From Thiohalorhabdus sp. Cl-TMA (lineage in GTDB: Bacteria > Pseudomonadota > Gammaproteobacteria > Thiohalorhabdales > Thiohalorhabdaceae), in the NCBI RefSeq assembly GCF_041821045.1, contig NZ_JBGUAW010000005.1:62001-126000 (forward strand): a DNA stretch of 64,000 nt. Reading direction: 5' to 3'. Below, in pieces: positions 1-64,000 of this stretch (position 1 is its first letter; the number at the start of each line of letters is the position of its first letter). Under the pieces are notes generated by a model. That model saw only the letters and a program-made list of their open reading frames with translations, did no database searches and was not told the origin of the DNA. Position numbers and translations under genes: made by a program.

Positions 1-192
1 ACCGCGGAAGGAAGGGCACACCGGACGCGGGGACGGAGCGAAAATCATCCTCGACAAAGGTGGAAATCTTTGGTTTGTTCCTACCTGCTTTGAAAAAGGG
101 GCTGCATAGTACACAATCCCACTCGCAGAGTTGCCGATCCGGGATGGTTTGCGGTAAAAAAGGCCCCGTCAGGCCCGAACAGGAGAGCCCAC

Positions 193-3171
193 ATGCCGAA
201 ATCCGCCCACCCAGGGCGCCTGCGCAACCCATCTCGGGCCCGTCCGACTTCGTCCGCCAAGGCCGGCTCGGCCGCCGTGGTATTCGGTGGATTCATGGCC
301 GTGTCCCCGGCCACGATGGCCCTTGGACTGGGCGACCTTCAGGTCGAGTCCAAGCTGGGCAGCCCGCTGCACGCTGAGGCGCCGATTCACCTCAGCGGGG
401 GGGAATCCGGTTCGCCCCTGGAAGCCACCCTGGCCGCTCCGGCGGACTACGAGATGGTGGGGAAATCCCCTTCGCCCGTTGTAAACCAGATCCAGGTCCG
501 CCTGGTGGGCGACGCCAGTCCCCGCATTGTCATTTCCAGCTCCCGGCCGGTGACCGACCCCCTGTTCGAGGTGATGATCCGGGTGGGGGACGGGGACAAC
601 CAGGTCCTCAAGATGTACACCGTGGCCCTGGATCCCGCCAAGGCGACCCCGCCGCCCTCTGCCGCCAATAGCCGGTCCGCGGAGGCGGAGCCCTCCCGAG
701 CCCGGCAGGCGCAGGACCGGCGCACAAACAGTGCAACCTCCGGTGGCGGCTCCGTGCCGCGCAAGGTCGGCCCGGCGGTGGAGCGCCCCAAGGTAGCCGT
801 CACGGAGGGCTGGTCCAAGCGGAACCGGTACGGCCCCGTCCGCGAAGGGGACACGCTCGCCACCATTGTCCAACGCGTCCGACGGGATCCCTCGGTACCC
901 GAGGAATCCGCTGTGGTGGCCGTCTGGAAGGAAAATCCGGAAGCCTTCATCGACAACAACATGAATCTGCTCCGCCGGGGGGCGGTACTGGAAATGCCGG
1001 AAGAGCAGCGGATCCGGCGGATTCCGGTTGCCGAGGCGCAGAAGACCATTCTGGAACAGCGCCGGGAATGGACGGCTCGCGGGCGCCCGCAGGTGAAGAC
1101 CAATCCCGGCCATGAACGCTACCGCCTCAAGGTGGCCCTGGACCAGTCCGAAAAGGGGAAGCAGGCCGAGGACGGGCCGGAAACCGCCGAACAGCAGGGT
1201 GAGTCCGGGGCGCGGACGGCGGCTGCCGCCTCGGATAAGGCCGATGCGGGAAACCCGGTTTCGGGCGCCTCCGGGGAAAAGCCCGACCTGAAGGAGGCCG
1301 CCGCGGCGGCCGGCCAAGCCATTGCCGAAGGGAAGGGAGAGGAGCCTTCCGGCTTGAAGGTGGCGAAGGAGGTCCAGGCCAGCCTGGAGAGCATGCGCGA
1401 GACCCTGGACGCGCGGCGGAGCACCATGAAGGCCACGGTCCAGTCCCTGGAGAATCGGATCACCTCCCTCAATGACCAGGTGGACCAGCAGAAGAGCCTG
1501 ATCGCCAAGCAGAGCGAGGCCATGTCCCGGATCGCCACCGGGAGCAACAACGGATCCGGGGGCATGCCGGGCCGGGATCGCTACGTACTCTGGATGCTCG
1601 CGGGTATTAATCTGCTCATGCTGCTGGCCATTCTCGCCCTCTGGCGCAGGATCCGGGGCACTGAAACGACTCCGGCGCCGGCCGGGGGCGGCGGGGAGAC
1701 GCCGCAGCCCGCCGCCGATACCGCGGAGCTGGATCCCTTGAGCGAGGCCAATGCCCAGGTGGCGTCCGGCGAGCTCAAGCAGGCCCGCTCCACCCTCTGG
1801 GAGGCGCTGGCGGTGGACCCTCGAAATTGGGCGCTCTATGGAAGGTTGCTGGACCTGTACGAGCAGGAAGGGGACGCGGACCAGTTCGAGGAGGTCGCGC
1901 GCCGCCTCTTCGCCCAGCTCGGCGGCGAGCACCGGGAATGGCAGGAGGAGGTTCGCGGCCGGGGTCGCCAGCTCAAACCGGAGAGCACCCTGTTCGCCGC
2001 TTTGGGGGATCAGCCCGGGGACGGGTCGGATGTGCCCACCTTCGATATGGATGACTTCGACCTGGGCGTGACGGAAGAGACGGACCCCGAGGAGGCCGCA
2101 GCGGATCCGGGACGGGAAGCAGCGGAGCAGGACGAGGGTGAGGGTGCCTTCGACTTCGACCTGGAAGCCGATTCAGGGGCTGCCGGAGCGGCGGAGGCGG
2201 ACGCCCCGGAGGGAGTCGCTGCTCTGGAAGAGGACACTACGGGATCCGCTCCGGAATCGGAGGAGGACCTGACCTTCTCCCTCGACGAGGAAAGTACCGA
2301 ACCGACTGCAGAAGAAGCGGAAGCGGATGATGAACCGGCGGCCTCCACGGCGGAGGAGGACGATGATCTGGAGCTCGATCTGAGCCTGGATGCCGAGGCG
2401 ACGGGCGACAGCGGGGAAACGACGCCCGAAATGCCCGCCCCGAACGGAGAGTCGGAAAAGGATTCCCCGGAGTCCTTCCCGGATGAATCGTCCGAAGGGG
2501 GACAGTTCTCCGCCGACGAGCCCGAAGGGGACCTGGAATTCGATCTCAGCCTTTCGGATACCGAGGAGCCGGAAGCCGGGACCGGAGAATCGGAGTCGGA
2601 AAGCGACGCCATCGCCTCTGAGAATGACTTCAGCATGGCGGAAGGGCTGGAATGGCCCGGTACTGAAGAAGAGGAGCCTTCCACGCCGGAGACGCCGGAT
2701 ACCCCCGGGCCGGAGGAAGCCGAAGACGGGGGCGAGCTGGACCTGGAGCTGCCCGAGCCAGAGGGGGAGACCGGCTACGAGCTCTTCACGGAATCGGAAG
2801 GGCCGGAAGATTCCTCCGGGACCGGGGAACCCCGGAGCGCTTTCGGGGACGAAGCCGGCACGGCGGAGGAGGACGATGGAGAGCTGGATCTCAGTCTTTC
2901 CGAGGAAGATCTGGATCTCGGCGGTTCCGATACTTGGGGTGAGAACGATTCCTGGACGGAGCTGGATACCGACCCGGAAGATGCCGCTTCGGAGGGGCTC
3001 GGGGGCAACGGCCAGGACGAGGACGAGTTCGAGATCAAGCTGGATCTTGCGCAGGCCTGGATCGACATGGGCGACCAGGAATCCGCCAAGGGGCTTCTGC
3101 AGGAGGTGGAGGCCCGCGGCGGGAGCGGCCAGCAGGAGCGGGCCCGGAAGCTGCTCGCGACCCTGGCTTGA
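193..3171 (+). CDS. fimV: FimV-like inner-membrane polar/pilus assembly protein
   Basis: A 992-residue protein with FimV architecture. A signal-like hydrophobic stretch is followed by the conserved FimV N-domain beginning near LGLGDLQVESKLGSPLHA (about residues 44-150). A LysM-like segment spans about 215-285 (peptidoglycan binding), then a coiled region, one membrane helix near 463-485, and a very long Asp/Glu-rich cytoplasmic linker with recurrent DLELDLSL-type blocks. The FimV C-terminal helix-rich domain (about 944-992) closes it. Known FimV proteins organise the cell pole and support type IV pilus assembly and cAMP signalling; that role is inferred here. ATG start preceded by an AGGAGA-like site. 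fimV-truA-trpF is the usual gammaproteobacterial order, here with one extra gene before truA. The linker composition fits a low-pI, possibly halophilic proteome. Confidence 0.88.
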   Translation: MPKSAHPGRLRNPSRARPTSSAKAGSAAVVFGGFMAVSPATMALGLGDLQVESKLGSPLHAEAPIHLSGGESGSPLEATLAAPADYEMVGKSPSPVVNQIQVRLVGDASPRIVISSSRPVTDPLFEVMIRVGDGDNQVLKMYTVALDPAKATPPPSAANSRSAEAEPSRARQAQDRRTNSATSGGGSVPRKVGPAVERPKVAVTEGWSKRNRYGPVREGDTLATIVQRVRRDPSVPEESAVVAVWKENPEAFIDNNMNLLRRGAVLEMPEEQRIRRIPVAEAQKTILEQRREWTARGRPQVKTNPGHERYRLKVALDQSEKGKQAEDGPETAEQQGESGARTAAAASDKADAGNPVSGASGEKPDLKEAAAAAGQAIAEGKGEEPSGLKVAKEVQASLESMRETLDARRSTMKATVQSLENRITSLNDQVDQQKSLIAKQSEAMSRIATGSNNGSGGMPGRDRYVLWMLAGINLLMLLAILALWRRIRGTETTPAPAGGGGETPQPAADTAELDPLSEANAQVASGELKQARSTLWEALAVDPRNWALYGRLLDLYEQEGDADQFEEVARRLFAQLGGEHREWQEEVRGRGRQLKPESTLFAALGDQPGDGSDVPTFDMDDFDLGVTEETDPEEAAADPGREAAEQDEGEGAFDFDLEADSGAAGAAEADAPEGVAALEEDTTGSAPESEEDLTFSLDEESTEPTAEEAEADDEPAASTAEEDDDLELDLSLDAEATGDSGETTPEMPAPNGESEKDSPESFPDESSEGGQFSADEPEGDLEFDLSLSDTEEPEAGTGESESESDAIASENDFSMAEGLEWPGTEEEEPSTPETPDTPGPEEAEDGGELDLELPEPEGETGYELFTESEGPEDSSGTGEPRSAFGDEAGTAEEDDGELDLSLSEEDLDLGGSDTWGENDSWTELDTDPEDAASEGLGGNGQDEDEFEIKLDLAQAWIDMGDQESAKGLLQEVEARGGSGQQERARKLLATLA

Positions 3172-3192
3172 ATCGCCGGCTCGCGGACTTGC

Positions 3193-3225
3193 GGCGCCCC
3201 GCTTCGGCGGGGCGCCAACTTTTTT
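3193..3225 (+). terminator. Rho-independent terminator after fimV
   Basis: A perfect 10-bp stem, GGCGCCCCGC with GCGGGGCGCC, is closed by a TTCG tetraloop and followed after three bases by six T residues. It lies 22 bp after the fimV stop and separates fimV from the next gene. Confidence 0.9.
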
Positions 3226-3295
3226 GCGGAACCGCGGCTCCGGCACAGTATTCGGAGATGCGTTCCCTCCGTGTCCGGCCCGTTTCATAACCTGA

Positions 3296-4051
3296 TTGGA
3301 TCTCGAAGTGGAGCGTGCCCAGCCCGCGGTGGCCCGGCATCACGCCGGGGCCAAGGTGCTCGCCGTACTGCTGTTGGCCTCGGGGCTGACCCTGGGGGAG
3401 CGGATCGCGGGTATGGCCGCGACCGTCCTCCCCGCGGCGCTCGCCCTCGGGCGCTCGCCCGGGGCGCTGGAGGCCTGTCTGCGGCTGTTACGGCGTCTGC
3501 GGCTGGTTTTCCTGTTCATCCTGGTGCTCCATGGCTGGTTCACGCCCGGCGCTCCGCTTCTGCCCGAGCTGGGGGCTCTGTCCCCGGTCCGAGCCGGCCT
3601 GATCGAGGGAGCCAGACTATTGGGGGTGGTGGCGCTGATGGCGGCTCTGGTGGCCGCCCTGGTACGAACGACCCCCATTGCCGAGCTGGCCGGTGGCGTG
3701 TCCTGGGTGCTGCGGCCACTGGGGTGGCTCGGTGTTCCCGTGGAGCGTTTCGGGCGGCTGTTGGCCTGGACGGTGGATCGGGTGGAGCCGGTTCGCCGCG
3801 AGACGGCCGCGGTGCGCGACGCCCTGCGCCTGCGCCGCCGGGGCGGGCGGGGGGTGGCGGGCAAGCTGCGCCAGGAGATTATCGCCGCCCGCATGGTGCT
3901 GCGCCGCGCCCGCGAGGCCGCCGACCGCAATGCCGAAGCGCTGTACTTGCGGCAGGCCGGAGGGATTCGAATGCCCGGCCCGCTACGGGGCCGGGATGGG
4001 CTGCTGCTAGCGGCGGCGGGTGCCTGGAGCGTGATGCTGGCCGGGTCCTGA
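3296..4051 (+). CDS. Orphan EcfT/CbiQ-like transmembrane protein
   Basis: 251 residues with about five hydrophobic segments (roughly 20-55, 70-90, 110-140, 150-165, 230-250). A basic cytoplasmic stretch (about 180-220, including ALRLRRRGGRG and REAADRNAEALYLR) sits where EcfT proteins carry the two coupling helices that contact the EcfA ATPases. In known systems EcfT joins a vitamin- or metal-binding S component to two ATPases. No EcfA ATPase or S component lies nearby, and the second Ala-Arg-Gly motif is not intact. The start used is TTG; the next in-frame candidates are GTG codons just inside. It is placed between the fimV terminator and truA (26 bp before it). It could be a diverged solitary EcfT or another polytopic membrane protein. 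Confidence 0.6.
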   Translation: MDLEVERAQPAVARHHAGAKVLAVLLLASGLTLGERIAGMAATVLPAALALGRSPGALEACLRLLRRLRLVFLFILVLHGWFTPGAPLLPELGALSPVRAGLIEGARLLGVVALMAALVAALVRTTPIAELAGGVSWVLRPLGWLGVPVERFGRLLAWTVDRVEPVRRETAAVRDALRLRRRGGRGVAGKLRQEIIAARMVLRRAREAADRNAEALYLRQAGGIRMPGPLRGRDGLLLAAAGAWSVMLAGS

Positions 4052-4076
4052 CGGTGCTCCGGAGCGAGAGGTAGAC

Positions 4077-4880
4077 ATGGCCGGGCGAATGGCCCTCTTG
4101 TTGGAATTCGACGGCTCCAGGTTTCACGGCTGGCAGCGGCAGACCAACGCCATGAGCGTCCAGGAGGCCCTGGAGACCGCCCTTTCCCGGGTGGCCGACG
4201 CCCCCGTCCGGGCGGTGGCGGCGGGCCGAACCGACGCGGGGGTCCATGGTCTGGGCATGGTGGTGCATTTCGACCCGCCGGTGGAGCGGCCCGCCGAGGC
4301 CTGGATCCGGGGCGTCAATGCGCACCTGCCGCAAGGGGCCGCCGTGGTGGAGGCCGTGCCCGTGGCCGCTGGATTCGATGCGCGGCGCAAGGCCAGGGCG
4401 CGGACCTACCTCTACCGACTGCTCGCCCGTCCGGGGCGGCCGGGACTCGAGCAGGGCCGTGTGACCTGGGTGCGCGGCCCCCTGGACGCGGAGGCCATGG
4501 CCGAGGGGGGAAGGTGGCTGCAGGGCCGCCGGGATTTCTCCGCCTTCCGGGCGGCGGGATGCCAGGCGGCGCACCCCGTGCGCGAGGTCCAGCGCCTCGC
4601 CGTTCGCGCCTTGGGCGAGGAGATTCAGGTGGCAGTGCGTGCCGACGCATTCCTGTACAATATGGTGCGGATTATGGTCGGATCGCTGGTGGAAGTGGGC
4701 CTGGGCAGGCAAAATCCGGCCTGGATCGGGGAAGTGCTGACCAGTGGCGATCGTGAGCGAGCCGGGCCCACCGCCCGTCCCGAGGGGCTGTATTTCGCCG
4801 CCGTGCACTATCCCCCCGAATGGGGCGCGCCCGCGCCGCCGACCCGCGGGCCGGGCGGTTTCGATCCGGCGGGCTTCTAG
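4077..4880 (+). CDS. truA: tRNA pseudouridine(38-40) synthase TruA
   Basis: 267 residues, the normal length for TruA, which isomerises uridines 38-40 in the tRNA anticodon arm. The catalytic motif GRTDAGVH is present with the active Asp near residue 53, and the N-terminal LLLEFDGSRFHGWQRQ motif is typical. The C-terminal FLYNMVRIMVGSLVEVG segment matches the second half of the fold. ATG start just after GAGAGGTAGAC, a plausible ribosome binding site. It is followed after 51 bp by trpF, the conserved truA-trpF pairing. No anomalies seen. Confidence 0.96.
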   Translation: MAGRMALLLEFDGSRFHGWQRQTNAMSVQEALETALSRVADAPVRAVAAGRTDAGVHGLGMVVHFDPPVERPAEAWIRGVNAHLPQGAAVVEAVPVAAGFDARRKARARTYLYRLLARPGRPGLEQGRVTWVRGPLDAEAMAEGGRWLQGRRDFSAFRAAGCQAAHPVREVQRLAVRALGEEIQVAVRADAFLYNMVRIMVGSLVEVGLGRQNPAWIGEVLTSGDRERAGPTARPEGLYFAAVHYPPEWGAPAPPTRGPGGFDPAGF

Positions 4881-4931
4881 CCAGGGGGAACTCCGCGGCG
4901 CGAACTGCCACTGGATCGCCAACGGCACGAC

Positions 4932-5570
4932 TTGGGGAAGGGCTTGGGCCGAACGCGCGTGAAAATCTGCGGGATCACCCGGCCCGAGGACGGCCGCATG
5001 GCCGCGGCGGCGGGGGCCGATGCCGTCGGCCTGGTGTTCCACCCCGATAGCCCCCGGGCGGTGACGCCGGAGCGGGCGGCGGAGATACGGGCCGCCCTGC
5101 CGCCCTTTGTTACCGCCGTGGGCCTGTTCGTGGATCCCGACCGGCAGCAGGTGGCGCAGACCCTGGCGGCGTGCCCCCTGGACCTGCTGCAGTTCCACGG
5201 CGGGGAATCCCCCGGGCTATGCGGCGCCTTCGACCGGCCCTATATCAAGGCGGTACGCGTGGGGCCCGATACGGACCTCGGGGAGGCCGCGCAGCGTTAC
5301 GGGGCGGACCGGCTCCTCCTCGACGCCTACGTGCCGGGACAGGCCGGGGGAACGGGGCGAACCTTCCGCTGGTCCCTGATCCCGGCCGAGCTGGCCTCGC
5401 GGGTGGTGCTGGCCGGGGGGCTGGATGCGGACAACGTGGGCGAAGCCGTGCGTGCGGTGGGGCCCTATGCCGTGGATGCAAGCAGCGGGGTCGAAGAGCG
5501 TCCGGGCGTCAAATCGGCGGTCCGGGTGGCGGCTTTCATACAAGGAGTCCGGGATGCGGACCGAGGATAA
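4932..5570 (+). CDS. trpF: Phosphoribosylanthranilate isomerase
   Basis: TrpF converts N-(5-phosphoribosyl)anthranilate to the 1-deoxyribulose form in tryptophan synthesis. The TIM-barrel hallmarks are present: [13 protein letters not shown] at the N-terminus with the catalytic Cys, the LLQFHGGE strand, [20 protein letters not shown], and [16 protein letters not shown] with [13 protein letters not shown] at the phosphate site. Two starts are possible: TTG at 4932, or GTG at 4959, which would begin just before KICGITR and is the more family-like beginning. The 3' end overlaps trpB by 17 bp, so the two are probably translationally coupled. Confidence 0.93.
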
Positions 5571-6753
5571 TCTGCCGGACGGCAACGGCCATTACGGTAT
5601 CTACGGTGGGCGCTACGTCTCCGAGACGCTGATGGCGCCCATCCTCGAGCTGGAGCGGGCCTATGGGGAGCTGCGCGAGGACCCCGCCTTCCAGGCCGAG
5701 CTGGCGGACGAGCTTCGCGACTATGTGGGGCGGCCCACGCCGATCTACGAGGCCAAGCGGCTCGGCGCCGAGGCCGGCGGGGCGCGGATCTTCCTCAAGC
5801 GGGAGGACCTGACCCACACCGGGGCCCACAAGATCAACAACACCATCGGTCAGGGCCTGCTCGCCCGGCACATGGGCAAGCGGCGCATCATCGCCGAAAC
5901 GGGTGCGGGCCAGCACGGCGTGGCCACCGCCACCGTGGCCGCCCGCCTCGGCCTGGAGTGCGTGATCTATATGGGCGCCGAGGACATGCGCCGCCAGGCC
6001 ATGAACGTATATCGCATGCGGCTGCTGGGGGCTGAGGTCCGCTCCGTGGAGGCCGGTTCGCGCACCCTCAAGGACGCCATGAACGAGGCTATGCGCGACT
6101 GGGTCACCAATGTTGCCGACACCTTCTACGTCATCGGGACCGTGGCCGGCCCGCATCCCTACCCCATGCTGGTGCGGGATTTCCAGGCGGTGATCGGGCG
6201 CGAGGCCCGGGCGCAGATCGGCGAGAAGCTGGGTCGGCTCCCGGACGCCCTGGTGGCCTGCGTGGGCGGGGGCAGCAACGCCATGGGCTTGTTCTATCCG
6301 TTCCTGGCGGACGAGGAGGTGGCCATGGTGGGCGTGGAGGCGGGTGGCTACGGCGTGGCTACCGGCCACCACGCCGCGCCCCTGACCGGGGGCGTGCCCG
6401 GTATCCTGCACGGTTCGCGCAGTTACCTGATGCAGGACGACCACGGCCAGATCCTGCCCACGCACTCCATCTCCGCCGGTCTGGACTATCCCGGGGTGGG
6501 GCCCGAGCACAGTCACCTCAAGGATCTCGGCCGGGTGGCCTACGAGACCGTGGACGACGAGGAGGCCCTGGCGGCTTTCAAGCAGCTCACGGCCACCGAG
6601 GGCATCCTCCCCGCACTGGAATCCTCCCACGCGGTGGCCGCCGCCATGCGCCTGGCGCGCACCATGCGCGCCGACCAGGCCGTCCTGGTCAACCTCTCCG
6701 GGCGCGGCGACAAGGACATTCACACGGTGGCGGAAACGGAAGGATCGTCGTGA
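5554..6753 (+). CDS. trpB: Tryptophan synthase beta chain
   Basis: 399 residues; PLP enzyme that condenses indole with serine. The PLP lysine lies in [10 protein letters not shown] (Lys93), with [14 protein letters not shown] and the phosphate loop [10 protein letters not shown] downstream. The ATG at 5554 is preceded by AAGGAG at 5542-5547 and gives the usual TrpB N-terminus ([17 protein letters not shown]); the frame is open further upstream into trpF, but that extension has no family support. It overlaps trpF by 17 bp and trpA by 4 bp (GTGA), indicating a coupled trpFBA operon. The other trp genes are not in the window. Confidence 0.97.
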
Positions 6754-7577
6754 ACCGCATCGAGACCACTTTCGACCGGCTCCGCCGGGAAGGGCGCAAG
6801 GGGCTGATCACCTTTCTGACCGCGGGGGATCCGCATCCGGACCAGACGGTGCCGCTGCTGCACGGCCTGGTGGAAGCCGGGGTGGACGTGCTCGAGCTCG
6901 GCATACCCTTCACCGATCCGCTCGCCGACGGTCCCGTGATCCAGCGGGCCTCGGAACGGGCGCTGGCCCACGATGTTACCCTCGACGACGTTCTAGAGAT
7001 GGTGCGGCGCTTCCGGGCCGAGGATCCCGATACCCCGGTGGTGCTCATGGGCTACGCCAATCCCGTGGAGCGCATGGGACCGGCGCGGTTCGCGGAGCGC
7101 GCCGCCGCGGCGGGTGTGGACGGTCTGCTAACTGTGGACATGCCCCCGGAGGAGGCCGGCGAATGGTACGGGCCCCTGCCGGAGGCGGGCGTGGCGCCGA
7201 TCATGCTGGTGGCGCCCACCACTTCCGAGGAGCGGCTGGACGAGACCCTGGAGCAGGCGCGGGGATTCGTCTACTACGTCTCCATGACCGGCGTGACCGG
7301 TGGCGGAGGCCTCGACGTGGCCTCCGTCGGCGAGCACGTGGCACCCATCCGGGCCCGCACGGATCTCCCCGTGGCCGTGGGCTTCGGGGTGCGGGATGCC
7401 GATTCCGCCGCTGCGGTTGCCGGCGCTGCCGATGCCGTCGTGGTGGGCAGCGCCCTGATCCGGACCGTGGAAGCGCATGTGGGGGGCTCGGACCCCGGGG
7501 CCCTGCGAGCGGCGCTTGCGGAGCAGGTGGCCGATCTGCGCCAGGGGGTGGACCGCCAGGCCGTGCCGCCGAGCTGA
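6750..7577 (+). CDS. trpA: Tryptophan synthase alpha chain
   Basis: 275 residues; cleaves indole-3-glycerol phosphate to indole and glyceraldehyde 3-phosphate and channels indole to TrpB. Family motifs are [10 protein letters not shown] near the N-terminus with the catalytic region [17 protein letters not shown], the strand [12 protein letters not shown], the loop VDMPPEE, and the phosphate-binding GFGVRDADS and [11 protein letters not shown] start overlapping the trpB stop (GTGA). The next gene, accD, follows 116 bp later, as in other gammaproteobacteria where accD follows trpF or trpA. Confidence 0.97.
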
Positions 7578-7693
7578 ATGAGCGCGGAGGTGTTCCGGCA
7601 TTCCGCCGGCGAGACGCGCACGAATACAAGAACCAACCGCCGGCGTCTGCGGGGCGACCGGCAGGTGCCGCAAAGGGGAAGGACGGGCAGAAC

Positions 7694-8557
7694 ATGAGCT
7701 GGTTTCAGAAGATCATGCCTCCCAAGATCAAGGAGAAGCAGAACAAGGGAGGAACCACCCCCGAGGGTCTGTGGGACAAATGCCCCAGCTGTCAGGCGAT
7801 TCTCTATCGCAAGGATCTGGAGCGCGGCTTCCAGGTATGCCCGAAATGCGACCATCACCATCGCCTCGGCGCCCGGCAGCGGCTCGATTTCTTCCTCGAT
7901 CCCGAGGGTCGGGAGGAGATCGGCGGCGGGCTGAATTCCAACGACCCCCTGCGCTTCCGGGATTCCAAGAAGTACCGGGACCGGGTGGTGCTGGCCCAGA
8001 AGAAGACGGGCGAGCGGGACGCCCTGGTGGCCATGCGCGGCTACGTCAAAGGGCAAGGGGTGGTAGCCTCGGCCTTCGACTTCAACTTCATGGGCGGCTC
8101 CATGGGCTCCGTGGTGGGGGAGCGCTTCGTACGGGCCGTGGATCGCTCCGTCAACGACCGGGTGCCGCTGGTGAATTTCTCTGCTTCCGGCGGGGCGCGC
8201 ATGCAGGAGGGGCTCTACTCGCTCATGCAGATGAGCAAGACCTCCGCCGCCTTGGCCAAGCTGGACGATGCCGGTCTGCCGTTTGTCTCTGTGCTCACGG
8301 ATCCCACCATGGGCGGAGTCTCCGCGAGTCTCGCCATGCTCGGCGACGTGATCGTGGCGGAGCCCAAGGCCCTGATCGGGTTCGCCGGCCCGCGGGTGAT
8401 CCAGCAGACCGTGCAGGAAACCCTGCCCGAGGGCTTCCAGGAGGCGGAATTCCTGCAGGAGCACGGCGCCGTGGACTGCATCGTGGACAGACGGGATATG
8501 CGCGAGTCCATCGCCGACATACTGGCAACCCTCAACCACCTGCCCGCGACCGGTTGA
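7694..8557 (+). CDS. accD: Acetyl-CoA carboxylase carboxyltransferase beta subunit
   Basis: 287 residues; with AccA it transfers the carboxyl group from carboxybiotin to acetyl-CoA, the first step of fatty acid synthesis. A four-cysteine zinc ribbon (C30, C33, C49, C52) precedes the crotonase-like carboxyltransferase domain, with [34 protein letters not shown] and [10 protein letters not shown]. The frame is open far upstream, but the ATG at 7694 has a GGGGAAGGA Shine-Dalgarno region and yields the canonical [13 protein letters not shown] start. It is followed closely by folC, as in E. coli. Confidence 0.97.
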
Positions 8558-8576
8558 GGCTGGAGGCGCGCAAGCG

Positions 8577-9887
8577 GTGACGGAATCGCCGGAGCTCAGA
8601 GCCTGGCTGGAGCGGGTGGAAGCCCGACATCCGGGTGACATCGCACTCGGATTGGACCGGGTCGGCACCGTTGCCGCCCGTATGGGTCTGCGCCAGGCGC
8701 CCATGCCGATAGTGCTGGTGGGCGGCACCAACGGCAAGGGCTCGGTGGTGAGCCTCCTGGAATCGGCGCTGATCGCTTCCGGCCATCGGGTCGGCGCCTA
8801 TACCTCCCCGCATCTGTTCCGCTTCAATGAGCGGATCCGGAAGAACGGCCTCCCCGTTTCCGATGAGGGCCTCCTGCCCGGCTTCGCCGAGGTGGAGGAG
8901 GCGCGCGGTGATACCCCGCTGACCTATTTCGAGTTCACCACCCTGGTGGCCATGGCCACCTTCCGTGAAGAGGTGGATATCGCCGTGCTGGAGGTGGGTC
9001 TCGGGGGGCGGTTGGATGCCGTGAATATCTGGGACCCGCTGCTGAGCGTGGTGACCTCGGTGGACCTGGACCACCAGGCCTTTCTCGGAGAGGACCGGGA
9101 GGCCATCGGGGCCGAGAAGGCCGGGATCTTCCGCCCGGAGACGCCGGCCCTCTGCGGTGATCCCCAGCCGCCCGAGAGCCTGTTCCGGGCTCCCAACGGC
9201 GGTCTGTGGGTGCAGGATCGGGATTTCCGTGGCACCGCTGCCGAGGACGGCTGGTGGTCCTGGTCCGGGTGCGGGCAGACTCTGGGGCCGCTCCCGCAGC
9301 CGCGCTTGGCGGGTGACTACCAGATCCGCAACGCGGCCACCGCCATCGCCGCCGGCCTTCTCCTCCCGGAGCCGTTCCGCCTCCGGGAGGAGCACTGGCG
9401 CGTGGCTCTGGCCCGGGTGGCCCTGCCGGGGCGCGGGCAGTGCCTTCCGGGAGCGGTCCCCATATGGCTGGACGTGGCCCACAATCCCGCCGCCGCCCGG
9501 GAGTTTGCCGCCCTGCTGAGCGCGTCTCCCCCCGAGGGACGGACGCTGGCCGTGTATGGCAGCATGCAGGACAAGGATGTCGGAGCGGTTGCGGCCGCCA
9601 TGGCCGGTGTCGTCGACCGGTGGTACCCTTGCGGTGTGCCCGTTCCGCGCGGCATGAGCGGGGCCGAGCTGGCCGAGACCCTGCCGGTGTCCGGGCCCAG
9701 CAGGCAGGGGCCGTTCCCCGAGCCCGCGGACGCCCTCGACGCGGCCCGCCAGGACGCCCGCCCGGAACGGGATCGAATCGTGATCTTCGGTAGCTTCCTC
9801 ATGGTGGCTGCCGCCCTGGAGGCCCTGGATGTCACGTCCGTCCATGAAGAGCGAGAGCCGCATCTGGAAGAGGGGTCGCTGAGATGA
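8577..9887 (+). CDS. folC: Dihydrofolate synthase / folylpolyglutamate synthase
   Basis: 436 residues, matching bifunctional FolC, which adds glutamate to dihydropteroate and then to folates using ATP. A Mur-ligase type P-loop, GGTNGKGSV, lies at about residues 49-57. Further motifs are YTSPHLFRFNERI, VLEVGLGGRLDAVN, TSVDLDHQAFLG and the C-terminal DVAHNPAAAREFA. Start GTG at 8577, 20 bp after accD. The stop overlaps the next start (ATGA), so the SPOR-domain gene is coupled to it. Confidence 0.95.
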   Translation: MTESPELRAWLERVEARHPGDIALGLDRVGTVAARMGLRQAPMPIVLVGGTNGKGSVVSLLESALIASGHRVGAYTSPHLFRFNERIRKNGLPVSDEGLLPGFAEVEEARGDTPLTYFEFTTLVAMATFREEVDIAVLEVGLGGRLDAVNIWDPLLSVVTSVDLDHQAFLGEDREAIGAEKAGIFRPETPALCGDPQPPESLFRAPNGGLWVQDRDFRGTAAEDGWWSWSGCGQTLGPLPQPRLAGDYQIRNAATAIAAGLLLPEPFRLREEHWRVALARVALPGRGQCLPGAVPIWLDVAHNPAAAREFAALLSASPPEGRTLAVYGSMQDKDVGAVAAAMAGVVDRWYPCGVPVPRGMSGAELAETLPVSGPSRQGPFPEPADALDAARQDARPERDRIVIFGSFLMVAAALEALDVTSVHEEREPHLEEGSLR

Positions 9888-10699
9888 GCGACGGGGAAGC
9901 GAGCGGCTCCGGTGGCGGCCACAAACCGGCCCGCTTCTACAAATTCGTCGGTGCCCTGGTGGTTCTGCTTGTGGTGGGTGTGGTAGTCCTGCCGCTCTGG
10001 TTCGGCGGAGAGGAAACGGACCGCTCCCGGGTGGTGGAGATTCAGCCCGAATCCCTGCAGTCCCGCACCCAACGGGAATCGGACAGCTCGTTCGGCGCCT
10101 CCGGCGAGGACGGCGGTTTTTCGCCGGATCAAGCGACAGACAAGGGCGTCGGAGGACAGGAGAAGTGGTGGCGCTCCGCTGACGCGGAGGACGATTCCGG
10201 CTCGAGTCCGGATATCCAAGAAGCCTCCACGGAGCAGGAAACCTCCGACGCCTCCTCCGCTTCCGAGCCGGAGCCGTCCGCCGCCGGAAAAGCAGACCCG
10301 GGCGCCGGTGCAACGGAGGCCGGGTCCGATCCGGATACCGGCTCCGGGAGCAAGGTGGCCGAAGACGAGGCCGAAACCGAATCTGCCCCCACTCCGGAGC
10401 CCGCCGGCGAGGAACAGGCCGACGCGCCCGCCGCGGAGGAGGTCGCCAAGGCGGAGCCCGAGCGGCCTTTCTGGACGGTCATGGTGGGCTCCTTCCGGGA
10501 TCCGGCCAATGCCGGAAGCCTTCGGGACCGCCTGCGGGAAAACGGGTTCGAGGCCGCGATCGTGACGGCCACGGTAAAAGGCGAGGAGTGGAACCGGGTT
10601 GTCGTGGGTGACGGCAAATCCCGCGAGGCCGTTCAGTCCCTGGTCTCCTCCCTGGAGCAGGCGGGCTTCGGCGATCTCCTGGTCCTGAGGCTGGATTAG
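9884..10699 (+). CDS. DedD-like SPOR-domain cell division protein
   Basis: 271 residues: a short cytoplasmic N-terminus, one membrane helix at about 24-45, a long acidic low-complexity periplasmic linker, and a C-terminal SPOR domain (about 195-271, beginning PFWTVMVGSFRDPANA). SPOR domains bind denuded septal peptidoglycan. Position between folC and cvpA is that of dedD in E. coli and its counterparts in Pseudomonas. Function at the septum is inferred from family and context. The linker has the same Glu/Ser/Pro-rich composition seen in other extracytoplasmic proteins of this window. Confidence 0.88.
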   Translation: MSDGEASGSGGGHKPARFYKFVGALVVLLVVGVVVLPLWFGGEETDRSRVVEIQPESLQSRTQRESDSSFGASGEDGGFSPDQATDKGVGGQEKWWRSADAEDDSGSSPDIQEASTEQETSDASSASEPEPSAAGKADPGAGATEAGSDPDTGSGSKVAEDEAETESAPTPEPAGEEQADAPAAEEVAKAEPERPFWTVMVGSFRDPANAGSLRDRLRENGFEAAIVTATVKGEEWNRVVVGDGKSREAVQSLVSSLEQAGFGDLLVLRLD

Positions 10700-10757
10700 G
10701 CCGCGATCGGGTCGCCGGCCCCGCTTCCATGAAACGCCGAGAAAGGAACCCGCTCCC

Positions 10758-11357
10758 GTGACGCTCCTCGACGTGATCTGGCTGCTGATAATCGGCGTTT
10801 CCGCGGTGATCAGCGTCTGGCGGGGATTCGTGCGGGAGGTGTTCTCGCTGGCGGCGTGGGTGCTGGCGGTGGTGGTGGCCGCCCGGCTCGGCTCCCCGCT
10901 GGCAAACGCCCTGGACGGTACCATTGCGGATCCGCAGGTACGTGCCGTTACCGCCTTCCTGCTGTTATTCTTCGTCACCCTGTTACTGGCCTCCCTGGTG
11001 GGCATTTTCGCCTACCGTATGGTCCATTCCGCGGGGCTCAAGGCCACCGATCGAAGCCTGGGATTATTTTTCGGCGTGCTCCGGGGAATCGTTATCGTCG
11101 GTGTTGTGGTCCTAGTGGTACGAGGGACCCCCGTACGGGATTTTCCGGTGTATGGAGAATCGGCCCTGCGCCCCGGATTCGATCCCGTGGCCAATTTCCT
11201 GCATCGCCTGCTTCCGGAGGAGTACGGCGCTTATTTCAACGCGGGTATGCTGCCCCTCGATCAGATCAAGGAACAGGCCGAGGAGATGGGGAAAGACGCC
11301 CTGGACCGGGAAGGCCTGGAGCGCATAATCCAGAACAGCTTGGACAGCGACGAGTGA
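10758..11357 (+). CDS. cvpA: CvpA family membrane protein
   Basis: 199 residues with four predicted membrane helices and family features (LDVIWLLIIGVSAVISVWRGFVREVFSLAAW at the start, then GLFFGVLRGIVIVG). CvpA is an inner-membrane protein known for colicin V production and for envelope or bile stress tolerance; its biochemical role is unsettled. GTG start preceded by GAAAGGAA. It ends 4 bp before purF, the conserved cvpA-purF pair. Confidence 0.92.
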   Translation: MTLLDVIWLLIIGVSAVISVWRGFVREVFSLAAWVLAVVVAARLGSPLANALDGTIADPQVRAVTAFLLLFFVTLLLASLVGIFAYRMVHSAGLKATDRSLGLFFGVLRGIVIVGVVVLVVRGTPVRDFPVYGESALRPGFDPVANFLHRLLPEEYGAYFNAGMLPLDQIKEQAEEMGKDALDREGLERIIQNSLDSDE

Positions 11358-11361
11358 TTTC

Positions 11362-12786
11362 ATGAATCATGCGGTGACCATCGACAATGACGCCTTCCAG
11401 CACGAGTGCGGCGTCTGCGGGGTATTCGGCCACGAAGAGGCGGCCAACCTCACCTATCTGGGCCTCTACGCCCTCCAGCACCGGGGCCAGGAGGCGGCGG
11501 GCGTCACTTCCTGCGACGGTACGCTCTTCCATACCCATCGGGGCATGGGCCGGGTGGCGGACGTCTTCGGTCCCGACGATATATCCCGGCTCAAGGGCCG
11601 CCACGCCATCGGCCACGTGCGTTATTCCACCTCCGGCGCCTCCGTGGAGCGCAACGCCCAGCCGCTGGTTATTGATTATCAGCACGGTGGTCTGGGCATG
11701 GCCCACAACGGCAACCTGGTGAACGCCAACCAGCTCCGCGAGGACTTGGAGCGTCAGGGCTCCATCTTCCAGACGGAGATGGACACGGAGGTCATCATCC
11801 ATCTCGTGGCCCGGGCGCAGGGCGCCAGCGTGGAGGAACGGCTGGCCAACGCCCTCCGGGAGGTGCGGGGAGCGTATACCCTGGTGGCCCTGACCGAGTC
11901 GCGCATGGTGGGCGCCCGCGATCCGCTCGGATTCCGGCCCCTGGTGCTGGGAGAGATCGACGGCGCCTACGTGCTCGCCTCGGAGACCTGCGCCCTGGAC
12001 CTGATCGGTGCCGACCTGGTCCGGGACGTCGAGCCCGGCGAGATGGTGGTGATCACCCCGGAGGGCGTCCGCTCCCACTTTCCCTTCGAGCCTCAGGCCC
12101 GGCGGATGTGCGTCTTCGAGTACATGTACTTCGCGCGTCCGGACAGCACCCTCGACGGCATCAACGTATACAATGCCCGCAAGGCCATCGGCCGGGAGCT
12201 CGCCCGCGAGCATCCGGTGGAGGCGGACGTGGTGGTGCCCGTCCCCGATTCCGGGGTGGCGGCCGCCATGGGGTATGCCGAGGAGTCGGGGCTGCCCATG
12301 GAGCTCGGCCTGATCCGTAACCACTACGTGGGCCGTACCTTCATCGAGCCCAAGCAGGCCATCCGCCACTTCGGCGTGAAGGTGAAGCTCAATGCCGTGC
12401 GCGAGATCCTCAAGGGCAAGCGGGTGATCCTGGTGGACGACTCCATCGTTCGCGGTACCACCAGTGCCAAGATCGTCGGCATGGTGAAGGCCGCCGGGGC
12501 GGAGGAGGTGCATATGCGCATCAGCGCCCCGCCCACCATCGGCCCCTGCCATTACGGCATCGATACGCCGGACCGCGAGCAGCTCATCGCCGCCAACTAT
12601 ACCCAGGAGGAGATTCGCGCCAGCCTGGGCTGCGAGACCCTGGCCTACCTGAGCCTGGAGGGCCTCTACCGCGGCATGGGTGGCCGGGAGCCGGGCTACT
12701 GCGATGCCTGCTTCTCCGACAATTACCCCGTTGCACCCGAGGAGAAGACGCCGCAGATGAGCCTGCTGCGCGAGGAGACGGGATGA
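11362..12786 (+). CDS. purF: Amidophosphoribosyltransferase, iron-sulfur (Bacillus-like) type
   Basis: 474 residues; makes phosphoribosylamine from PRPP and glutamine, the first step of purine synthesis. A short propeptide precedes the nucleophile Cys16 (HECGVCGVFGHEEA); the PRPP loop is VILVDDSIVRGTT. Unlike E. coli PurF (about 505 residues starting MCGIVGI, no cluster), this protein aligns with the B. subtilis form and has Cys at 250 (RRMCVFEY), 396 (GPCHYGID), 447 and 450 (YCDACF). Those are the positions of the [4Fe-4S] ligands in the Bacillus enzyme, so an oxygen-sensitive cluster is predicted. It overlaps metZ by 4 bp. Locus order is gammaproteobacterial although the enzyme type is not the enteric one. 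Confidence 0.95.
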   Translation: MNHAVTIDNDAFQHECGVCGVFGHEEAANLTYLGLYALQHRGQEAAGVTSCDGTLFHTHRGMGRVADVFGPDDISRLKGRHAIGHVRYSTSGASVERNAQPLVIDYQHGGLGMAHNGNLVNANQLREDLERQGSIFQTEMDTEVIIHLVARAQGASVEERLANALREVRGAYTLVALTESRMVGARDPLGFRPLVLGEIDGAYVLASETCALDLIGADLVRDVEPGEMVVITPEGVRSHFPFEPQARRMCVFEYMYFARPDSTLDGINVYNARKAIGRELAREHPVEADVVVPVPDSGVAAAMGYAEESGLPMELGLIRNHYVGRTFIEPKQAIRHFGVKVKLNAVREILKGKRVILVDDSIVRGTTSAKIVGMVKAAGAEEVHMRISAPPTIGPCHYGIDTPDREQLIAANYTQEEIRASLGCETLAYLSLEGLYRGMGGREPGYCDACFSDNYPVAPEEKTPQMSLLREETG

Positions 12787-13970
12787 GCGAGGACCCCAGC
12801 TTCGAGACCCGCGCCATCCGCGAGGGCATTCACCGCACCGGGGAGAAGGAGCACAGCGAGGCCCTGTTCCCCACCTCCAGCTTCGTCTTCGATACGGCCG
12901 AGGAGGCTGCGGCCCGATTCGCCGGCGAGAGCCCCGGCAACATCTACTCGCGGTTCACCAATCCGACGGTGCGCGCCTTCGAGGAGCGGTTGGCGAGCCT
13001 GGAGGGCGGTGAGCGGGGTGTCGCCTTCGCCTCGGGCATGGGCGCCATCACCGCGACGCTTCTCGGTCTCCTCAACGCCGGCGAGCACGTGGTGGCCTCC
13101 AACAGCCTGTTCGGCTCCACCACGGGGCTGCTCAACAACATCTTCTCCCGCTTCGGCGTGGCCACCACTTTCGTCGACCCCGCCGACGGTCAGGCCTGGT
13201 CGGACGCGGCCACCGACGCCACCAAGCTGTTTTTCCTGGAGACCCCCTCCAATCCCGGCATGGCCGTGGCCAATATCGCCGATCTGGCGGAGCGGGCCCA
13301 TCGCGCCGGGGCTTGGCTGGTGGTGGACAACTGCTTCTGCACCCCCGCCCTGCAGCGTCCCCTGGAGCTGGGCGCGGACCTGGTGGTCCATTCCGCCACC
13401 AAGTATCTGGACGGCCAAGGACGCTGTGTGGGCGGCGCCGTGGTGGGGCCGGAGGCGCTGGCCGGGGAAAAAATCTTCCCCATCCTGCGCTCCGCCGGCA
13501 TCACCATGAGCCCCTTCAACGCCTGGGTCTTCCTCAAGGGGCTGGAAACCCTTTCCCTGCGTATGGAGCGCCACTGCGACAACGCCGAGGAAGTGGCCGC
13601 TTACCTTGCCGAGCGCCTGGGCGCCGAGCGCGTCCGCTACCCCGGCCTGTCCAACCATCCCGGCCATGCGCTGGCCAAACGGCAGCAGAGCCGCTTCGGG
13701 GGGCTGCTGGCCTTCGAGCTGCCCGCCGGCCGCGAGGACGCCTTCCGCTTCGTGAATGCCCTGAAGATCCCCTCCATCACCGCCAACCTCGGCGATACCA
13801 AGACCACGGTCACCCACCCCGCGAGCACCACCCATTCCCGGGTTTCCGAGGCGGAACGGCAGGCCGGCGGCGTTACCGAGGGCCTGGTGCGGATCTCCGT
13901 GGGTCTCGAGAGCGCCGAGGATCTGAAGGCCGATCTGGAGCAGGCGCTGGTGACCGCCGGCCTGGTCTGA
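12783..13970 (+). CDS. metZ: O-succinylhomoserine sulfhydrylase
   Basis: 395 residues, Cys/Met metabolism PLP-enzyme family. MetZ makes homocysteine directly from O-succinylhomoserine and sulfide. The PLP lysine is Lys207 in HSATKYLDGQGR; YSRFTNPT, ASGMGAI and the WLVVDNCFCTP segment are typical of the MetZ subgroup. Position directly after purF is the Pseudomonas-type location of metZ, which supports this over metB or metC. ATG start inside the purF stop (ATGA). It links methionine synthesis to free sulfide. Confidence 0.92.
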   Translation: MSEDPSFETRAIREGIHRTGEKEHSEALFPTSSFVFDTAEEAAARFAGESPGNIYSRFTNPTVRAFEERLASLEGGERGVAFASGMGAITATLLGLLNAGEHVVASNSLFGSTTGLLNNIFSRFGVATTFVDPADGQAWSDAATDATKLFFLETPSNPGMAVANIADLAERAHRAGAWLVVDNCFCTPALQRPLELGADLVVHSATKYLDGQGRCVGGAVVGPEALAGEKIFPILRSAGITMSPFNAWVFLKGLETLSLRMERHCDNAEEVAAYLAERLGAERVRYPGLSNHPGHALAKRQQSRFGGLLAFELPAGREDAFRFVNALKIPSITANLGDTKTTVTHPASTTHSRVSEAERQAGGVTEGLVRISVGLESAEDLKADLEQALVTAGLV

Positions 13971-14104
13971 GCGGATAGCGTCGCCTCGGACCCGCTACGC
14001 CCTCCGGGCGCGGAAGCGCCAGCACATATTCCCGACCGACCGAAATCCCGGGCCCTGTCCAGGGGCCCACCTCCCCCGATCACCGCCGATGCGGAGGAGC
14101 TTCC

Positions 14105-15406
14105 ATGGAACGGCAGGAGCGATTGAAGACGGACGCCGAGGCGGCCTTCCGGAGCGCCTTGGAGGCGGCGGAGCCCGACCGTCTCGTGGCCGGATGGCTG
14201 CGGGACCACCCCGGGGCGGTTTCGCCGGCTGGACGGACCCTGGTAATTGCCGTGGGCAAAGGTGCGTGTTCGATGGTTTCCGGGGCCATGGAGGTGCTGC
14301 CGGTGCGCCCGGAAGAGGTGCTGGTGGTGACCAAGGACGGCCACGGGGCGGCCTGTCCGGCGGGCGTGACCGTCCTGGAATCCGGCCACCCCCGGCCCGA
14401 CGCGCGGTCGCTGGACGCCGGCGCCGCCATTCTGGACCGCGTCGAGGCGCTGGGGCCCCGGGATGGGCTCCTGTTGCTGGTATCCGGAGGCGCCTCCGCC
14501 CTGGCCGATGTCCTGCCCCCCGGCCTCGATCCCGAGGACTGGTTCCGCGCCAATGCCGCCCTGGTGGGAGCGGGCCTGCCCATCCAGGCCATCAATGCCG
14601 TGCGCAAGCACTGCTCCCTGCTTAAGGGTGGTCAGCTGGCCCGGGCCGCCGCCCCGGCCGAGGTGACGGCCCTGCTGCTGTCCGACGTGGTAGGGGACGA
14701 TCCGGCGGTTATCGGCTCTGGCCCCGCGGCACCCGATCCCACCACCTACGCCGACGGCCTGGCGTTTCTCCCCGAGATGCCGGATTTCCCCCCCTCCCTG
14801 CGAATGCACCTGGAGGCCGGACGGGCCGGCACCCATGCCGAGACCCCGAAGTCCGGCGAGCTAGGCAACAGCCGCAACGTGGTGGTCGGTAACAACCGAA
14901 GCGCTTTGGAGGCCGCCGCGGATGCGCTCCGACGGCGCGGCTACGAGCCCTTGATACTCACCAGCCGCCTCCAGGGAGAGGCGCGGCAGGCTGCCCGGGC
15001 GCTGGCCTCGGTGGCCCTGGAGGCGGCGGATTCCGGCACCCCCCTGGCGGCCCCGGCCGCCCTGCTTTGGGGCGGGGAGACCACGGTGACCCTCGGAGCG
15101 GATCCGGGGGAGGGCGGGCGCAGCCAGGAAATGGCCCTGGCCATGGCCGGGGATTTCGACGGCATACCCGGCGTCGGCGCTCTGTGCGCGGGTACCGACG
15201 GCACGGACGGGCCCACGGAGGCGGCCGGCGGCTGGGTGGACGGCGCCACCCGGGAGCGCGCGGCGCAAGCGGGACGTTCGATAGGAGAGGCCCTGGATGG
15301 GCACAACAGCGGCGCGGTTCTGGAGCTTCTGAACGACCGCCTGGTCACCGGACCCACCGGAACCAACGTAATGGACCTGAACATTCTCCTGGTCGCCCAG
15401 GGATAA
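14105..15406 (+). CDS. Glycerate 2-kinase, MOFRL family
   Basis: 433 residues with the N-terminal DUF4147 domain (AVGKGACSMVSGAMEVL, TKDGHGA, ESGHPRPDARSLDAG, LLLVSGGASAL, INAVRKHCSLLKGGQLA, LLLSDVVGDDPAVIGSGP) and the C-terminal MOFRL domain (AGTDGTDGPTEAAGG, LNDRLVTGPTGTNVMDLNI). The family phosphorylates D-glycerate to 2-phosphoglycerate; older annotations call it hydroxypyruvate reductase TtuD. ATG start after GGAGGAGCTTCC. It is separated from metZ by 134 bp and appears to be a single transcription unit, perhaps with the lipoprotein gene that follows. Confidence 0.9.
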   Translation: MERQERLKTDAEAAFRSALEAAEPDRLVAGWLRDHPGAVSPAGRTLVIAVGKGACSMVSGAMEVLPVRPEEVLVVTKDGHGAACPAGVTVLESGHPRPDARSLDAGAAILDRVEALGPRDGLLLLVSGGASALADVLPPGLDPEDWFRANAALVGAGLPIQAINAVRKHCSLLKGGQLARAAAPAEVTALLLSDVVGDDPAVIGSGPAAPDPTTYADGLAFLPEMPDFPPSLRMHLEAGRAGTHAETPKSGELGNSRNVVVGNNRSALEAAADALRRRGYEPLILTSRLQGEARQAARALASVALEAADSGTPLAAPAALLWGGETTVTLGADPGEGGRSQEMALAMAGDFDGIPGVGALCAGTDGTDGPTEAAGGWVDGATRERAAQAGRSIGEALDGHNSGAVLELLNDRLVTGPTGTNVMDLNILLVAQG

Positions 15407-15475
15407 CGCTGGACACCCACGGACAGTCCGGCAGACTACGGGCCATAGAGTCTCTTGGTGCCGAAAGGAGGAAAC

Positions 15476-16072
15476 ATGGCCTGTGCAGGGCGCTGGATGC
15501 TTGGTCTGATGGTGGCGGGACTATTGGCCGGGTGCGGGGGTGGCCCCCGTTATGTGGCGCAGCCGGCTCCCGACAATCTGCCCGCCGAGTGGCGGGACCT
15601 CGTCGCGGAGGCCAACGGCGAGAACTGGCTCGTCCTCGGCTTCGGGAAGGCGGAAGAGGAAGAAGGTGCGGGTCCGTTGGCCGGGCGCAGCCGGGCGGAG
15701 AGCAAGGCGCGGGCGGATCTGGCGCGGCGCGTGAAGTCCCGCATCGGCCACCTGCGCGCGGAGCTGGGACCCGGGCTGACCGAGGGCGAGGATGCCAGCC
15801 TGGACAAGGCGGACCTGGAGGCGATCCTCAAACGCGGCGGGGACATTGCCGTCAACCAGTCCCGCATTATCCGCCGGGATCGGAGTCCCGAGGGCGTCTG
15901 GCAGGCCCTGGCGCGTACCGGGCTGGCGAAGGGCCTGCGCGAAGCGGCCCGCAATCGGCAGCTTCCAGGCCCCATGGTGGACCGGGTGATGCGGCAGGCC
16001 CGCGAGGCCCTGGGCTCCAGGGAGAAGGGCGCGAACGATGCGGACACGGGTACCGGAGAAGCGGCCGGCTGA
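15476..16072 (+). CDS. Lipoprotein of unknown function (LPP20-like)
   Basis: 198 residues. A signal peptide ends in a lipobox (LAGC, lipidated Cys20) and is followed by a soluble domain of about 170 residues. The segment ENWLVLGFGKA, then SRAESKARADLARRVKSRI, resembles the LPP20/FlgP type of lipoprotein domain, where a small sheet is followed by an Ala/Arg-rich helix; this assignment is tentative. The ATG at 15476 follows a strong AAGGAGG site at 15465-15471, which decides the start over an upstream in-frame codon. It is convergent with the lapA-like gene. Function not known. Confidence 0.75.
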   Translation: MACAGRWMLGLMVAGLLAGCGGGPRYVAQPAPDNLPAEWRDLVAEANGENWLVLGFGKAEEEEGAGPLAGRSRAESKARADLARRVKSRIGHLRAELGPGLTEGEDASLDKADLEAILKRGGDIAVNQSRIIRRDRSPEGVWQALARTGLAKGLREAARNRQLPGPMVDRVMRQAREALGSREKGANDADTGTGEAAG

Positions 16073-16097
16073 GCCCGCCTTGCGCCTCCGGCATCGG

Positions 16098-16124
16098 GGC
16101 CCCGCTGGCGCCCAAGGCGGGGCC
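16098..16124. terminator. Possible bidirectional terminator hairpin
   Basis: GGCCCCGC and GCGGGGCC form an 8-bp stem with an 11-base loop between two convergent genes whose ends are 61 bp apart. There is no T tract on either side, so termination is only suggested by position. Confidence 0.4.
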
Positions 16125-16133
16125 GCCGCCCGC

Positions 16134-16349
16134 CTAGAGCCTGTGCCGCTTGCGGTTCCTGTGGGCCATCTGGGCGCGGCCCAGCCAGCCGATCAGCATC
16201 CCCACCAGCAGCACGATCAGGACCAGAAGCCCCCGGGAGAGCGTGAACTTCCAGACCAGGAAGTTGATGTCGACGATGGTCGTGTTCTGCAGGACGAAGA
16301 TCAGCACGAGGATCAGCAGGACAAGGGCAAGCAGCAGCTTGTAGTACAT
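16134..16349 (-). CDS. lapA: LapA-domain (DUF1049) inner membrane protein
   Basis: 71 residues with two hydrophobic helices (about 3-20 and 38-60) around the conserved FVLQNTTIVDINFLVWKFTLSRGLLVL segment, ending in a basic RNRKRHRL tail. This is the LapA family; in E. coli LapA works with LapB to regulate LpxC and lipopolysaccharide synthesis. Usually ihfB lies before it and lapB after it; here neither is present, so it is solitary and the LPS role is less certain. Confidence 0.8.
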   Translation of the reverse strand: MYYKLLLALVLLILVLIFVLQNTTIVDINFLVWKFTLSRGLLVLIVLLVGMLIGWLGRAQMAHRNRKRHRL

Positions 16350-16573
16350 GTCGTGCCTCTGGTGGCCGTGTTGCGTGGTCCGGAGAGCGGTCCGCGGGGA
16401 AACCGTTTCCGCAATGGTGTATCACCGAGGGGCTCGGGGAATCCATCCAACGGGTCTCCGGCGGAGCCGTGGGACACTGGTGACGTCCGGGACGGCGCCT
16501 ACCGTTGTCCGGTGCCGGGAGCTTGTCGGAGGACCGGAAGAGCGTCAAGCCGGGGAAGGAGGCTCTCGGAGCC

Positions 16574-16597
16574 GGCGGCCGGCTTCAGCCGGCCGCC
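16574..16597 (-). terminator. Hairpin spanning the stop codon of the EamA gene
   Basis: A perfect 10-bp stem, GGCGGCCGGC with GCCGGCCGCC, closed by TTCA, includes the stop codon of the EamA transporter on the minus strand. There is no T tract after it. It may act as a transcript end or mRNA 3' stabiliser. Confidence 0.4.
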
Positions 16598-17502
16598 CGC
16601 CTGCGATCCGCCAGGGTGACAAGCACCAGTCCCGAGAGGATCAGGGCCAGGCCGCCGGTGTTGGTGAATGTGAGGGGCTCGCCGAGAGCCAGGGCCGAAA
16701 CCGCCAGACCGAAGGCGGGGACGCCGAGCGTACCCAGGGAGGTGGTGATGGCCGGCAAGGACCGGTTGACCGTGATGATGGCCCAGAAGCAGAAAGCGGT
16801 GGCCAGGGGCCCGTTGTAGAACAGGAAGGCGCCGAGGGGCCAGCTCCAGTCGATGGGGCGGCTCCCTTCCACGATGAGCGCCGTCGGGACCAGGATCGCG
16901 GCTGCGATGGCGAGCTGCCAGGGCATCAGGGAGAGCGGCGAGCCGTCCCAGCGGTGGCCGCGGATGCGCAGCATCAGGGCGGCCCACAGAAAGGCGGCCA
17001 GCAGCAGAAGCCCGTTGCCCACCAGCACCTCCGGCTTCCCCCAATCGAAGCCGAAGGGATTGAACAGCACGCCCACCCCGGCCAGCCCCAGGCCAAGGCC
17101 GGCGGCCTTCATGCGGCCGATATGCTCGCCCAGGAGCAGCACCGCGCCGGGTGTGACCCACAGCGGCGTGGTGTAGGCGAGGATGGCGGAGCGGCCGGCC
17201 GGCACGTATTGCAGGGCCGTGATGACCAGCGCCGTAAAGCCCGCCATCTGCATGAGCGCCACCATGACCACCAGCCGCCAGTCGTTGGCGGTGGGCCAGC
17301 GCAACGCCCCGGTGGCCCAGGCCAAGGGAAACATGATGGCCACGCCCATGACCATGCGCGCCGCAGCGAAGGTGAGCGGCGGCATGTAGGTGAGCGCCAT
17401 CTTCATGACCGGCCAGTTGGCGCCCCAGATCAGGATCACCAGGGCCAGCAGGCCCAGGGAGGCGGCGCCCGAGCGTGGCCGCGAGGCGGCCTCAGCCTCC
17501 AT
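16585..17502 (-). CDS. EamA/DMT family transporter
   Basis: 305 residues with about ten hydrophobic helices and the duplicated EamA (DUF6) layout: first half starting LLALVILIWGANWPVMKMAL, second half starting LLAAFLWAALMLRIRG. Family members export amino acids and other metabolites; the substrate cannot be read from sequence. ATG start overlapping the end of nadC by 11 bp, so the two are likely cotranscribed. Confidence 0.88.
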   Translation of the reverse strand: MEAEAASRPRSGAASLGLLALVILIWGANWPVMKMALTYMPPLTFAAARMVMGVAIMFPLAWATGALRWPTANDWRLVVMVALMQMAGFTALVITALQYVPAGRSAILAYTTPLWVTPGAVLLLGEHIGRMKAAGLGLGLAGVGVLFNPFGFDWGKPEVLVGNGLLLLAAFLWAALMLRIRGHRWDGSPLSLMPWQLAIAAAILVPTALIVEGSRPIDWSWPLGAFLFYNGPLATAFCFWAIITVNRSLPAITTSLGTLGVPAFGLAVSALALGEPLTFTNTGGLALILSGLVLVTLADRRRAAG

Positions 17503-18346
17503 GGGTATCCCGGAAGCGCATGGACAGGTCGAGGCTCACCAGATCCCGGGTCAGGGCCCCGGAGCTGATGGCGTGGACGCCGGTTTCGGCTACCTCGCGG
17601 GCGTTGGTCGGGCCGATGTTGCCGCTGGCCTCCAGGAAGCAGCCCTCGCGGTTGCTCTCCACCGCGGCGCGCAGGTCCGCCGGGGAGAAGTTGTCCAGCA
17701 GCACCGCGTCCGCGCCGGCGCGCAGGGCGGCGCGGAATTCCTCCAGGCTTTCTACCTCCACCTGCACGCCCACGGTATGCGGCGCCGATTCGCGGGCGGC
17801 CCGGACGGCCGGCTCCAGGCCCCCCGCCCAGGCTAGATGGTTCTCCTTGAGCAGAATGCCGTCGAACAGGCCGTGCCGGTGGTTGTGGCCGCCGCCCACG
17901 CGGACCGCGTATTTCTGCGCGCTGCGCAGCCCGGGCAGGGTCTTGCGGGTATCCAGGATCCGCGCGCCGGTGCCGGATACGGCCGCCACCAGCTCCGCGG
18001 TTGCGGTGGCCGTACCGGAAAGGGTCTGCAGGAAGTTCAGCGCCGTGCGCTCGCCGGTAAGCAGGGGGCCCGCCGTTCCGCGCAGGGTGGCGATCTGTCC
18101 GTCCGCTTCCAGACGCTCGCCTTCCCGGGTGTGCCAGCGGATGACGATTCGGGCATCCAGCTGGGCGAATGCGGCTTCCACGAAGGGGCGCCCGCACAGC
18201 AAGCCCGCTTCCCGGGCGATGATGGTGGCCTCCACCTCCCGATCGGCGGGGACGGCGGCGGTGCTCAGGTCGCCGGGGCCGATATCCTCGGCGAGGGCGC
18301 GGGCGACGTTGTCATGGACGACGGCCTGCGGAAGCGGAATGGGCAT
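17492..18346 (-). CDS. nadC: Nicotinate-nucleotide pyrophosphorylase (carboxylating)
   Basis: 284 residues; converts quinolinate and PRPP to nicotinate mononucleotide in NAD synthesis. Motifs: EDIGPGDLST near the N-terminus, LNFLQTLSGTAT, ILDTRKTLPGLR, GGGHNHRHGLFDGILLKENH, VEVESLEE, LLDNFSP, EASGNI and ISSGALT. The frame is open upstream, but the ATG at 18346 gives the family N-terminus. Overlaps the EamA gene by 11 bp. nadA and nadB are not in the window. Confidence 0.95.
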   Translation of the reverse strand: MPIPLPQAVVHDNVARALAEDIGPGDLSTAAVPADREVEATIIAREAGLLCGRPFVEAAFAQLDARIVIRWHTREGERLEADGQIATLRGTAGPLLTGERTALNFLQTLSGTATATAELVAAVSGTGARILDTRKTLPGLRSAQKYAVRVGGGHNHRHGLFDGILLKENHLAWAGGLEPAVRAARESAPHTVGVQVEVESLEEFRAALRAGADAVLLDNFSPADLRAAVESNREGCFLEASGNIGPTNAREVAETGVHAISSGALTRDLVSLDLSMRFRDTHGG

Positions 18347-18484
18347 GGCGGGAACCTCGGAAAATGGTTGCCCGTGCCATGGCGGCCGGAAGGGCCGCCA
18401 CGACGGGCCGGTAACGGCTTCGGTTGCTTGCCGGAAGGGGAGCGCGCGCTTCGCGGCCCGCGCGGCCACTCCCTGCGGTGCCGC

Positions 18485-21415
18485 TCACGCCCGCAGGGAG
18501 GCGAGGCGCTGCCGCTGGTCCCGGAGCTGTTGCTGCCGGTCCCCGAGCTCGGTGAGCTTCTCCCGCTCCTTGGCCACGACATCGGCCGGGGCCTTGTCGC
18601 GGAAGCTGGGGTTATCGAGCTTCTTGCGGCTGCGCTCCAGGTCCGCATCCACCTTCTCCAGCTCCTTGTCCAGGCGCTGGATCTCCGCTTCCACGTCGAT
18701 GAGCCCCTCCAGCGGCACCAGGATCTGGAGGTCGCCGACGAGGCCGGTGGCCGACTGCGGCGGCTCTTCACCCTCCGGGACCCAGTCCAGGGATTCCGGG
18801 CGCGCCAGGGCGTCGATCAGGGCGCGCTGGTCGCGGACCCGCGCCCGGTCATCATCGCCGCCGCCGCGCAGCAGCAGGGGAATGGCCCGGTTCGGATTGA
18901 TGTTCATCTCGCCCCGGATGGAGCGCACCGCGCCCACGAATCCTTCCAGCCATTCGAATTCGGCCTCGGCCTCGGAGTCCATGCGCCCTTCGTCGGCCTC
19001 CGGATAGGGCTGCCGCATGATGGTGGCCCCTTCCTTGTCGGCCAGGGGCGCAACCTTCTGCCAGATCTCCTCGGTGATGAAGGGCATGAAGGGGTGCAGC
19101 AGGCGCAGGCTGGCTTCGAGCACGCGGATCATGGTGCGTCGGGCGCTCTCGGCGGCGGTCTGCTCCCCGCTGTTCAGCGCCGGCTTCACCAGCTCCAGGT
19201 ACCAGTCGCAGTAGCTGTGCCAGATGAAGTCGTAGGCCGCGTGGGCGGCGTCGTTGAAGCGGTAGGCCTCCATGGCCTCGACCACCTCCGCCTCCGTGCG
19301 CTGCAGCTGGGAGATGATCCAGCGGTCCGCCCAGCGCAGCTCGGTGTCCGCGGCGGGCGGCTCGGAGACGTGCATGAGGTTGAAGCGGGCGGCGTTCCAG
19401 AGCTTGGTGCAGAAGTTGCGGTAGCCCTCGATTCGGCCCAGGTCGAACTTGATGTCGCGGCCCATGGTGGCCAGGGAGGCGAAGGTGAAGCGCAGGGCGT
19501 CGGCGCCGAAGGGCGGTATTCCCTCGGGGAACTCCTTGCGGGTCATCTTCTCCACGGCCTTGGCCTTGGCCGGCTGCATCATGGCGCTGGTGCGCTTCTC
19601 CACCAGCGCCTCCAGGTCGATGCCGTCGATGAGGTCCAGGGGGTCGAGGACGTTGCCCTTGGACTTGCTCATCTTGTTGCCCTCGGAGTCGCGCACCAGG
19701 CCGTGCACGTACACCTCCCTGAAAGGCACGTCGCCCATGAACTTGCACCCCATCATGATCATGCGGGCCACCCAGAAGAAGATGATGTCGAAGCCGGTGA
19801 CCAGCACCGAGGTGGGGTAGAAGGTGGCCAGCTCCCTGGTGTCCGCGGGCCAGCCCAGGGTAGAGAAGGGCCACAGGGCGGAGGAGAACCAGGTGTCCAG
19901 GACGTCCGGATCCTGGATCAGGAGGGTGCTGCCGCAGTGGGGGCACTGGCTGGGCGTTTGCTCGCCGTCGCCGGGAACGATGGGGGTGGCCTCCGAGCCC
20001 ACGCTGACGTGCTCGATCTGGTCGAGGACGGTGGCCAGGTCGAACTCGTGGTATTTGAGCCAGGCCGGGGAGGCGGGCCCCACTTTGACGCCGTCGAGCT
20101 CCAGGTCGTGGGCGGCCAGCTTGAGGTGATTCTCGTCGCATTCGGCGCAGTACCAGACCGGCACCCGGTGGCCCCACCAGATCTGGCGGCTGATGCACCA
20201 GTCCTCCAGGTTGCGCATCCACTCGAAGTAGGTCTTGGCCCAGTTCTCCGGGACGAAGCGGATGTCGCCGTTCTCCACCGCCTCGATGGCCGGTTCGGCG
20301 AGCGGGTCCACCTTTACGAACCACTGGTCGGTGAGGAAGGGCTCGATGACCGTGCCGGAGCGGTCGCCGCGGGGCACCATGAGGGTGTGCTCCTCCACGG
20401 CTTCCAGGAGGCCCCGGGTCTCCAGGTCCGCCACGACCCGCTCGCGGGCCTCGTAGCGGTCCAGGCCCTGGTAGGCGGGCGGGGCGTTTTGGTTGATGCG
20501 GGCGTCGTCAGTGAGGATGTTGAGCTGCGGCAAGTCGTGGCGCCGGCCCATCTCGTAGTCGTTGAAGTCGTGGGCCGGGGTGATCTTGACGCAGCCGCTG
20601 CCGAACTCGGGGTCCACGTATTCGTCGGCGATGACGGGGATCTCCCGCTCGGCCAGGGGCAGCAGGATGGTCTTGCCGATGAGGTGCGTGTAGCGCTCAT
20701 CCTCGGGGTGCACCGCAACCGCCTGGTCGCCGAGCATGGTCTCGGGGCGGGTGGTGGCCACGATCACGTGCCCGGAGCCGTCGGAAAGCGGATAGCGGAA
20801 GTGCCAGAGGTGGCCGGCTTCCTCCTCCGACTCCACCTCCAGGTCGGAGATGGCGGTGTGGAGCACCGGGTCCCAGTTCACGAGGCGCTGGCCGCGGTAG
20901 ATGAGACCTTCCCGGAACAGGCGCACGAACACCTCGTTCACCGCCTGCGACAGGCCGGCGTCCATGGTGAATCGCTCGCGCGACCAGTCGGCGCTGGCGC
21001 CCATGCGGCGGAGCTGCTGGCTGATGACGTTGCCGGACGTCTCTTTCCATTCCCAGACCCGGTCCATGAAGGCCTGCCGTCCCAGGTCATGCCGGGTTCG
21101 GCCCTCCTGCTCCAGCTGACGCTCCACCACCATCTGGGTGGCGATGCCGGCGTGGTCGGAGCCGGGCTGCCACAGGGTGCGGTGGCCCCGCATGCGGTGG
21201 TACCGGGTCAGGGCATCCATGAGCGTGTCCTGGAAGGCGTGTCCCATATGGAGGGTGCCCGTGACGTTGGGCGGCGGGATCATGATGGCGAAGGGCGGGG
21301 CGTCCGCCTCCATGTCGGGACTGAAGTAGCCGTTCGCCTCCCAGTGGGCGTACCACCGGGTCTCCACGTCCTCGGGATCGTAAGTCTTGGGCAGGGAATC
21401 GGATGGCTGCGTCAT
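18485..21415 (-). CDS. valS: Valyl-tRNA synthetase
   Basis: 976 residues, class I synthetase. The HIGH-type motif is HMGH at residues 56-59 within [15 protein letters not shown], and KMSKSKGN lies near residue 580. The editing (CP1) domain with [10 protein letters not shown] is present, followed by the anticodon-binding domain ([11 protein letters not shown]) and the C-terminal coiled coil that contacts tRNA. The ATG at 21415 gives the usual start ([17 protein letters not shown]); the frame is open about 38 codons upstream without family support. It is separated from the PopZ-like gene by 156 bp containing a terminator. Confidence 0.97.
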
Positions 21416-21495
21416 GAAATCCTCGTCTGGGCACCCGCACCGATGCGTCGTGGCGATTCCGGGGAAGGGCTGGAGCGGCCGCGAACCCCGGCGGG

Positions 21496-21538
21496 AAAAA
21501 CCAAAAAACCCCCCGACCCAGCGGATCAAGGGGCTCGG
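21496..21538 (-). terminator. Terminator between the PopZ-like gene and valS
   Basis: On the minus strand, CCGAGCCC pairs with GGGTCGG (one bulge) and is followed by a run of G then TTTTTT and a second T tract. It lies about 35 bp after the PopZ-like stop, so valS probably has its own promoter or is read through partially. Confidence 0.65.
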
Positions 21539-21571
21539 AAGGCGATGTGGCGGAGGGCGGGTCGGGCCCGG

Positions 21572-22624
21572 TCACTCCCCCTTCTTGATGCGCTCGATCT
21601 CCGCCTCGGCCAGCTCGCGGAGCAGCTCGGGCAGCCGCTCTTCCAGGTATCCTTGCAGAGCTTCCCGGATTTTGGGCTCGAGGGCGGCCGCCAAGGCGGA
21701 ATCCAGGTCGGCGGTGGCCTTGGCCACCTGCTCACTGACGGTCTCCTGGACGGTGCTTCTCAGAGCCTCCTCGTCCACCTCCGGCGCCGCGGCGGGGGCG
21801 GGCTGTTCCGAGGGCGCCGGCTCCGTGGTTTCGGTCGCCTCCTCCGCCGTGTCCTCTTCCTGCTGAACGGCATGCTCCGGGGCCGGCTCGGGGCCGGGGA
21901 CCGCGGATGGCTCCGGGACCGCTGGGGCGGCTTCCTCGGCTGCGGCAGGCGCCGGGTCGGGCTCGAAATCGGAGGCTTCCGGCGCTGGCTCCTGCGTTTC
22001 GGGCTCGGAGGCTTCGGGCCCGGACTCCGGGGCGGGCGCGGCTTCCGGCTCGGGGGCCGGCTCAGCATGGGAGGCGGTCGCCTCCTCGGGCGGCTCCGGT
22101 GCGGGGCCGTTCTCCTCCCCGCCGGCGGGGGCGGCGGAGTCTTCCTCAGGCTCCGCGCCTTCCAGGATGTCCCGCTCGGCCTCCTCGCGCTCCCAACGGC
22201 CGAACAGGGCGTCGAACTCGGAGGCCTCCGCGGGAATGCCGGCGGTCTCGTCCTCGTCGAGGTTGAAATCGTCTACCGCGAAGTGCCCGGGCACCTCGGC
22301 GGTTTCCGCTCCCGTTTCCGGGGTGTCGGATTCTGGGGTGCCGGATGTCGGGGGACTGGATTCCGCGGTACTATCGGAATCGTTGTCCGTGGTGCTTCCC
22401 TCCTCGACCACCTCGGTCAGGAGCAGCTCGTCGTCGGAGGAAGGGCCCGCCTGATCGCCGGGCTCCGAGCTGCCCGCCTGGCTCGCGGCCTCCGTCTCCT
22501 CCTGATCCTCTTCGAGGATGTTGCGGAGACTGGTCAGGATCTCGTCCATGCTCACATCCGAGCCGTTGCCCTGGGGGCTCAGGCTTTCGGAGGAAGCGGA
22601 TTGGTTGCGCTCTTGTTCCGCCAT
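21572..22624 (-). CDS. PopZ/DUF2497-like polar scaffold protein
   Basis: 350 residues in three parts. An N-terminal helix motif at about 24-45 (VSMDEILTSLRNILEEDQ) matches the short N-terminal motif of PopZ-type proteins. A disordered, strongly acidic Pro/Ala/Glu linker spans about 45-275. A helical C-terminal region ends LEPKIREALQGYL then EERLPELLRELAEAEIERI (about 309-350), matching the oligomerisation region of the DUF2497 family. In Caulobacter PopZ forms polar condensates that anchor ParB and recruit signalling proteins; the linker there is also Pro/Glu/Asp-rich but shorter. The family is best known in alphaproteobacteria, where I recall it beside valS, as here. The role in this organism is inferred. 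ATG start; holC lies 67 bp upstream. Confidence 0.72.
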   Translation of the reverse strand: MAEQERNQSASSESLSPQGNGSDVSMDEILTSLRNILEEDQEETEAASQAGSSEPGDQAGPSSDDELLLTEVVEEGSTTDNDSDSTAESSPPTSGTPESDTPETGAETAEVPGHFAVDDFNLDEDETAGIPAEASEFDALFGRWEREEAERDILEGAEPEEDSAAPAGGEENGPAPEPPEEATASHAEPAPEPEAAPAPESGPEASEPETQEPAPEASDFEPDPAPAAAEEAAPAVPEPSAVPGPEPAPEHAVQQEEDTAEEATETTEPAPSEQPAPAAAPEVDEEALRSTVQETVSEQVAKATADLDSALAAALEPKIREALQGYLEERLPELLRELAEAEIERIKKGE

Positions 22625-22691
22625 GCTTGGTCCCTTGGCGCCGCGGTCCGGGAAATTGGCCGTTCAGTATCGGGTCGGCTCGTGCCGCCTG

Positions 22692-23132
22692 TCAATTGAC
22701 GCGCAAATCGTGGGTGTGGAGCTCGTAGCCGGCCTGCCGGTACTCGCTGTATCGCCGCCGGGCCGCATCCCGTCCGGCCTGTTCCGTGGGAACGAACTCC
22801 GCCACCCGCTGGAATCCGGAGAGGCAATCCGGCGGCGGCGGACTGACGCAGACCAGAACCTCGGCATCGCCGCTTTCGGCGCAGTCCCGGGACAGGACCA
22901 CGGGCTCGGGAGCCGCCGCGTCGAGGCGCTCCCGGCGCGCATGGGGCACGAAGCTGCCGGCCCGATAGGTCCACAGGCGGTTATCCAGGTCATCGAGAAG
23001 GGCCTCGGAAGCCGCGAACAGCAGTACTCGGTACCCGGATCCGTAGGCCTTGCCCGCCACCATGCAGGCAGCCTGCAGGACGGCGGTTTCCCCGTCCCCT
23101 TGGATGCGGAAGAAATCCACCCGCGGGCTCAT
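22692..23132 (-). CDS. holC: DNA polymerase III chi subunit
   Basis: 146 residues, the normal length. HolC links the clamp loader to SSB. Typical features are VDFFRI at the N-terminus, ACMVAGKAYGSGYRVLLFA, LDNRLWTYRAGSFVPHA and the C-terminal RRRYSEYRQAGYELHTHD. The start overlaps the pepA stop by 4 bp (ATGA). pepA-holC-valS is the standard order; here the PopZ-like gene is inserted between holC and valS. Confidence 0.93.
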   Translation of the reverse strand: MSPRVDFFRIQGDGETAVLQAACMVAGKAYGSGYRVLLFAASEALLDDLDNRLWTYRAGSFVPHARRERLDAAAPEPVVLSRDCAESGDAEVLVCVSPPPPDCLSGFQRVAEFVPTEQAGRDAARRRYSEYRQAGYELHTHDLRVN

Positions 23133-24619
23133 CCAGTCGCGCGCTCCACCAGGTACTGGCTGATCATGCGCACGGGATGGCCGGTGGCGGTCTTGTTGTC
23201 ACCGCTCTTCCAGGCCACGCCGGCGATATCCACGTGGGCCCACTCGTAATCTTCGGTGAACCGGGACAGGAAGCAGCCGGCGGTGATGGTTCCGGCCTCG
23301 CGGCCGCCCACGTTCTTCATGTCGGCGAAATTGCTCTTGAGCTGTTCCTGGTAGTCGTCCCAGAGGGGCAGCTGCCAGCCCCGCTCCCCGGACTCGTCCC
23401 CGGCGTCCATGAGCTCGCGTACCAGCCGGTCGTTGTTGCCCATCAGGCCGGCGGCGTTCTTGCCGAGCGCCACCACACAGGCGCCGGTGAGCGTGGCCAT
23501 GTCGATCACCACCCGGGGGTCGTAGCGCTGGATCCAGCTCAGGGCGTCCGCGAGTACCAAGCGGCCCTCGGCGTCGGTGTTGATGACCTCGATGGTCTGC
23601 CCCGACATGGAGGTCAAAATGTCGCCGGGCCGGTAGGCGTTGGCGTCCGGCAGGTTCTCCGCCGCGGCGGCCACGCCCACCACGTTGATGGGGAGCTGCA
23701 GCTCGGCCACGGCGCGCATGATACCGAATACTCCCGCGGCGCCGCACATATCATACTTCATCTCGTCCATGGCCGCCGCCGGCTTGATGGAGATGCCGCC
23801 CGAATCGAAGGAGATGCCCTTGCCCACCAGTACGTAGGGCTTGTCGCCCTTGGCACCGCCCTGGTACTCCATGGCCATCAGCCGGGGCGGGTTCACAGAG
23901 CCCTGACCCACGGCCAGGAAGGCACCCATTCCTTGCTCTTGCATCTGCTTCTCGTCCAGCACGGTCAGGCCCAGGTTCCACTCGTTGGCGAGGGCCTCTG
24001 CCTGCTCGGCCATGTAGACCGGGGTGGCCACATTGGGCGGCTGGTTGGCAAGGTCCCGGGCGAGCGTCACCCCGTTGGCGTAGGCGAGCCCCCGGTCCAC
24101 GGCGGCCTGCCCCTCGCGGAGGTCGCTTCGGCGGGGGACACAGAAGGTCAGACGACGCAGCGGTCGGCGGGGCTTTTCCGTCTTGGACTTGTACTGGTCG
24201 AAGCGGTAGAGGGCCAGGGCTCCGGATTCCGTGGCGGCGCGTACCTTCCACTCGATCTCCCGGCCCTTGACGTGGAGCTCGGGGAAATAGACCACCGCCT
24301 CCATGGAGCCGGTGCCGTCCAGGTGCTTGACCAGCGACTCCACCGTTTCCCGGTAGCGCTTGTCGTCCAGGTCCCGTTCTTTGCCCATGCCCACGAGCAG
24401 GACGCGATCCGGTAGGATATTGGGCAGGTTGTGCAGCATCAGGAACTGCCCCTGGCGTCCTTCCAGGTCTCCGCGGCGAAGCAGCTTGGTCAGGTAGCCG
24501 TCGGTGGCCCGGTCGATGTCGCGGGCCGCCGGGGATAAGCGCCGGGGCTCGAAAACGCCTACCACCACGCATGCAGTTCGCTGTTTTTCGGGGCTTCCGC
24601 TCTTAATGAAGACTTCCAT
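23129..24619 (-). CDS. pepA: Leucyl (cytosol) aminopeptidase A
   Basis: 496 residues, M17 family; hexameric metallo-aminopeptidase that in E. coli also binds DNA in Xer recombination and carAB control. The C-terminal catalytic domain shows GKGISFDSGGISIKPA and MKYDMCGAAGV and the signature NTDAEGRLVLAD with the metal-binding Asp/Glu residues. The N-terminal domain covers about residues 1-170. ATG start; divergent from lptF across a 325-bp intergenic region, the classical gammaproteobacterial arrangement. Confidence 0.96.
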   Translation of the reverse strand: MEVFIKSGSPEKQRTACVVVGVFEPRRLSPAARDIDRATDGYLTKLLRRGDLEGRQGQFLMLHNLPNILPDRVLLVGMGKERDLDDKRYRETVESLVKHLDGTGSMEAVVYFPELHVKGREIEWKVRAATESGALALYRFDQYKSKTEKPRRPLRRLTFCVPRRSDLREGQAAVDRGLAYANGVTLARDLANQPPNVATPVYMAEQAEALANEWNLGLTVLDEKQMQEQGMGAFLAVGQGSVNPPRLMAMEYQGGAKGDKPYVLVGKGISFDSGGISIKPAAAMDEMKYDMCGAAGVFGIMRAVAELQLPINVVGVAAAAENLPDANAYRPGDILTSMSGQTIEVINTDAEGRLVLADALSWIQRYDPRVVIDMATLTGACVVALGKNAAGLMGNNDRLVRELMDAGDESGERGWQLPLWDDYQEQLKSNFADMKNVGGREAGTITAGCFLSRFTEDYEWAHVDIAGVAWKSGDNKTATGHPVRMISQYLVERATG

Positions 24620-24944
24620 CGCCTGGCTCCTCCGCTGGCCCGGAAGGAAGGCAAGGAGTTTCCTTTCCCGCCTCCGGGTAGGACGGGACTTTTGGGGGAA
24701 AATTGGGGATTCAGTTTATCTTTCCGTAGCATCGCGGTAAAGCCCGGCTTTTTTAAATTCTGTTCAGTAATCCGACGGGTCGCCCCTTGAATCTAGCCGA
24801 GCATCCATTTTCAGTCCTTCGCCCTAAGCTCCTAAGGGCTATTCCCAGGCACTTTTCTTCCGGTTCGCCGGAGAGCAAGGGGCCTGGGAATCAAGGTAAT
24901 GGGAAGGGCGGGGCGCGGAAAAAGAGCAGCCGGGGAGGGCTTTC
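24620..24944. promoter_or_regulatory. pepA-lptF divergent intergenic region with two hairpins
   Basis: 325 bp with no gene. It must hold promoters for both divergent units; AT-rich stretches near 24700-24760 are the best candidates but no clean -35/-10 pair was found. Toward lptF there are two stem-loops: GCCCT...AGGGC at 24821-24839, and a longer one in which ATTCCCAGGC (24841-24850) pairs perfectly with GCCTGGGAAT (24882-24891) around an inner CCGG-TTCG-CCGG hairpin. The second lies about 55 bp before the lptF start and could be a 5' leader structure. Confidence 0.55.
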
Positions 24945-26081
24945 GTGAAGGTCCTGCATCGCTATGTCGGGCTGGAGGTCATCGGGCGCGCCTTCCTGAT
25001 CCTGGCCCTCGTCACCCTCCTGATGCTGCTGGCCAAAGGGCTGGAATTCCTCAAGGACATGGCCCAGGGCGAGCTGCCTGGGGAGGCGGTGGTGGCGCTG
25101 CTGGGCCTGGCGGTACCCAAGATCCTCAGCCTGGCCCTGCCGCTGGCGCTTTTCTTCGGCCTGCTGACCACCATCTCCCGGCTCTGCATGGACAGCGAGA
25201 TGGATGCACTCGGCGCCGCCGGCGTGGGGCTCTACAATCTATTGCCGATGGTGGCGGTGATCGCCGCGGCGGGCGCCGTGCTGGAAACCGGACTCACCCT
25301 GTGGGCGGAGCCGGCGGGACAGGCGAAGCTGGAGCGGGCTACGGCCGATTTCCAGCGCCAGGCCCTCACCAGCCTGGTTCGGCCCCAGGAGTTCAACGAG
25401 TTTCCGGGCGGCCGGGTGCTGTATTTCGATCACCGTGGCCGGAACGGCCACATGCGCCCGGTCTTCTTCTACGATTCCGGATCGGAGCCGGCCGCCACGG
25501 TGACCGCCGAGAAGGGGGAGCTGCGCCAGAACAAGGAGGGTCAGGTGGAGGCGGTGTTCCATGACGGCGTCCGCTTTCAGGCCAGTTTCGCGGGTGAGCA
25601 ATACGGGAGGCTCATGCATTTCGAGCGCTACCGGGTGCGGAAATCACTCGGGGAGGTGGAGAGTGGGGAGCTGGGCCGGGAGGCCCTGCCCACCCCTAGA
25701 CTGATCGCCGCTTCCTGGGGGCGGAAGGAGGCGGGCAAGTTCCGCACGGAGCTTTATCGTCGGCTGGCCCTGCCGCTCAGCTTGCCGATTCTCATGCTCC
25801 TGGCGCTTCCCCTGGGGATGGAGAACCGTCGGCAGGGCCGCTCTTTCGGGGTTCTTTGGGGGGCCCTTCTGGTGCTCGCCTACCACAACGGCCTGATCGT
25901 GGTGGAGGAATGGGCGGGACGCGGGGCGGTGCCTCCCCACTGGCTGTTATGGGCCATGCCGGTGCCCGCACTGCTGCTCGCCGCCTACTTCCTGCGTCAG
26001 CGCGTCCATTCCAAGCCCATTCTGCCCCACCCCCGCGCGGGACGCCGGGGCGGCAGGCGGGCAGGGGCCCCGCAGTCGTGA
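24945..26081 (+). CDS. lptF: LPS export permease LptF
   Basis: 378 residues; with LptG and LptB it forms the inner-membrane ABC machine that extracts lipopolysaccharide. Six membrane helices, three at each end, flank a periplasmic beta-jellyroll-like domain (about 130-270). Family segments include RYVGLEVIGRAFLIL, LALPLALFFGLL and ALPLGMENRRQGRSFG. GTG start; the stop overlaps the lptG start (GTGA). Divergent from pepA as usual. Confidence 0.94.
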   Translation: MKVLHRYVGLEVIGRAFLILALVTLLMLLAKGLEFLKDMAQGELPGEAVVALLGLAVPKILSLALPLALFFGLLTTISRLCMDSEMDALGAAGVGLYNLLPMVAVIAAAGAVLETGLTLWAEPAGQAKLERATADFQRQALTSLVRPQEFNEFPGGRVLYFDHRGRNGHMRPVFFYDSGSEPAATVTAEKGELRQNKEGQVEAVFHDGVRFQASFAGEQYGRLMHFERYRVRKSLGEVESGELGREALPTPRLIAASWGRKEAGKFRTELYRRLALPLSLPILMLLALPLGMENRRQGRSFGVLWGALLVLAYHNGLIVVEEWAGRGAVPPHWLLWAMPVPALLLAAYFLRQRVHSKPILPHPRAGRRGGRRAGAPQS

Positions 26082-27145
26082 AGACCGTAGACCGTTTCCT
26101 GATCGGCGGCTTTTTCGCCCGCTCAGCGCTCATGCTGTTCCTCCTGACCGGGATCTACCTGCTTTCGGAGACCCTGAACTACAGCGGTAAGCTGGGCGAG
26201 GGCGGCTTCGGCTTCGTGGAGCTGCTGTTCTATCTGGCCATGCGGGTGCCCGGCATCCTCGTGGAGATGGCGCCGTTCGGCGCCCTCCTGGGCACCCTGG
26301 TGCTCCTGGGCGAGCTGGCTCGCCATGCCGAGCTTACCGCCTTGCGGGCGGGTGGCATGAGCCTGCCCCGGGTGGCCCGGCCGCTGCTGCTGGGCGGGCT
26401 GGTGGTAACCGCCCTTACCTTCATCCTGAACGACAGCGTGGCGGGTCAGCTCAGCTATATCGCCGACCGTTACCTCGAGCAGCAGGTCAAGGGACGGCAG
26501 CAGGGCCGCTGGCTTCCCGGGGGCGGGATCTGGTTCCAGGACGGCCAGTGGGTGGTCTCCGCCACGCGGGTGGCGAGCTCCGGAAGCGAGCTGCGCGGCG
26601 TTCGGCTCTTCCGCCGCGGCGAGTCGGGTATGCTGCGGGAGATGGTGGAGGCCGAGCGCATGGTGTACGAAGGGGGTGGTTGGCGGCTCCGGAAGGTCCA
26701 GGGCATTTCCACCGAAGAGCTGGTCCCCCGCGAGGAGCGGGATCTGGCGGTACCTTTCCGCATCCAGCCCTCGGTGCTCGCCGACCTCGGCAAGAGTCCG
26801 GAGCGCATGTCCTTCGCCCGGCTCTGGGACTATGTGGGCAAGCTGAAGGACCAGGGACAGCCGGTGCGGGGGCTTGCCTTCAGCCTGTGGCAGAAGGTCA
26901 CCATGCCGCTGGCCTGCATGATCATGGTGCTGGTGGCGGCTCCTTTCGTGACGCTGAATTCGCGGGGCGGCGGGAGGGTGGGTCGTCTGCTCGCCGGCAT
27001 CGCCCTGGGATTCGCCTTCCACGCCAGCAACGTGCTTACGGGCCAGCTCAGCACCGCCGGCTCCCTACCGCCGGCGGCGGCCGCTTGGCTGCCCATCCTG
27101 GTGTTCGGCACCGCAGGCGGCGTGCTGCTCTATCGGGCGCGCTGA
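26078..27145 (+). CDS. lptG: LPS export permease LptG
   Basis: 355 residues, same fold as LptF: six membrane helices around a periplasmic domain. Segments typical of LptG are TVDRFLIGGFFARS, ILVEMAPFGALLGTLVLLGELARHAELTALRAGGMS, and SLWQKVTMPLACMIMVLVAAPF. The frame runs further upstream inside lptF, but the GTG at 26078 overlaps the lptF stop and gives the right N-terminus. The 3' end overlaps the convergent RDD gene by 16 bp. Confidence 0.94.
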   Translation: MKTVDRFLIGGFFARSALMLFLLTGIYLLSETLNYSGKLGEGGFGFVELLFYLAMRVPGILVEMAPFGALLGTLVLLGELARHAELTALRAGGMSLPRVARPLLLGGLVVTALTFILNDSVAGQLSYIADRYLEQQVKGRQQGRWLPGGGIWFQDGQWVVSATRVASSGSELRGVRLFRRGESGMLREMVEAERMVYEGGGWRLRKVQGISTEELVPREERDLAVPFRIQPSVLADLGKSPERMSFARLWDYVGKLKDQGQPVRGLAFSLWQKVTMPLACMIMVLVAAPFVTLNSRGGGRVGRLLAGIALGFAFHASNVLTGQLSTAGSLPPAAAAWLPILVFGTAGGVLLYRAR

Positions 27146-27597
27146 GGCGCTTTCGCGACGCGCTCCAGGTGCGTGGCCGAGATCCGGTCGTGCCAGGCGC
27201 GACCCCGGGGATCCGCCAGGGACCACCAGAATCCCAGGCCGACGGGAAGCCAGGAGAGCAGGGCCGAAATGGTGCGGATGAAGGCTGCTCGCGGCGAAAC
27301 GGGGGCGCCGTCGTCGCTTACCAGGCGGATCCGCCACGAGCGCATGCCGATAGTCTGGCCGCCCCGGGACCAGGAAAGCAGGAAATAGCCCAGCGGCAGG
27401 ACCGCCGATGCGGTTAGCAGGAGGGCTCGCCCGGCGGGACCGGGGCCGTGCAGATCGCTGGTGGCGCCCCCCATGAGCAGCGTGAACAGAATGCCCGCTC
27501 CGAGCACGATGGCTGCGCAGACCAGGGCATCGTAGAGTGCCGCCGCCAGGCGGCGCAGCAGGGAAACGCGGGGCTCGGGGCGGGACGCGGGGGCCAT
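27130..27597 (-). CDS. RDD family membrane protein
   Basis: 155 residues with three hydrophobic helices and the RDD-family landmarks: LLRRLAAALYDALV at the start, GGQTIGMRSWRIRLV in the middle and GRAWHDRIS near the end. Family function is poorly defined; some members are implicated in ion exchange. It commonly sits near lptFG in gammaproteobacteria, here in the opposite orientation. Confidence 0.85.
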   Translation of the reverse strand: MAPASRPEPRVSLLRRLAAALYDALVCAAIVLGAGILFTLLMGGATSDLHGPGPAGRALLLTASAVLPLGYFLLSWSRGGQTIGMRSWRIRLVSDDGAPVSPRAAFIRTISALLSWLPVGLGFWWSLADPRGRAWHDRISATHLERVAKAPQRAR

Positions 27598-27675
27598 GAC
27601 TCCTCCGGGAGTGGGCGGGATTCCGTAATCGGGACAAGGAGTCTACCATCCGGGATGGTCGAAAAGGGCAGTGAC

Positions 27676-28065
27676 ATGGACTGGTTCGCGGAGCAGGTGG
27701 AAGCTGCCATCGGCGAGCTTCCCCCCGAGCTCCGCGCGGCCGTGGAGAACGTGGCCATCCTCGTGGAAGAGGAAGCCGACCGGGAAACGTGCCGGGAGAT
27801 AGCGCTCGGCCATCCGCTGGAGCTGTTGGGCCTGTACCGGGGACTGCCGCTTCCTTATCGGGGCAGCCACTACGCCGGAGCCGAGCCCGACCAGGTCTTC
27901 CTCTACCGCCGGGCCATTCTCCTCTATTCCCGGGACAACGCCCTGGAGGTGGCCGACTGCATTCGCAATACCCTGATCCACGAGCTCGGCCATTACCTCG
28001 GCTTCGACGACGAGGAGCTGCATCGCATCGAATACGGGGAGCCGCCGGAAGAAGGGGAGGATTGA
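27676..28065 (+). CDS. Small zincin-like metallopeptidase
   Basis: 129 residues of the minimal MMP-like zincin family (DUF1025 type). The motif HELGHYLGFDDEEL near residue 105 contains HExxH with a downstream acidic residue. The region LYRGLPLPYRG, then the YRRAILLYSRD strands, is typical. Likely a cytoplasmic protein with a zinc site; no substrate is known. Start ATG at 27676 after AAAAGGG; an in-frame ATG 21 bp upstream is also possible. It lies 165 bp before smc, an uncommon neighbour. Confidence 0.82.
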   Translation: MDWFAEQVEAAIGELPPELRAAVENVAILVEEEADRETCREIALGHPLELLGLYRGLPLPYRGSHYAGAEPDQVFLYRRAILLYSRDNALEVADCIRNTLIHELGHYLGFDDEELHRIEYGEPPEEGED

Positions 28066-28230
28066 GGCGCAGGGCGTGCCCCGTCCGTGCCCGCCTTTCG
28101 GCGGTAGCCTCGGCGGGCAATGTTCGCTGCATCCGGTAACGCGGCCCATGGGCGTATGGCCGGCTGAAGGAAGCCCCAACGGGGCCGGCATGCGCAATCC
28201 GTATCCGAAAAGGGAGGACCGTCCCCGCTC

Positions 28231-31200
28231 ATGAAGCTGCGGCGCATCAAGCTTTCCGGCTTCAAGTCCTTCGTGGACCCCACCACCATTCCCCTGCCGT
28301 CCCGCATCACCTCGGTGGTGGGGCCCAACGGCTGCGGGAAGTCCAACATCGTCGACGCGGTGCGCTGGGTGCTCGGCGAAGGCTCCGCCAAGCACCTGCG
28401 CGGCGGCCACATGACCGATTTCATCTTCAACGGCTCCGACAACCGCGCCCCGGTGAGCCGGGCGGTGGCGGAGCTGGTCTTCGATAACCGCGAGGGGACC
28501 ATGGGCGGCCCCTACGCCGCCTACGACGAGATCAGCGTCAAGCGGGCGGTGGATCGGGACGGCAATTCCGAGTACTACCTGAACGGCAGCCGCTGCCGGC
28601 GCAAGGACATCACCGACCTGTTCCTGGGCACGGGGCTGGGTCCGCGGGCCTACGCCATCATCGAGCAGGGCATGATCGCCCGGACCGTGGAGGCCCGCCC
28701 CGAGGACCGCCGTTTCATGCTCGAGGAGGCGGCGGGCGTGACGCGCTACAAGGAGCGGCGCAAGGAGACGGTCCGCCGCATCGAGCAGACCCGCGAGAAC
28801 CTGGACCGCGTGGAGGATCTGCGCGGCGAGCTGGGGGATCGCCTGGAGAAGCTCGGCGAGCAGGCGGAGGTGGCCAAGAAGTACAAGGCGCTCAAGCAGG
28901 AGCAGCGCGAGGTTGACCACCAGCTGCTGGGCGCGCGCTACCGCGACCAGCAGCGGGCCCTGGAGACCAAGCAGGGCGAGGTGCGCCACCTGGAGACGGA
29001 GCTGGAGGCGGCCCGCCGCAAGGTTACGGAGGCCGAAGGCGAGGTTGAGCGCCAGCGGCTGGCCTACGAGGAGGCCAGCGAGGCGGTGAACGAGGCCCAG
29101 GGCCGCTATTACGCCCGTGAATCGGAGATCGCCGCCCTGGAGCGCGAGCAGGAGCACGCCCGGCGCGAGCAGCAGCGCCTGGAGGAGGAGCGGGACGCCG
29201 CCGCCGCGGAGATCGCCGAGCTGGAGGAGCGCCTCGCCGAGCACCAGACCCGGATCGAGGATTCCGCCGGCGAGCAGGAGGGGCTCAACGAGGAAGTGGA
29301 GCGCCTCGTCGAGCGCCATGAGCAGGCGTCGGAGGCCCTGGAGGCGGCCCGGGAGCGGCAGCGCACCGCCGAAGAGACCGAGCAGCAGGCCCGGGAGGCG
29401 GTGCAGGAGCCCGCCCGGGAAGCGAGTCTCCAGGAAGAGCGCATGCAGCAGGCGGAACGTCGCCTGGAGGCCGTCTCGGAGCGCCGGGCCGCGCGCGAGC
29501 GGGAGCTGGCCGAGCTGGAGTCCCGAGCGGCCGAGGTGGATACCGAGAGCGCTGCCAGCGAACGTGAGGCCACCGAGGAGCGCCGCGATGCCCTCCGGGA
29601 GCGCGTGGAGGCGGCCGAAACGGCCCTGCGGGACCGGGAGCGGGAGCGCGACGAGGTGGCCGAGGCGGTGAGCGAGGAACGCCACCAGCGCGAGCGGACC
29701 GCCGCGCAGCTGGAATCGCTGCGGGCCCTGGAGCGCCGCGGCGAGGATCTCGATGCGGCCGCCCGAGAGCTGCTCGAGCGGGTGAATCACGACCGCGATC
29801 AGCTGCTCGGGGGCCGCTTGCGCGTGGCGCCGGGCTGGGAAACCGCGGTGGAAGAGGTGCTGGCGGAGCGTCTCAATGCCCTGGTGGCGCAGGGCGCCGA
29901 ATGGGACGACCTGCTGGGCTGGATGCGCGAGCGGGAGGGCGGGCGCTTCCCGGCGGTGCGTCCAAGCGAAGGCCGGGATAGCGCCTCCGGGGCCGTCGGC
30001 TCCCTCATGGAGCTGGTGGGGTGTGTGCCCGAGCTGCGCCCGGTGGTGGCGGAGTGGCTGGCCGGTGTCCATGCCGCCGACGATCTGGATACTGCCCTGG
30101 AGCAGGCGAGTACGCTGGATGCCGGGGAATACTTCGTCACACCGGCCGGCGACCGGGTGGGCCGCGACTGGGTGGTGGTGCACCGTGGCGAGAGCGACGC
30201 CAGCACCTCCTGGCTGCAGCGGCGCCGGGAGATCGAGGGCCTGGAGGAGCGGCTGGCCGGCGAGGAGGCCCGCACCACGGAGGCCGAGGAGCGGCTGGAG
30301 GAGGCCCGGGGTGCTTACGAGGGTGCCCGCGAGCACCTGGAAAGCGCCCGTGCCGAGCTCCAGGAGGCCGAGGAGACTGTGCGAGCGGCCCGGGACGCCG
30401 AAAGCCGCCAACAAGCCGAGGCCGACCGCCTGGCCGAGCGCGATGGGCACCTGCGCAGCGAGCTGAAGCAGCTGGCCGAGGAAGCGGAGAACGAGCGGCT
30501 GGCCAAGGAGGAGGCCGCCGAATCGGCGGCCGCGGCCCGGGAGCGCGAGCGCGAGCTGGGCGGCTCCCTGGAGCAGTACCAGCGGGAGCGCAGCGAGGCC
30601 CAGGCGGCCGCCGCCGAAGCGGAGACCCGGGAGCGGGAAGCCCGCGAGGAGCTTGGTCAGGCCCGGTCCCGCCTACAGAGCCTGGAGGCGGCCCGCGCCG
30701 AGGCGGAGCGCCATACCCAGTGGGCCACCGAGGAGCTGGAAAAGCGCCGCCAGCGCCACCGGGAGCTGGAGGAGCGCCTGGCGGAGCGCGGCGAGCCCAC
30801 CGAGGATGTCCGCGAGCGCTTGCAGGCCGCCCTGGAAGCGCGCACCGAGGCGGAGCAGGAGCTCGGCGAGCGCCGCAAGGCTGCCGAGGAGGTCCAGGCG
30901 GCGCTGAGCGAAGCGCAGCAGCGCCGCACCGAGGCCGAGGCGGAGGTGGAGAGCCGCCGGACCGCGCTTGAGGAGGAGCGCCAGAACCTCAACAAGGCCG
31001 AGGTGCGGCTGGAGGAGGTGGAATCCCGTATCCAGGAGGCGGGCACCACGCCCCGGGAATGCCTGGCCTACCTCGCCGACGACGCGGATGCCAAGGCCTT
31101 GGAGCGGCGCCGGGGCGAGCTGCAGAAAAGCATCGACGCCCTGGGAACCGTCAACCTGGCCGCCATCGAGGAATTCGAAGAGGTGAGCCAGCGCAAGACG

Positions 31201-31812
31201 CACCTGGACGAGCAGGCCGCGGACCTGGAGGAGGCCCTGGGGACCCTGGAATCGGCGATCCAGCGCATCGACGCGGAGACCCGCAACCTCTTCCGGGAAA
31301 CCTTCGAGGCCGTGGACGCCAATTTCCGGAGCCTGTTCCCCCGGTTGTTCGGCGGGGGCCGGGCCTATCTCGCCATGACCGATACCCGATCCAGCCGGGG
31401 CGGAGAGGAATCCGAGGCGGAGGAATCGGAGGCCGAGGCGGATCCCCTCTATGCCGGCATCGACGTCATGGCGCAGCCTCCGGGGAAGAAGGTGCGCTCC
31501 ATCAACCTGCTATCCGGCGGGGAGAAGGCACTCACCGCCGTTGCCCTCACCTTCGCCATGTTCCAGCTTAACCCCGCGCCTTTCTGCGTGCTCGACGAGG
31601 TGGACGCGCCCCTGGACGACGCCAACGTGGGCCGCTACGGGGAGCTCCTGCAGGAGATGGCGGAGAGCACCCAGTTCATCGTCATCTCCCACAACAAGAT
31701 CACCATGCAGGCCTCGGACCAGCTGGTGGGCGTCACCATGGCCGAGCCGGGGGTGAGCCGGATGGTGTCCGTTTCGGTGGAAGAGGGCGCCGAATTGGTG
31801 GAGGGGGGTTGA
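28231..31812 (+). CDS. smc: Chromosome segregation ATPase SMC
   Basis: 1193 residues with full SMC architecture: N-terminal ABC head with Walker A GPNGCGKS at 31-38; coiled coil; hinge at about 525-650; return coiled coil very rich in Glu/Arg/Ala; C-terminal head with signature LLSGGEKALTA near 1091 and Walker B VLDEVDAPLDD near 1118. SMC condenses and resolves chromosomes, normally with ScpA/ScpB. An SMC rather than MukB argues against an enteric lineage. In many gammaproteobacteria zipA and ligA follow smc; here an accessory region follows. A GGGAGG stretch sits 10-16 bp before the ATG. Confidence 0.97.
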   Translation: MKLRRIKLSGFKSFVDPTTIPLPSRITSVVGPNGCGKSNIVDAVRWVLGEGSAKHLRGGHMTDFIFNGSDNRAPVSRAVAELVFDNREGTMGGPYAAYDEISVKRAVDRDGNSEYYLNGSRCRRKDITDLFLGTGLGPRAYAIIEQGMIARTVEARPEDRRFMLEEAAGVTRYKERRKETVRRIEQTRENLDRVEDLRGELGDRLEKLGEQAEVAKKYKALKQEQREVDHQLLGARYRDQQRALETKQGEVRHLETELEAARRKVTEAEGEVERQRLAYEEASEAVNEAQGRYYARESEIAALEREQEHARREQQRLEEERDAAAAEIAELEERLAEHQTRIEDSAGEQEGLNEEVERLVERHEQASEALEAARERQRTAEETEQQAREAVQEPAREASLQEERMQQAERRLEAVSERRAARERELAELESRAAEVDTESAASEREATEERRDALRERVEAAETALRDRERERDEVAEAVSEERHQRERTAAQLESLRALERRGEDLDAAARELLERVNHDRDQLLGGRLRVAPGWETAVEEVLAERLNALVAQGAEWDDLLGWMREREGGRFPAVRPSEGRDSASGAVGSLMELVGCVPELRPVVAEWLAGVHAADDLDTALEQASTLDAGEYFVTPAGDRVGRDWVVVHRGESDASTSWLQRRREIEGLEERLAGEEARTTEAEERLEEARGAYEGAREHLESARAELQEAEETVRAARDAESRQQAEADRLAERDGHLRSELKQLAEEAENERLAKEEAAESAAAARERERELGGSLEQYQRERSEAQAAAAEAETREREAREELGQARSRLQSLEAARAEAERHTQWATEELEKRRQRHRELEERLAERGEPTEDVRERLQAALEARTEAEQELGERRKAAEEVQAALSEAQQRRTEAEAEVESRRTALEEERQNLNKAEVRLEEVESRIQEAGTTPRECLAYLADDADAKALERRRGELQKSIDALGTVNLAAIEEFEEVSQRKTHLDEQAADLEEALGTLESAIQRIDAETRNLFRETFEAVDANFRSLFPRLFGGGRAYLAMTDTRSSRGGEESEAEESEAEADPLYAGIDVMAQPPGKKVRSINLLSGGEKALTAVALTFAMFQLNPAPFCVLDEVDAPLDDANVGRYGELLQEMAESTQFIVISHNKITMQASDQLVGVTMAEPGVSRMVSVSVEEGAELVEGG

Positions 31813-31893
31813 TACCCTATACCCTTCCTGTATAGCCCCACGGCTATCCAGGATCCAAAGGGTGCTCCCCTTTTACCCTCAAATCACTATCCC

Positions 31894-31920
31894 GTAGGAG
31901 CGGCGTCCTCGCCGCAATGG
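31894..31920 (+). repeat. REP-like palindromic element
   Basis: GTAGGAG precedes a perfect 6-bp stem GCGGCG-TCCT-CGCCGC and CAATGG. The GTAGGAGCGGC head followed by a GC stem is the form of REP elements common in Pseudomonas and other gammaproteobacteria. Only one copy is in the window; no RAYT transposase gene is nearby. Confidence 0.55.
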
Positions 31921-32074
31921 CCTTCCCAAAAAAATCGCACCTCAAGAAACCCTCTGTCTCCCAACCTTAAGCACCCACTCCCGGGCATTTTTGATCCAAA
32001 AGATTGTTTGACAGGCATTTATCCCCCGTGGCAGGAAATACGCCAAAGGGGGTAGGACAAATATGTCTACACGT

Positions 32075-32091
32075 TTCTGGACATTCCAGAA
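32075..32091. repeat. 17-bp palindrome TTCTGGA-CAT-TCCAGAA
   Basis: A perfect 7-bp inverted repeat with a 3-base spacer, about 280 bp before the transglutaminase-like gene. The form suits a dimeric repressor operator, but no regulator is linked to it. Confidence 0.35.
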
Positions 32092-32372
32092 GCGGCTGGA
32101 TGCCGCCGGCTGCCAGCGCCATATTCCTGGATCTGGCAAAAAGCCACGGGGCAAATGTCCGCTTCGGATTGCCCGTTGCTCACAACTTGTCCGCGCTATC
32201 AGCGGGCTGATCCCTCCCGGTGGGCCTGGAACCTGCTTCGGATCCCACTATCCGTCTGCACCTGCACTCCCCGAATCCCATGCAGCCCTTACTCCTGGGC
32301 TGAATTCCTTTCCCGGGCCGATCCGTCGAGCAAACCCCCTCGGTTTGACCCGGCTGCTGCCGAAACTCCCGC

Positions 32373-33272
32373 ATGAATAGACGGGCATTCGGCATCCTTG
32401 CACTACTGGCCATCCTGGGGACGTCCGGGGTCGGGCTGTATGTCCTGGGACTGTCCGGGCTGGCCCAACCGGGCTACCCCCTTGAGCGCACCATCCGTTA
32501 CGGGTTCACCGTCGAGAACACCAAATCCCGTCCCCTGGAAGTGGCGCGGTTCCGCACTTATGCACCCGTCAAACTGACGCCCACCCAGAAGCTGGTCGGT
32601 CTGGAAGCCTCACATCCCTACAAGGTGAAAACGGATTCCCTGGGCAACCGAATCCTGCGCTTCAGGCTTAAGGATATTCCGCCCAATGGCCAGGTAATTG
32701 TCCGCATTACGGTCCATTTGCGGTTATCGGAAAAGCCCAACCGGATGGAAAAGCTCGCAGGGCGTGAGGATCTCCTAAAGCCCTCGCCTCTGGCTCCCGC
32801 TGATCATCCTCGGTTAATGAAGTTGGCACAAAGGCTGGCCGGGTCCAGTTCGATTGAAACCCTTCGCGGCACCCAGCGATGGGCGGTGAACAACATTGCC
32901 TACCAGGGCTACCTCGCTGAAGACCGGGGCGCCCTGTACGCGCTCGACCAGGGAACTGGAGATTGCACCGAGGCAATGAGCTTGGTTCTGGCGTTGCTTC
33001 GGGCCAATGAGATACCAGCACTCGGCGTTGCCGGGTTCCCCACTACCCAAAGCCAGGTCCTGCACCCTGAGGGCTTCCACAACTGGGCCATGGTTTGGCC
33101 TGGCAAGAGCTTCTGGATAACAGACCCGGTTAACGAACGCTTGGAAGAAGGCATCCCCGGCTACATAGCCTTCCGTCTCCTATTACCCGGCGAGACCCGG
33201 AGCCCGGGGTTTACCACCCAATCCTTCTACCAGACCGAGCAGGATTCGGTCGCCATTCGCATGACCGATTGA
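32373..33272 (+). CDS. Transglutaminase-like domain protein, membrane-anchored
   Basis: 299 residues. An N-terminal hydrophobic helix (about 5-28) is followed by a beta-rich region and a transglutaminase-like core: catalytic Cys in GTGDCTEAMSLVLALLRANEIPA, His in GFHNWAMVW and Asp in WITDPV. The family includes cysteine proteases and crosslinking enzymes; the acceptor is unknown. It is probably periplasmic with a membrane anchor. ATG start. Composition is less GC-rich than the core genes, and it sits in the accessory segment before an insertion sequence, so it may be acquired. Confidence 0.75.
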   Translation: MNRRAFGILALLAILGTSGVGLYVLGLSGLAQPGYPLERTIRYGFTVENTKSRPLEVARFRTYAPVKLTPTQKLVGLEASHPYKVKTDSLGNRILRFRLKDIPPNGQVIVRITVHLRLSEKPNRMEKLAGREDLLKPSPLAPADHPRLMKLAQRLAGSSSIETLRGTQRWAVNNIAYQGYLAEDRGALYALDQGTGDCTEAMSLVLALLRANEIPALGVAGFPTTQSQVLHPEGFHNWAMVWPGKSFWITDPVNERLEEGIPGYIAFRLLLPGETRSPGFTTQSFYQTEQDSVAIRMTD

Positions 33273-33327
33273 GCCATGGTTTATCCCTCGCACTGCCATA
33301 CCACCAGTATCCGGATCACGCCATTAA

Positions 33328-33343
33328 CAGGACGATGAAAAAC
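33328..33343 (+). repeat. Left terminal inverted repeat of the IS
   Basis: CAGGACGATGAAAAAC, matching the right end at 14 of 16 positions. Confidence 0.82.
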
Positions 33344-33364
33344 GGGCCTCCATCGGCCCCATTG

Positions 33365-33397
33365 CCCCTTTGAAGGCCGAAAAAGCGTTCAAAGGGG
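33365..33397. repeat. Hairpin inside the IS left end
   Basis: CCCCTTTGAA and TTCAAAGGGG form a perfect 10-bp stem with a 13-base loop, between the transposase stop and the left terminus. It may block readthrough transcription into or out of the element. Confidence 0.6.
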
Positions 33398-33493
33398 GCA
33401 GGAATCCTGCTTTTTACCTCCGGCGACCGGGCGTTTCCGCCCCGTCACCGGGGGGTCTGCCTGGGGGCTCGACACACGGGCCCCGGGCCGGCC

Positions 33494-34593
33494 TCAGGCC
33501 GGATCCGGCGCCATCAGCTTGCGCAGCCGGATCAGGTTGTAGGCCACCGCATGGAGGTTGAACCAGCCCGCCAGGGCCTTGGTGCCTCTGAGCATGGGGC
33601 GGCGGAGCAAGCCGGCAGCCTTGCTCCAGCCGAAGGGCTCCTCCACGCGCTTGCGGAGCTTCTGGCTGGCGGCATAGCCGGAATGTCGGGTGGTCCGGGC
33701 ATCGATGGCCGAGCGCCGATTGGTGTTGTTCTGCGCCACGTGGGGCGTGGCGTTGAATTCCCGGCGCAGGGTCTCGACGAAATCCCGGGCGTCATACCCC
33801 CGGTCCGCGGCCACGGTGATGCGGTGGCGACCGGGGATGCGCTCCAGCATGGCCAGGGCAGCCGCGCGCTCGGCGGTGCCGCTGGCCTCGGTTAGTTCGG
33901 TGGCCACCACCAGGCCATGGCGGTTCTCGACGGCGATGGGCAGCCGATGTAGGCCAGCCGGGCCGGCTGGCCGGGCGCCTTCTTGTAGAGCTTGGCGCCC
34001 GGGTCCGTGGTGGAGCGATGGGTCTCGTTGGTGCGGCGCTCGCCCCGGAAGTTGCGGGTTGTATTGCGGCCGCCGCCGGAACCGCTGTCGTCCTCGTCGT
34101 CGGTGTCCACGGGCTGGAAGCTCTTCATGGAAGCCCAGCTCTCCACCAGGGTGCCGTCGACGCTGAAGTGGTCCGTGGACAGCAGATTCTGATCCCGGGC
34201 GGGCGCCAGTACCGCCTGCAGCAGCTCCTGGGACAGCTCGGCATCGAGGAGCCGGTCCCGGTTCTTGGAAAAGGTGGAGGGGTTCCAGACCGGATCGTCG
34301 ATGCCGAGGCCCACGAACCACCGGAACAGCAGGTTGTACTGAAGCTGTTCCATCAGCAGCTTCTCGCTGCGGACGGAATACAGGATCTGGAGCAGGGAGG
34401 CCCGGAGCAGCCGCTCCGGCGGGATCGAGGGGCGCCCCTCTCCGGCGTAGAGGGCATCCAACCGCTCGGAGAGGCGCTCCAAAGCATCGTCCACCATCCG
34501 GCGAATGGGACGGAGCGGATGGTCCGCGGGAATCCGGTCTTCCAGAGAAACGTAGCTGAACAGGTTGTCCTGCGGATCCTCGATGCCCCGCAC
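33494..34593 (-). pseudogene. IS5-family transposase, frameshifted
   Basis: The N-terminal two thirds read from GTG at 34593 (after an AAGGAGG site): QDNLFSYVSLEDRIPADHPL, then GRPSIPPERLLRASLLQILYS, then LLSTDHFSVDGTLVESWASMKSF with the DDE-type Asp in DHFSVDG. This frame ends at 33892. The C-terminal third continues in another frame: ENRHGLVVATELTEASGTAER, VAADRGYDARDF with the second Asp, and KRVEEPFGW with the Glu. Homology switches frame at about 33940, where one base (or four) appears missing after LAYIG. Typical intact relatives have the whole protein in one frame, so this copy is probably inactive unless a sequencing error is present. Confidence 0.85.
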
Positions 34594-34644
34594 GCCGGGC
34601 CTCCTTCAGGTTTGTGGGTACGGCGGCATGGTGCCAAAACCGGA

Positions 34645-34660
34645 GTTTTTCATCAGCCTG
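34645..34660 (-). repeat. Right terminal inverted repeat of the IS
   Basis: GTTTTTCATCAGCCTG on the plus strand, the inverted partner of the left end. Confidence 0.82.
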
Positions 34661-34731
34661 TTAGGGGCAGTCACCATTAAATTTGATTTGACCGCCGCGG
34701 CAATAGGGCAGGATGTGGGGGAATAAGAGGT

Positions 34732-35283
34732 ATGTCGTTGGATACTTTTTCAAAAAGTAACCTGGATGTGCAGGAGGATAAAACCTGGGGGCCAAGTGGG
34801 TTTATGGCCTGGATTAATTGGGCGTTCCCTGTTCCTATGCTTGGATTTGTTGTGGCTGTTAGTGATTTGGTGGATACTTTTATAATTTTTATAGAAAACC
34901 CAAGCCTGCAGGAATTTGGGAAATTTTCTTTTTTGTTATTTGGATCTTTTCTTTTTATTTATATGCTTTTGTCTGCTTTTGTTAGAGCGCTAGAGGGAAT
35001 GTGGGTCGCAAGAAAGCTTATTAAGGATGGAGAGGAGGTTTGGGTTATAAGGTACTTTTTCCCTTTATATTATATAAATATTAATGATGTAGATTGTATT
35101 GAAGAATTTCGGATTGCCTCCTGGCGTTATTATTTTACTTTGTTAAGTGGATATGAATTCACGGGCAACAGGAGAAATTATAAGATTTCATTAAAGGATG
35201 GCAGGTATTTCCTTTTGAATGGAATATGTTTTGATCCTTATGAGTTTTTTAAAAAAGGTGGTGGAGGCAAGGGAAGTCTGTAG
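34732..35283 (+). CDS. AT-rich membrane protein of unknown function
   Basis: 183 residues. Two hydrophobic segments (about 25-50 and 62-85) are followed by a soluble C-terminal region of about 95 residues with alternating hydrophobic strands (VWVIRYFFPLYYININDVDCI and YKISLKDGRYFLLNG), which looks like a small PH-like sheet domain; that is only a resemblance. ATG start; AGAGG lies a few bases upstream. Base and codon use differ sharply from every neighbour: AT-rich third positions, TTT, TTA and ATA codons and poly-T runs. It adjoins the right end of the IS. Recent horizontal acquisition is likely. I do not recognise the family. Confidence 0.7.
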   Translation: MSLDTFSKSNLDVQEDKTWGPSGFMAWINWAFPVPMLGFVVAVSDLVDTFIIFIENPSLQEFGKFSFLLFGSFLFIYMLLSAFVRALEGMWVARKLIKDGEEVWVIRYFFPLYYININDVDCIEEFRIASWRYYFTLLSGYEFTGNRRNYKISLKDGRYFLLNGICFDPYEFFKKGGGGKGSL

Positions 35284-35508
35284 AAGGTGTATTCCGGGGA
35301 TGCCTCACTTAATTCCCGCTATCCGGGATCGGAGCTTGGTCCATGGCTAGATTGGCCCGGGTGGTTGCGGATGGATTCCCGCATCCCGCACCACATCTGC
35401 CGCCGGTAGCCCGATAAGTGGAGCGGATTTCCCGGTCTGGTCTTGTAATTTTTGATCGGTTTGGACGGTTTTTAGCTTTTCGGTCAGTTTCCCGGGGTAG
35501 GGGGGTTG

Positions 35509-38500
35509 ATGATTCCCAAAACGGTAGCCATTTCGCTTGCTTGCTTTCTGGGCCTCCTCGCCCAGATGGGTAATGCCCAAGCCCAGGAATCCCTCTGCGC
35601 CCAGGTCAAGATCCAGATCGAGCAGGAACTGACCTTGGAGCGCCAGGGCTTCGATGCGCACATGCGCATCAAGAATGGCTTGGACACCGATCCCCTGGAG
35701 AACGTGGCCGTCACCGTCCGCTTCACCGATAAGGACGGCAACGGGGTGGTGGCTACCTCCGATCCCGACGACGAAGACGCCACCTTCTTCCTCCGTACCG
35801 CCTCCATGGACGGCATCGACGCCGTGGACGGCTCGGGAACGGTCATGCCGTCCTCCGCCGCCGACATCCACTGGCGCATCATTCCCTCGCCCGGAGCGGC
35901 GGGGCAGGTGAGCGGCGGCAAGCTGTACTTCGTCGGCGCCACCCTGGCGTACGACCTTGCCGGCGAGCACCACGAGACGGACGTCGCCCCCGACTCCATC
36001 ACCGTCCGGCCCCTGCCTCTGCTGTCCCTGGACTACTTCCTCAAGCGCCAGGTCTACGCCGACGACCCCTTCACCGACGAAAAGGAGCCAGCGCGGCCGT
36101 TTACCCTGGGCGTGCGCATCCGCAACAACGGCAACGGTCCGGCCGGGGATGTCAGCATCGACTCCGCCCAGCCCGAGATCGTTGCCAGCGAACAGGGCCT
36201 GGACATCAGCTTCCGCATCCTGGAGAGCTTTGTGCAGGCCCAGCCGGCCAAGCCCAGCCTGCTGCTGAATTTCGGCACCATCGACGCCGGGGCGGCCAAG
36301 GTGGGCCGCTGGCGCATGGTCACCGACCTCTCCGGGCGCTTCACCAATTTCTCAGCCTCCTTCAGTCACGCCGATGAGCTGGGCGGCGCCGCCACCTCCA
36401 TCATCGACACCATCGACACCCATCTGCTGGTGCGCGACGTGCGCGTGGCCCAGCCCGGCCGCGACCGGGTGCGCGACTTCCTGGCCCGGGATGGCGACTT
36501 TCTCAAGGTCTTCGAGTCCAACGGCAACGACAACGAGGTGACCGACCTCTCCGCCGATACCGCCATCGAGCGGACTCAAACGGACGGCGACATCGCCCAC
36601 CACCGACTGACCTTCCCCGCCCAGCCCGGGTTCGTCTATGCCCGGGTGGACGATCCCTATCTGGGCGAAAAGGCCATCAAGGCGGTCTACCGCTCCGACG
36701 GCAAGAAGATCAGCGCCCGCAACGCCTGGCTGTCCCAGAGGCGCAACGATAGCCAGGGCTGGAACTACCACCTCAACCTGTTCGACGCCAACACCACCGG
36801 CACCTACACCGTGATCATGAAGGCCCCCGACCGGGAGCCGGTTGCGCCCAAGATCGTCCCCATTCCCGACCAGGTCACGGTGGAAACCGAGCCGTTGGCC
36901 TTCACCGTGCAGGCCGCCGACGCCAACGGCGATCCCATCACCCTGGCCGCCGCCAGTCTGCCCGCCGGGGCCAGCTTCACCGACCACGGCGACGGCACCG
37001 GCACCTTCGAATGGCCCCCGGTCCAGGGGCAGAAGGGCGACTACGCCATCCGGTTCCAGGCCTCCGACGGCAATCTCACCAGCTCCCTCTCCGTGGGCGT
37101 CACGGTGCGCTGGATCCACGACCGCGACGGCGACGGCATGAAGGACGACTGGGAGATGGAGCACTTCGGCACCCTCGACCGCGACGGCACGGGAGATTAC
37201 GACAACGACGGGATCTCCGACCTCGAGGAATACAAGCGCGGCATGGATCCCACCCGGCCGCCCGGGCCCAGCGAGCCCGTGCCGGAGGCCCCGGCCGACG
37301 GCGGCGAGGCGGCCAGCCTGACCCCCGCGCTGACGCTGACCAACGCCGAGCATTCCGACCTCTACGAGGTCACCTACGAATTCGAGGTCTACGCCGACGC
37401 CGGCATGACCGAGCGCGTCGCTCACGGGCTGGATATCCCCGAGACCCCCGACACCACCGCCTGGACCGTGGACCCGGCCCTGGCCGACAACACCTGGTAC
37501 CACTGGCGGGCGCGCGCGGCCGGGGCCGGGCAGAAGAGCGAGTGGGTCACCGGCGCCTTCTTCGTCAACACCGCCAACGAGGCTCCCGTCGCCCCGGCCA
37601 TCAGCCGCCCGGGCGACAACGTGTTCGTTGACACCTTCACCCCGGTGCTGGAGGTGACCAACAGCACTGATGTGGACGAGGATGCCGTGGCCTACGACTT
37701 TGGCGTCTACCGTGATGTCGCCCTCACCGACGAGGTGGTCGCTACCACGGGTATCGCCGAAGGCGCCCAGGGCACCACCCGCTGGACCGTGCCCACCGAG
37801 CTCGCCGAGAACACCTGGTACCACTGGCGGGCCACCGCCGTGGACGAGCACGGTCTGGCCACCGACGGCCCGGCAGGGCGCTTCTTCGTCAACACCCGCA
37901 ACGACGCCCCGACCCAGCCCGTCCTGTCGGCCCCTGCTGACGGCGCGGAGATCCCCGCCCTGAGTGCCGGCCTGACGGTGACCAACGCCACCGATCCCGA
38001 GGCCGAGCCGGTCAGCTACGTCTTCCAGCTCGACCGCGTCGCCACCTTCGACACCCCCGACCGGCGCGAATCCGGCGAGCTTACCGAAGGCGCCGGGGAG
38101 ACCACCGCCTGGGCGGTGGACGGCCTGGCCGACAACACTGAGTACTTCTGGCGGGCCAAGGCCACCGACGGCCGCGCCGACAGTGCCTGGGTCGGCGGCA
38201 GCTTCTTCGTCAACCGCTTCAACGACGCCCCTACCACGCCCACCGCCGCGAACCCGGGGCAGGGCGCCTGGATGGGGACGCTGCAGCCCACCCTGGCCGT
38301 GAACCCCGCCTCCGACGTGGACCGCGACGCCCTGCATTACGAGTTCGAGGTCTACGCCCCGGGCGACGAAGGCGCAATGGGTCGTAGGGTGGCCGCCGGG
38401 CAGTCGGATAACGAGAGCTGGACCGTATCCTCCGAGATGGCCGAGAGCGGCTGGTTCTACTGGCGGGCCCGGGCCGTGGACGAGCACGGCAAGGCCTCCG

Positions 38501-39426
38501 GGTGGATGAACCTGGTGGTCTTCTACGCCGACGCCGACGGCCTCAACGATCCGCCGGTGCTGCGTATGGATCGGGTGGTCTACCGCCTGCCCCCGACCCT
38601 GTGGCGGGTCTGGGATCGGCTCCGTGACGAAGACGAGGGCGACCACGACCGCCGCTTCGGCCGCGTGCACTGGGACCGGGACCACTCCGGCCGCGATGAC
38701 GGCATGGATGACAGGACCCGCGGCCGGAGCCATTGGCGCGATGCTCCCTCCCGCGCCCTAATCCACTGGTACGACCGCGACCCCGACAGCAGGGCCGATA
38801 TCACTCTGCAGTACGATCGGGATCGCAACGGTACCGGCCGCACAGTGATTGCCCGGAATCTGAAAGAGGATCCGGATGGCCGCGAAGACTGGCACATCTG
38901 GGACCTCTCCGGACTGGGCGCCGGCGTTTACTACCCGCATGCGGTTATTACCGACGGTAATTCTCGGGAGACCGTCTATGCCCCCAATGCCGTGGTCATC
39001 GGCGACGGCGGCGGCCAGCCCCATATCCGGATGCGCGCCCCGCGCGGGGAACGGGAAAAGAAGCCGGGTGAGCGCCTGATTATCCGGTGGCGGGACCTAG
39101 ATGCCGATAGCAATGCCCGGATCGAACTGGCTTATCGGTCCATGGGTAGTGACGAAGGAGAGACGGTGATCGCCAGCGGCATTCCCGAGGACCGTGACCA
39201 TCGTGGTGACCTCCATATGTGGCGCATCCCCGACATGGAGCCGGGGAAATACCGCATAGTCGCCCGTATCTATGACGGAACGTGGCAGGTAACCGATGTG
39301 GCACCCGGTTACTTGAAAGTGGAGGAAAAGGAAGAAGACCCCGGTTCCCACTGGCCGTGGTGGTGGAGCCGGGACGACGATGGGGAGGATGAGGAAGGAG
39401 GTCGGTTCGGCTGGTTGTCGGACTGA
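35509..39426 (+). CDS. Large secreted multidomain repeat protein
   Basis: 1305 residues from ATG 35509 (a TTG lies one codon earlier). Signal peptide about 1-26 ending NAQA. Next come a beta-rich region (about 27-440), a putative Ig/cadherin-like domain (about 445-535; PKIVPIPDQVTVETEPL), and a calcium-loop segment with DRDGDGMKDDWE and DYDNDGISDLEEYKRG (about 538-580). Then four fibronectin-III-like repeats about 107 residues apart share TAWTVD, NTWYHWRARA and FFVN-NDAP landmarks, with boundaries near 689, 796, 903 and 1011. Two related modules (about 1080-1270) follow, each with an RW- or HW-type strand, a D-rich turn and a YxYP/YRIV strand. The tail is Trp and Asp rich. No sortase, PEP-CTERM or autotransporter anchor was seen. 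Probably exported and calcium-stabilised; its function is not known. Confidence 0.8.
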   Translation: MIPKTVAISLACFLGLLAQMGNAQAQESLCAQVKIQIEQELTLERQGFDAHMRIKNGLDTDPLENVAVTVRFTDKDGNGVVATSDPDDEDATFFLRTASMDGIDAVDGSGTVMPSSAADIHWRIIPSPGAAGQVSGGKLYFVGATLAYDLAGEHHETDVAPDSITVRPLPLLSLDYFLKRQVYADDPFTDEKEPARPFTLGVRIRNNGNGPAGDVSIDSAQPEIVASEQGLDISFRILESFVQAQPAKPSLLLNFGTIDAGAAKVGRWRMVTDLSGRFTNFSASFSHADELGGAATSIIDTIDTHLLVRDVRVAQPGRDRVRDFLARDGDFLKVFESNGNDNEVTDLSADTAIERTQTDGDIAHHRLTFPAQPGFVYARVDDPYLGEKAIKAVYRSDGKKISARNAWLSQRRNDSQGWNYHLNLFDANTTGTYTVIMKAPDREPVAPKIVPIPDQVTVETEPLAFTVQAADANGDPITLAAASLPAGASFTDHGDGTGTFEWPPVQGQKGDYAIRFQASDGNLTSSLSVGVTVRWIHDRDGDGMKDDWEMEHFGTLDRDGTGDYDNDGISDLEEYKRGMDPTRPPGPSEPVPEAPADGGEAASLTPALTLTNAEHSDLYEVTYEFEVYADAGMTERVAHGLDIPETPDTTAWTVDPALADNTWYHWRARAAGAGQKSEWVTGAFFVNTANEAPVAPAISRPGDNVFVDTFTPVLEVTNSTDVDEDAVAYDFGVYRDVALTDEVVATTGIAEGAQGTTRWTVPTELAENTWYHWRATAVDEHGLATDGPAGRFFVNTRNDAPTQPVLSAPADGAEIPALSAGLTVTNATDPEAEPVSYVFQLDRVATFDTPDRRESGELTEGAGETTAWAVDGLADNTEYFWRAKATDGRADSAWVGGSFFVNRFNDAPTTPTAANPGQGAWMGTLQPTLAVNPASDVDRDALHYEFEVYAPGDEGAMGRRVAAGQSDNESWTVSSEMAESGWFYWRARAVDEHGKASGWMNLVVFYADADGLNDPPVLRMDRVVYRLPPTLWRVWDRLRDEDEGDHDRRFGRVHWDRDHSGRDDGMDDRTRGRSHWRDAPSRALIHWYDRDPDSRADITLQYDRDRNGTGRTVIARNLKEDPDGREDWHIWDLSGLGAGVYYPHAVITDGNSRETVYAPNAVVIGDGGGQPHIRMRAPRGEREKKPGERLIIRWRDLDADSNARIELAYRSMGSDEGETVIASGIPEDRDHRGDLHMWRIPDMEPGKYRIVARIYDGTWQVTDVAPGYLKVEEKEEDPGSHWPWWWSRDDDGEDEEGGRFGWLSD

Positions 39427-39555
39427 AGGTAACGGCTTTGTAATCACACGCTACCGAATATAGATTCGCTTGCGACTCCCTTGAATGTTATTTGCCCCCT
39501 CCAGGGCGTTTCCTTCAGGGCATCCGTCCCTATCGTCAACCTGCTTCCACCGGCC

Positions 39556-39607
39556 TGATCGCCATGAGGCCAGGCTCCGTTCGGGGGAAGCCCGGCTATG
39601 GCGATCA
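39556..39607. terminator. Long stem-loop between the repeat-protein gene and wrbA
   Basis: TGATCGCCAT and ATGGCGATCA pair perfectly over 10 bp and enclose an imperfect inner stem (GCC-GGCT-CC with GG-AGCC-GGC) around a TTCG-containing loop. It lies between two convergent genes and may serve both as a 3' end; there is no T tract. Confidence 0.45.
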
Positions 39608-39636
39608 ACCTCGGCGGGGAGATTAGCCCGGCCGGA

Positions 39637-40245
39637 TTAGGCGGCCCGCAAGCGCCCGGCCACCTCCGCCACATGGCGGCCCTGGAAGCGGGCGATGGCC
39701 AGCTCGTTCTCCGAGGGCAGGCGGCTGCCGTCGCCGCCCGTGAGGGTGCTGGCGCCGTAGGGGGTGCCGCCGGTGATCTCGTTCATGTTGACCAGCTCCG
39801 CGGCGGAGTAGGGCACGCCCACCACCACCATGCCGTGATGCAGGAGCGTGGTGTGGAAGGAGGTGAGCGTGGTCTCCTGGCCGCCGTGCTGGGAAGCGGT
39901 GCTGGTGAACACGCTGCCCACCTTGCCGATGAGGTTGCCGTTGGCCCAGTGTCCTCCGGTCTGGTCCAGGAAGGTGCGCATCTGGCCGGCCATGTTGCCG
40001 AAGCGCGTGGGCGTACCGAAGATGACGGCGTCGTATTCGGACAGCTCGTCCACGGTGGCCACGGAATGGACCTGCTCCCGCTCGGCGCCCATCTCCCGCA
40101 GCTGCTCCGCGGGTATCGTCTCCGGAACCCGCTTGACCGTCACCTCGGCGCCCGGCTGCTCTCGGGCGCCTTCCGCCACGGCATCCGCCATGGTTTCCAC
40201 GTGACCGTACATGCTGTAGTACAAAACCAGAACCTTGGTCGCCAT
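39637..40245 (-). CDS. wrbA: NAD(P)H:quinone oxidoreductase WrbA
   Basis: 202 residues, flavodoxin-like type IV quinone reductase using FMN. The FMN phosphate loop is [32 protein letters not shown] and [20 protein letters not shown] are WrbA signatures. It reduces quinones by two electrons, limiting semiquinone formation. ATG start; divergent from a LysR-type regulator 101 bp away that may control it. Confidence 0.95.
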
Positions 40246-40287
40246 CCGGCATTCTCCTCGCTGTTTGCTCGAAATGCGTCGGGGAAA

Positions 40288-40316
40288 ATAATGGGGCCGG
40301 ATACTTCGGTTGACAA
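40288..40316 (-). promoter_or_regulatory. Predicted wrbA promoter
   Basis: On the minus strand, TTGTCA (40311-40316) and CATTAT (40288-40293) are 17 bp apart, about 43 bp before the wrbA start. The -35 overlaps a plus-strand TTGACA, so the divergent regulator promoter probably competes for the same DNA. Confidence 0.45.
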
Positions 40317-40346
40317 TCCGGGTAAAAATAAAAACTCTGTTTACTT

Positions 40347-41294
40347 ATGGAAACGAACTCCGGAAACGGCCTGCCGCGGCTGGACGACATGGTACTGTTC
40401 GCCCGGGTGGTGGAGGCCCAGAGCTTCTCCACCGCCGCCCGGGAACTGGGCATGTCCAAGTCCGCGGTGAGCAAGGGGATCAGCCGCCTGGAGGAGCGGC
40501 TGGGGGTGCGCCTGCTGCACCGGACCACCCGTCGGCTGAGCCTTTCCGAGGCGGGGCGTACCTTCTACGGCTACTGCCGGCAAGCCCTGGAGGCCGCCCA
40601 GGCCGGCGAGGAGGAGGTCACCCGGCTCCAGGAAGAGCCGCGGGGGGTGCTCAAGGTGAATGCCCCCGTCTCCTTCGGCAGCCTCCATCTGGCGCCCGCC
40701 ATATCCCGCTTTCTCGCTCTCCATCCGGACGTGCACGTGGACATGACCGTGGATGACCGGGTGGTGGACCTGGTGGAGGCCGGCTTCGACGTGGCCGTGC
40801 GCATCGCCGAGCTGCCCGAGTCGAGCCTGGTCGCGCGGCGGCTTGCCCCGGCGCGCCACGTGGTCTGCGCCGCCCCGGAGTACCTGGAGCGGCAAGGCGA
40901 GCCGCGCAGTCCCGCGGATCTGGTCCGGCACAACTGCCTGACCTACGCCTATGCCAGCCACGGACCCGAGTGGCCCTTCGACGGGCCGAACGGCCCGGAA
41001 ACGGTACGTGTGGCCGGCAACCTGCAGGTCAATCACGGCGACGCGCTACGCTCCGCGGCGGTCTCGGGGCTGGGCATCGCCCTGCTGCCCACCTTTATCG
41101 TCGGCGAGGACCTGTGCCACGGCCGGCTGCGGGCGCTCCTGCCCGGCTACCGGACGCGTGAGCTGTCCATCTACGTGGTCTACCCGGAGCGGCGCCACCT
41201 GCCGGTGAAGGTGCGGGCGTTCGTGGATTTCCTGGCGGAGACCTTCGGTGGGCGGCCCTACTGGGATCGGGAGGTGCACCGGGAAACGGGCTAG
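40347..41294 (+). CDS. LysR-family transcriptional regulator
   Basis: 315 residues. The N-terminal winged helix-turn-helix (about 11-70) reads MVLFARVVEAQSFSTAAREL then GMSKSAVSKGISRLEERLGV; the C-terminal periplasmic-binding-like effector domain follows (about 95-300). It resembles the AaeR/CrgA-like subgroup. Divergence from wrbA suggests that wrbA is a target. The ATG follows an AT-rich stretch. Its TAG stop overlaps the norD stop on the other strand within CTAG. Confidence 0.93.
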   Translation: METNSGNGLPRLDDMVLFARVVEAQSFSTAARELGMSKSAVSKGISRLEERLGVRLLHRTTRRLSLSEAGRTFYGYCRQALEAAQAGEEEVTRLQEEPRGVLKVNAPVSFGSLHLAPAISRFLALHPDVHVDMTVDDRVVDLVEAGFDVAVRIAELPESSLVARRLAPARHVVCAAPEYLERQGEPRSPADLVRHNCLTYAYASHGPEWPFDGPNGPETVRVAGNLQVNHGDALRSAAVSGLGIALLPTFIVGEDLCHGRLRALLPGYRTRELSIYVVYPERRHLPVKVRAFVDFLAETFGGRPYWDREVHRETG

Positions 41295-43144
41295 CGGGTG
41301 AGCTGCGCGTAGAGGTGGGGCAGGCGCCGGGGCAGCTCCTCGGGGGTCCGGATTACCACGTACCCCCTGCTGCCGAACAGATGGGGAAGGTAGTCCTCCG
41401 CGTCCCGGTCGATGGTCACGCAGAACGGCTGGAGGCCCATGCGGCGGGCCTCACGGACGGCCATGCGCGTATCCTCCACGCCGTAGCGGCCCTCGTAGCG
41501 GTCCATGTCGTTGGGCTTGCCGTCGGTGAGCAGCAGTAGAAGGCGGTGGCTCGCCGGCTGTCCGGCCAGTAGCCGGATGGATTGCCGGATGGCGGCGCCC
41601 ATCCGGGTGTAGAATCCGGGCTTGAGCGCAGCCAGCCGGCCCCGTACCCGTCCCCCGTACCGCTCCCCGAACTCCTTGAGGACGTGGTAGCGCACATGCT
41701 CCCGCTTGCGGGACGAGAAGCCGTATATGGCGAAGCGGTCGCCCGTGGCGGTAAGGGCCTCGGAAAACAGATAGAGGCTGTCGCGGATCACGTCGATGAC
41801 CCGGGCTCGGCTGTTGACCCAGGTATCCGTGGACAGTGAAAGATCCGCGAGCAGCAGCGAGGCGATGTCGCGGTCCCCCGGGCGCAGGTCCCGGTACAGG
41901 GCCGGATCCTCCGTTGCGGCGCCCGCCGCGCGCTCCGCCACGAAGTGCTGGTAGGCGTCCAGGTCCACCTCGGTGCCCTCCGGCTGGCCCGCGAGCCAGG
42001 TTCGGGTGGGCGTAAGCTGCCGGAATTGGCCGCGCAGGCGGCGGGCGGTGGAGCGCAGGCCCTCGGGGAGCTCGGCGGGCGGGGCGTCCTCGGCCACCAT
42101 GGGCTGCAGCCGGCAGAAATCGGGCCGCAGGGCGTCCCGTCGGTAATCCCACTCCGGAAGCAGGATGCCGCCGCCCAGGGGGGTGTCGTCGTTGGCCTCG
42201 GAGGGTAGATCCAGGTCGAAGCGCAGGCGGCTGGCGGTGCGCTTGTTGTCCCGCGAGAGGCTGAGCAGGTCCAGGTCGTCCGCGGCGTCGGCGGCGGCCT
42301 CCAGGTCCTCGTCCTCCTCGGTGGGCCGATCCACGTTGACGAACTCCGACCAGCTCCAGATGCTCTCCGCGTTGCGGAAAAGCAGCAGGCCCTTGTCCCG
42401 CTCCGGCATGGCCACCCGTTCACCCCGCCGGCGTCTCCGGTCCTCCAGGTCCCGGGTTTCCCCTTCGCTGGACGGCTCGGCGCCCTCCCCGGCATCGCTT
42501 GCTGCAACCGGGGCCTGCTCCTCGGGCGGGCTGGGGTGCAGCCAGAGGGCCACCGGGGCGGGGGGACGCTTGGCCGCGGGGATGGAAACGGCGGTCCCGG
42601 GGTCCGTCAGGGCGGCGCGGACGGTTTGCTCCGCCGCGGCCTCCCCGGCTGGAAGCTTGCCGGGGTCGGGGCGCAGGGGCAGATAGGCGGAGACCAGACG
42701 CTCGTAGCGGGGCCGCATTCCGGGTAGCCGCCGGAGGGCCCGATGGGCCAGCTCCGGACCGCGGGCCAGCCAGGAGGAGCCGGCGGGCAAGGCGTCCCCA
42801 AGGGCTGCCAGGGCGGCGAGCCACAGGTAGAGATCCCGGTTAAGGGCGGTTTCCGGGAACAGCGCCAACCGGCCCGGTAGGTACAGGGCCTGGGTGTCCG
42901 TCCAGGCCAGCTCGGCGCGGCGGTGGCTGCCGGCGATACTCTGGAGCAGGGTCCGCCGGGCGCCGTGCGGGAGGGCGGGGGCGGGCTCGATGCGCAGCCC
43001 ATCGTCGCCGCCCAGGGCCCGGAACAGCGGTCCCAGGCGGGGCCGCATCTCGTCCAGGGCCACGGCGGCCTCCGGGTGGTCGTTACGGGCCGCCCGCCGT
43101 ATGAGGCGGTCCCAGGCCTTGCCTACGTGCTCTTCCGGATCCAT
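41291..43144 (-). CDS. norD: Nitric oxide reductase activation protein NorD
   Basis: 617 residues. The C-terminal von Willebrand A domain (about 430-617) carries the metal-site motif DLSLSTDTW and later LLLLTDGKPNDMDRYEG. The N-terminal part is helical and the middle is acidic. NorD works with the AAA+ protein NorQ to assemble or activate the NO reductase, probably by inserting the non-heme iron. It is the last gene of the minus-strand nor cluster, 97 bp after the 4Fe-4S protein gene. ATG start. Confidence 0.92.
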   Translation of the reverse strand: MDPEEHVGKAWDRLIRRAARNDHPEAAVALDEMRPRLGPLFRALGGDDGLRIEPAPALPHGARRTLLQSIAGSHRRAELAWTDTQALYLPGRLALFPETALNRDLYLWLAALAALGDALPAGSSWLARGPELAHRALRRLPGMRPRYERLVSAYLPLRPDPGKLPAGEAAAEQTVRAALTDPGTAVSIPAAKRPPAPVALWLHPSPPEEQAPVAASDAGEGAEPSSEGETRDLEDRRRRRGERVAMPERDKGLLLFRNAESIWSWSEFVNVDRPTEEDEDLEAAADAADDLDLLSLSRDNKRTASRLRFDLDLPSEANDDTPLGGGILLPEWDYRRDALRPDFCRLQPMVAEDAPPAELPEGLRSTARRLRGQFRQLTPTRTWLAGQPEGTEVDLDAYQHFVAERAAGAATEDPALYRDLRPGDRDIASLLLADLSLSTDTWVNSRARVIDVIRDSLYLFSEALTATGDRFAIYGFSSRKREHVRYHVLKEFGERYGGRVRGRLAALKPGFYTRMGAAIRQSIRLLAGQPASHRLLLLLTDGKPNDMDRYEGRYGVEDTRMAVREARRMGLQPFCVTIDRDAEDYLPHLFGSRGYVVIRTPEELPRRLPHLYAQLTR

Positions 43145-43241
43145 TGCTTGCTCTTCCTGGGCGGTGGTTCCTGGGCTTCCGCTGGCGTGCGGAGTGGGGA
43201 CCGCTGGCCCGGCCCGAGCGGGGCATCCGGATTCGGATACC

Positions 43242-44236
43242 TCATTCCTGCACCACGATCCGAGGGGCCTTCCGCACCTTGCCGCCCCGGGTGAAGCAGC
43301 CCGCCGGGACCTCGGGCTTGCGGCCGAAATCGTGGGCGGATACGTCCAGAGCGCAGTCCCCGGCCACCCACCGCAGCAGCGAGCCTTCCGGATTGTTCGA
43401 TTGAACGGTCTCGCAGGCGGATACGCATTGGCCGCATTGGGTGCAGGCGAACATGTGCCGCTTCATGGTGCGCGGCTTGAGGCGCATGGGGCAGGCGTTG
43501 TCGCAGGCCGCGTTGCAGGAGGCGCAGGCAGCCGCGCGCGTGCGGTCGAAGCCCACCACCATGGCCCGGCGGTTGGCCATCCACACCAGGCTCTGGAACA
43601 GACCCACCGCGCAGCCGTAGCGGCAGAACAGGTGGCGGGCGGCCAGGAACTCCACCAGGAATACGGCGGTGGCGGCGGCGAGGAAGATGCCCTGGTTGCG
43701 GGTGAGCGAGCCGCCGAGCAGGTTGCCGTAGACCGTGGCCGGCGGCAGCAGGTAGGTCAGCAGCACCACCGCCCACAGGAAGGCGAAGAAGGCGACAGCG
43801 GCCAGGGTCAGAGGCCACAGGCGCCCGTCGTGCGGCGCAGGCTGCCGTCCGCCCTGCGGGCGGGGAGGGGGCTGCGCTCCCACAGGCTCGGCTTGCCGAT
43901 GGTGCGCTCCATGAGGCCGTTGATGGTCTCCACCACGGAAAAATGCGGGCACAGCCAGCCGCAGTATAGCCGTCCCCACCGCCAGGCCACCAGAAGGAAC
44001 AGGGCGGCTCCGCCGAAGAGGGGAAGGAATCCCCGCCACAACAGGTTCCAGGCGGCGTCGAGGACCCCGGCCTCGCCCTGAAGGAACGGCGTCAGGCCCA
44101 GCGTCCAGTCCCGCCCGAACAGGATCGGGTGTCCTAGGGTCAGGTCGATGCGGAAAATGTCCAGGGGCGGAGCCAGAACGAACAGGGCGAAGAAGCCCAG
44201 CCGGATGAGGAAGCGTTTGTCCTGCAGCTTGGTCAT
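43242..44236 (-). pseudogene. NapH/NosR-like 4Fe-4S membrane protein, frameshifted
   Basis: Two overlapping frames together make one polytopic ferredoxin-type protein. The first (44236 down to 43808) has two to three helices and the CxxxCP motif of this family in RLYCGWLCPHFSVVETINGL. The second continues with WPLTLAAVAFFAFLWAVVLL, then FCRYGCAVGLFQSL, then ASCNAACDNACPMRL and CTQCGQCVSACE, which are the two 4Fe-4S sites. Homology changes frame at about 43811-43860. Relatives transfer electrons through the membrane and appear in nor and nap clusters. Either the gene is broken or one base is misread; conserved motifs on both sides suggest recent damage or an error. Confidence 0.75.
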
Positions 44237-44272
44237 GTCCGGACTCCCCCTCGTGCTAAGGATGGATCCCCG

Positions 44273-44683
44273 TCAACCCGCCTCGCACCGAGGTCCCACG
44301 AGCGGATACCGGTAGGGCAGGCCGGCCTGCGCCCGGCTCAGGGCCACCACGCCGAACAGGATGAAGGCGGAGTGGACACAGACCACGTAGAGGATCATCA
44401 GGACCCAGGTGGCGGGATTGTCCAGCCCGCCCAGCACCAGGATCGCCCCGGCAGCCAGGGCGATCAGGATTCCCGCCCAGATGCTCACCACCAGGGTCTG
44501 GCGCAAATGACAGCGCGTCACCGGCGAGGCGCCTGCGTGGTGCCTCCGGTACAGCCAGAGCAGCACCAGGAAGCCGACCAACGGCGCGGGCAGCAGATTG
44601 ATCAGGTAGAGGGACTCCGCGGCGATCGCGATATTCCGGTCGGGAGCGGGGTCCCGCATGCTTTTACTGGCCGAGTACGGCAT
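44273..44683 (-). CDS. Small membrane protein of the nor cluster
   Basis: 136 residues with three to four hydrophobic helices (about 25-45, 65-90, 95-118) and a C-terminal PYRYPL motif. The layout, with a charged HHAGASPVTRCHLRQT loop, recalls DUF4870-type proteins. It overlaps the end of norQ by 20 bp, so it is translated with the cluster. Role unknown; perhaps assembly of the reductase. Confidence 0.7.
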   Translation of the reverse strand: MPYSASKSMRDPAPDRNIAIAAESLYLINLLPAPLVGFLVLLWLYRRHHAGASPVTRCHLRQTLVVSIWAGILIALAAGAILVLGGLDNPATWVLMILYVVCVHSAFILFGVVALSRAQAGLPYRYPLVGPRCEAG

Positions 44684-45476
44684 CCACCACCTCCATCAAC
44701 GCCATCGCCGTTTCCTCATCGTCGGTGAGCGGTTCCACCAGCGCGGAGCGCGCGGCCTCCGCGGGCCGGAAGCCGTCCCGGACCAGCACCGCCGCATGGA
44801 CCACCAGCCGGGTGGAGGGGGCCTCCTCCAGGTCGTGGTCCTTGAGGTTGCGCAGGTCGCGCGCCAGCTCCACCAGCGGGCCGACCCGCTCGTCGTCGAG
44901 ACCGCTTTCCGCCGCCACGATCGCCCGCTCCCGCTCCGGATCGGGGAAGTCGAAGCGCAGGCCCACGAAACGCTGCCGGGTGCTGGTCTTCATGCCCTTG
45001 AGGAGGTTTTGGTAGCCGGGGTTGTAGGACACCACCAGCATGAACTCCGGCGGCGCCTGCAGCGTTTCCCCGGTGCGCTCGATGGGCAGCATGCGCCGGT
45101 CGTCGGAGAGCGGGTGGAGGACCACGGTGGTGTCCTTGCGGGCTTCCACCACCTCATCCAGGTAGCAGATGCCCCCTTCCCGCACCGCCCGGGTGAGCGG
45201 GCCGTCCGACCAGTAGGTGGCCCCGTCGCCGATCAGGTGGCGTCCCACGAGGTCGGAGGCCGACAGATCGTCGTGGCAGGCCACCGTGTACAGCGGGCGG
45301 TCCAGGACGGCGGCCATGTGCTCGATAAAGCGGGTCTTGCCGCAGCCCGTGGGCCCCTTGAGGAGCACCGGAAGCTGGTTGTGGTGGGCGTGCCGGAAGA
45401 GCTCCACCTCCCGGCCCTGCGGTAGGTAGTAGGGGGCTTGCGGGAGATTGTCGGCGGATACGGCGCTCGGCTTCAT
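44664..45476 (-). CDS. norQ: NorQ AAA+ ATPase (MoxR type)
   Basis: 270 residues. Walker A GPTGCGKT at about 41-48, Walker B GICYLDEV, sensor segment MLVVSYNPGYQNLLKGMKTS and the arginine-finger region STRQRFVGLRFDFP. Partner of NorD in NO reductase activation. ATG start, 9 bp after the norF-like gene. Confidence 0.94.
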   Translation of the reverse strand: MKPSAVSADNLPQAPYYLPQGREVELFRHAHHNQLPVLLKGPTGCGKTRFIEHMAAVLDRPLYTVACHDDLSASDLVGRHLIGDGATYWSDGPLTRAVREGGICYLDEVVEARKDTTVVLHPLSDDRRMLPIERTGETLQAPPEFMLVVSYNPGYQNLLKGMKTSTRQRFVGLRFDFPDPERERAIVAAESGLDDERVGPLVELARDLRNLKDHDLEEAPSTRLVVHAAVLVRDGFRPAEAARSALVEPLTDDEETAMALMEVVDAVLGQ

Positions 45477-45485
45477 GGGCCTACC

Positions 45486-45749
45486 TCAAGCGGTGGTGAT
45501 CAGAAAGGCAACGGCGACAAGCAGTCCCACCATGGCCAGGTAACCGCCCAGGATCCCGCGCCACAGGGGCCGGACCCGTTGCAGCTCCATGAAGTGCCAC
45601 GCCACCAGACGGCCCTTGTAGAGGGCGATGCCCAGCACGGACAGGACCAGGGCGGGACCTTCCAGGTGTGCTTTCCCGGCGGCGAAGGTGATCCCGGTGA
45701 GGGCCAGGAGGAGCAGCCAGATCCGGGTGGCGGAGGTTCCTGCGTGCAT
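45486..45749 (-). CDS. norF: NorF-like / cytochrome oxidase subunit IV-like protein
   Basis: 87 residues with three hydrophobic helices (about 9-24, 30-46, 66-86) and the conserved VAWHFMELQRVRPLWRG segment between the second and third. This is the prokaryotic cytochrome c oxidase subunit IV family that includes NorF. It is needed for full activity of some NO reductases. Lies between norE and norQ. Confidence 0.8.
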   Translation of the reverse strand: MHAGTSATRIWLLLLALTGITFAAGKAHLEGPALVLSVLGIALYKGRLVAWHFMELQRVRPLWRGILGGYLAMVGLLVAVAFLITTA

Positions 45750-45782
45750 GGCGGGTCTCCTGAGCGGGGATGCCGGACATTC

Positions 45783-46379
45783 TCAGTGCATGACATAGAC
45801 GAGCGGGAACAGGATCAGCCACACCAGGTCCACCATGTGCCAGTAGGCGGTGCCCGTCTCCACGCCGGTGTGCTCGTCCACGGAGTAGGCCCCGGCCCGG
45901 GCCTTCGCGGCCACGGCGGCCAGGATCACCATTCCCATGATCACGTGCATGAAATGGAAGAAGGTCAGGGACAGATAGAACATATAGAAGGTATTGGAGG
46001 ACAGCCGCACCCCTTCCCCGAAGTGGTGGACGAATTCGCCCCCCTTCACCGCCAGGAACACCCCGCCCATGCCCAGGGCCGCGGCCAGCCACCGGACGCA
46101 GCGGTCCCGGCTTCCGGCCCGGATGGCGTCCAGCGCGCGGACCGCGAAATAGCTGGCCGTTATCAGCACGACCGTATTGAGCAGCCCCGAAGCGCGGCTC
46201 AGGGTCTGCTGGTAGTGGTCGAAAAGCGCCGGATTCTGGGCCCGGGCGAAGGCGTAGGCGGCGAAAAAGATGCCGAAAACCAGCAGCTCGGCGAGAATGA
46301 ACACCCACATGGCCAGGTCCCCCGGCGGCTGGCTCCGGAGATCCGAAGGCCCCGTTTCGGTTTCCGTAGTGGCGTGCAT
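45783..46379 (-). CDS. norE: NorE, cytochrome c oxidase subunit III-like
   Basis: 198 residues, five hydrophobic helices, with DLAMWVFILAELLVFGIFFAAY, LLNTVVLITASYFAVRAL, FYLSLTFFHFMHVIMGM and the closing TAYWHMVDLVWLILFPLVYV, all typical of the COX3 family. In nor clusters this product (NorE) affects activity or stability of the enzyme. The ATG at 46379 is favoured: upstream in-frame sequence has no family similarity. It lies 154 bp after norB. Confidence 0.9.
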   Translation of the reverse strand: MHATTETETGPSDLRSQPPGDLAMWVFILAELLVFGIFFAAYAFARAQNPALFDHYQQTLSRASGLLNTVVLITASYFAVRALDAIRAGSRDRCVRWLAAALGMGGVFLAVKGGEFVHHFGEGVRLSSNTFYMFYLSLTFFHFMHVIMGMVILAAVAAKARAGAYSVDEHTGVETGTAYWHMVDLVWLILFPLVYVMH

Positions 46380-46533
46380 GGGTCCCCCAGTGGGAGGCGG
46401 GCTTGCCGCAGAGCCGGCGGGGATACGGGTTCTCCGGTCTAGCGGGGTGCCCCCGAGGTTCCCGCTTCCCTGCGGTAAGCCAGCCATGATGGAGCCGGGC
46501 GGGGACGGAGCCCCGCTTCCGGCTTGTCGGTGC

Positions 46534-47940
<1,407 letters not shown>

Positions 47941-48366
47941 TTACCCCTCCACGTTCGGCGGCCATTCGGCGGTGTCGATTTCGTCCGTCCATTTCAGGAA
48001 GGCCACCAGGGCGTCCAGCTCCGCCTCCGTGAGGTCGAAGTGGGGCATCTGCCGGCGTCCCGGAGCCCCGGTTGGCTGGGTCTTGATCCAGCTCTTGATG
48101 AATGCGGGGCCGCGCCTGGTGTATACGTTGCCCAGCTCCGGCGCGTAATAGGCGCCCTCGCCGAGCAGGGTGTGGCAGCCGATGCAGTCGTGCTCCTCCC
48201 AGACCTCCTTGCCCTTGGCCACCTTGGGCGTTAGCTGGTCCGCGTTGGACCGCTCGGGGACGGCGGTATGGGTGTCGACGGTCAGGGCCAGGAACAGGAG
48301 GATGAAGAACAGGCTGCCCCCGTAGAAGATGTTCCGGGCCATGGACTTGGTGAATGCCTCACTCAT
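47941..48366 (-). CDS. norC: Nitric oxide reductase subunit C (cytochrome c)
   Basis: 141 residues. One N-terminal membrane anchor (about 12-30) and one heme c site, CIGCH, followed by TLLGEGAYYAPELGNVYTRR; MPHFDLTEAELDALVAFL provides the distal ligand region. It delivers electrons from periplasmic cytochromes to NorB. The ATG at 48366 has a GGGAGGGG ribosome binding site; the frame extends upstream without similarity. Confidence 0.95.
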   Translation of the reverse strand: MSEAFTKSMARNIFYGGSLFFILLFLALTVDTHTAVPERSNADQLTPKVAKGKEVWEEHDCIGCHTLLGEGAYYAPELGNVYTRRGPAFIKSWIKTQPTGAPGRRQMPHFDLTEAELDALVAFLKWTDEIDTAEWPPNVEG

Positions 48367-48496
48367 GGATATCCCCTCCCGAAAGGCGCCGGTCCCGCCG
48401 GCTCGGGCGGGGTCCGGCCATGGAAGACCAGGACATGGCGCGCGCTCCCGTGGAAATTGTTTAGGGGTATCCTGGATGCAACTTCCGGGGCCTTCC

Positions 48497-48510
48497 ATGA
48501 TCCTGATCAA
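48497..48510 (-). promoter_or_regulatory. FNR/Dnr-type box upstream of norC
   Basis: On the minus strand, TTGATCAGGATCAT matches the FNR/Dnr consensus TTGAT-N4-ATCAA at 9 of 10 positions. It is centred about 137 bp before the norC start, in the only gap upstream of the cluster. Activation by an oxygen- or NO-sensing CRP/FNR regulator is inferred. Confidence 0.6.
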
Positions 48511-48556
48511 TCCGGTCGGCCCATTGCTGCGGGGCGACGCCGGAGGCGCCCGGATT

Positions 48557-49204
48557 TCAGGAGAGGACGCGGATAGTGAGGGGGTAGCGGAAGGGCTGGT
48601 TGCGGTTGGCGCGCAAGGCGGCGTAGAGCACCAGGAGGGTGTCCGCCACGAACAGGGCCAGGATGGCCGGATAGGCGAGGGCGGGGCTGGCCATTGCCAG
48701 GGCTGCGAGGGCGTAGAGGGTGACGCTCAGCTGGAAGTTGACAGCCTCCCGTCCTTCCCGGTCCACTCGTGGGTCCGTGGCGCGGCGGCCGAGCCAGGCC
48801 AGCAATGGCCCCAGGAGGTGGCCCAGGGGGATGAGGAGGCCGGCAAAGGCGGCCAAATGGACCAGCGCGGCCCATTTGGCCACGTCCACCCGCCTTATGG
48901 GGGCGGAGGAGGTACCCTGCCCTGGGGATTCGACCACGGGCTCCGGCTCCTCCCGGTCGAGATCCAGCTCGCCGGAATGATCCTCGGCGAGTATGGAGCG
49001 GGCACGGGCCGCATGGGCCTCGGGTACCTGGATCTTGATGCCGCCCAGGGCGGCGCCGTAGAGCCAGTCGGTCTGTACCAGGTGGTCATCCGCCAGACGC
49101 GCCGGAATGCCTTCCGCCTCCAGCCGGCCCTTGGCGATATGGGCGAGCGCCTGGTTGTCGAAGGTGGCGATGGTGATCACGCTGGAGGGCTCCTGAGCGA
49201 ACAT
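48557..49204 (-). CDS. DUF2007 + DUF4870-like fusion membrane protein
   Basis: 215 residues. The N-terminal part (about 9-75: ITIATFDNQALAHIAKGRL, then EAEGIPARL, and GGIKIQVPE) matches the DUF2007 signal-transducing-like domain. A short acidic linker follows, then three hydrophobic helices (about 110-205) with NFQLSVTLYALAALA and a terminal FRYPLTIRVL of DUF4870 type. Function unknown. Its end lies 190 bp before norC, with the FNR-type box between. ATG start. Confidence 0.72.
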   Translation of the reverse strand: MFAQEPSSVITIATFDNQALAHIAKGRLEAEGIPARLADDHLVQTDWLYGAALGGIKIQVPEAHAARARSILAEDHSGELDLDREEPEPVVESPGQGTSSAPIRRVDVAKWAALVHLAAFAGLLIPLGHLLGPLLAWLGRRATDPRVDREGREAVNFQLSVTLYALAALAMASPALAYPAILALFVADTLLVLYAALRANRNQPFRYPLTIRVLS

Positions 49205-49416
49205 CGATCATGGAAAGGGCGTGCCTTGAATCGACCCGCCCCGGCTGACGGGTGTGGTGCCCGTGAAACCGGCTCCTGGTCCTGGCGGCCGTCCGGGGAC
49301 CATCCAGCCGCCGCCGAGGTCCCCGGCCAGCATAAACCTTCCATCATGAGCCTGGAAGTCGCCCGTTCTCGGCAAAAAGCGTCGCCTGCCGCCGGCTTCC
49401 CGAACCGGAGTTACGC

Positions 49417-50451
49417 GTGACCGATCAGATCTGGCCCGTGGGCCCCAGTGTGGCCGTCTTCGTCCTCGGCGCCCTGGTGATCGCCTTCGTCGGGGTGCGC
49501 CTGGCCAGCCTGGCCGATCGGCTGGCCGACCGGACCGGCCTCGGCGAGGCCTTCGTGGGCGCGGTGTTCCTGGGGGCGAGTACTTCCCTGCCCGGGATCA
49601 TCGCCTCCGTGACCGCCGCCTGGAACGGCCATCCGTCGCTGGCGATGTCCAACGCCCTGGGCGGCATCGCGGTTCAGACCGCTTTCCTCGCCATTGCGGA
49701 TATCGCCTATCGCCGGGCCAACCTGGAGCATGCCGCCGCCTCCCTGCCGAACATGATGTGGGGCGTGCTCCTGGTAATCCTGCTCGGGGGCCTGCTTCTG
49801 GCCTCCCAGGCTCCGGAGGTGACCTTCCTGGGCGTGCACCCCATCAGTCCCCTGCTGCTGATCGCCTATGGCTACGGGGCCCGGCTGGTGGCGGAAAGCC
49901 GGGAGGAGCCCATGTGGCACCCCCGGCGCACCGCGGCGACCCGCACGGACCAGCCGGACCCCGAGACCGTCAAACGGGGCTCGCTCGCCTTTCTGTGGGC
50001 GGGATTCGCCGCCTCGGCGCTGGCTGTGTCCGTGGCCGGGTGGGGCGTGACCCGGGCCGGGGAGTCCCTCGCCATGCAGACGGGGCTGAGCCAGAGCTTC
50101 GTGGGTGCGCTGATGGTGGCGGTGGTCACCAGCCTGCCGGAGCTGGTGACTTCCGTGGCGGCCGTGCGGCGCGGTGCCCTGACCCTGGCGGTGGGCGGCG
50201 TGCTGGGGGGCAACGCCTTTGATACGCTCTTTGCCGCCGTCGCGGACATGGCCTATCCCGAAGGTTCCATCTACCACGCCATGAGCCCCCTGGAGCCGGC
50301 GCTGGCCGCCCTGACGCTGCTCATGGCCGGTGTTCTGGTGCTCGGTCTGCTCCGGCGGGAGCGGGTAGGGCCGGGGCGTATCGGTCTGGAGAGCGTTGTG
50401 GTGCTCTCCCTGTACCTGCTGGGCGCTTTCATACTGGGAACGGGCGGCTAG
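49417..50451 (+). CDS. Sodium/calcium antiporter family protein
   Basis: 344 residues and ten or eleven hydrophobic helices in two halves, each with a CaCA-type core: LGASTSLPGIIASVTAAWNG with SNALGGIAVQT, and VAVVTSLPELVTSVAAVRRG with GGVLGGNAFDT. The family exchanges cations for sodium or protons. The first half has Gly where the usual acidic residue (PE) would be, so ion use may differ. GTG start; a single gene flanked by unrelated ones. Confidence 0.82.
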   Translation: MTDQIWPVGPSVAVFVLGALVIAFVGVRLASLADRLADRTGLGEAFVGAVFLGASTSLPGIIASVTAAWNGHPSLAMSNALGGIAVQTAFLAIADIAYRRANLEHAAASLPNMMWGVLLVILLGGLLLASQAPEVTFLGVHPISPLLLIAYGYGARLVAESREEPMWHPRRTAATRTDQPDPETVKRGSLAFLWAGFAASALAVSVAGWGVTRAGESLAMQTGLSQSFVGALMVAVVTSLPELVTSVAAVRRGALTLAVGGVLGGNAFDTLFAAVADMAYPEGSIYHAMSPLEPALAALTLLMAGVLVLGLLRRERVGPGRIGLESVVVLSLYLLGAFILGTGG

Positions 50452-50531
50452 CGGGGCGCTCGCGGGAAGCCGCTGCCGCGTGGATTCCCTACCAGGGCTC
50501 CCGAATTCATCCATCGGAGGAAAAACAGCCC

Positions 50532-51125
50532 ATGGCCAAGCCGTTCTCGCAGGCCTGCGAAAACAACAAGGCGCCCATTCTGGAGGTGCTCGCCGAGGTA
50601 TTCCGTGAGCCGGGCACCATCCTGGAGATCGGTAGCGGCACCGGGCAGCACGCCGTCCATTTCGGCCGCCACCTGCCGCATCTCACCTGGCAGCCCACGG
50701 ACGTCGCGGAGAACCTGCCGGGTATCCGGGCCTGGCTGGCGGAGGCGGGCGTGGCCAATGTGCGGGAGCCGCTGGTGCTGGACCTCGGTCAGACGGACTG
50801 GCCCGTCGCCGCCGCGGACGGGGTGTTCTCGGCCAATACCGCGCACATCGTGAGCTGGCCGCAGGTGGAGCGCCTGTTCACCGGGGTGGCGAGTATGCTT
50901 CCGGGCGGGGCCGCCTTCTGCCTGTACGGGCCGTTCTCCTATGACGGTGCGCACACCAGCGAAAGCAACGCCCGCTTCGACGAAATGCTCCGGGGACGGG
51001 ATCCGCATAGCGGCATCCGGGACCTGCGGGATCTGGAAGGGCTGGCGGAAGGGGTGGGTCTGCGCCTGGAGGCGGATTACGCCATGCCGGCCAATAACCG
51101 CACGCTGGTATGGCGGCGGCAATAA
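50532..51125 (+). CDS. SAM-dependent methyltransferase, DUF938 family
   Basis: 197 residues. The SAM-binding glycine loop is ILEIGSGTGQHAVHF, followed by WQPTDV and FSANTAHIVSW, all typical of DUF938. The substrate is unknown. ATG start after CGGAGGAAAAAC. It is convergent with the outer-membrane protein gene. Confidence 0.87.
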   Translation: MAKPFSQACENNKAPILEVLAEVFREPGTILEIGSGTGQHAVHFGRHLPHLTWQPTDVAENLPGIRAWLAEAGVANVREPLVLDLGQTDWPVAAADGVFSANTAHIVSWPQVERLFTGVASMLPGGAAFCLYGPFSYDGAHTSESNARFDEMLRGRDPHSGIRDLRDLEGLAEGVGLRLEADYAMPANNRTLVWRRQ

Positions 51126-51144
51126 GGAATCGGCAGGAGCGTAG

Positions 51145-51753
51145 CTACCAGTTGTAGCCGATGGACATGGACAGCTCGATGATGCCGTCGTCCTCGCGGA
51201 TCTCCGAGCCCATCTTGCCGATGTACTTCAGCTCCAGCGCGAAGGAAGTGTACCGGGAGCCACCGTTGATGATGCCCATGCCCACTTCCCAGAAATTCTC
51301 GCTCACGCTCTCGGTGTCGCCGTTGACGGTACCGCCTTCAGCCGTGAGCTGTCCCCCGCCAGCCAGGAAATAGGGCACTTCGTTGCGGGTGTTGGCGGGG
51401 AGGCCGTAATAGAGGTCCACGCCTACGCGGTCGAGGTCCAGGTCCTCGTCGAACGTGCGGCCGTCGGCGCTATAGGGGGAGGATACCTTCAGCGTGTTGT
51501 GCATCCAGGTTACGCCGATTCCCAGGCGGCTGGTCTCTGCGGAGCCACCGAAGTACTTGAAGGTGGCGCCGTAGCCCCAGCGCCGATCCGAAAGCTCGGA
51601 GCTCTGGCCGATCCAGACATCGTAGCCCACCAGCGCGGCGGTGTGGACGATGGCGCCGCCGCCCCGGGCCTGCGCGACCGCGGCCTGGGGAAGCAGCAGG
51701 CACGCGGCCGCCAGCAGCGGGAAGAAAAAGGCCGGCCCGCTAGCCCGGGTCAT
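51145..51753 (-). CDS. Outer membrane beta-barrel-like protein
   Basis: 202 residues. Signal peptide about 1-26 (PLLAAACLLLPQAAVAQA), then alternating amphipathic strands with a final aromatic residue (SMSIGYNW), as expected of a small beta-barrel. No specific family recognised. The start ATG overlaps the end of the upstream zinc-ribbon gene (ATGA), which decides it. Confidence 0.7.
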   Translation of the reverse strand: MTRASGPAFFFPLLAAACLLLPQAAVAQARGGGAIVHTAALVGYDVWIGQSSELSDRRWGYGATFKYFGGSAETSRLGIGVTWMHNTLKVSSPYSADGRTFDEDLDLDRVGVDLYYGLPANTRNEVPYFLAGGGQLTAEGGTVNGDTESVSENFWEVGMGIINGGSRYTSFALELKYIGKMGSEIREDDGIIELSMSIGYNW

Positions 51754-52253
51754 TGGTCCCGTCGCCAGTGGGCCAGAACATATTTGTCTTCGCTCGGGTA
51801 CTTGATGTCCAAATCCCCCTTGTGGGCGCGATGGATGGCGTCCGCGATGCCGCGCGCCAGATGCTCGTAAGTAGTGCGGATTATAACGGAACCGTCGTCC
51901 TCTTTTCGAATCCCGATGATCCGCTCCAAAGGACGCCTGCCCGCTTCGCGCTTCTCCACGTTCTCGATGAGATTGCGGATGTCTTCCCAGTGCTGTTGCA
52001 GGAAATCGCCCTCCAGGGTCACCACGCCCCCCACATAATTCTCCTTGATGCGGTAGCAGGCCGGACAGGTCATGCGCTCGGCCTTCTCCGGGGGCGTCTT
52101 CATCCATTGGAAGATGCCGTCGTCGAAGACCACGCCGCACTCCTTGCAGATCGCGGGCTGATTGTATTTGGCGCGCAGGAAATACGGATCGTTGCGGTGC
52201 TCCTGGATCATCTTATCCAGGCGGGAATGGTTCTTTCCGGTTTCTCCGTTCAT
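51750..52253 (-). CDS. BCAM0308-like zinc-ribbon protein
   Basis: 167 residues with a four-cysteine ribbon (CKECGVVFDDG and CPACYRI) after a basic N-terminus, then a helical segment and a VIIRTTYEHLARGIADAIHRAHKG stretch. This matches the BCAM0308 family of unknown function, with distant likeness to NMD3-type ribbons. ATG at 52253 follows a clear AAGGAGG; upstream in-frame sequence is not conserved. Confidence 0.75.
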   Translation of the reverse strand: MNGETGKNHSRLDKMIQEHRNDPYFLRAKYNQPAICKECGVVFDDGIFQWMKTPPEKAERMTCPACYRIKENYVGGVVTLEGDFLQQHWEDIRNLIENVEKREAGRRPLERIIGIRKEDDGSVIIRTTYEHLARGIADAIHRAHKGDLDIKYPSEDKYVLAHWRRDQ

Positions 52254-52362
52254 GCCGTTGCCTCCTTGGGTGACGGGCTCCTTCCCGGAGGAAGGCCTAT
52301 TCACCGTATCCCAGGGGCGGGAAGGCGGGCAGTCCGGTTGCACCCCATGTTCGCGGTGGAAT

Positions 52363-52389
52363 AAAAAAACCCGGGGCCGAAGCCCCGGG
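52363..52389 (-). terminator. Rho-independent terminator of the small-gene pair
   Basis: On the minus strand, CCCGGGGC and GCCCCGGG form a perfect 8-bp stem with a 4-base loop, followed by seven T. It lies 22 bp after the stop of the 88-residue gene. Confidence 0.92.
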
Positions 52390-52411
52390 CGCTCACCGTT
52401 GCAAGGCATGG

Positions 52412-52678
52412 CTACATGCCGACCACTTCCTGGCGGGTCAGTGTGACCTCCTCGGGCGCGGCGCGGCGGATGTTGTACCAGTGCTGCGGGTATTCCAGGC
52501 GATAGTTGGTGGGGTATTCGTAGGGCTCCACGCCCGCTTCTTCCAGGGCCTCGATGAGGTCGTCCGCCTCGCCTTCCATGAGCCCCGCGTGGCTCTTGAG
52601 GTCGCTCAGCAGGAAACGGGCCTCCTCGGAATGCACCGCGATCTGGACCTGCTCCTTCCCCTGGTTGACGATGCGCAT
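52412..52678 (-). CDS. Small acidic protein, unknown
   Basis: 88 residues, no signal or membrane segment; a strand-helix pattern (VQIAVHSEEARFLLSDL, then EGEADDLIEALEEAG) and an aromatic tail with YPQHWYNIRRA. Not recognised. It follows the 77-residue gene by 3 bp and ends at a strong terminator, so the pair is one short operon. Confidence 0.65.
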   Translation of the reverse strand: MRIVNQGKEQVQIAVHSEEARFLLSDLKSHAGLMEGEADDLIEALEEAGVEPYEYPTNYRLEYPQHWYNIRRAAPEEVTLTRQEVVGM

Positions 52679-52681
52679 GGC

Positions 52682-52915
52682 TCAGTCCTCCACGCTAGGC
52701 TGTTTCGGGGCCTGCTCGTTGAATGCGTGCGGCGGCTGGCGGAAATTGTCCCGCATGGCGTATTTGGCCTCCCGCAGCACATAGCCGAGGTCCAGCAGGG
52801 AGCGCGACATCTGGGCGGCTTTCCCCATCACCGGGTCGGCCAGGTCCTCGATCTCGTCCTTATCGAAGGTGAGAATATATTCTCCGTGCCCTTCATTGGA
52901 GCGTTTCACGTCCAT
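52682..52915 (-). CDS. Small hypothetical protein
   Basis: 77 residues; starts YILTFDKDEIEDLADPVMGKA after a charged N-terminus and ends in a polar tail. ATG at 52915 has AGGAG 6 bases upstream; longer in-frame starts lack similarity or a binding site. Function unknown; partner of the gene 3 bp downstream. Confidence 0.65.
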   Translation of the reverse strand: MDVKRSNEGHGEYILTFDKDEIEDLADPVMGKAAQMSRSLLDLGYVLREAKYAMRDNFRQPPHAFNEQAPKQPSVED

Positions 52916-53024
52916 TTGGCTCTCCTGTCGGATGCAGGAATTGCGAGTGGAGCTCGCGTGCAACTGTTTCGATCCACCCCCGACAGTGGAGCTTCCGGGA
53001 CACCCTTTCAAGGTTGGGGCGCCA

Positions 53025-53825
53025 TCAGCGCCGCTGGTCGGCAGGCACGTGGCTGCGCAGCTCGGAAAGCATGGCGCGGTGGACGCGGGGCGAGGCGGCG
53101 AGGATGTTGCCGGAGGTGAAGAAGTCGTCTCCGCCATCGAAGTCCGTTACGATGCCGCCCGCTTCGCGGACGATCAGGGCGCCGGCCGCCACGTCCCAGG
53201 GGTTGAGCTTGAACTCCCAGTAGCCGTCGTAGCGTCCGCAGGCCGTATAGGCCAGGTCCAGGGCCGCCGAGCCCCACCGGCGGATACCGCTGGTTTGCCG
53301 GATGTAGGAGCGGAAGGTGTCCAGATACGCCTCCATCAGGTGGGGATACCGGAAGGGGAAGCCGGTGGCCAGCAGGGCCCCGTCCAGGCCCCTGCGCTCC
53401 GGGACCCGGATGCGCCGCTCGTTGAGCTGGGCCCCGGCGCCCTTGGAAGCCACGAACAGGTCGTTCTTCACCGGGTCGTAGATGACGGCCTGGTCGAGCT
53501 TGCCGTCCACCTCCAGGGCGATGGAGACGGCGAAGTGGGGGAGTCCCTGCAGGAAGTTGGTGGTTCCGTCCAGGGGATCGATGATCCAGCGGTAACGGGA
53601 GCCCTCGCCGTGGGCCCCGCCCTCCTCGCCGAGGATGGTGTGGTCCGGATAGGCCTTGTGGAGCGCGTTGACGATGGTCTCCTCCGCGGCCTGGTCCACC
53701 TGGGTGACGAAGTCGTGGTGGCCCTTGGAGCTTACGGTGAGCTCATCGACGCGATCGAAGGCACGGACGATCAGGTCCCCGGCCGAGCGGGCTGCCCGGA
53801 CGGCGGTATTCAACATGGGATGCAT
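53025..53825 (-). CDS. suhB: Inositol monophosphatase family protein
   Basis: 266 residues. Metal- and phosphate-binding motifs: ILGEEGG, WIIDPLDGTTNFLQGLPHFAVSI and NPWDVAAGALIVREAGG. SuhB dephosphorylates inositol 1-phosphate and in E. coli is part of the rRNA antitermination complex. Placement divergent from trmJ matches the standard gammaproteobacterial order. ATG at 53825 gives the family start (HPMLNTAVRAARSAGDLI). Confidence 0.94.
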   Translation of the reverse strand: MHPMLNTAVRAARSAGDLIVRAFDRVDELTVSSKGHHDFVTQVDQAAEETIVNALHKAYPDHTILGEEGGAHGEGSRYRWIIDPLDGTTNFLQGLPHFAVSIALEVDGKLDQAVIYDPVKNDLFVASKGAGAQLNERRIRVPERRGLDGALLATGFPFRYPHLMEAYLDTFRSYIRQTSGIRRWGSAALDLAYTACGRYDGYWEFKLNPWDVAAGALIVREAGGIVTDFDGGDDFFTSGNILAASPRVHRAMLSELRSHVPADQRR

Positions 53826-53930
53826 GGGAGTCCCCTTGGCTGCGAAACGGCCGGCTAACGGTAACCTCCCCCCATACCGCCATGCAACGCGTGGTGGCGG
53901 GAATCGGGGGAAGCGGAAAAGGATAGCAGG

Positions 53931-54719
53931 ATGTGCTTGGACAAGGTGGCCATTGTTTTGGTGGAGCCCAGCCATCCCGGAAATATCGGCGCCGCGGCGC
54001 GGGCCATGAAGAACATGGGACTGGGCGATCTGCGCCTGGTGCGGCCGCTGCGCTTTCCGGACGCGGAGGCCACGGCGCGTGCCTCCGGGGCCGACGACGT
54101 GCTCGCCGCGGCCACGGTGCATGCGGACCTGGAATCGGCCCTGGCGGACGCCGAGTGGGTGGCCGGCACCACCGCTCGGGCCCGGGAGCTCAGCATTCCC
54201 GTCCGCGGCCCGCGCGCCGCGCTCGAGGAGCAGTTGGCGCAGGCGGCCGCGGGGCGGCGTACGGTGCTCGTTTTCGGACGCGAGCGCAATGGCCTCACCA
54301 ACGAGGAGCTGGACCAATGCGACCGCCTGGTGAACATCCCCACGGCGGAGTACAGCAGCCTGAACCTCGCTCAGGCGGTGCAGATCCTGGCCTATGAGGC
54401 CCTGCTGGCGGAGCGGGCCGCCTCGGGGGCGGAGCAGGATGCGGATGCCCTGCCCGCGGGCGGACGAGTATTATCGGGCTTGTTCGAGCACCTGGAGCGG
54501 GTGGTGCGGGACGTGGGCTTCGTGAACCCCCAGAGTCCCAAGCGCACGGACCGGCGCATGCGGCGGCTCCTGCTGCGGGCCGGACCCAGCGAAACGGAAG
54601 TGCATTTCTTTCGCGGTTTCCTGAGCGCCATCGAGAAGCGGATCCACGGCCATCGCCCACGCTCCGGCCGGGAGGAATACAAAAAAATACCCACCGAGGA
54701 AAACGGTCGGGATTCTTGA
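53931..54719 (+). CDS. trmJ: tRNA (cytidine/uridine-2'-O-)-methyltransferase TrmJ
   Basis: 262 residues, SPOUT fold with the trefoil knot: VLVEPSHPGNIGAAARAMKNMG at the start and VFGRERNGLTNEELDQCDRLVNIPT at the SAM site, then SSLNLAQAVQILAYE. It methylates position 32 of tRNA. A C-terminal extension (about 165-262) follows, as in the TrmJ subgroup. ATG start after AGCAGG. First gene of the trmJ-cysE-iscR run. Confidence 0.94.
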   Translation: MCLDKVAIVLVEPSHPGNIGAAARAMKNMGLGDLRLVRPLRFPDAEATARASGADDVLAAATVHADLESALADAEWVAGTTARARELSIPVRGPRAALEEQLAQAAAGRRTVLVFGRERNGLTNEELDQCDRLVNIPTAEYSSLNLAQAVQILAYEALLAERAASGAEQDADALPAGGRVLSGLFEHLERVVRDVGFVNPQSPKRTDRRMRRLLLRAGPSETEVHFFRGFLSAIEKRIHGHRPRSGREEYKKIPTEENGRDS

Positions 54720-54761
54720 CATGCTTACTCGGTCTTAGTAAAAAACCCCATAAACCGAGTA
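54716..54761 (+). promoter_or_regulatory. Predicted IscR-type operator/promoter before cysE
   Basis: TTGACATGCTTACTCGGT (54716-54733) resembles the type 1 IscR site TTGAC-N4-TTACTCGG, with the TTGACA able to act as the -35. A second half, ACCGAGTA (54754-54761), is the inverted form of TACTCGGT (54726-54733), so an IscR dimer or pair could occupy both; AGGTATTAAT follows. It lies 18 bp before the cysE start and overlaps the trmJ stop. Regulation by the downstream iscR product is inferred. Confidence 0.6.
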
Positions 54762-54778
54762 GGTATTAATCGGCGCTT

Positions 54779-55588
54779 ATGTTCCAGTCCCTTACCCGGA
54801 CGATCCGGGACCATACCGATGCCGTCTTCGAGCGGGATCCGGCCGCGCGGAACCGGTGGGAGGTGCTGACCACCTATCCCGGGGTGCATGCGGTCCTGTG
54901 CTATAGGCTCACCCACCGGCTCTGGTGCAGCCGCTGGCGCTGGCTGGCGCGCTTTCTGTCCCATGTGGCCCGGTTCCTGACGGGCATCGAGATCCATCCG
55001 GGCGCGGAGATCGGACGGCGGTTCTTCATTGACCACGGCATGGGCGTGGTGATCGGGGAGACCGCCAAGGTGGGCGACGACGTTACCCTGTACCACGGCG
55101 TCACCCTGGGTGGAACCACCTGGAAGCGCGAGCGGCGCCACCCGACGCTGGGCGACCGCGTGGTGGTGGGGGCCGGGGCCAAGATCCTGGGCCCTATAGA
55201 GGTCGGCAGCGACAGCCGCATCGGCTCCAACGCCGTGGTCATCAAGAACGTCCCGGAGAACGCCGTGGTGGTCGGTGTGCCCGGCCGGGTGGTGAACAAG
55301 GACGGCGTACGGACCGGGGAGGGCTTCGCCCCCTATGGCGAGAAGGAGCGCATGCCCGATCCGGTGGCCAAGGCGGTGGAATGCATTTCCGAGCACGTCC
55401 ACGCGGTGGAGCGGCGCTTGGAAACGCTGGAACATGATCATCGGAGCCCGGTCCCGACGGACGACGAGGAGGTTGAGGGCTGGAACTGCCCTGTGGAAGA
55501 GGGGCAAGAGGATCAGGAGCAAGCGGGGGGCGAGGCGTCCCGGACGGCCTCGAGAACGCAAACCGCCCGGCGGACCGGAAACGGCTAG
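54779..55588 (+). CDS. cysE: Serine O-acetyltransferase
   Basis: 269 residues. Helical N-terminus, then the left-handed beta helix: [41 protein letters not shown] with the catalytic His, and [19 protein letters not shown]. CysE makes O-acetylserine for cysteine synthesis, the short EpsC-type form. The last 40 residues are an acidic polar tail not seen in the core family. It feeds cysteine to the desulfurase encoded just downstream. ATG start. Confidence 0.95.
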
Positions 55589-55632
55589 CCGGGCGGGCCA
55601 AACAAGGCGAAACAGCCTGCAAGGAGTGGATT

Positions 55633-56103
55633 GTGCGACTGACGACCAAGGGGCGCTACGCCGTAACGGCCATGGTAGATCTGGCCCTGCATGGCCAGGA
55701 TGGTCCCGTGGCACTCGCCGATATCGCCGAGCGGCAGATGATCTCCCTGTCCTACCTGGAGCAGCTGTTCGGTCGCCTGCGCCGCACCGGCCTTGTGGAG
55801 AGCGTCCGCGGCCCCGGGGGCGGGTACATGCTCGCCCGCGCCATGAACGAAACCACCGTTTCGGACATCATCCTGGCGGTGGACGAGCCCATCTCCGCGA
55901 CCCAGTGCGGGGGCAACGAAGGCAAGATGTGCAAGGGCACGGAGCATTGCCTGACGCACTGGCTGTGGATGCGGCTCGGCGACCACATCTACGATTTCCT
56001 GGCCGCCGTGAGCCTGGATCAGCTGGTGGAGGAGAATCAGGGCCGCACCAGCGTCATGGAAGGCCCGGCGGGCACTCATATCAAGGCCCAGGCCCGGAGC
56101 TAA
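55633..56103 (+). CDS. iscR: Fe-S cluster regulator IscR (Rrf2 family)
   Basis: 156 residues. Winged-helix N-terminus [19 protein letters not shown], then [13 protein letters not shown]. Three cysteines lie in [20 protein letters not shown], a C-x7-C-x5-C spacing, against C-x5-C-x5-C in E. coli; the cluster His in CLTH is present. Binds a [2Fe-2S] cluster and represses isc genes. GTG start after AAGGAG. Precedes the desulfurase gene by 1 bp. Confidence 0.93.
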
Positions 56104-56104
56104 A

Positions 56105-57265
56105 TTGGGCGCCTACCTCGATTACAATGCCACCGCGCCGCCCGACCCCGCGGTCCGGGGGGAGGTGGCCGAGTGCCTCGCCGAGGGATGGGGCAATCCC
56201 TCCTCGGTACACGGCTGGGGGCGGCGCGCCCGTTCGCGTCTGGAAACGGCCCGCGAGCGGGTGGCGGCCCTGGCGGGATGCAGTCCGAGGGAGGTGAGCT
56301 TTACGGGCGGCGCCACCGAGGCGAACAATGCGGTGCTGAAGGGCTTCGCCTGGCAGGACGGGGGCGCGCGGACGCTGCTGGTGGGCGCCACCGAGCACCC
56401 CTCGGTGAGGGAGACCGCCCGGTACCTGGCGGGTCGCGGCTTTCCCGTGGCGGAAGTGGCGGTGGATGGAGAGGGACGCGTTACTCCCGCCGCCCTGCGG
56501 GAAGCCCTGGAGGCCCACGGACCCGTGGGGCTGGTCTCGGTGATGTGGGCCAACAACGAGACCGGTGTTCTCCAGCCCGTGGCGGAGCTGGCCGCCGTGT
56601 GTGCGGAATACGGCATTCCCCTCCACACCGACGCGGTGCAGGCCGCGGGCAAGATGCCGGTGGATTTCGCCGGCTCCGGCGCGGCGGCCATGAGCCTGTC
56701 CGCGCACAAGATCGGCGGTCCGCAGGGAGTGGGCGCGCTGATCCGGGACGCCCGGCGCCTTCCCGTGGACCCGTTCCTGCACGGCGGTGGCCACGAGCGG
56801 GAGCGGCGCGCCGGAACCGAGAACGTGGCGGGGATCCTCGGCTTCGGCGTGGCCGCCGGGCTCGCCCGGGAGCGGCTGGAGGCGGCCGGCGCCCATGCCC
56901 GCGGCCTGCGTGACCGCCTGGAGGACGGTTTGCGCGGGGCCGGGGTTGGCGTAGAGGTGGTCGGCGACGCCGCCGAGCGCCTCCCCAATACCAGTTGTCT
57001 CCTGCTTCCGGACGTGGAGGCGGAGACCCTGCTGATGAACCTGGACCTGTCGGGCTTCGCCGTCTCCAGCGGCTCCGCCTGCGCCAGCGGCAGCCTGGAG
57101 CCTTCCCCGGTGCTGCTGGCCATGGGGATCCCGTCGAATCGGGCGCGCGGTTCGCTCCGGGTCAGCACGGGGTGGGCCACCACGGCCGGGGAGGTGGAGG
57201 CCTTCCTGGAGACCCTGGTGCCCCAGGTGCGGCGCCTACAGGACCGCGCGGTCCATTCCGCCTGA
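56105..57265 (+). CDS. Cysteine desulfurase (NifS/IscS-like)
   Basis: 386 residues, class V aminotransferase fold. PLP lysine Lys202 in SAHKIGGPQG and sulfur-accepting Cys326 in SSGSACASGSLEPS. Shorter than canonical IscS (about 404) and lacking its conserved C-terminal tail, so it reads more like the NifS-type/IscS-like branch. TTG start just after the iscR stop. It would supply persulfide sulfur to MnmA, encoded three genes downstream, and perhaps to Fe-S assembly. Confidence 0.88.
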   Translation: MGAYLDYNATAPPDPAVRGEVAECLAEGWGNPSSVHGWGRRARSRLETARERVAALAGCSPREVSFTGGATEANNAVLKGFAWQDGGARTLLVGATEHPSVRETARYLAGRGFPVAEVAVDGEGRVTPAALREALEAHGPVGLVSVMWANNETGVLQPVAELAAVCAEYGIPLHTDAVQAAGKMPVDFAGSGAAAMSLSAHKIGGPQGVGALIRDARRLPVDPFLHGGGHERERRAGTENVAGILGFGVAAGLARERLEAAGAHARGLRDRLEDGLRGAGVGVEVVGDAAERLPNTSCLLLPDVEAETLLMNLDLSGFAVSSGSACASGSLEPSPVLLAMGIPSNRARGSLRVSTGWATTAGEVEAFLETLVPQVRRLQDRAVHSA

Positions 57266-57322
57266 AGCGGACAGGATTTCGACTTGACGGTCCGGGGTCC
57301 AAGCCCCAAATCCTAGTAATCA

Positions 57323-57342
57323 GGAGGCCCTTCCGGGCCTCC
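57323..57342 (+). terminator. Hairpin between desulfurase and iscA genes
   Basis: GGAGGCCC-TTCC-GGGCCTCC, a perfect 8-bp stem without a T tract, 34 bp before iscA. It may attenuate transcription or protect the upstream mRNA. Confidence 0.5.
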
Positions 57343-57376
57343 GCAGCCATCCAAGCAAATTGGACGGAGGAGCTCC

Positions 57377-57709
57377 ATGACCGCGTCTCTGAGTATTACC
57401 GAACGTGCTGCGGACCAGATCCAGACCCAGCTCGCCAAGCGCGGCAGCGGTATCGGCATCCGGGTCGGCGTCCGCAAGAGCGGCTGCTCCGGCTATATGT
57501 ACAACCTGGAGTATGTGGACGAGCCCAAGTCCGAGGATCTGGTCTACGAGGCCCACGGCGCCAAGGTGTACGTGGATCCGGAGGTGATGTCCCTGATCGA
57601 GGGCACCGAAATGGACTACGTGACCGAAGGGCTGCAATCCATGTTCCGGTTCAACAACCCCAACGTGACCGCGGAGTGCGGCTGCGGGGAAAGCTTCAGC
57701 GTCGGGTGA
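57377..57709 (+). CDS. iscA: IscA/HesB-type iron-sulfur carrier
   Basis: 110 residues. A-type carrier with the three conserved cysteines: VRKSGCSGYMYNLEY and AECGCGESFSV. Transfers Fe-S clusters to target proteins. ATG start after ACGGAGGAGCTCC. The usual iscU between the desulfurase gene and iscA is absent; only a 111-bp gap with a hairpin remains. Confidence 0.94.
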   Translation: MTASLSITERAADQIQTQLAKRGSGIGIRVGVRKSGCSGYMYNLEYVDEPKSEDLVYEAHGAKVYVDPEVMSLIEGTEMDYVTEGLQSMFRFNNPNVTAECGCGESFSVG

Positions 57710-57751
57710 TGGGGAGCGGTCGATAGCACCTCGTCCAGAAAGGAGGGTGCC

Positions 57752-57958
57752 ATGAAGTGGACCGACATCCAGGACATCGCGGTGGAACTGGCGGAGACCA
57801 TGCCTGACGTGGACCCGCAGTACATTACTTATGAAGAGCTGCGCGACCTGGTGACCCAGCTGGAGGGGTTCGACGACGACCCTAACCGGGTGGACGACCA
57901 GGAGCTCCAGGCCATTCAGCTCTCCTGGATCGACGAGGCGGCCCAGAACGAGGAGTGA
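57752..57958 (+). CDS. iscX: IscX (YfhJ) iron-binding accessory protein
   Basis: 68 residues, near E. coli IscX length. [32 protein letters not shown] and the closing LSWIDEA match the family; the acidic face binds iron and the desulfurase. AAAGGAGG precedes the ATG. It is kept even though hscB, hscA and fdx, which usually precede it, are missing. Confidence 0.9.
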
Positions 57959-58016
57959 GCCCGCCCGGTCCGCGGATAGAGTGGCCCCGGTGTCCTGGGG
58001 AATAGAGGAGGCGATT

Positions 58017-59099
58017 TTGAGCACAGCAGGCGCACCATCCCGCGTGGTGGTGGCCATGTCCGGTGGCGTGGATTCCTCGGTGACGGCGGCCCTGCTCCAG
58101 GAGCAGGGCTTCGATGTTATCGGGGTGACCATGCGGCTGTGGGACGGGCCCGGCAACGAGGGGGGGTGCTGCAGCGTGGACGACGCGGACGACGCCCGCC
58201 GGGTGGCCGATCGTCTGGGTATCCCGTTCTACGTCCTTAATTACGCCGAGCCCTTCCGCGAGAAGGTGGTGGACAACTTCGTGAACGAGTACCTGGCGGG
58301 CCGGACGCCCAACCCCTGCGCCCGCTGCAACCAGTTCATCAAGTTCGACCGGCTGCTGCAGCAGGTGCGCGACCTGGGTGCCGACTATCTGGCCACCGGC
58401 CACTACGCCCGCATCGAGCGGGCCGGAGGCCGCGCCCGGCTGCTCACTGGCCGGGACCTGGAAAAGGACCAGTCCTACTTCCTGTCCGTCATGCCGGCCA
58501 CGGAGCTGGACTCCATCCTCTTCCCCGTGGGCGGCTACGACAAGGAGCAGGTCCGGGAGCTGGCCGCCCGCTACGACCTGATCACCGCCGACAAGCCGGA
58601 GAGCCAGGACATCTGCTTCGTCTCGCGCTCCGCGGCCGAATTCGTGGCCCAGCAGGGCTCCGGGCCGGGCCTGGAGCCCGGGGAGATCGTGGACCGCGCG
58701 GGCAATGTGCTTGGCGAGCACAAGGGCGCCGCCTATTACACCGTGGGGCAGCGGCGCGGCCTGAATCTGGCGGTGGGCCGGCCCATGTACGTGGTAGAGG
58801 TGGATACGAGCGCCAACCGCGTGGTGGTGGGCGAGGCCGATGCGGTCTACCAGTCGGCCATGGAAGTGGAGGGCCTGAACTGGTTCGGTGAGCCGCTGCC
58901 GGCGGAAGGCCGGGAGACCGCGGTGAAGGTCCGCTACGCCGGCAAGCCCGTGCCCGCCCTGGTGGAGCCCGTGGGGGACGGCCGCGCCCGGGTGCGCTTC
59001 GCCGAGCCCCTGCGGGCGGTGACGCCGGGCCAGGTGGCCGCCTTCTACAGTGGCGACGAGGTGCTCGGCGGCGGCTGGATCGCGGAGACCGCGGCATGA
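58017..59099 (+). CDS. mnmA: tRNA 2-thiouridylase MnmA
   Basis: 360 residues. P-loop AMSGGVDSS, then TPNPCARCN and ESQDICFVS with the two catalytic cysteines, GHYARIE and [12 protein letters not shown]. Makes s2U34 in Lys, Glu and Gln tRNAs using persulfide from a desulfurase. The TTG at 58017 follows GAGGAGG and is preferred; GTG at 57981 is an in-frame alternative 12 codons upstream. Its end overlaps mtaB by 4 bp. Confidence 0.95.
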
Positions 59100-60481
59100 G
59101 CGGCGAGACTGCCCCGCTCAGCTTCGTGGACCCGCACGCCGGAGAGGAGGCCGGGTCGAAGGCGGCTGCCGGCGTGCGCCGCGTGGCTACCACCACCATG
59201 GGCTGCAAGGTGAACCAGTTCGAGACCGAGGCCATCCGCCAGGCCCTCCGGGGCGCCGAGTACGAGCTGGTGCCCTTCGAGGCCGAGGCCGACCTCTACC
59301 TGGTGAATACCTGCACCGTCACCAGCGAGGCGGACCGCCAGGCCCGCCAGCTGGTGCGCCGCGCTCTGCGCCGCAATCCTGAGGCCTTCATGGTGGTGGC
59401 GGGCTGCTACGCCCAGCGCGATCCGGAGGCGGTGGCGGCCATCCCCGGCGTGGATCTGGTGCTCGGCAACGGCGAGAAGGTGGATGTCCACGGCCTGATC
59501 CCCGACCTGGAGGCCGGTGAGCTGCCGCAGGTGATGGTGGGCGACCCGGACGAGGCCAGCGCCGTGCCCGAGGGCCTGCTGACCCGCTTCGAGTCCCGCA
59601 CCCGGGGCTTCCTCCAGGTGCAGCAGGGCTGCGACCAGTCCTGCACCTTCTGCATCATATCCTCGGTGCGCGGCGGCAACCGCTCCGTGCCCGTGCGCCA
59701 CGTGGTCCGGCAGGTGGACCGCTGGGCGCAGGTTGGCACCCGAGAGTTCGTGGTCACCGGGGTGGACGTGGGCTCCTACGGTGCCGACCTGGAGGGCGGT
59801 GCCGACCTGGCGGGCCTGCTCGCCGCCGTGGCCGAGCGGGAAGGGGACTTCCGGCTGCGGCTGTCGTCGCTGGACCCCAGCCACATCACCGACGAGCTGA
59901 TCGGGCTGTTCCGGGAGGAGCCCAAGCTCTGCCCGCACGTGCACCTGTCCCTGCAGCACGGCGACGCCAAGGTGCTCAAGCAGATGAAGCGGCGCTACGG
60001 GCCCTCGCTGGTGCGCGAGCGCATGGCCGCCCTGCGCGAGGCGGCGCCGGATCTGGTGCTGTCGGCGGACGTGCTGGTGGGCTTCCCCACCGAGACGGAG
60101 GCGGCCTTCGAGGCAGCCCTGGCGCTGGTGGACGAGCTGGAGATCGCCTACCCGCACGTCTTCCCCTTCTCGCCCCGGCCGGAGACCCCCGGCGGACGCA
60201 TCCCCGAAAAGAAGCAGGTGCCGCCGCAGGAGCGCAAGGCACGGGCGGCGCGCATGCGCGAGCTGGGCGCACAGATCCGTCAGCGGGTGCTCGAGCGGGC
60301 CGCGGGGAAGCCGCAGCGCGTGCTGGTGGAGGAGCCCGACCGCCACCACCCCGGCTGGATGCGCGGGCGGGCGGCCACCTACCTGCCGGTCCGGATTCCG
60401 GAAGGCTGGGTCGAGCCCGGGGAGTTCGTCGAATGCGTGCCGGAGCAGGTGGAGGAGGAAACGCTGGTGGCCCGGCGCTGA
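59096..60481 (+). CDS. mtaB: tRNA (t6A37) methylthiotransferase MtaB
   Basis: 461 residues. UPF0004 N-domain with three cluster cysteines ([36 protein letters not shown]), radical SAM CxxxCxxC in [19 protein letters not shown], and a C-terminal TRAM domain. These patterns fit MtaB (ms2t6A formation) rather than MiaB or RimO: the GCKVNQFE start and SSVRGGNRS loop are MtaB-like. ATG overlaps the mnmA stop. Both neighbours are sulfur-insertion tRNA enzymes. Confidence 0.88.
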
Positions 60482-60598
60482 CCCCACCGCGGAATGCCGG
60501 GGCGCCGAATTGCCCGGTCCCCGTGCCAGTGATAGGCTTGGCGCCTTCATTGAATCTCCAGCCGAAATTGAACGAATACCGAACGGGAGCAGGCAGGC

Positions 60599-61030
60599 AT
60601 GGCCATCGAGCAGACCCTTTCCATCATCAAGCCGGACGCCGTGGGCAAGAACGTGATCGGCGAGATCCTGTCTCGCTTCGAAAAGAACGGCCTGCGCGTC
60701 AAGGCCATGAAGATGGTCCGCCTGACCACCGAGCAGGCCAGGGCCTTCTATGCCGTCCATGCCGACAAGCCGTTCTATAATGATCTGGTGGAGTTCATGA
60801 CCTCCGGCCCGGTGGTGGTCTCCGTGCTCGAGGGCGAGAATGCCATCGCCAAGAACCGCGAGCTCATGGGCGCCACCAACCCCAAGGAAGCCGAAGCCGG
60901 CACTATCCGGGCCGACTACGCCACCAGCATCGACGCCAACGCGGTGCACGGCTCCGATGCGCCGGAGACGGCGGTTCAGGAAGTGGCCTTCTTCTTCAAC
61001 AACCTGGAAGTGTTCGACCGCGACGCATGA
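60599..61030 (+). CDS. ndk: Nucleoside diphosphate kinase
   Basis: 143 residues. Active His in [12 protein letters not shown], plus [18 protein letters not shown] and [15 protein letters not shown]. Balances NTP pools by phosphoryl transfer. ATG after GGGAGCAGGC. Its end overlaps rlmN by 4 bp, a conserved pair. Confidence 0.98.
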
Positions 61031-62136
61031 CCGCTACGGAAACCGTCAAACGGAGCCCGTCCCGGCGGCCCCCCGCCGGGGGCCCCGTGGATCTTGCCGG
61101 GCTCGACCGCGCCGGCCTGGAGGCCTTCTTCACCGAGCTGGGGGAGAAGCGCTTCCGGGCCCGGCAGGTTATGCAGTGGCTCCATCAGCGTGGCGTCTCC
61201 GATTTCGAGGCCATGACGGACCTCGGCAAGAACCTACGCGCCCGACTGGCCGAGCAGGCCCGGGTGCTGGAGCCCGAGGTGCTGTCCGAGCAGCGCTCCA
61301 GCGACGGCACCATCAAGTGGCTGCTGGGCCTGGAGGACGGCAATGCCGTGGAAACGGTCTTCATCCCGGATGACGACCGGGGCACCCTGTGCATCTCCTC
61401 ACAGGCCGGCTGCCCGCTGGACTGCAAGTTCTGCGCGACCGGTTACGGCGGCTTCAAGCGGAATCTGGCCACCGGCGAGATCATCGCCCAGGTGCGTCAT
61501 GCCCGCTCTGTGGTCGGCGATCGGCTGACCAATATCGTGTTCATGGGCATGGGCGAGCCCCTGCTCAACTACGATGCGGTGCTGCGCACCATCCACCTTC
61601 TCATGGACGACTACGCCTTCGGCCTTAGCCGCCGGCGGATTACCGTGTCCACGGTGGGCGTGGTTCCCAAGATCACGGAGCTGGGCCAGGACACCCCGGT
61701 AAACCTGGCCATCTCGCTGCACGGCGTGACCGACGAGGTCCGGGACTACATCGTGCCCATCAACCGCACCTACCCGCTGGAGCGGCTGCTGCAGGCCTGC
61801 CGGGACTACCCGCTGCCGCCGAACCGACGCATCACCTTCGAGTACGTCATGCTCGACGGGGTGAACGACTCGCCGGAGGAGGCCCGCATGCTGGCCGACC
61901 GGCTCGCGGGGATTCCCGCCAAGGTGAACCTGATTCCCTTCAATCCGTTCCCGCAGGCGGAGTTCCGGCGCTCCCCGCAGAAGACCATCGACCGCTTCCG
62001 GGATATCCTGCTGGAGCGGGGCATGGTGGCGGTCACGCGCACCCCCCGCGGCGAGGATATCGACGCGGCGTGCGGGCAGCTCCAGGGACAGGCCCGCGCC
62101 CGCGAGCAGCAGCCCGGTGGAACCGAGGGGCCATGA
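61027..62136 (+). CDS. rlmN: Dual-specificity rRNA/tRNA methyltransferase RlmN
   Basis: 369 residues. Radical SAM CxxxCxxC in [20 protein letters not shown], then [15 protein letters not shown] and the C-terminal catalytic region ending [19 protein letters not shown]. Methylates C2 of A2503 in 23S rRNA and A37 in some tRNAs. ATG overlaps the ndk stop. Confidence 0.96.
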
Positions 62137-62137
62137 C

Positions 62138-62953
62138 GTGAACCGACTCGCGGCGCGAGCAGCTACCTTCCCCGTCCTCTTCTGCCTGTTCCCATTGCTG
62201 CTATCCGCCTGCGCCACCACCTCCTCCCCGGAGGGGTCCGCTCAGGGAAGCGCCCAGGATCGCAGCGAGATCTATCTGGACCTGGGGATCGCCTATCTGC
62301 GGCAGGGCCAGCCCCGCCAAGCGCTCCGCAAGCTGGAAAAGGCCCGCTCCCTCAATGACGAGGACGCCCGCGTCTACAATGGGCTGGCGCTTACCTATCA
62401 GGAGCTCGGCTTCGACGACAAGGCGGAGGAGGCCTTCGAGGAGGCCATCGACATCGCTCCCGAGGACCCCCAGGTCCGCAACAATTACGGCGCGTTCCTG
62501 GCCGGGCTGGGCGCCTATGACCGGGCCCGGGACCAGTTCGAGGTGGCGCTCGCGGATCCGCTGTATTCCAGTCCCGAAAATGCGTACTACAATCTCGCCT
62601 GGCTGGCAAAGCGCAAGGGAGAGCCCGACCGGGCCGAGGGAATGCTGCGCACCGCCTTGCGCCTGCGCTCCGATTATCCGGCGGCGCGGCTGGCCTTGGC
62701 CCAGCTACTCCGTGAGCAGGGGGAGCCGGAGAAGGCGCGGAAGGCGCTCGGCAAGCTCCTGGATCAGCATCCCGAGCATCTCCAGGGGCACCTGGAGGCC
62801 GGCGAGCTGGCCCGGCAGCTCGGCAACCGGGAGCAGTCCGTGAAGCACTTCGAGCGGGTTCTCGAGCTGGCGCCGGACAGCGGCGCGGCGGAAAAGGCCC
62901 GGACCAACCTGGAGCGCATGGGTGCCGTGGATGCGCAGGCGCTTCGGCCGTAA
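62138..62953 (+). CDS. pilF: Type IV pilus TPR lipoprotein PilF/PilW
   Basis: 271 residues. Signal peptide with lipobox LLSAC (Cys25), then about six tetratricopeptide repeats: LDLGIAYLRQGQPRQALRKLEKA, VYNGLALTYQELGF, VRNNYGAFLAGLGAYDRARDQ and following units. PilF is an outer-membrane pilotin for the PilQ secretin. GTG at 62138 is favoured; an in-frame upstream start inside rlmN adds seven residues. Conserved order rlmN-pilF-rodZ. Confidence 0.93.
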   Translation: MNRLAARAATFPVLFCLFPLLLSACATTSSPEGSAQGSAQDRSEIYLDLGIAYLRQGQPRQALRKLEKARSLNDEDARVYNGLALTYQELGFDDKAEEAFEEAIDIAPEDPQVRNNYGAFLAGLGAYDRARDQFEVALADPLYSSPENAYYNLAWLAKRKGEPDRAEGMLRTALRLRSDYPAARLALAQLLREQGEPEKARKALGKLLDQHPEHLQGHLEAGELARQLGNREQSVKHFERVLELAPDSGAAEKARTNLERMGAVDAQALRP

Positions 62954-62972
62954 AAGGGGATAAGGAGACGGA

Positions 62973-64000
62973 ATGGTGAGCGAGGAACCGCAGCAGGAAA
63001 CGATTGGGGTCGGCAAGCAGTTGCGCCGGGCCCGGGAGGCCATGGGCCGCTCCCATTCCGATATGGCCGAGGAGCTCCGTCTTACTGTCGAGCAGATCCA
63101 GGCTCTGGAAGACGAGGATTTCTTCAAGCTGCCGGGCGAGGCGTACATCCGCGGCTACCTGCGCAACTACGCGGCCGCGGTCGGCCTCTCCCCCGACTCC
63201 CTGATCCGTGCCTATGAGGGCCAGCAGGCGGGGGAGGACGTTCCGCAAGTAGAGGAGGACTCGCCGCTTATCCCCGAGCCCGAGCGGCCGCTGATCGAGC
63301 ACCCGTGGCGGGTGGCCTCCATCAGCCTGGCGCTATTGCTGGCGGTGGGCGGTGCCACCTTCTGGTTCGTGGGTGACGGCGGCATGCCGTCCTCCCCGGG
63401 CAATCTGGCCAGTAACGAGAGCACGCCGGAGCCGGAGGCGGATCCGGCCGAGGGCGGCGAAGAGGAGCCCGCTTCGGATAAGACGGCAAGCTCGGGCGGG
63501 TCCGCCGGGAAAGCGGAGGACGCGTCCTCCGGTAAGGGCAGCGGGAAGGAAGAAGAGCAGACCGGTGATTCCTCCGACGGTAGGGAGGAGGAACCGGCTT
63601 CCAATACGGACGAAGCCCTGGCGGCATCGGGGCAGCCCGGGGTGCCGGAGGAGGCCATGCCCCCTGCCGGGCCCGAGGCGCCGCAGGAGCCCGCCGCTTC
63701 CGCCGAGACCGCTTCCCGGCAAACGGATTCGCGTTTCCGGCGCCTGCGCACCGAGACCCCGGAGCGGCCCCGGCTGCCCAAAGATATGCAGGTTCTGCGG
63801 ATCCATACCTGGGGCAAGTCCTGGATGCAGGTCAAGGATGCCAAGGACAATCTGCTCCTGCGTCGCCTCGTGAAGGCCGATCAGGACTTACGTCTGTACG
63901 GCAAGGCCCCTTTCCGGTTAAAGGTGGGCAATGCGGCCGGGGTACAGCTGTACTTCGACGGCAAGCCCTTGGCTCCCCTGGGAGAGCCCGGACAGGTGGT
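62973..64000 (+). CDS. rodZ: Cytoskeletal protein RodZ, 3' end outside window
   Basis: Partial, 342 codons to the window edge with no stop. Cytoplasmic helix-turn-helix domain (about 10-80: IGVGKQLRRAREAMGRSHSD, then LEDEDFFKLPGEAYIRGYLRNYA), membrane helix about 110-132, a long Glu/Ser/Pro-rich periplasmic linker, and the start of the C-terminal DUF4115 domain (LRIHTWGKSWMQVKDAKD). RodZ links MreB to the peptidoglycan machinery. ATG after AAGGAGACGGA. Confidence 0.93.
   Translation, partial: MVSEEPQQETIGVGKQLRRAREAMGRSHSDMAEELRLTVEQIQALEDEDFFKLPGEAYIRGYLRNYAAAVGLSPDSLIRAYEGQQAGEDVPQVEEDSPLIPEPERPLIEHPWRVASISLALLLAVGGATFWFVGDGGMPSSPGNLASNESTPEPEADPAEGGEEEPASDKTASSGGSAGKAEDASSGKGSGKEEEQTGDSSDGREEEPASNTDEALAASGQPGVPEEAMPPAGPEAPQEPAASAETASRQTDSRFRRLRTETPERPRLPKDMQVLRIHTWGKSWMQVKDAKDNLLLRRLVKADQDLRLYGKAPFRLKVGNAAGVQLYFDGKPLAPLGEPGQV

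Follow-up and report, generated by a model that had tools for sequence, protein, structure and literature searches.

Whether a gammaproteobacterium can carry a pole-organising protein of the PopZ type, and how it could have come by one, is the question raised by an open reading frame next to valS in Thiohalorhabdus sp. Cl-TMA. The poles of gammaproteobacteria are usually explained by FimV/HubP. The gene was analysed within a window of 64,000 nucleotides (contig NZ_JBGUAW010000005.1, positions 62,001 to 126,000), the features of which are collected in Table 1. A primary paper of 2022 restricts PopZ to the alphaproteobacteria (PMC9512792); a gammaproteobacterial homolog stands against that statement.

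Genomic context of the popZ-like gene

On the minus strand of the window, the genes are arranged in the order pepA, holC, popZ-like ORF and valS, and all three neighbours passed the Pfam cut-offs. The ORF has the coordinates and strand of the original prediction and encodes 350 aa. The two further genomes of the genus carry orthologs at the same place (51% and 40% identity over the whole protein), and the two end blocks are nearly invariant across the three proteins while the linker diverges; the ORF is thus not a chance frame. Purifying selection on the ends was judged from this conservation.

Both hexamers of the promoter-like site and their spacing are identical in all three species of the genus, with a changed spacer sequence, and the core of the terminator-like hairpin (GGGGG-TTTTTGG) is likewise conserved in 3/3. 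Based on the conservation of these two signals, the popZ-like gene looks like a transcription unit of its own. A phage origin was discarded, since no relatives of the protein were found in viral contigs.

Table 1. Features of the window discussed in the text.
Feature	Position	Strand	Details
FimV/HubP polar landmark protein	94..3168	+	FimV_core E 5.9e-19, FimV_Cterm E 1.5e-14; separate locus
valS	18485..21415	-	tRNA-synt_1 E 5.9e-148
Intrinsic-terminator-like hairpin with T-run	21506..21536	-	between popZ-like gene and valS
popZ-like gene	21572..22624	-	350 aa; ORF; orthologs in both other genus genomes
C-terminal DUF2497-type helical (oligomerisation) region	21575..21772	-	aa 285-350; PF10691 match 286-347
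Acidic disordered linker	21773..22477	-	aa 50-284; pLDDT mostly <50, net charge
Middle motif DELLLTEVVEEG	22397..22432	-	aa 65-76; matches motif of gammaproteobacterial holC-valS ORFs
N-terminal conserved block and helix	22478..22561	-	aa 22-49, SDVSMDEILTSLRNILEEDQ...; profile score, AlphaFold2
Promoter-like site TTGACA-N18-GATACT	22666..22695	-	sigma-70-like; overlaps holC stop codon
holC, DNA polymerase III chi	22692..23132	-	PF04364 E 7.6e-33
pepA, leucyl aminopeptidase	23129..24619	-	PF00883 E 3.8e-130

Layout of the protein

The two conserved parts on which the original prediction was based were confirmed at residues 25-40 (SMDEILTSLRNILEED) and 315-346 (LEPKIREALQGYLEERLPELLRELAEAEIERI). 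Hardly any variation is seen across the genus in the N-terminal block S[DE][VI]SMDEILTSLR.ILEEDQ or in the last 36 residues of the protein. The AlphaFold2 model shows a helix at 26-49, a mostly disordered linker and a helix at 285-347 with pLDDT values of 87-97; being a single chain, it gives the layout and cannot prove PopZ assembly.

The linker, expected to be acidic, disordered and about 230 residues long, measures 235 aa, with 29% acidic residues, 16% proline and a net charge of -0.277 per residue, close to the -0.28 of the Caulobacter PopZ linker (PMC9512792). The mean linker length in Caulobacterales is 93 aa, and longer linkers were reported to carry a lower charge (PMC9512792); here the linker is about 2.5 times as long as in Caulobacter and its charge is not lowered. 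As a natural PopZ of this linker length and charge density, the protein would be of use for the question, raised in the literature, of how condensate fluidity depends on the length and charge of the linker. The linker is also longer than in 15 outside-class relatives (98-182 aa), but long linkers occur elsewhere as well: a frame of 606 aa next to valS in another Pseudomonadota genome (L045:2395-4212) has the N-terminal motif of PopZ, which indicates a wide range of linker lengths among family members.

Within the linker, a further helix is predicted at aa 132-155 (window 22160-22231, ASEFDALFGRWEREEAERDILEGA), and a similar stretch is present in an ortholog (SQIDGMFEDWGSA). It is possibly an additional client-binding motif.

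Relationship to PopZ

The DUF2497 family named in the original prediction was recovered as the only Pfam match of the protein (PF10691, E 0.0013), at 19.6 bits and therefore below the curated cut-off of 27 bits. It was also the best Pfam match of both orthologs (18.3 and 21.4 bits). The NCBIfam model PopZ_fam matched in two stretches with 31.8 bits (E 3.1e-7), under its cut-off of 125 bits. As these scores lie below the curated cut-offs, homology was tested by means that do not rely on them.

A profile of the three genus proteins was searched against 299 genomes of the phylum. Matches were obtained in 20 genomes from outside the class, while among the gammaproteobacteria of this set there was no match apart from the genus itself. 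For 15 of the 20 outside-class loci, valS adjoins the match, in line with the predicted resemblance to the alphaproteobacterial neighbourhood, where valS adjoins popZ (PMC6414705). At least 16 of the 20 matches have an N-terminus of the SMEEILASIRRII type (EPSMEEILASIRRII type), and most of these also have a DUF2497-type C-terminus. From the valS neighbour and the PopZ-type features, we take these relatives to be alphaproteobacteria.

Profile-profile comparison of the genus with 15 outside-class PopZ-type genes gave an E-value of 5.5e-12 (97.5%). Separate profiles of the N and C blocks were also built from the outside-class relatives only, leaving out the genus, and compared with 200 shuffles. 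The N block scored 23.0 bits in the present protein (best shuffle 2.6) and 19.0-23.0 bits across the genus (best shuffle 3.8); for the C block the values were 16.8 bits (best shuffle below 0) and 16.8-19.8 bits (best shuffle 3.6). Only about 60 residues of PopZ are alignable.

If this were simply an acidic coiled-coil or disordered protein that resembles PopZ by chance, the sub-threshold PF10691 and PopZ_fam scores would be accounted for. Left unexplained would be two separate conserved blocks that score far above shuffles on profiles built without the genus, the recovery of valS-adjacent PopZ-like genes by a profile search, and the valS neighbour shared with PopZ; this explanation is strongly disfavoured and very improbable. 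Searches for other Pfam or PDB families yielded just YqeY in the PDB as a weak match (E 0.26), which was set aside. The PopZ assignment thus holds on the profile search, the profile-profile comparison and both end blocks, and we conclude from the sequence that the protein is homologous to PopZ, though divergent.

With PopZ of Caulobacter and Magnetospirillum (PF10691 DUF2497, NF052660), the protein shares the N-terminal block SM[DE]EIL-S-[IL]R; the LT[DE] motif, the C-terminal helices L..[WY]L...LP.L....EIER, the acidic linker and the valS neighbour are features in common with alphaproteobacterial PopZ. The differences from the latter are the gammaproteobacterial host, the scores under both cut-offs and the upstream neighbour, here holC-pepA. 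The invariant W of the outside-class relatives is Y or F in the genus proteins, and these relatives have DDVLLLTDLIEE/LELTD where the genus has its middle motif. In Caulobacter PopZ, E12 and R19 matter for ParB binding and S22 for ParA binding (PMC10120649). In the alignment, E12 is kept as E28, whereas N35 (S in the orthologs) occupies the position of R19, and E38 that of S22. Since only E12 is kept, the clients may differ from those of Caulobacter; ParB anchoring by the present protein is plausible but not assured.

Three short proteins of 123-134 aa were observed away from valS in outside-class Pseudomonadota (L036:3920-4288, L040:4064-4465 and L041:4057-4449). Each consists of a pair of repeats similar to the C-terminal motif of PopZ, and an N-terminal block is absent. 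With 28.9 and 34 bits, two of the three exceed the PF10691 cut-off, yet their layout is not that of PopZ.

Open reading frames between holC and valS in other gammaproteobacteria

The valS-adjacent neighbourhood across the class, to which the original prediction had pointed, was examined by retrieving the sequence that precedes valS in 100 gammaproteobacterial genomes. In 72 of these, holC was detected upstream and in the same orientation as valS, and an acidic ORF occupies the gap in about 34 of the 72; holC was called by similarity to the HolC of the window, and some gap ORFs may be missed or wrongly started. These ORFs are extremely diverged (9% mean column identity). They share a motif [IV]P[VTIL]Lx[DE][VI]V..PG, of the IPVLxDVVxPG type. 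The C-terminus is helical and in many of them contains L...L..(R)LPEL. A short N-terminal helix is present in a few, e.g. HTLEEVLKSLQDLI (L090). Sister genomes of two carriers contained one further copy each.

No Pfam family could be assigned to them: DUF2486 and DUF2497 were the most frequent matches, each in two of the first 26 members and below threshold, and no single ORF was significant against DUF2497 (best E 0.022). PA3833 and DUF2486 were considered as names of possible equivalents, and a search of the literature on both found nothing relevant. The holC-valS ORF family is undescribed and new in the present analysis.

The ORFs resemble the Thiohalorhabdus protein in place, strand, acidic linker and middle motif, and in an LPEL-type C-terminal helix in register. 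They differ in that they are mostly 80-200 aa long, lack the alpha-type N-terminal block and usually end before the EIERI helix; their middle motif is IPVLxDVVxPG, compared with ELLLTEVVEEG here. Aligned with PopZ, their C-terminal profile falls in the register also seen for the present protein, with a score of 23.8. This score was reached by 0/200 column shuffles (maximum 12.2) and by 0/105 windows of real HolC, PepA and ValS profiles (maximum 13.9), and lies 8 sd above the latter. The reversed profile still scored 16.4, so amphipathic-helix periodicity explains part of the match. A search in the reverse direction placed 11 of 16 PopZ frames among the best 40 of 1659 frames. The middle motif DELLLTEVVEEG matched that of the ORFs with p 0.006 against shuffles (0.002 for the L003 ortholog, 0.066 for the other). 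With the outside-class N profile, no signal of the alpha-type N-terminal block was detected in the ORFs (combined p 0.96).

These comparisons suggest that the holC-valS ORFs are probably diverged relatives of PopZ, in which case they represent a testable gene in many genomes. They could also be unrelated, with position and helical C-terminus due to coincidence or to convergence of acidic scaffold proteins. Such a view accords with their extreme divergence, the absent N-terminal signal, the reversed-profile score and the lack of any individually significant member. It is nevertheless rather unlikely in our judgement, because position and strand next to valS are common to both classes, the profile score stands well clear of the control windows, the middle motif is shared with PopZ of the genus and the reverse search retrieves most PopZ frames.

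Two of the ORFs are very long and acidic (L090:448-2241, 598 aa; L108:1680-3272, 531 aa), and the former contains an N-terminal helix in two copies, TLEEVLKSLQDLI and NLDAVMRSLKDLI. In two other gammaproteobacteria, a gene with the motif IYVSMHPHF..., from which we presume it to be FliL-like, lies between the ORF and valS (L112:2870-3283 and L087:2626-3222), hinting at a flagellar or polar link.

Distribution and origin

Among about 370 gammaproteobacterial genomes (272 genera) searched with profiles, with a second draw that largely overlapped, clear PopZ was seen in the present genus only. Weak matches to the PopZ profile in other gammaproteobacteria were set aside on account of their E-values (0.004-0.04) and their location, mostly inside frames of 716-827 aa. 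A single-sequence search of other gammaproteobacteria with the PopZ-like protein returned nothing, and a scan of genome contigs gave one gammaproteobacterial record.

The original prediction had considered both transfer and an old shared origin. In a ValS tree, the sequence from this genome falls among those of gammaproteobacteria (100/100 support), its identity being 59-63% to gammaproteobacteria and 44-50% to others. It follows that valS did not accompany popZ from an alphaproteobacterium, and a joint transfer of the two genes was rejected. Horizontal transfer of popZ alone, in which the ancestor of the genus received the gene from an alphaproteobacterium and still uses it as a PopZ-type scaffold, remains the main rival. 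A recognisable PopZ in one genus only among the sampled gammaproteobacteria is what transfer predicts, as are N and C blocks that are much closer to outside-class PopZ than those of the other holC-valS ORFs. However, the gene must then have landed by chance upstream of the resident valS and on the same strand, in a gap where candidate diverged versions already sit in roughly one half of those sampled gammaproteobacteria whose holC lies upstream. The middle motif resembles that of the holC-valS ORFs, and the GC content of the gene (70.6%) is near that of its neighbours (66-69%). Transfer is accordingly regarded as improbable, if worth serious consideration.

An old origin is favoured by the grouping of ValS and by the diverged candidates in the same gap of many gammaproteobacteria. 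Since the protein combines PopZ ends as in alphaproteobacteria with a middle motif as in the holC-valS ORFs, one old popZ-valS pairing is the simplest reading, and on these sequence grounds we lean towards such a pairing that diverged strongly in most gammaproteobacteria. The present genus would have kept a recognisable popZ, and the other gammaproteobacteria either a rapidly diverged holC-valS ORF or none. The broader proposal, that PopZ is no alphaproteobacterial innovation but a valS-linked pole scaffold ancestral to Proteobacteria, and that many gammaproteobacteria keep a fast-evolving holC-valS ORF alongside FimV/HubP, is put forward as an even bet. If the PopZ homolog and the diverged locus family across the class are both borne out, the origin of this condensate scaffold moves back to the common ancestor.

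Proposed function and polar partners

The function of the present protein is taken by homology from PopZ, in which the C-terminal part drives oligomerisation, fluidity depends on the acidic linker, and clients are bound by the N-terminal helix (PMC9512792; PMC5182065; PMC10120649). Its C-terminal helices would self-associate into a network, with the long acidic linker maintaining fluidity and porosity, and clients (ParA/ParB or others) would be captured by the short N-terminal helix. The expected outcome is a condensate at a cell pole, with condensate formation, polar location and clients all inferred by analogy with PopZ.

The foundations present here are the PopZ homology, the three-part layout, the conserved ends, the promoter and terminator of its own, and the co-occurrence with ParA, ParB and FimV/HubP, parA and parB both being encoded in the genome. 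Counted against are the scores under the cut-offs, the changed R19 and S22 positions, the one-genus distribution that transfer would also produce, and, in the other holC-valS ORFs, the missing alpha-type N-terminus and the score of the reversed profile. Weighing these points, we hold with fair confidence that the gene is a divergent popZ that most likely works in a PopZ-like manner and most likely descends from a popZ-valS pairing ancestral to alpha- and gammaproteobacteria.

The predicted coexistence with a FimV-like pole protein was borne out, as the candidate in the window passes both NCBIfam FimV/HubP cut-offs. FimV/HubP is also a pole organiser in the same genome and differs in having the FimV core and C-terminal domains; no sequence relation between it and the PopZ-like protein was seen in the family searches (Pfam, NCBIfam).

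ZitP, a PopZ partner, is a membrane-anchored protein with an MJ0042 zinc ribbon, W35 and a basic patch, and in Caulobacter the substitution W35I abolishes PopZ binding (PMC5182065). An MJ0042 zinc-ribbon protein with a ZitP-like layout and a hydrophobic segment is encoded after prmA (L180:1501-2331). It has C5, C8, C28, C31 and R27, and position 35 is F rather than W.
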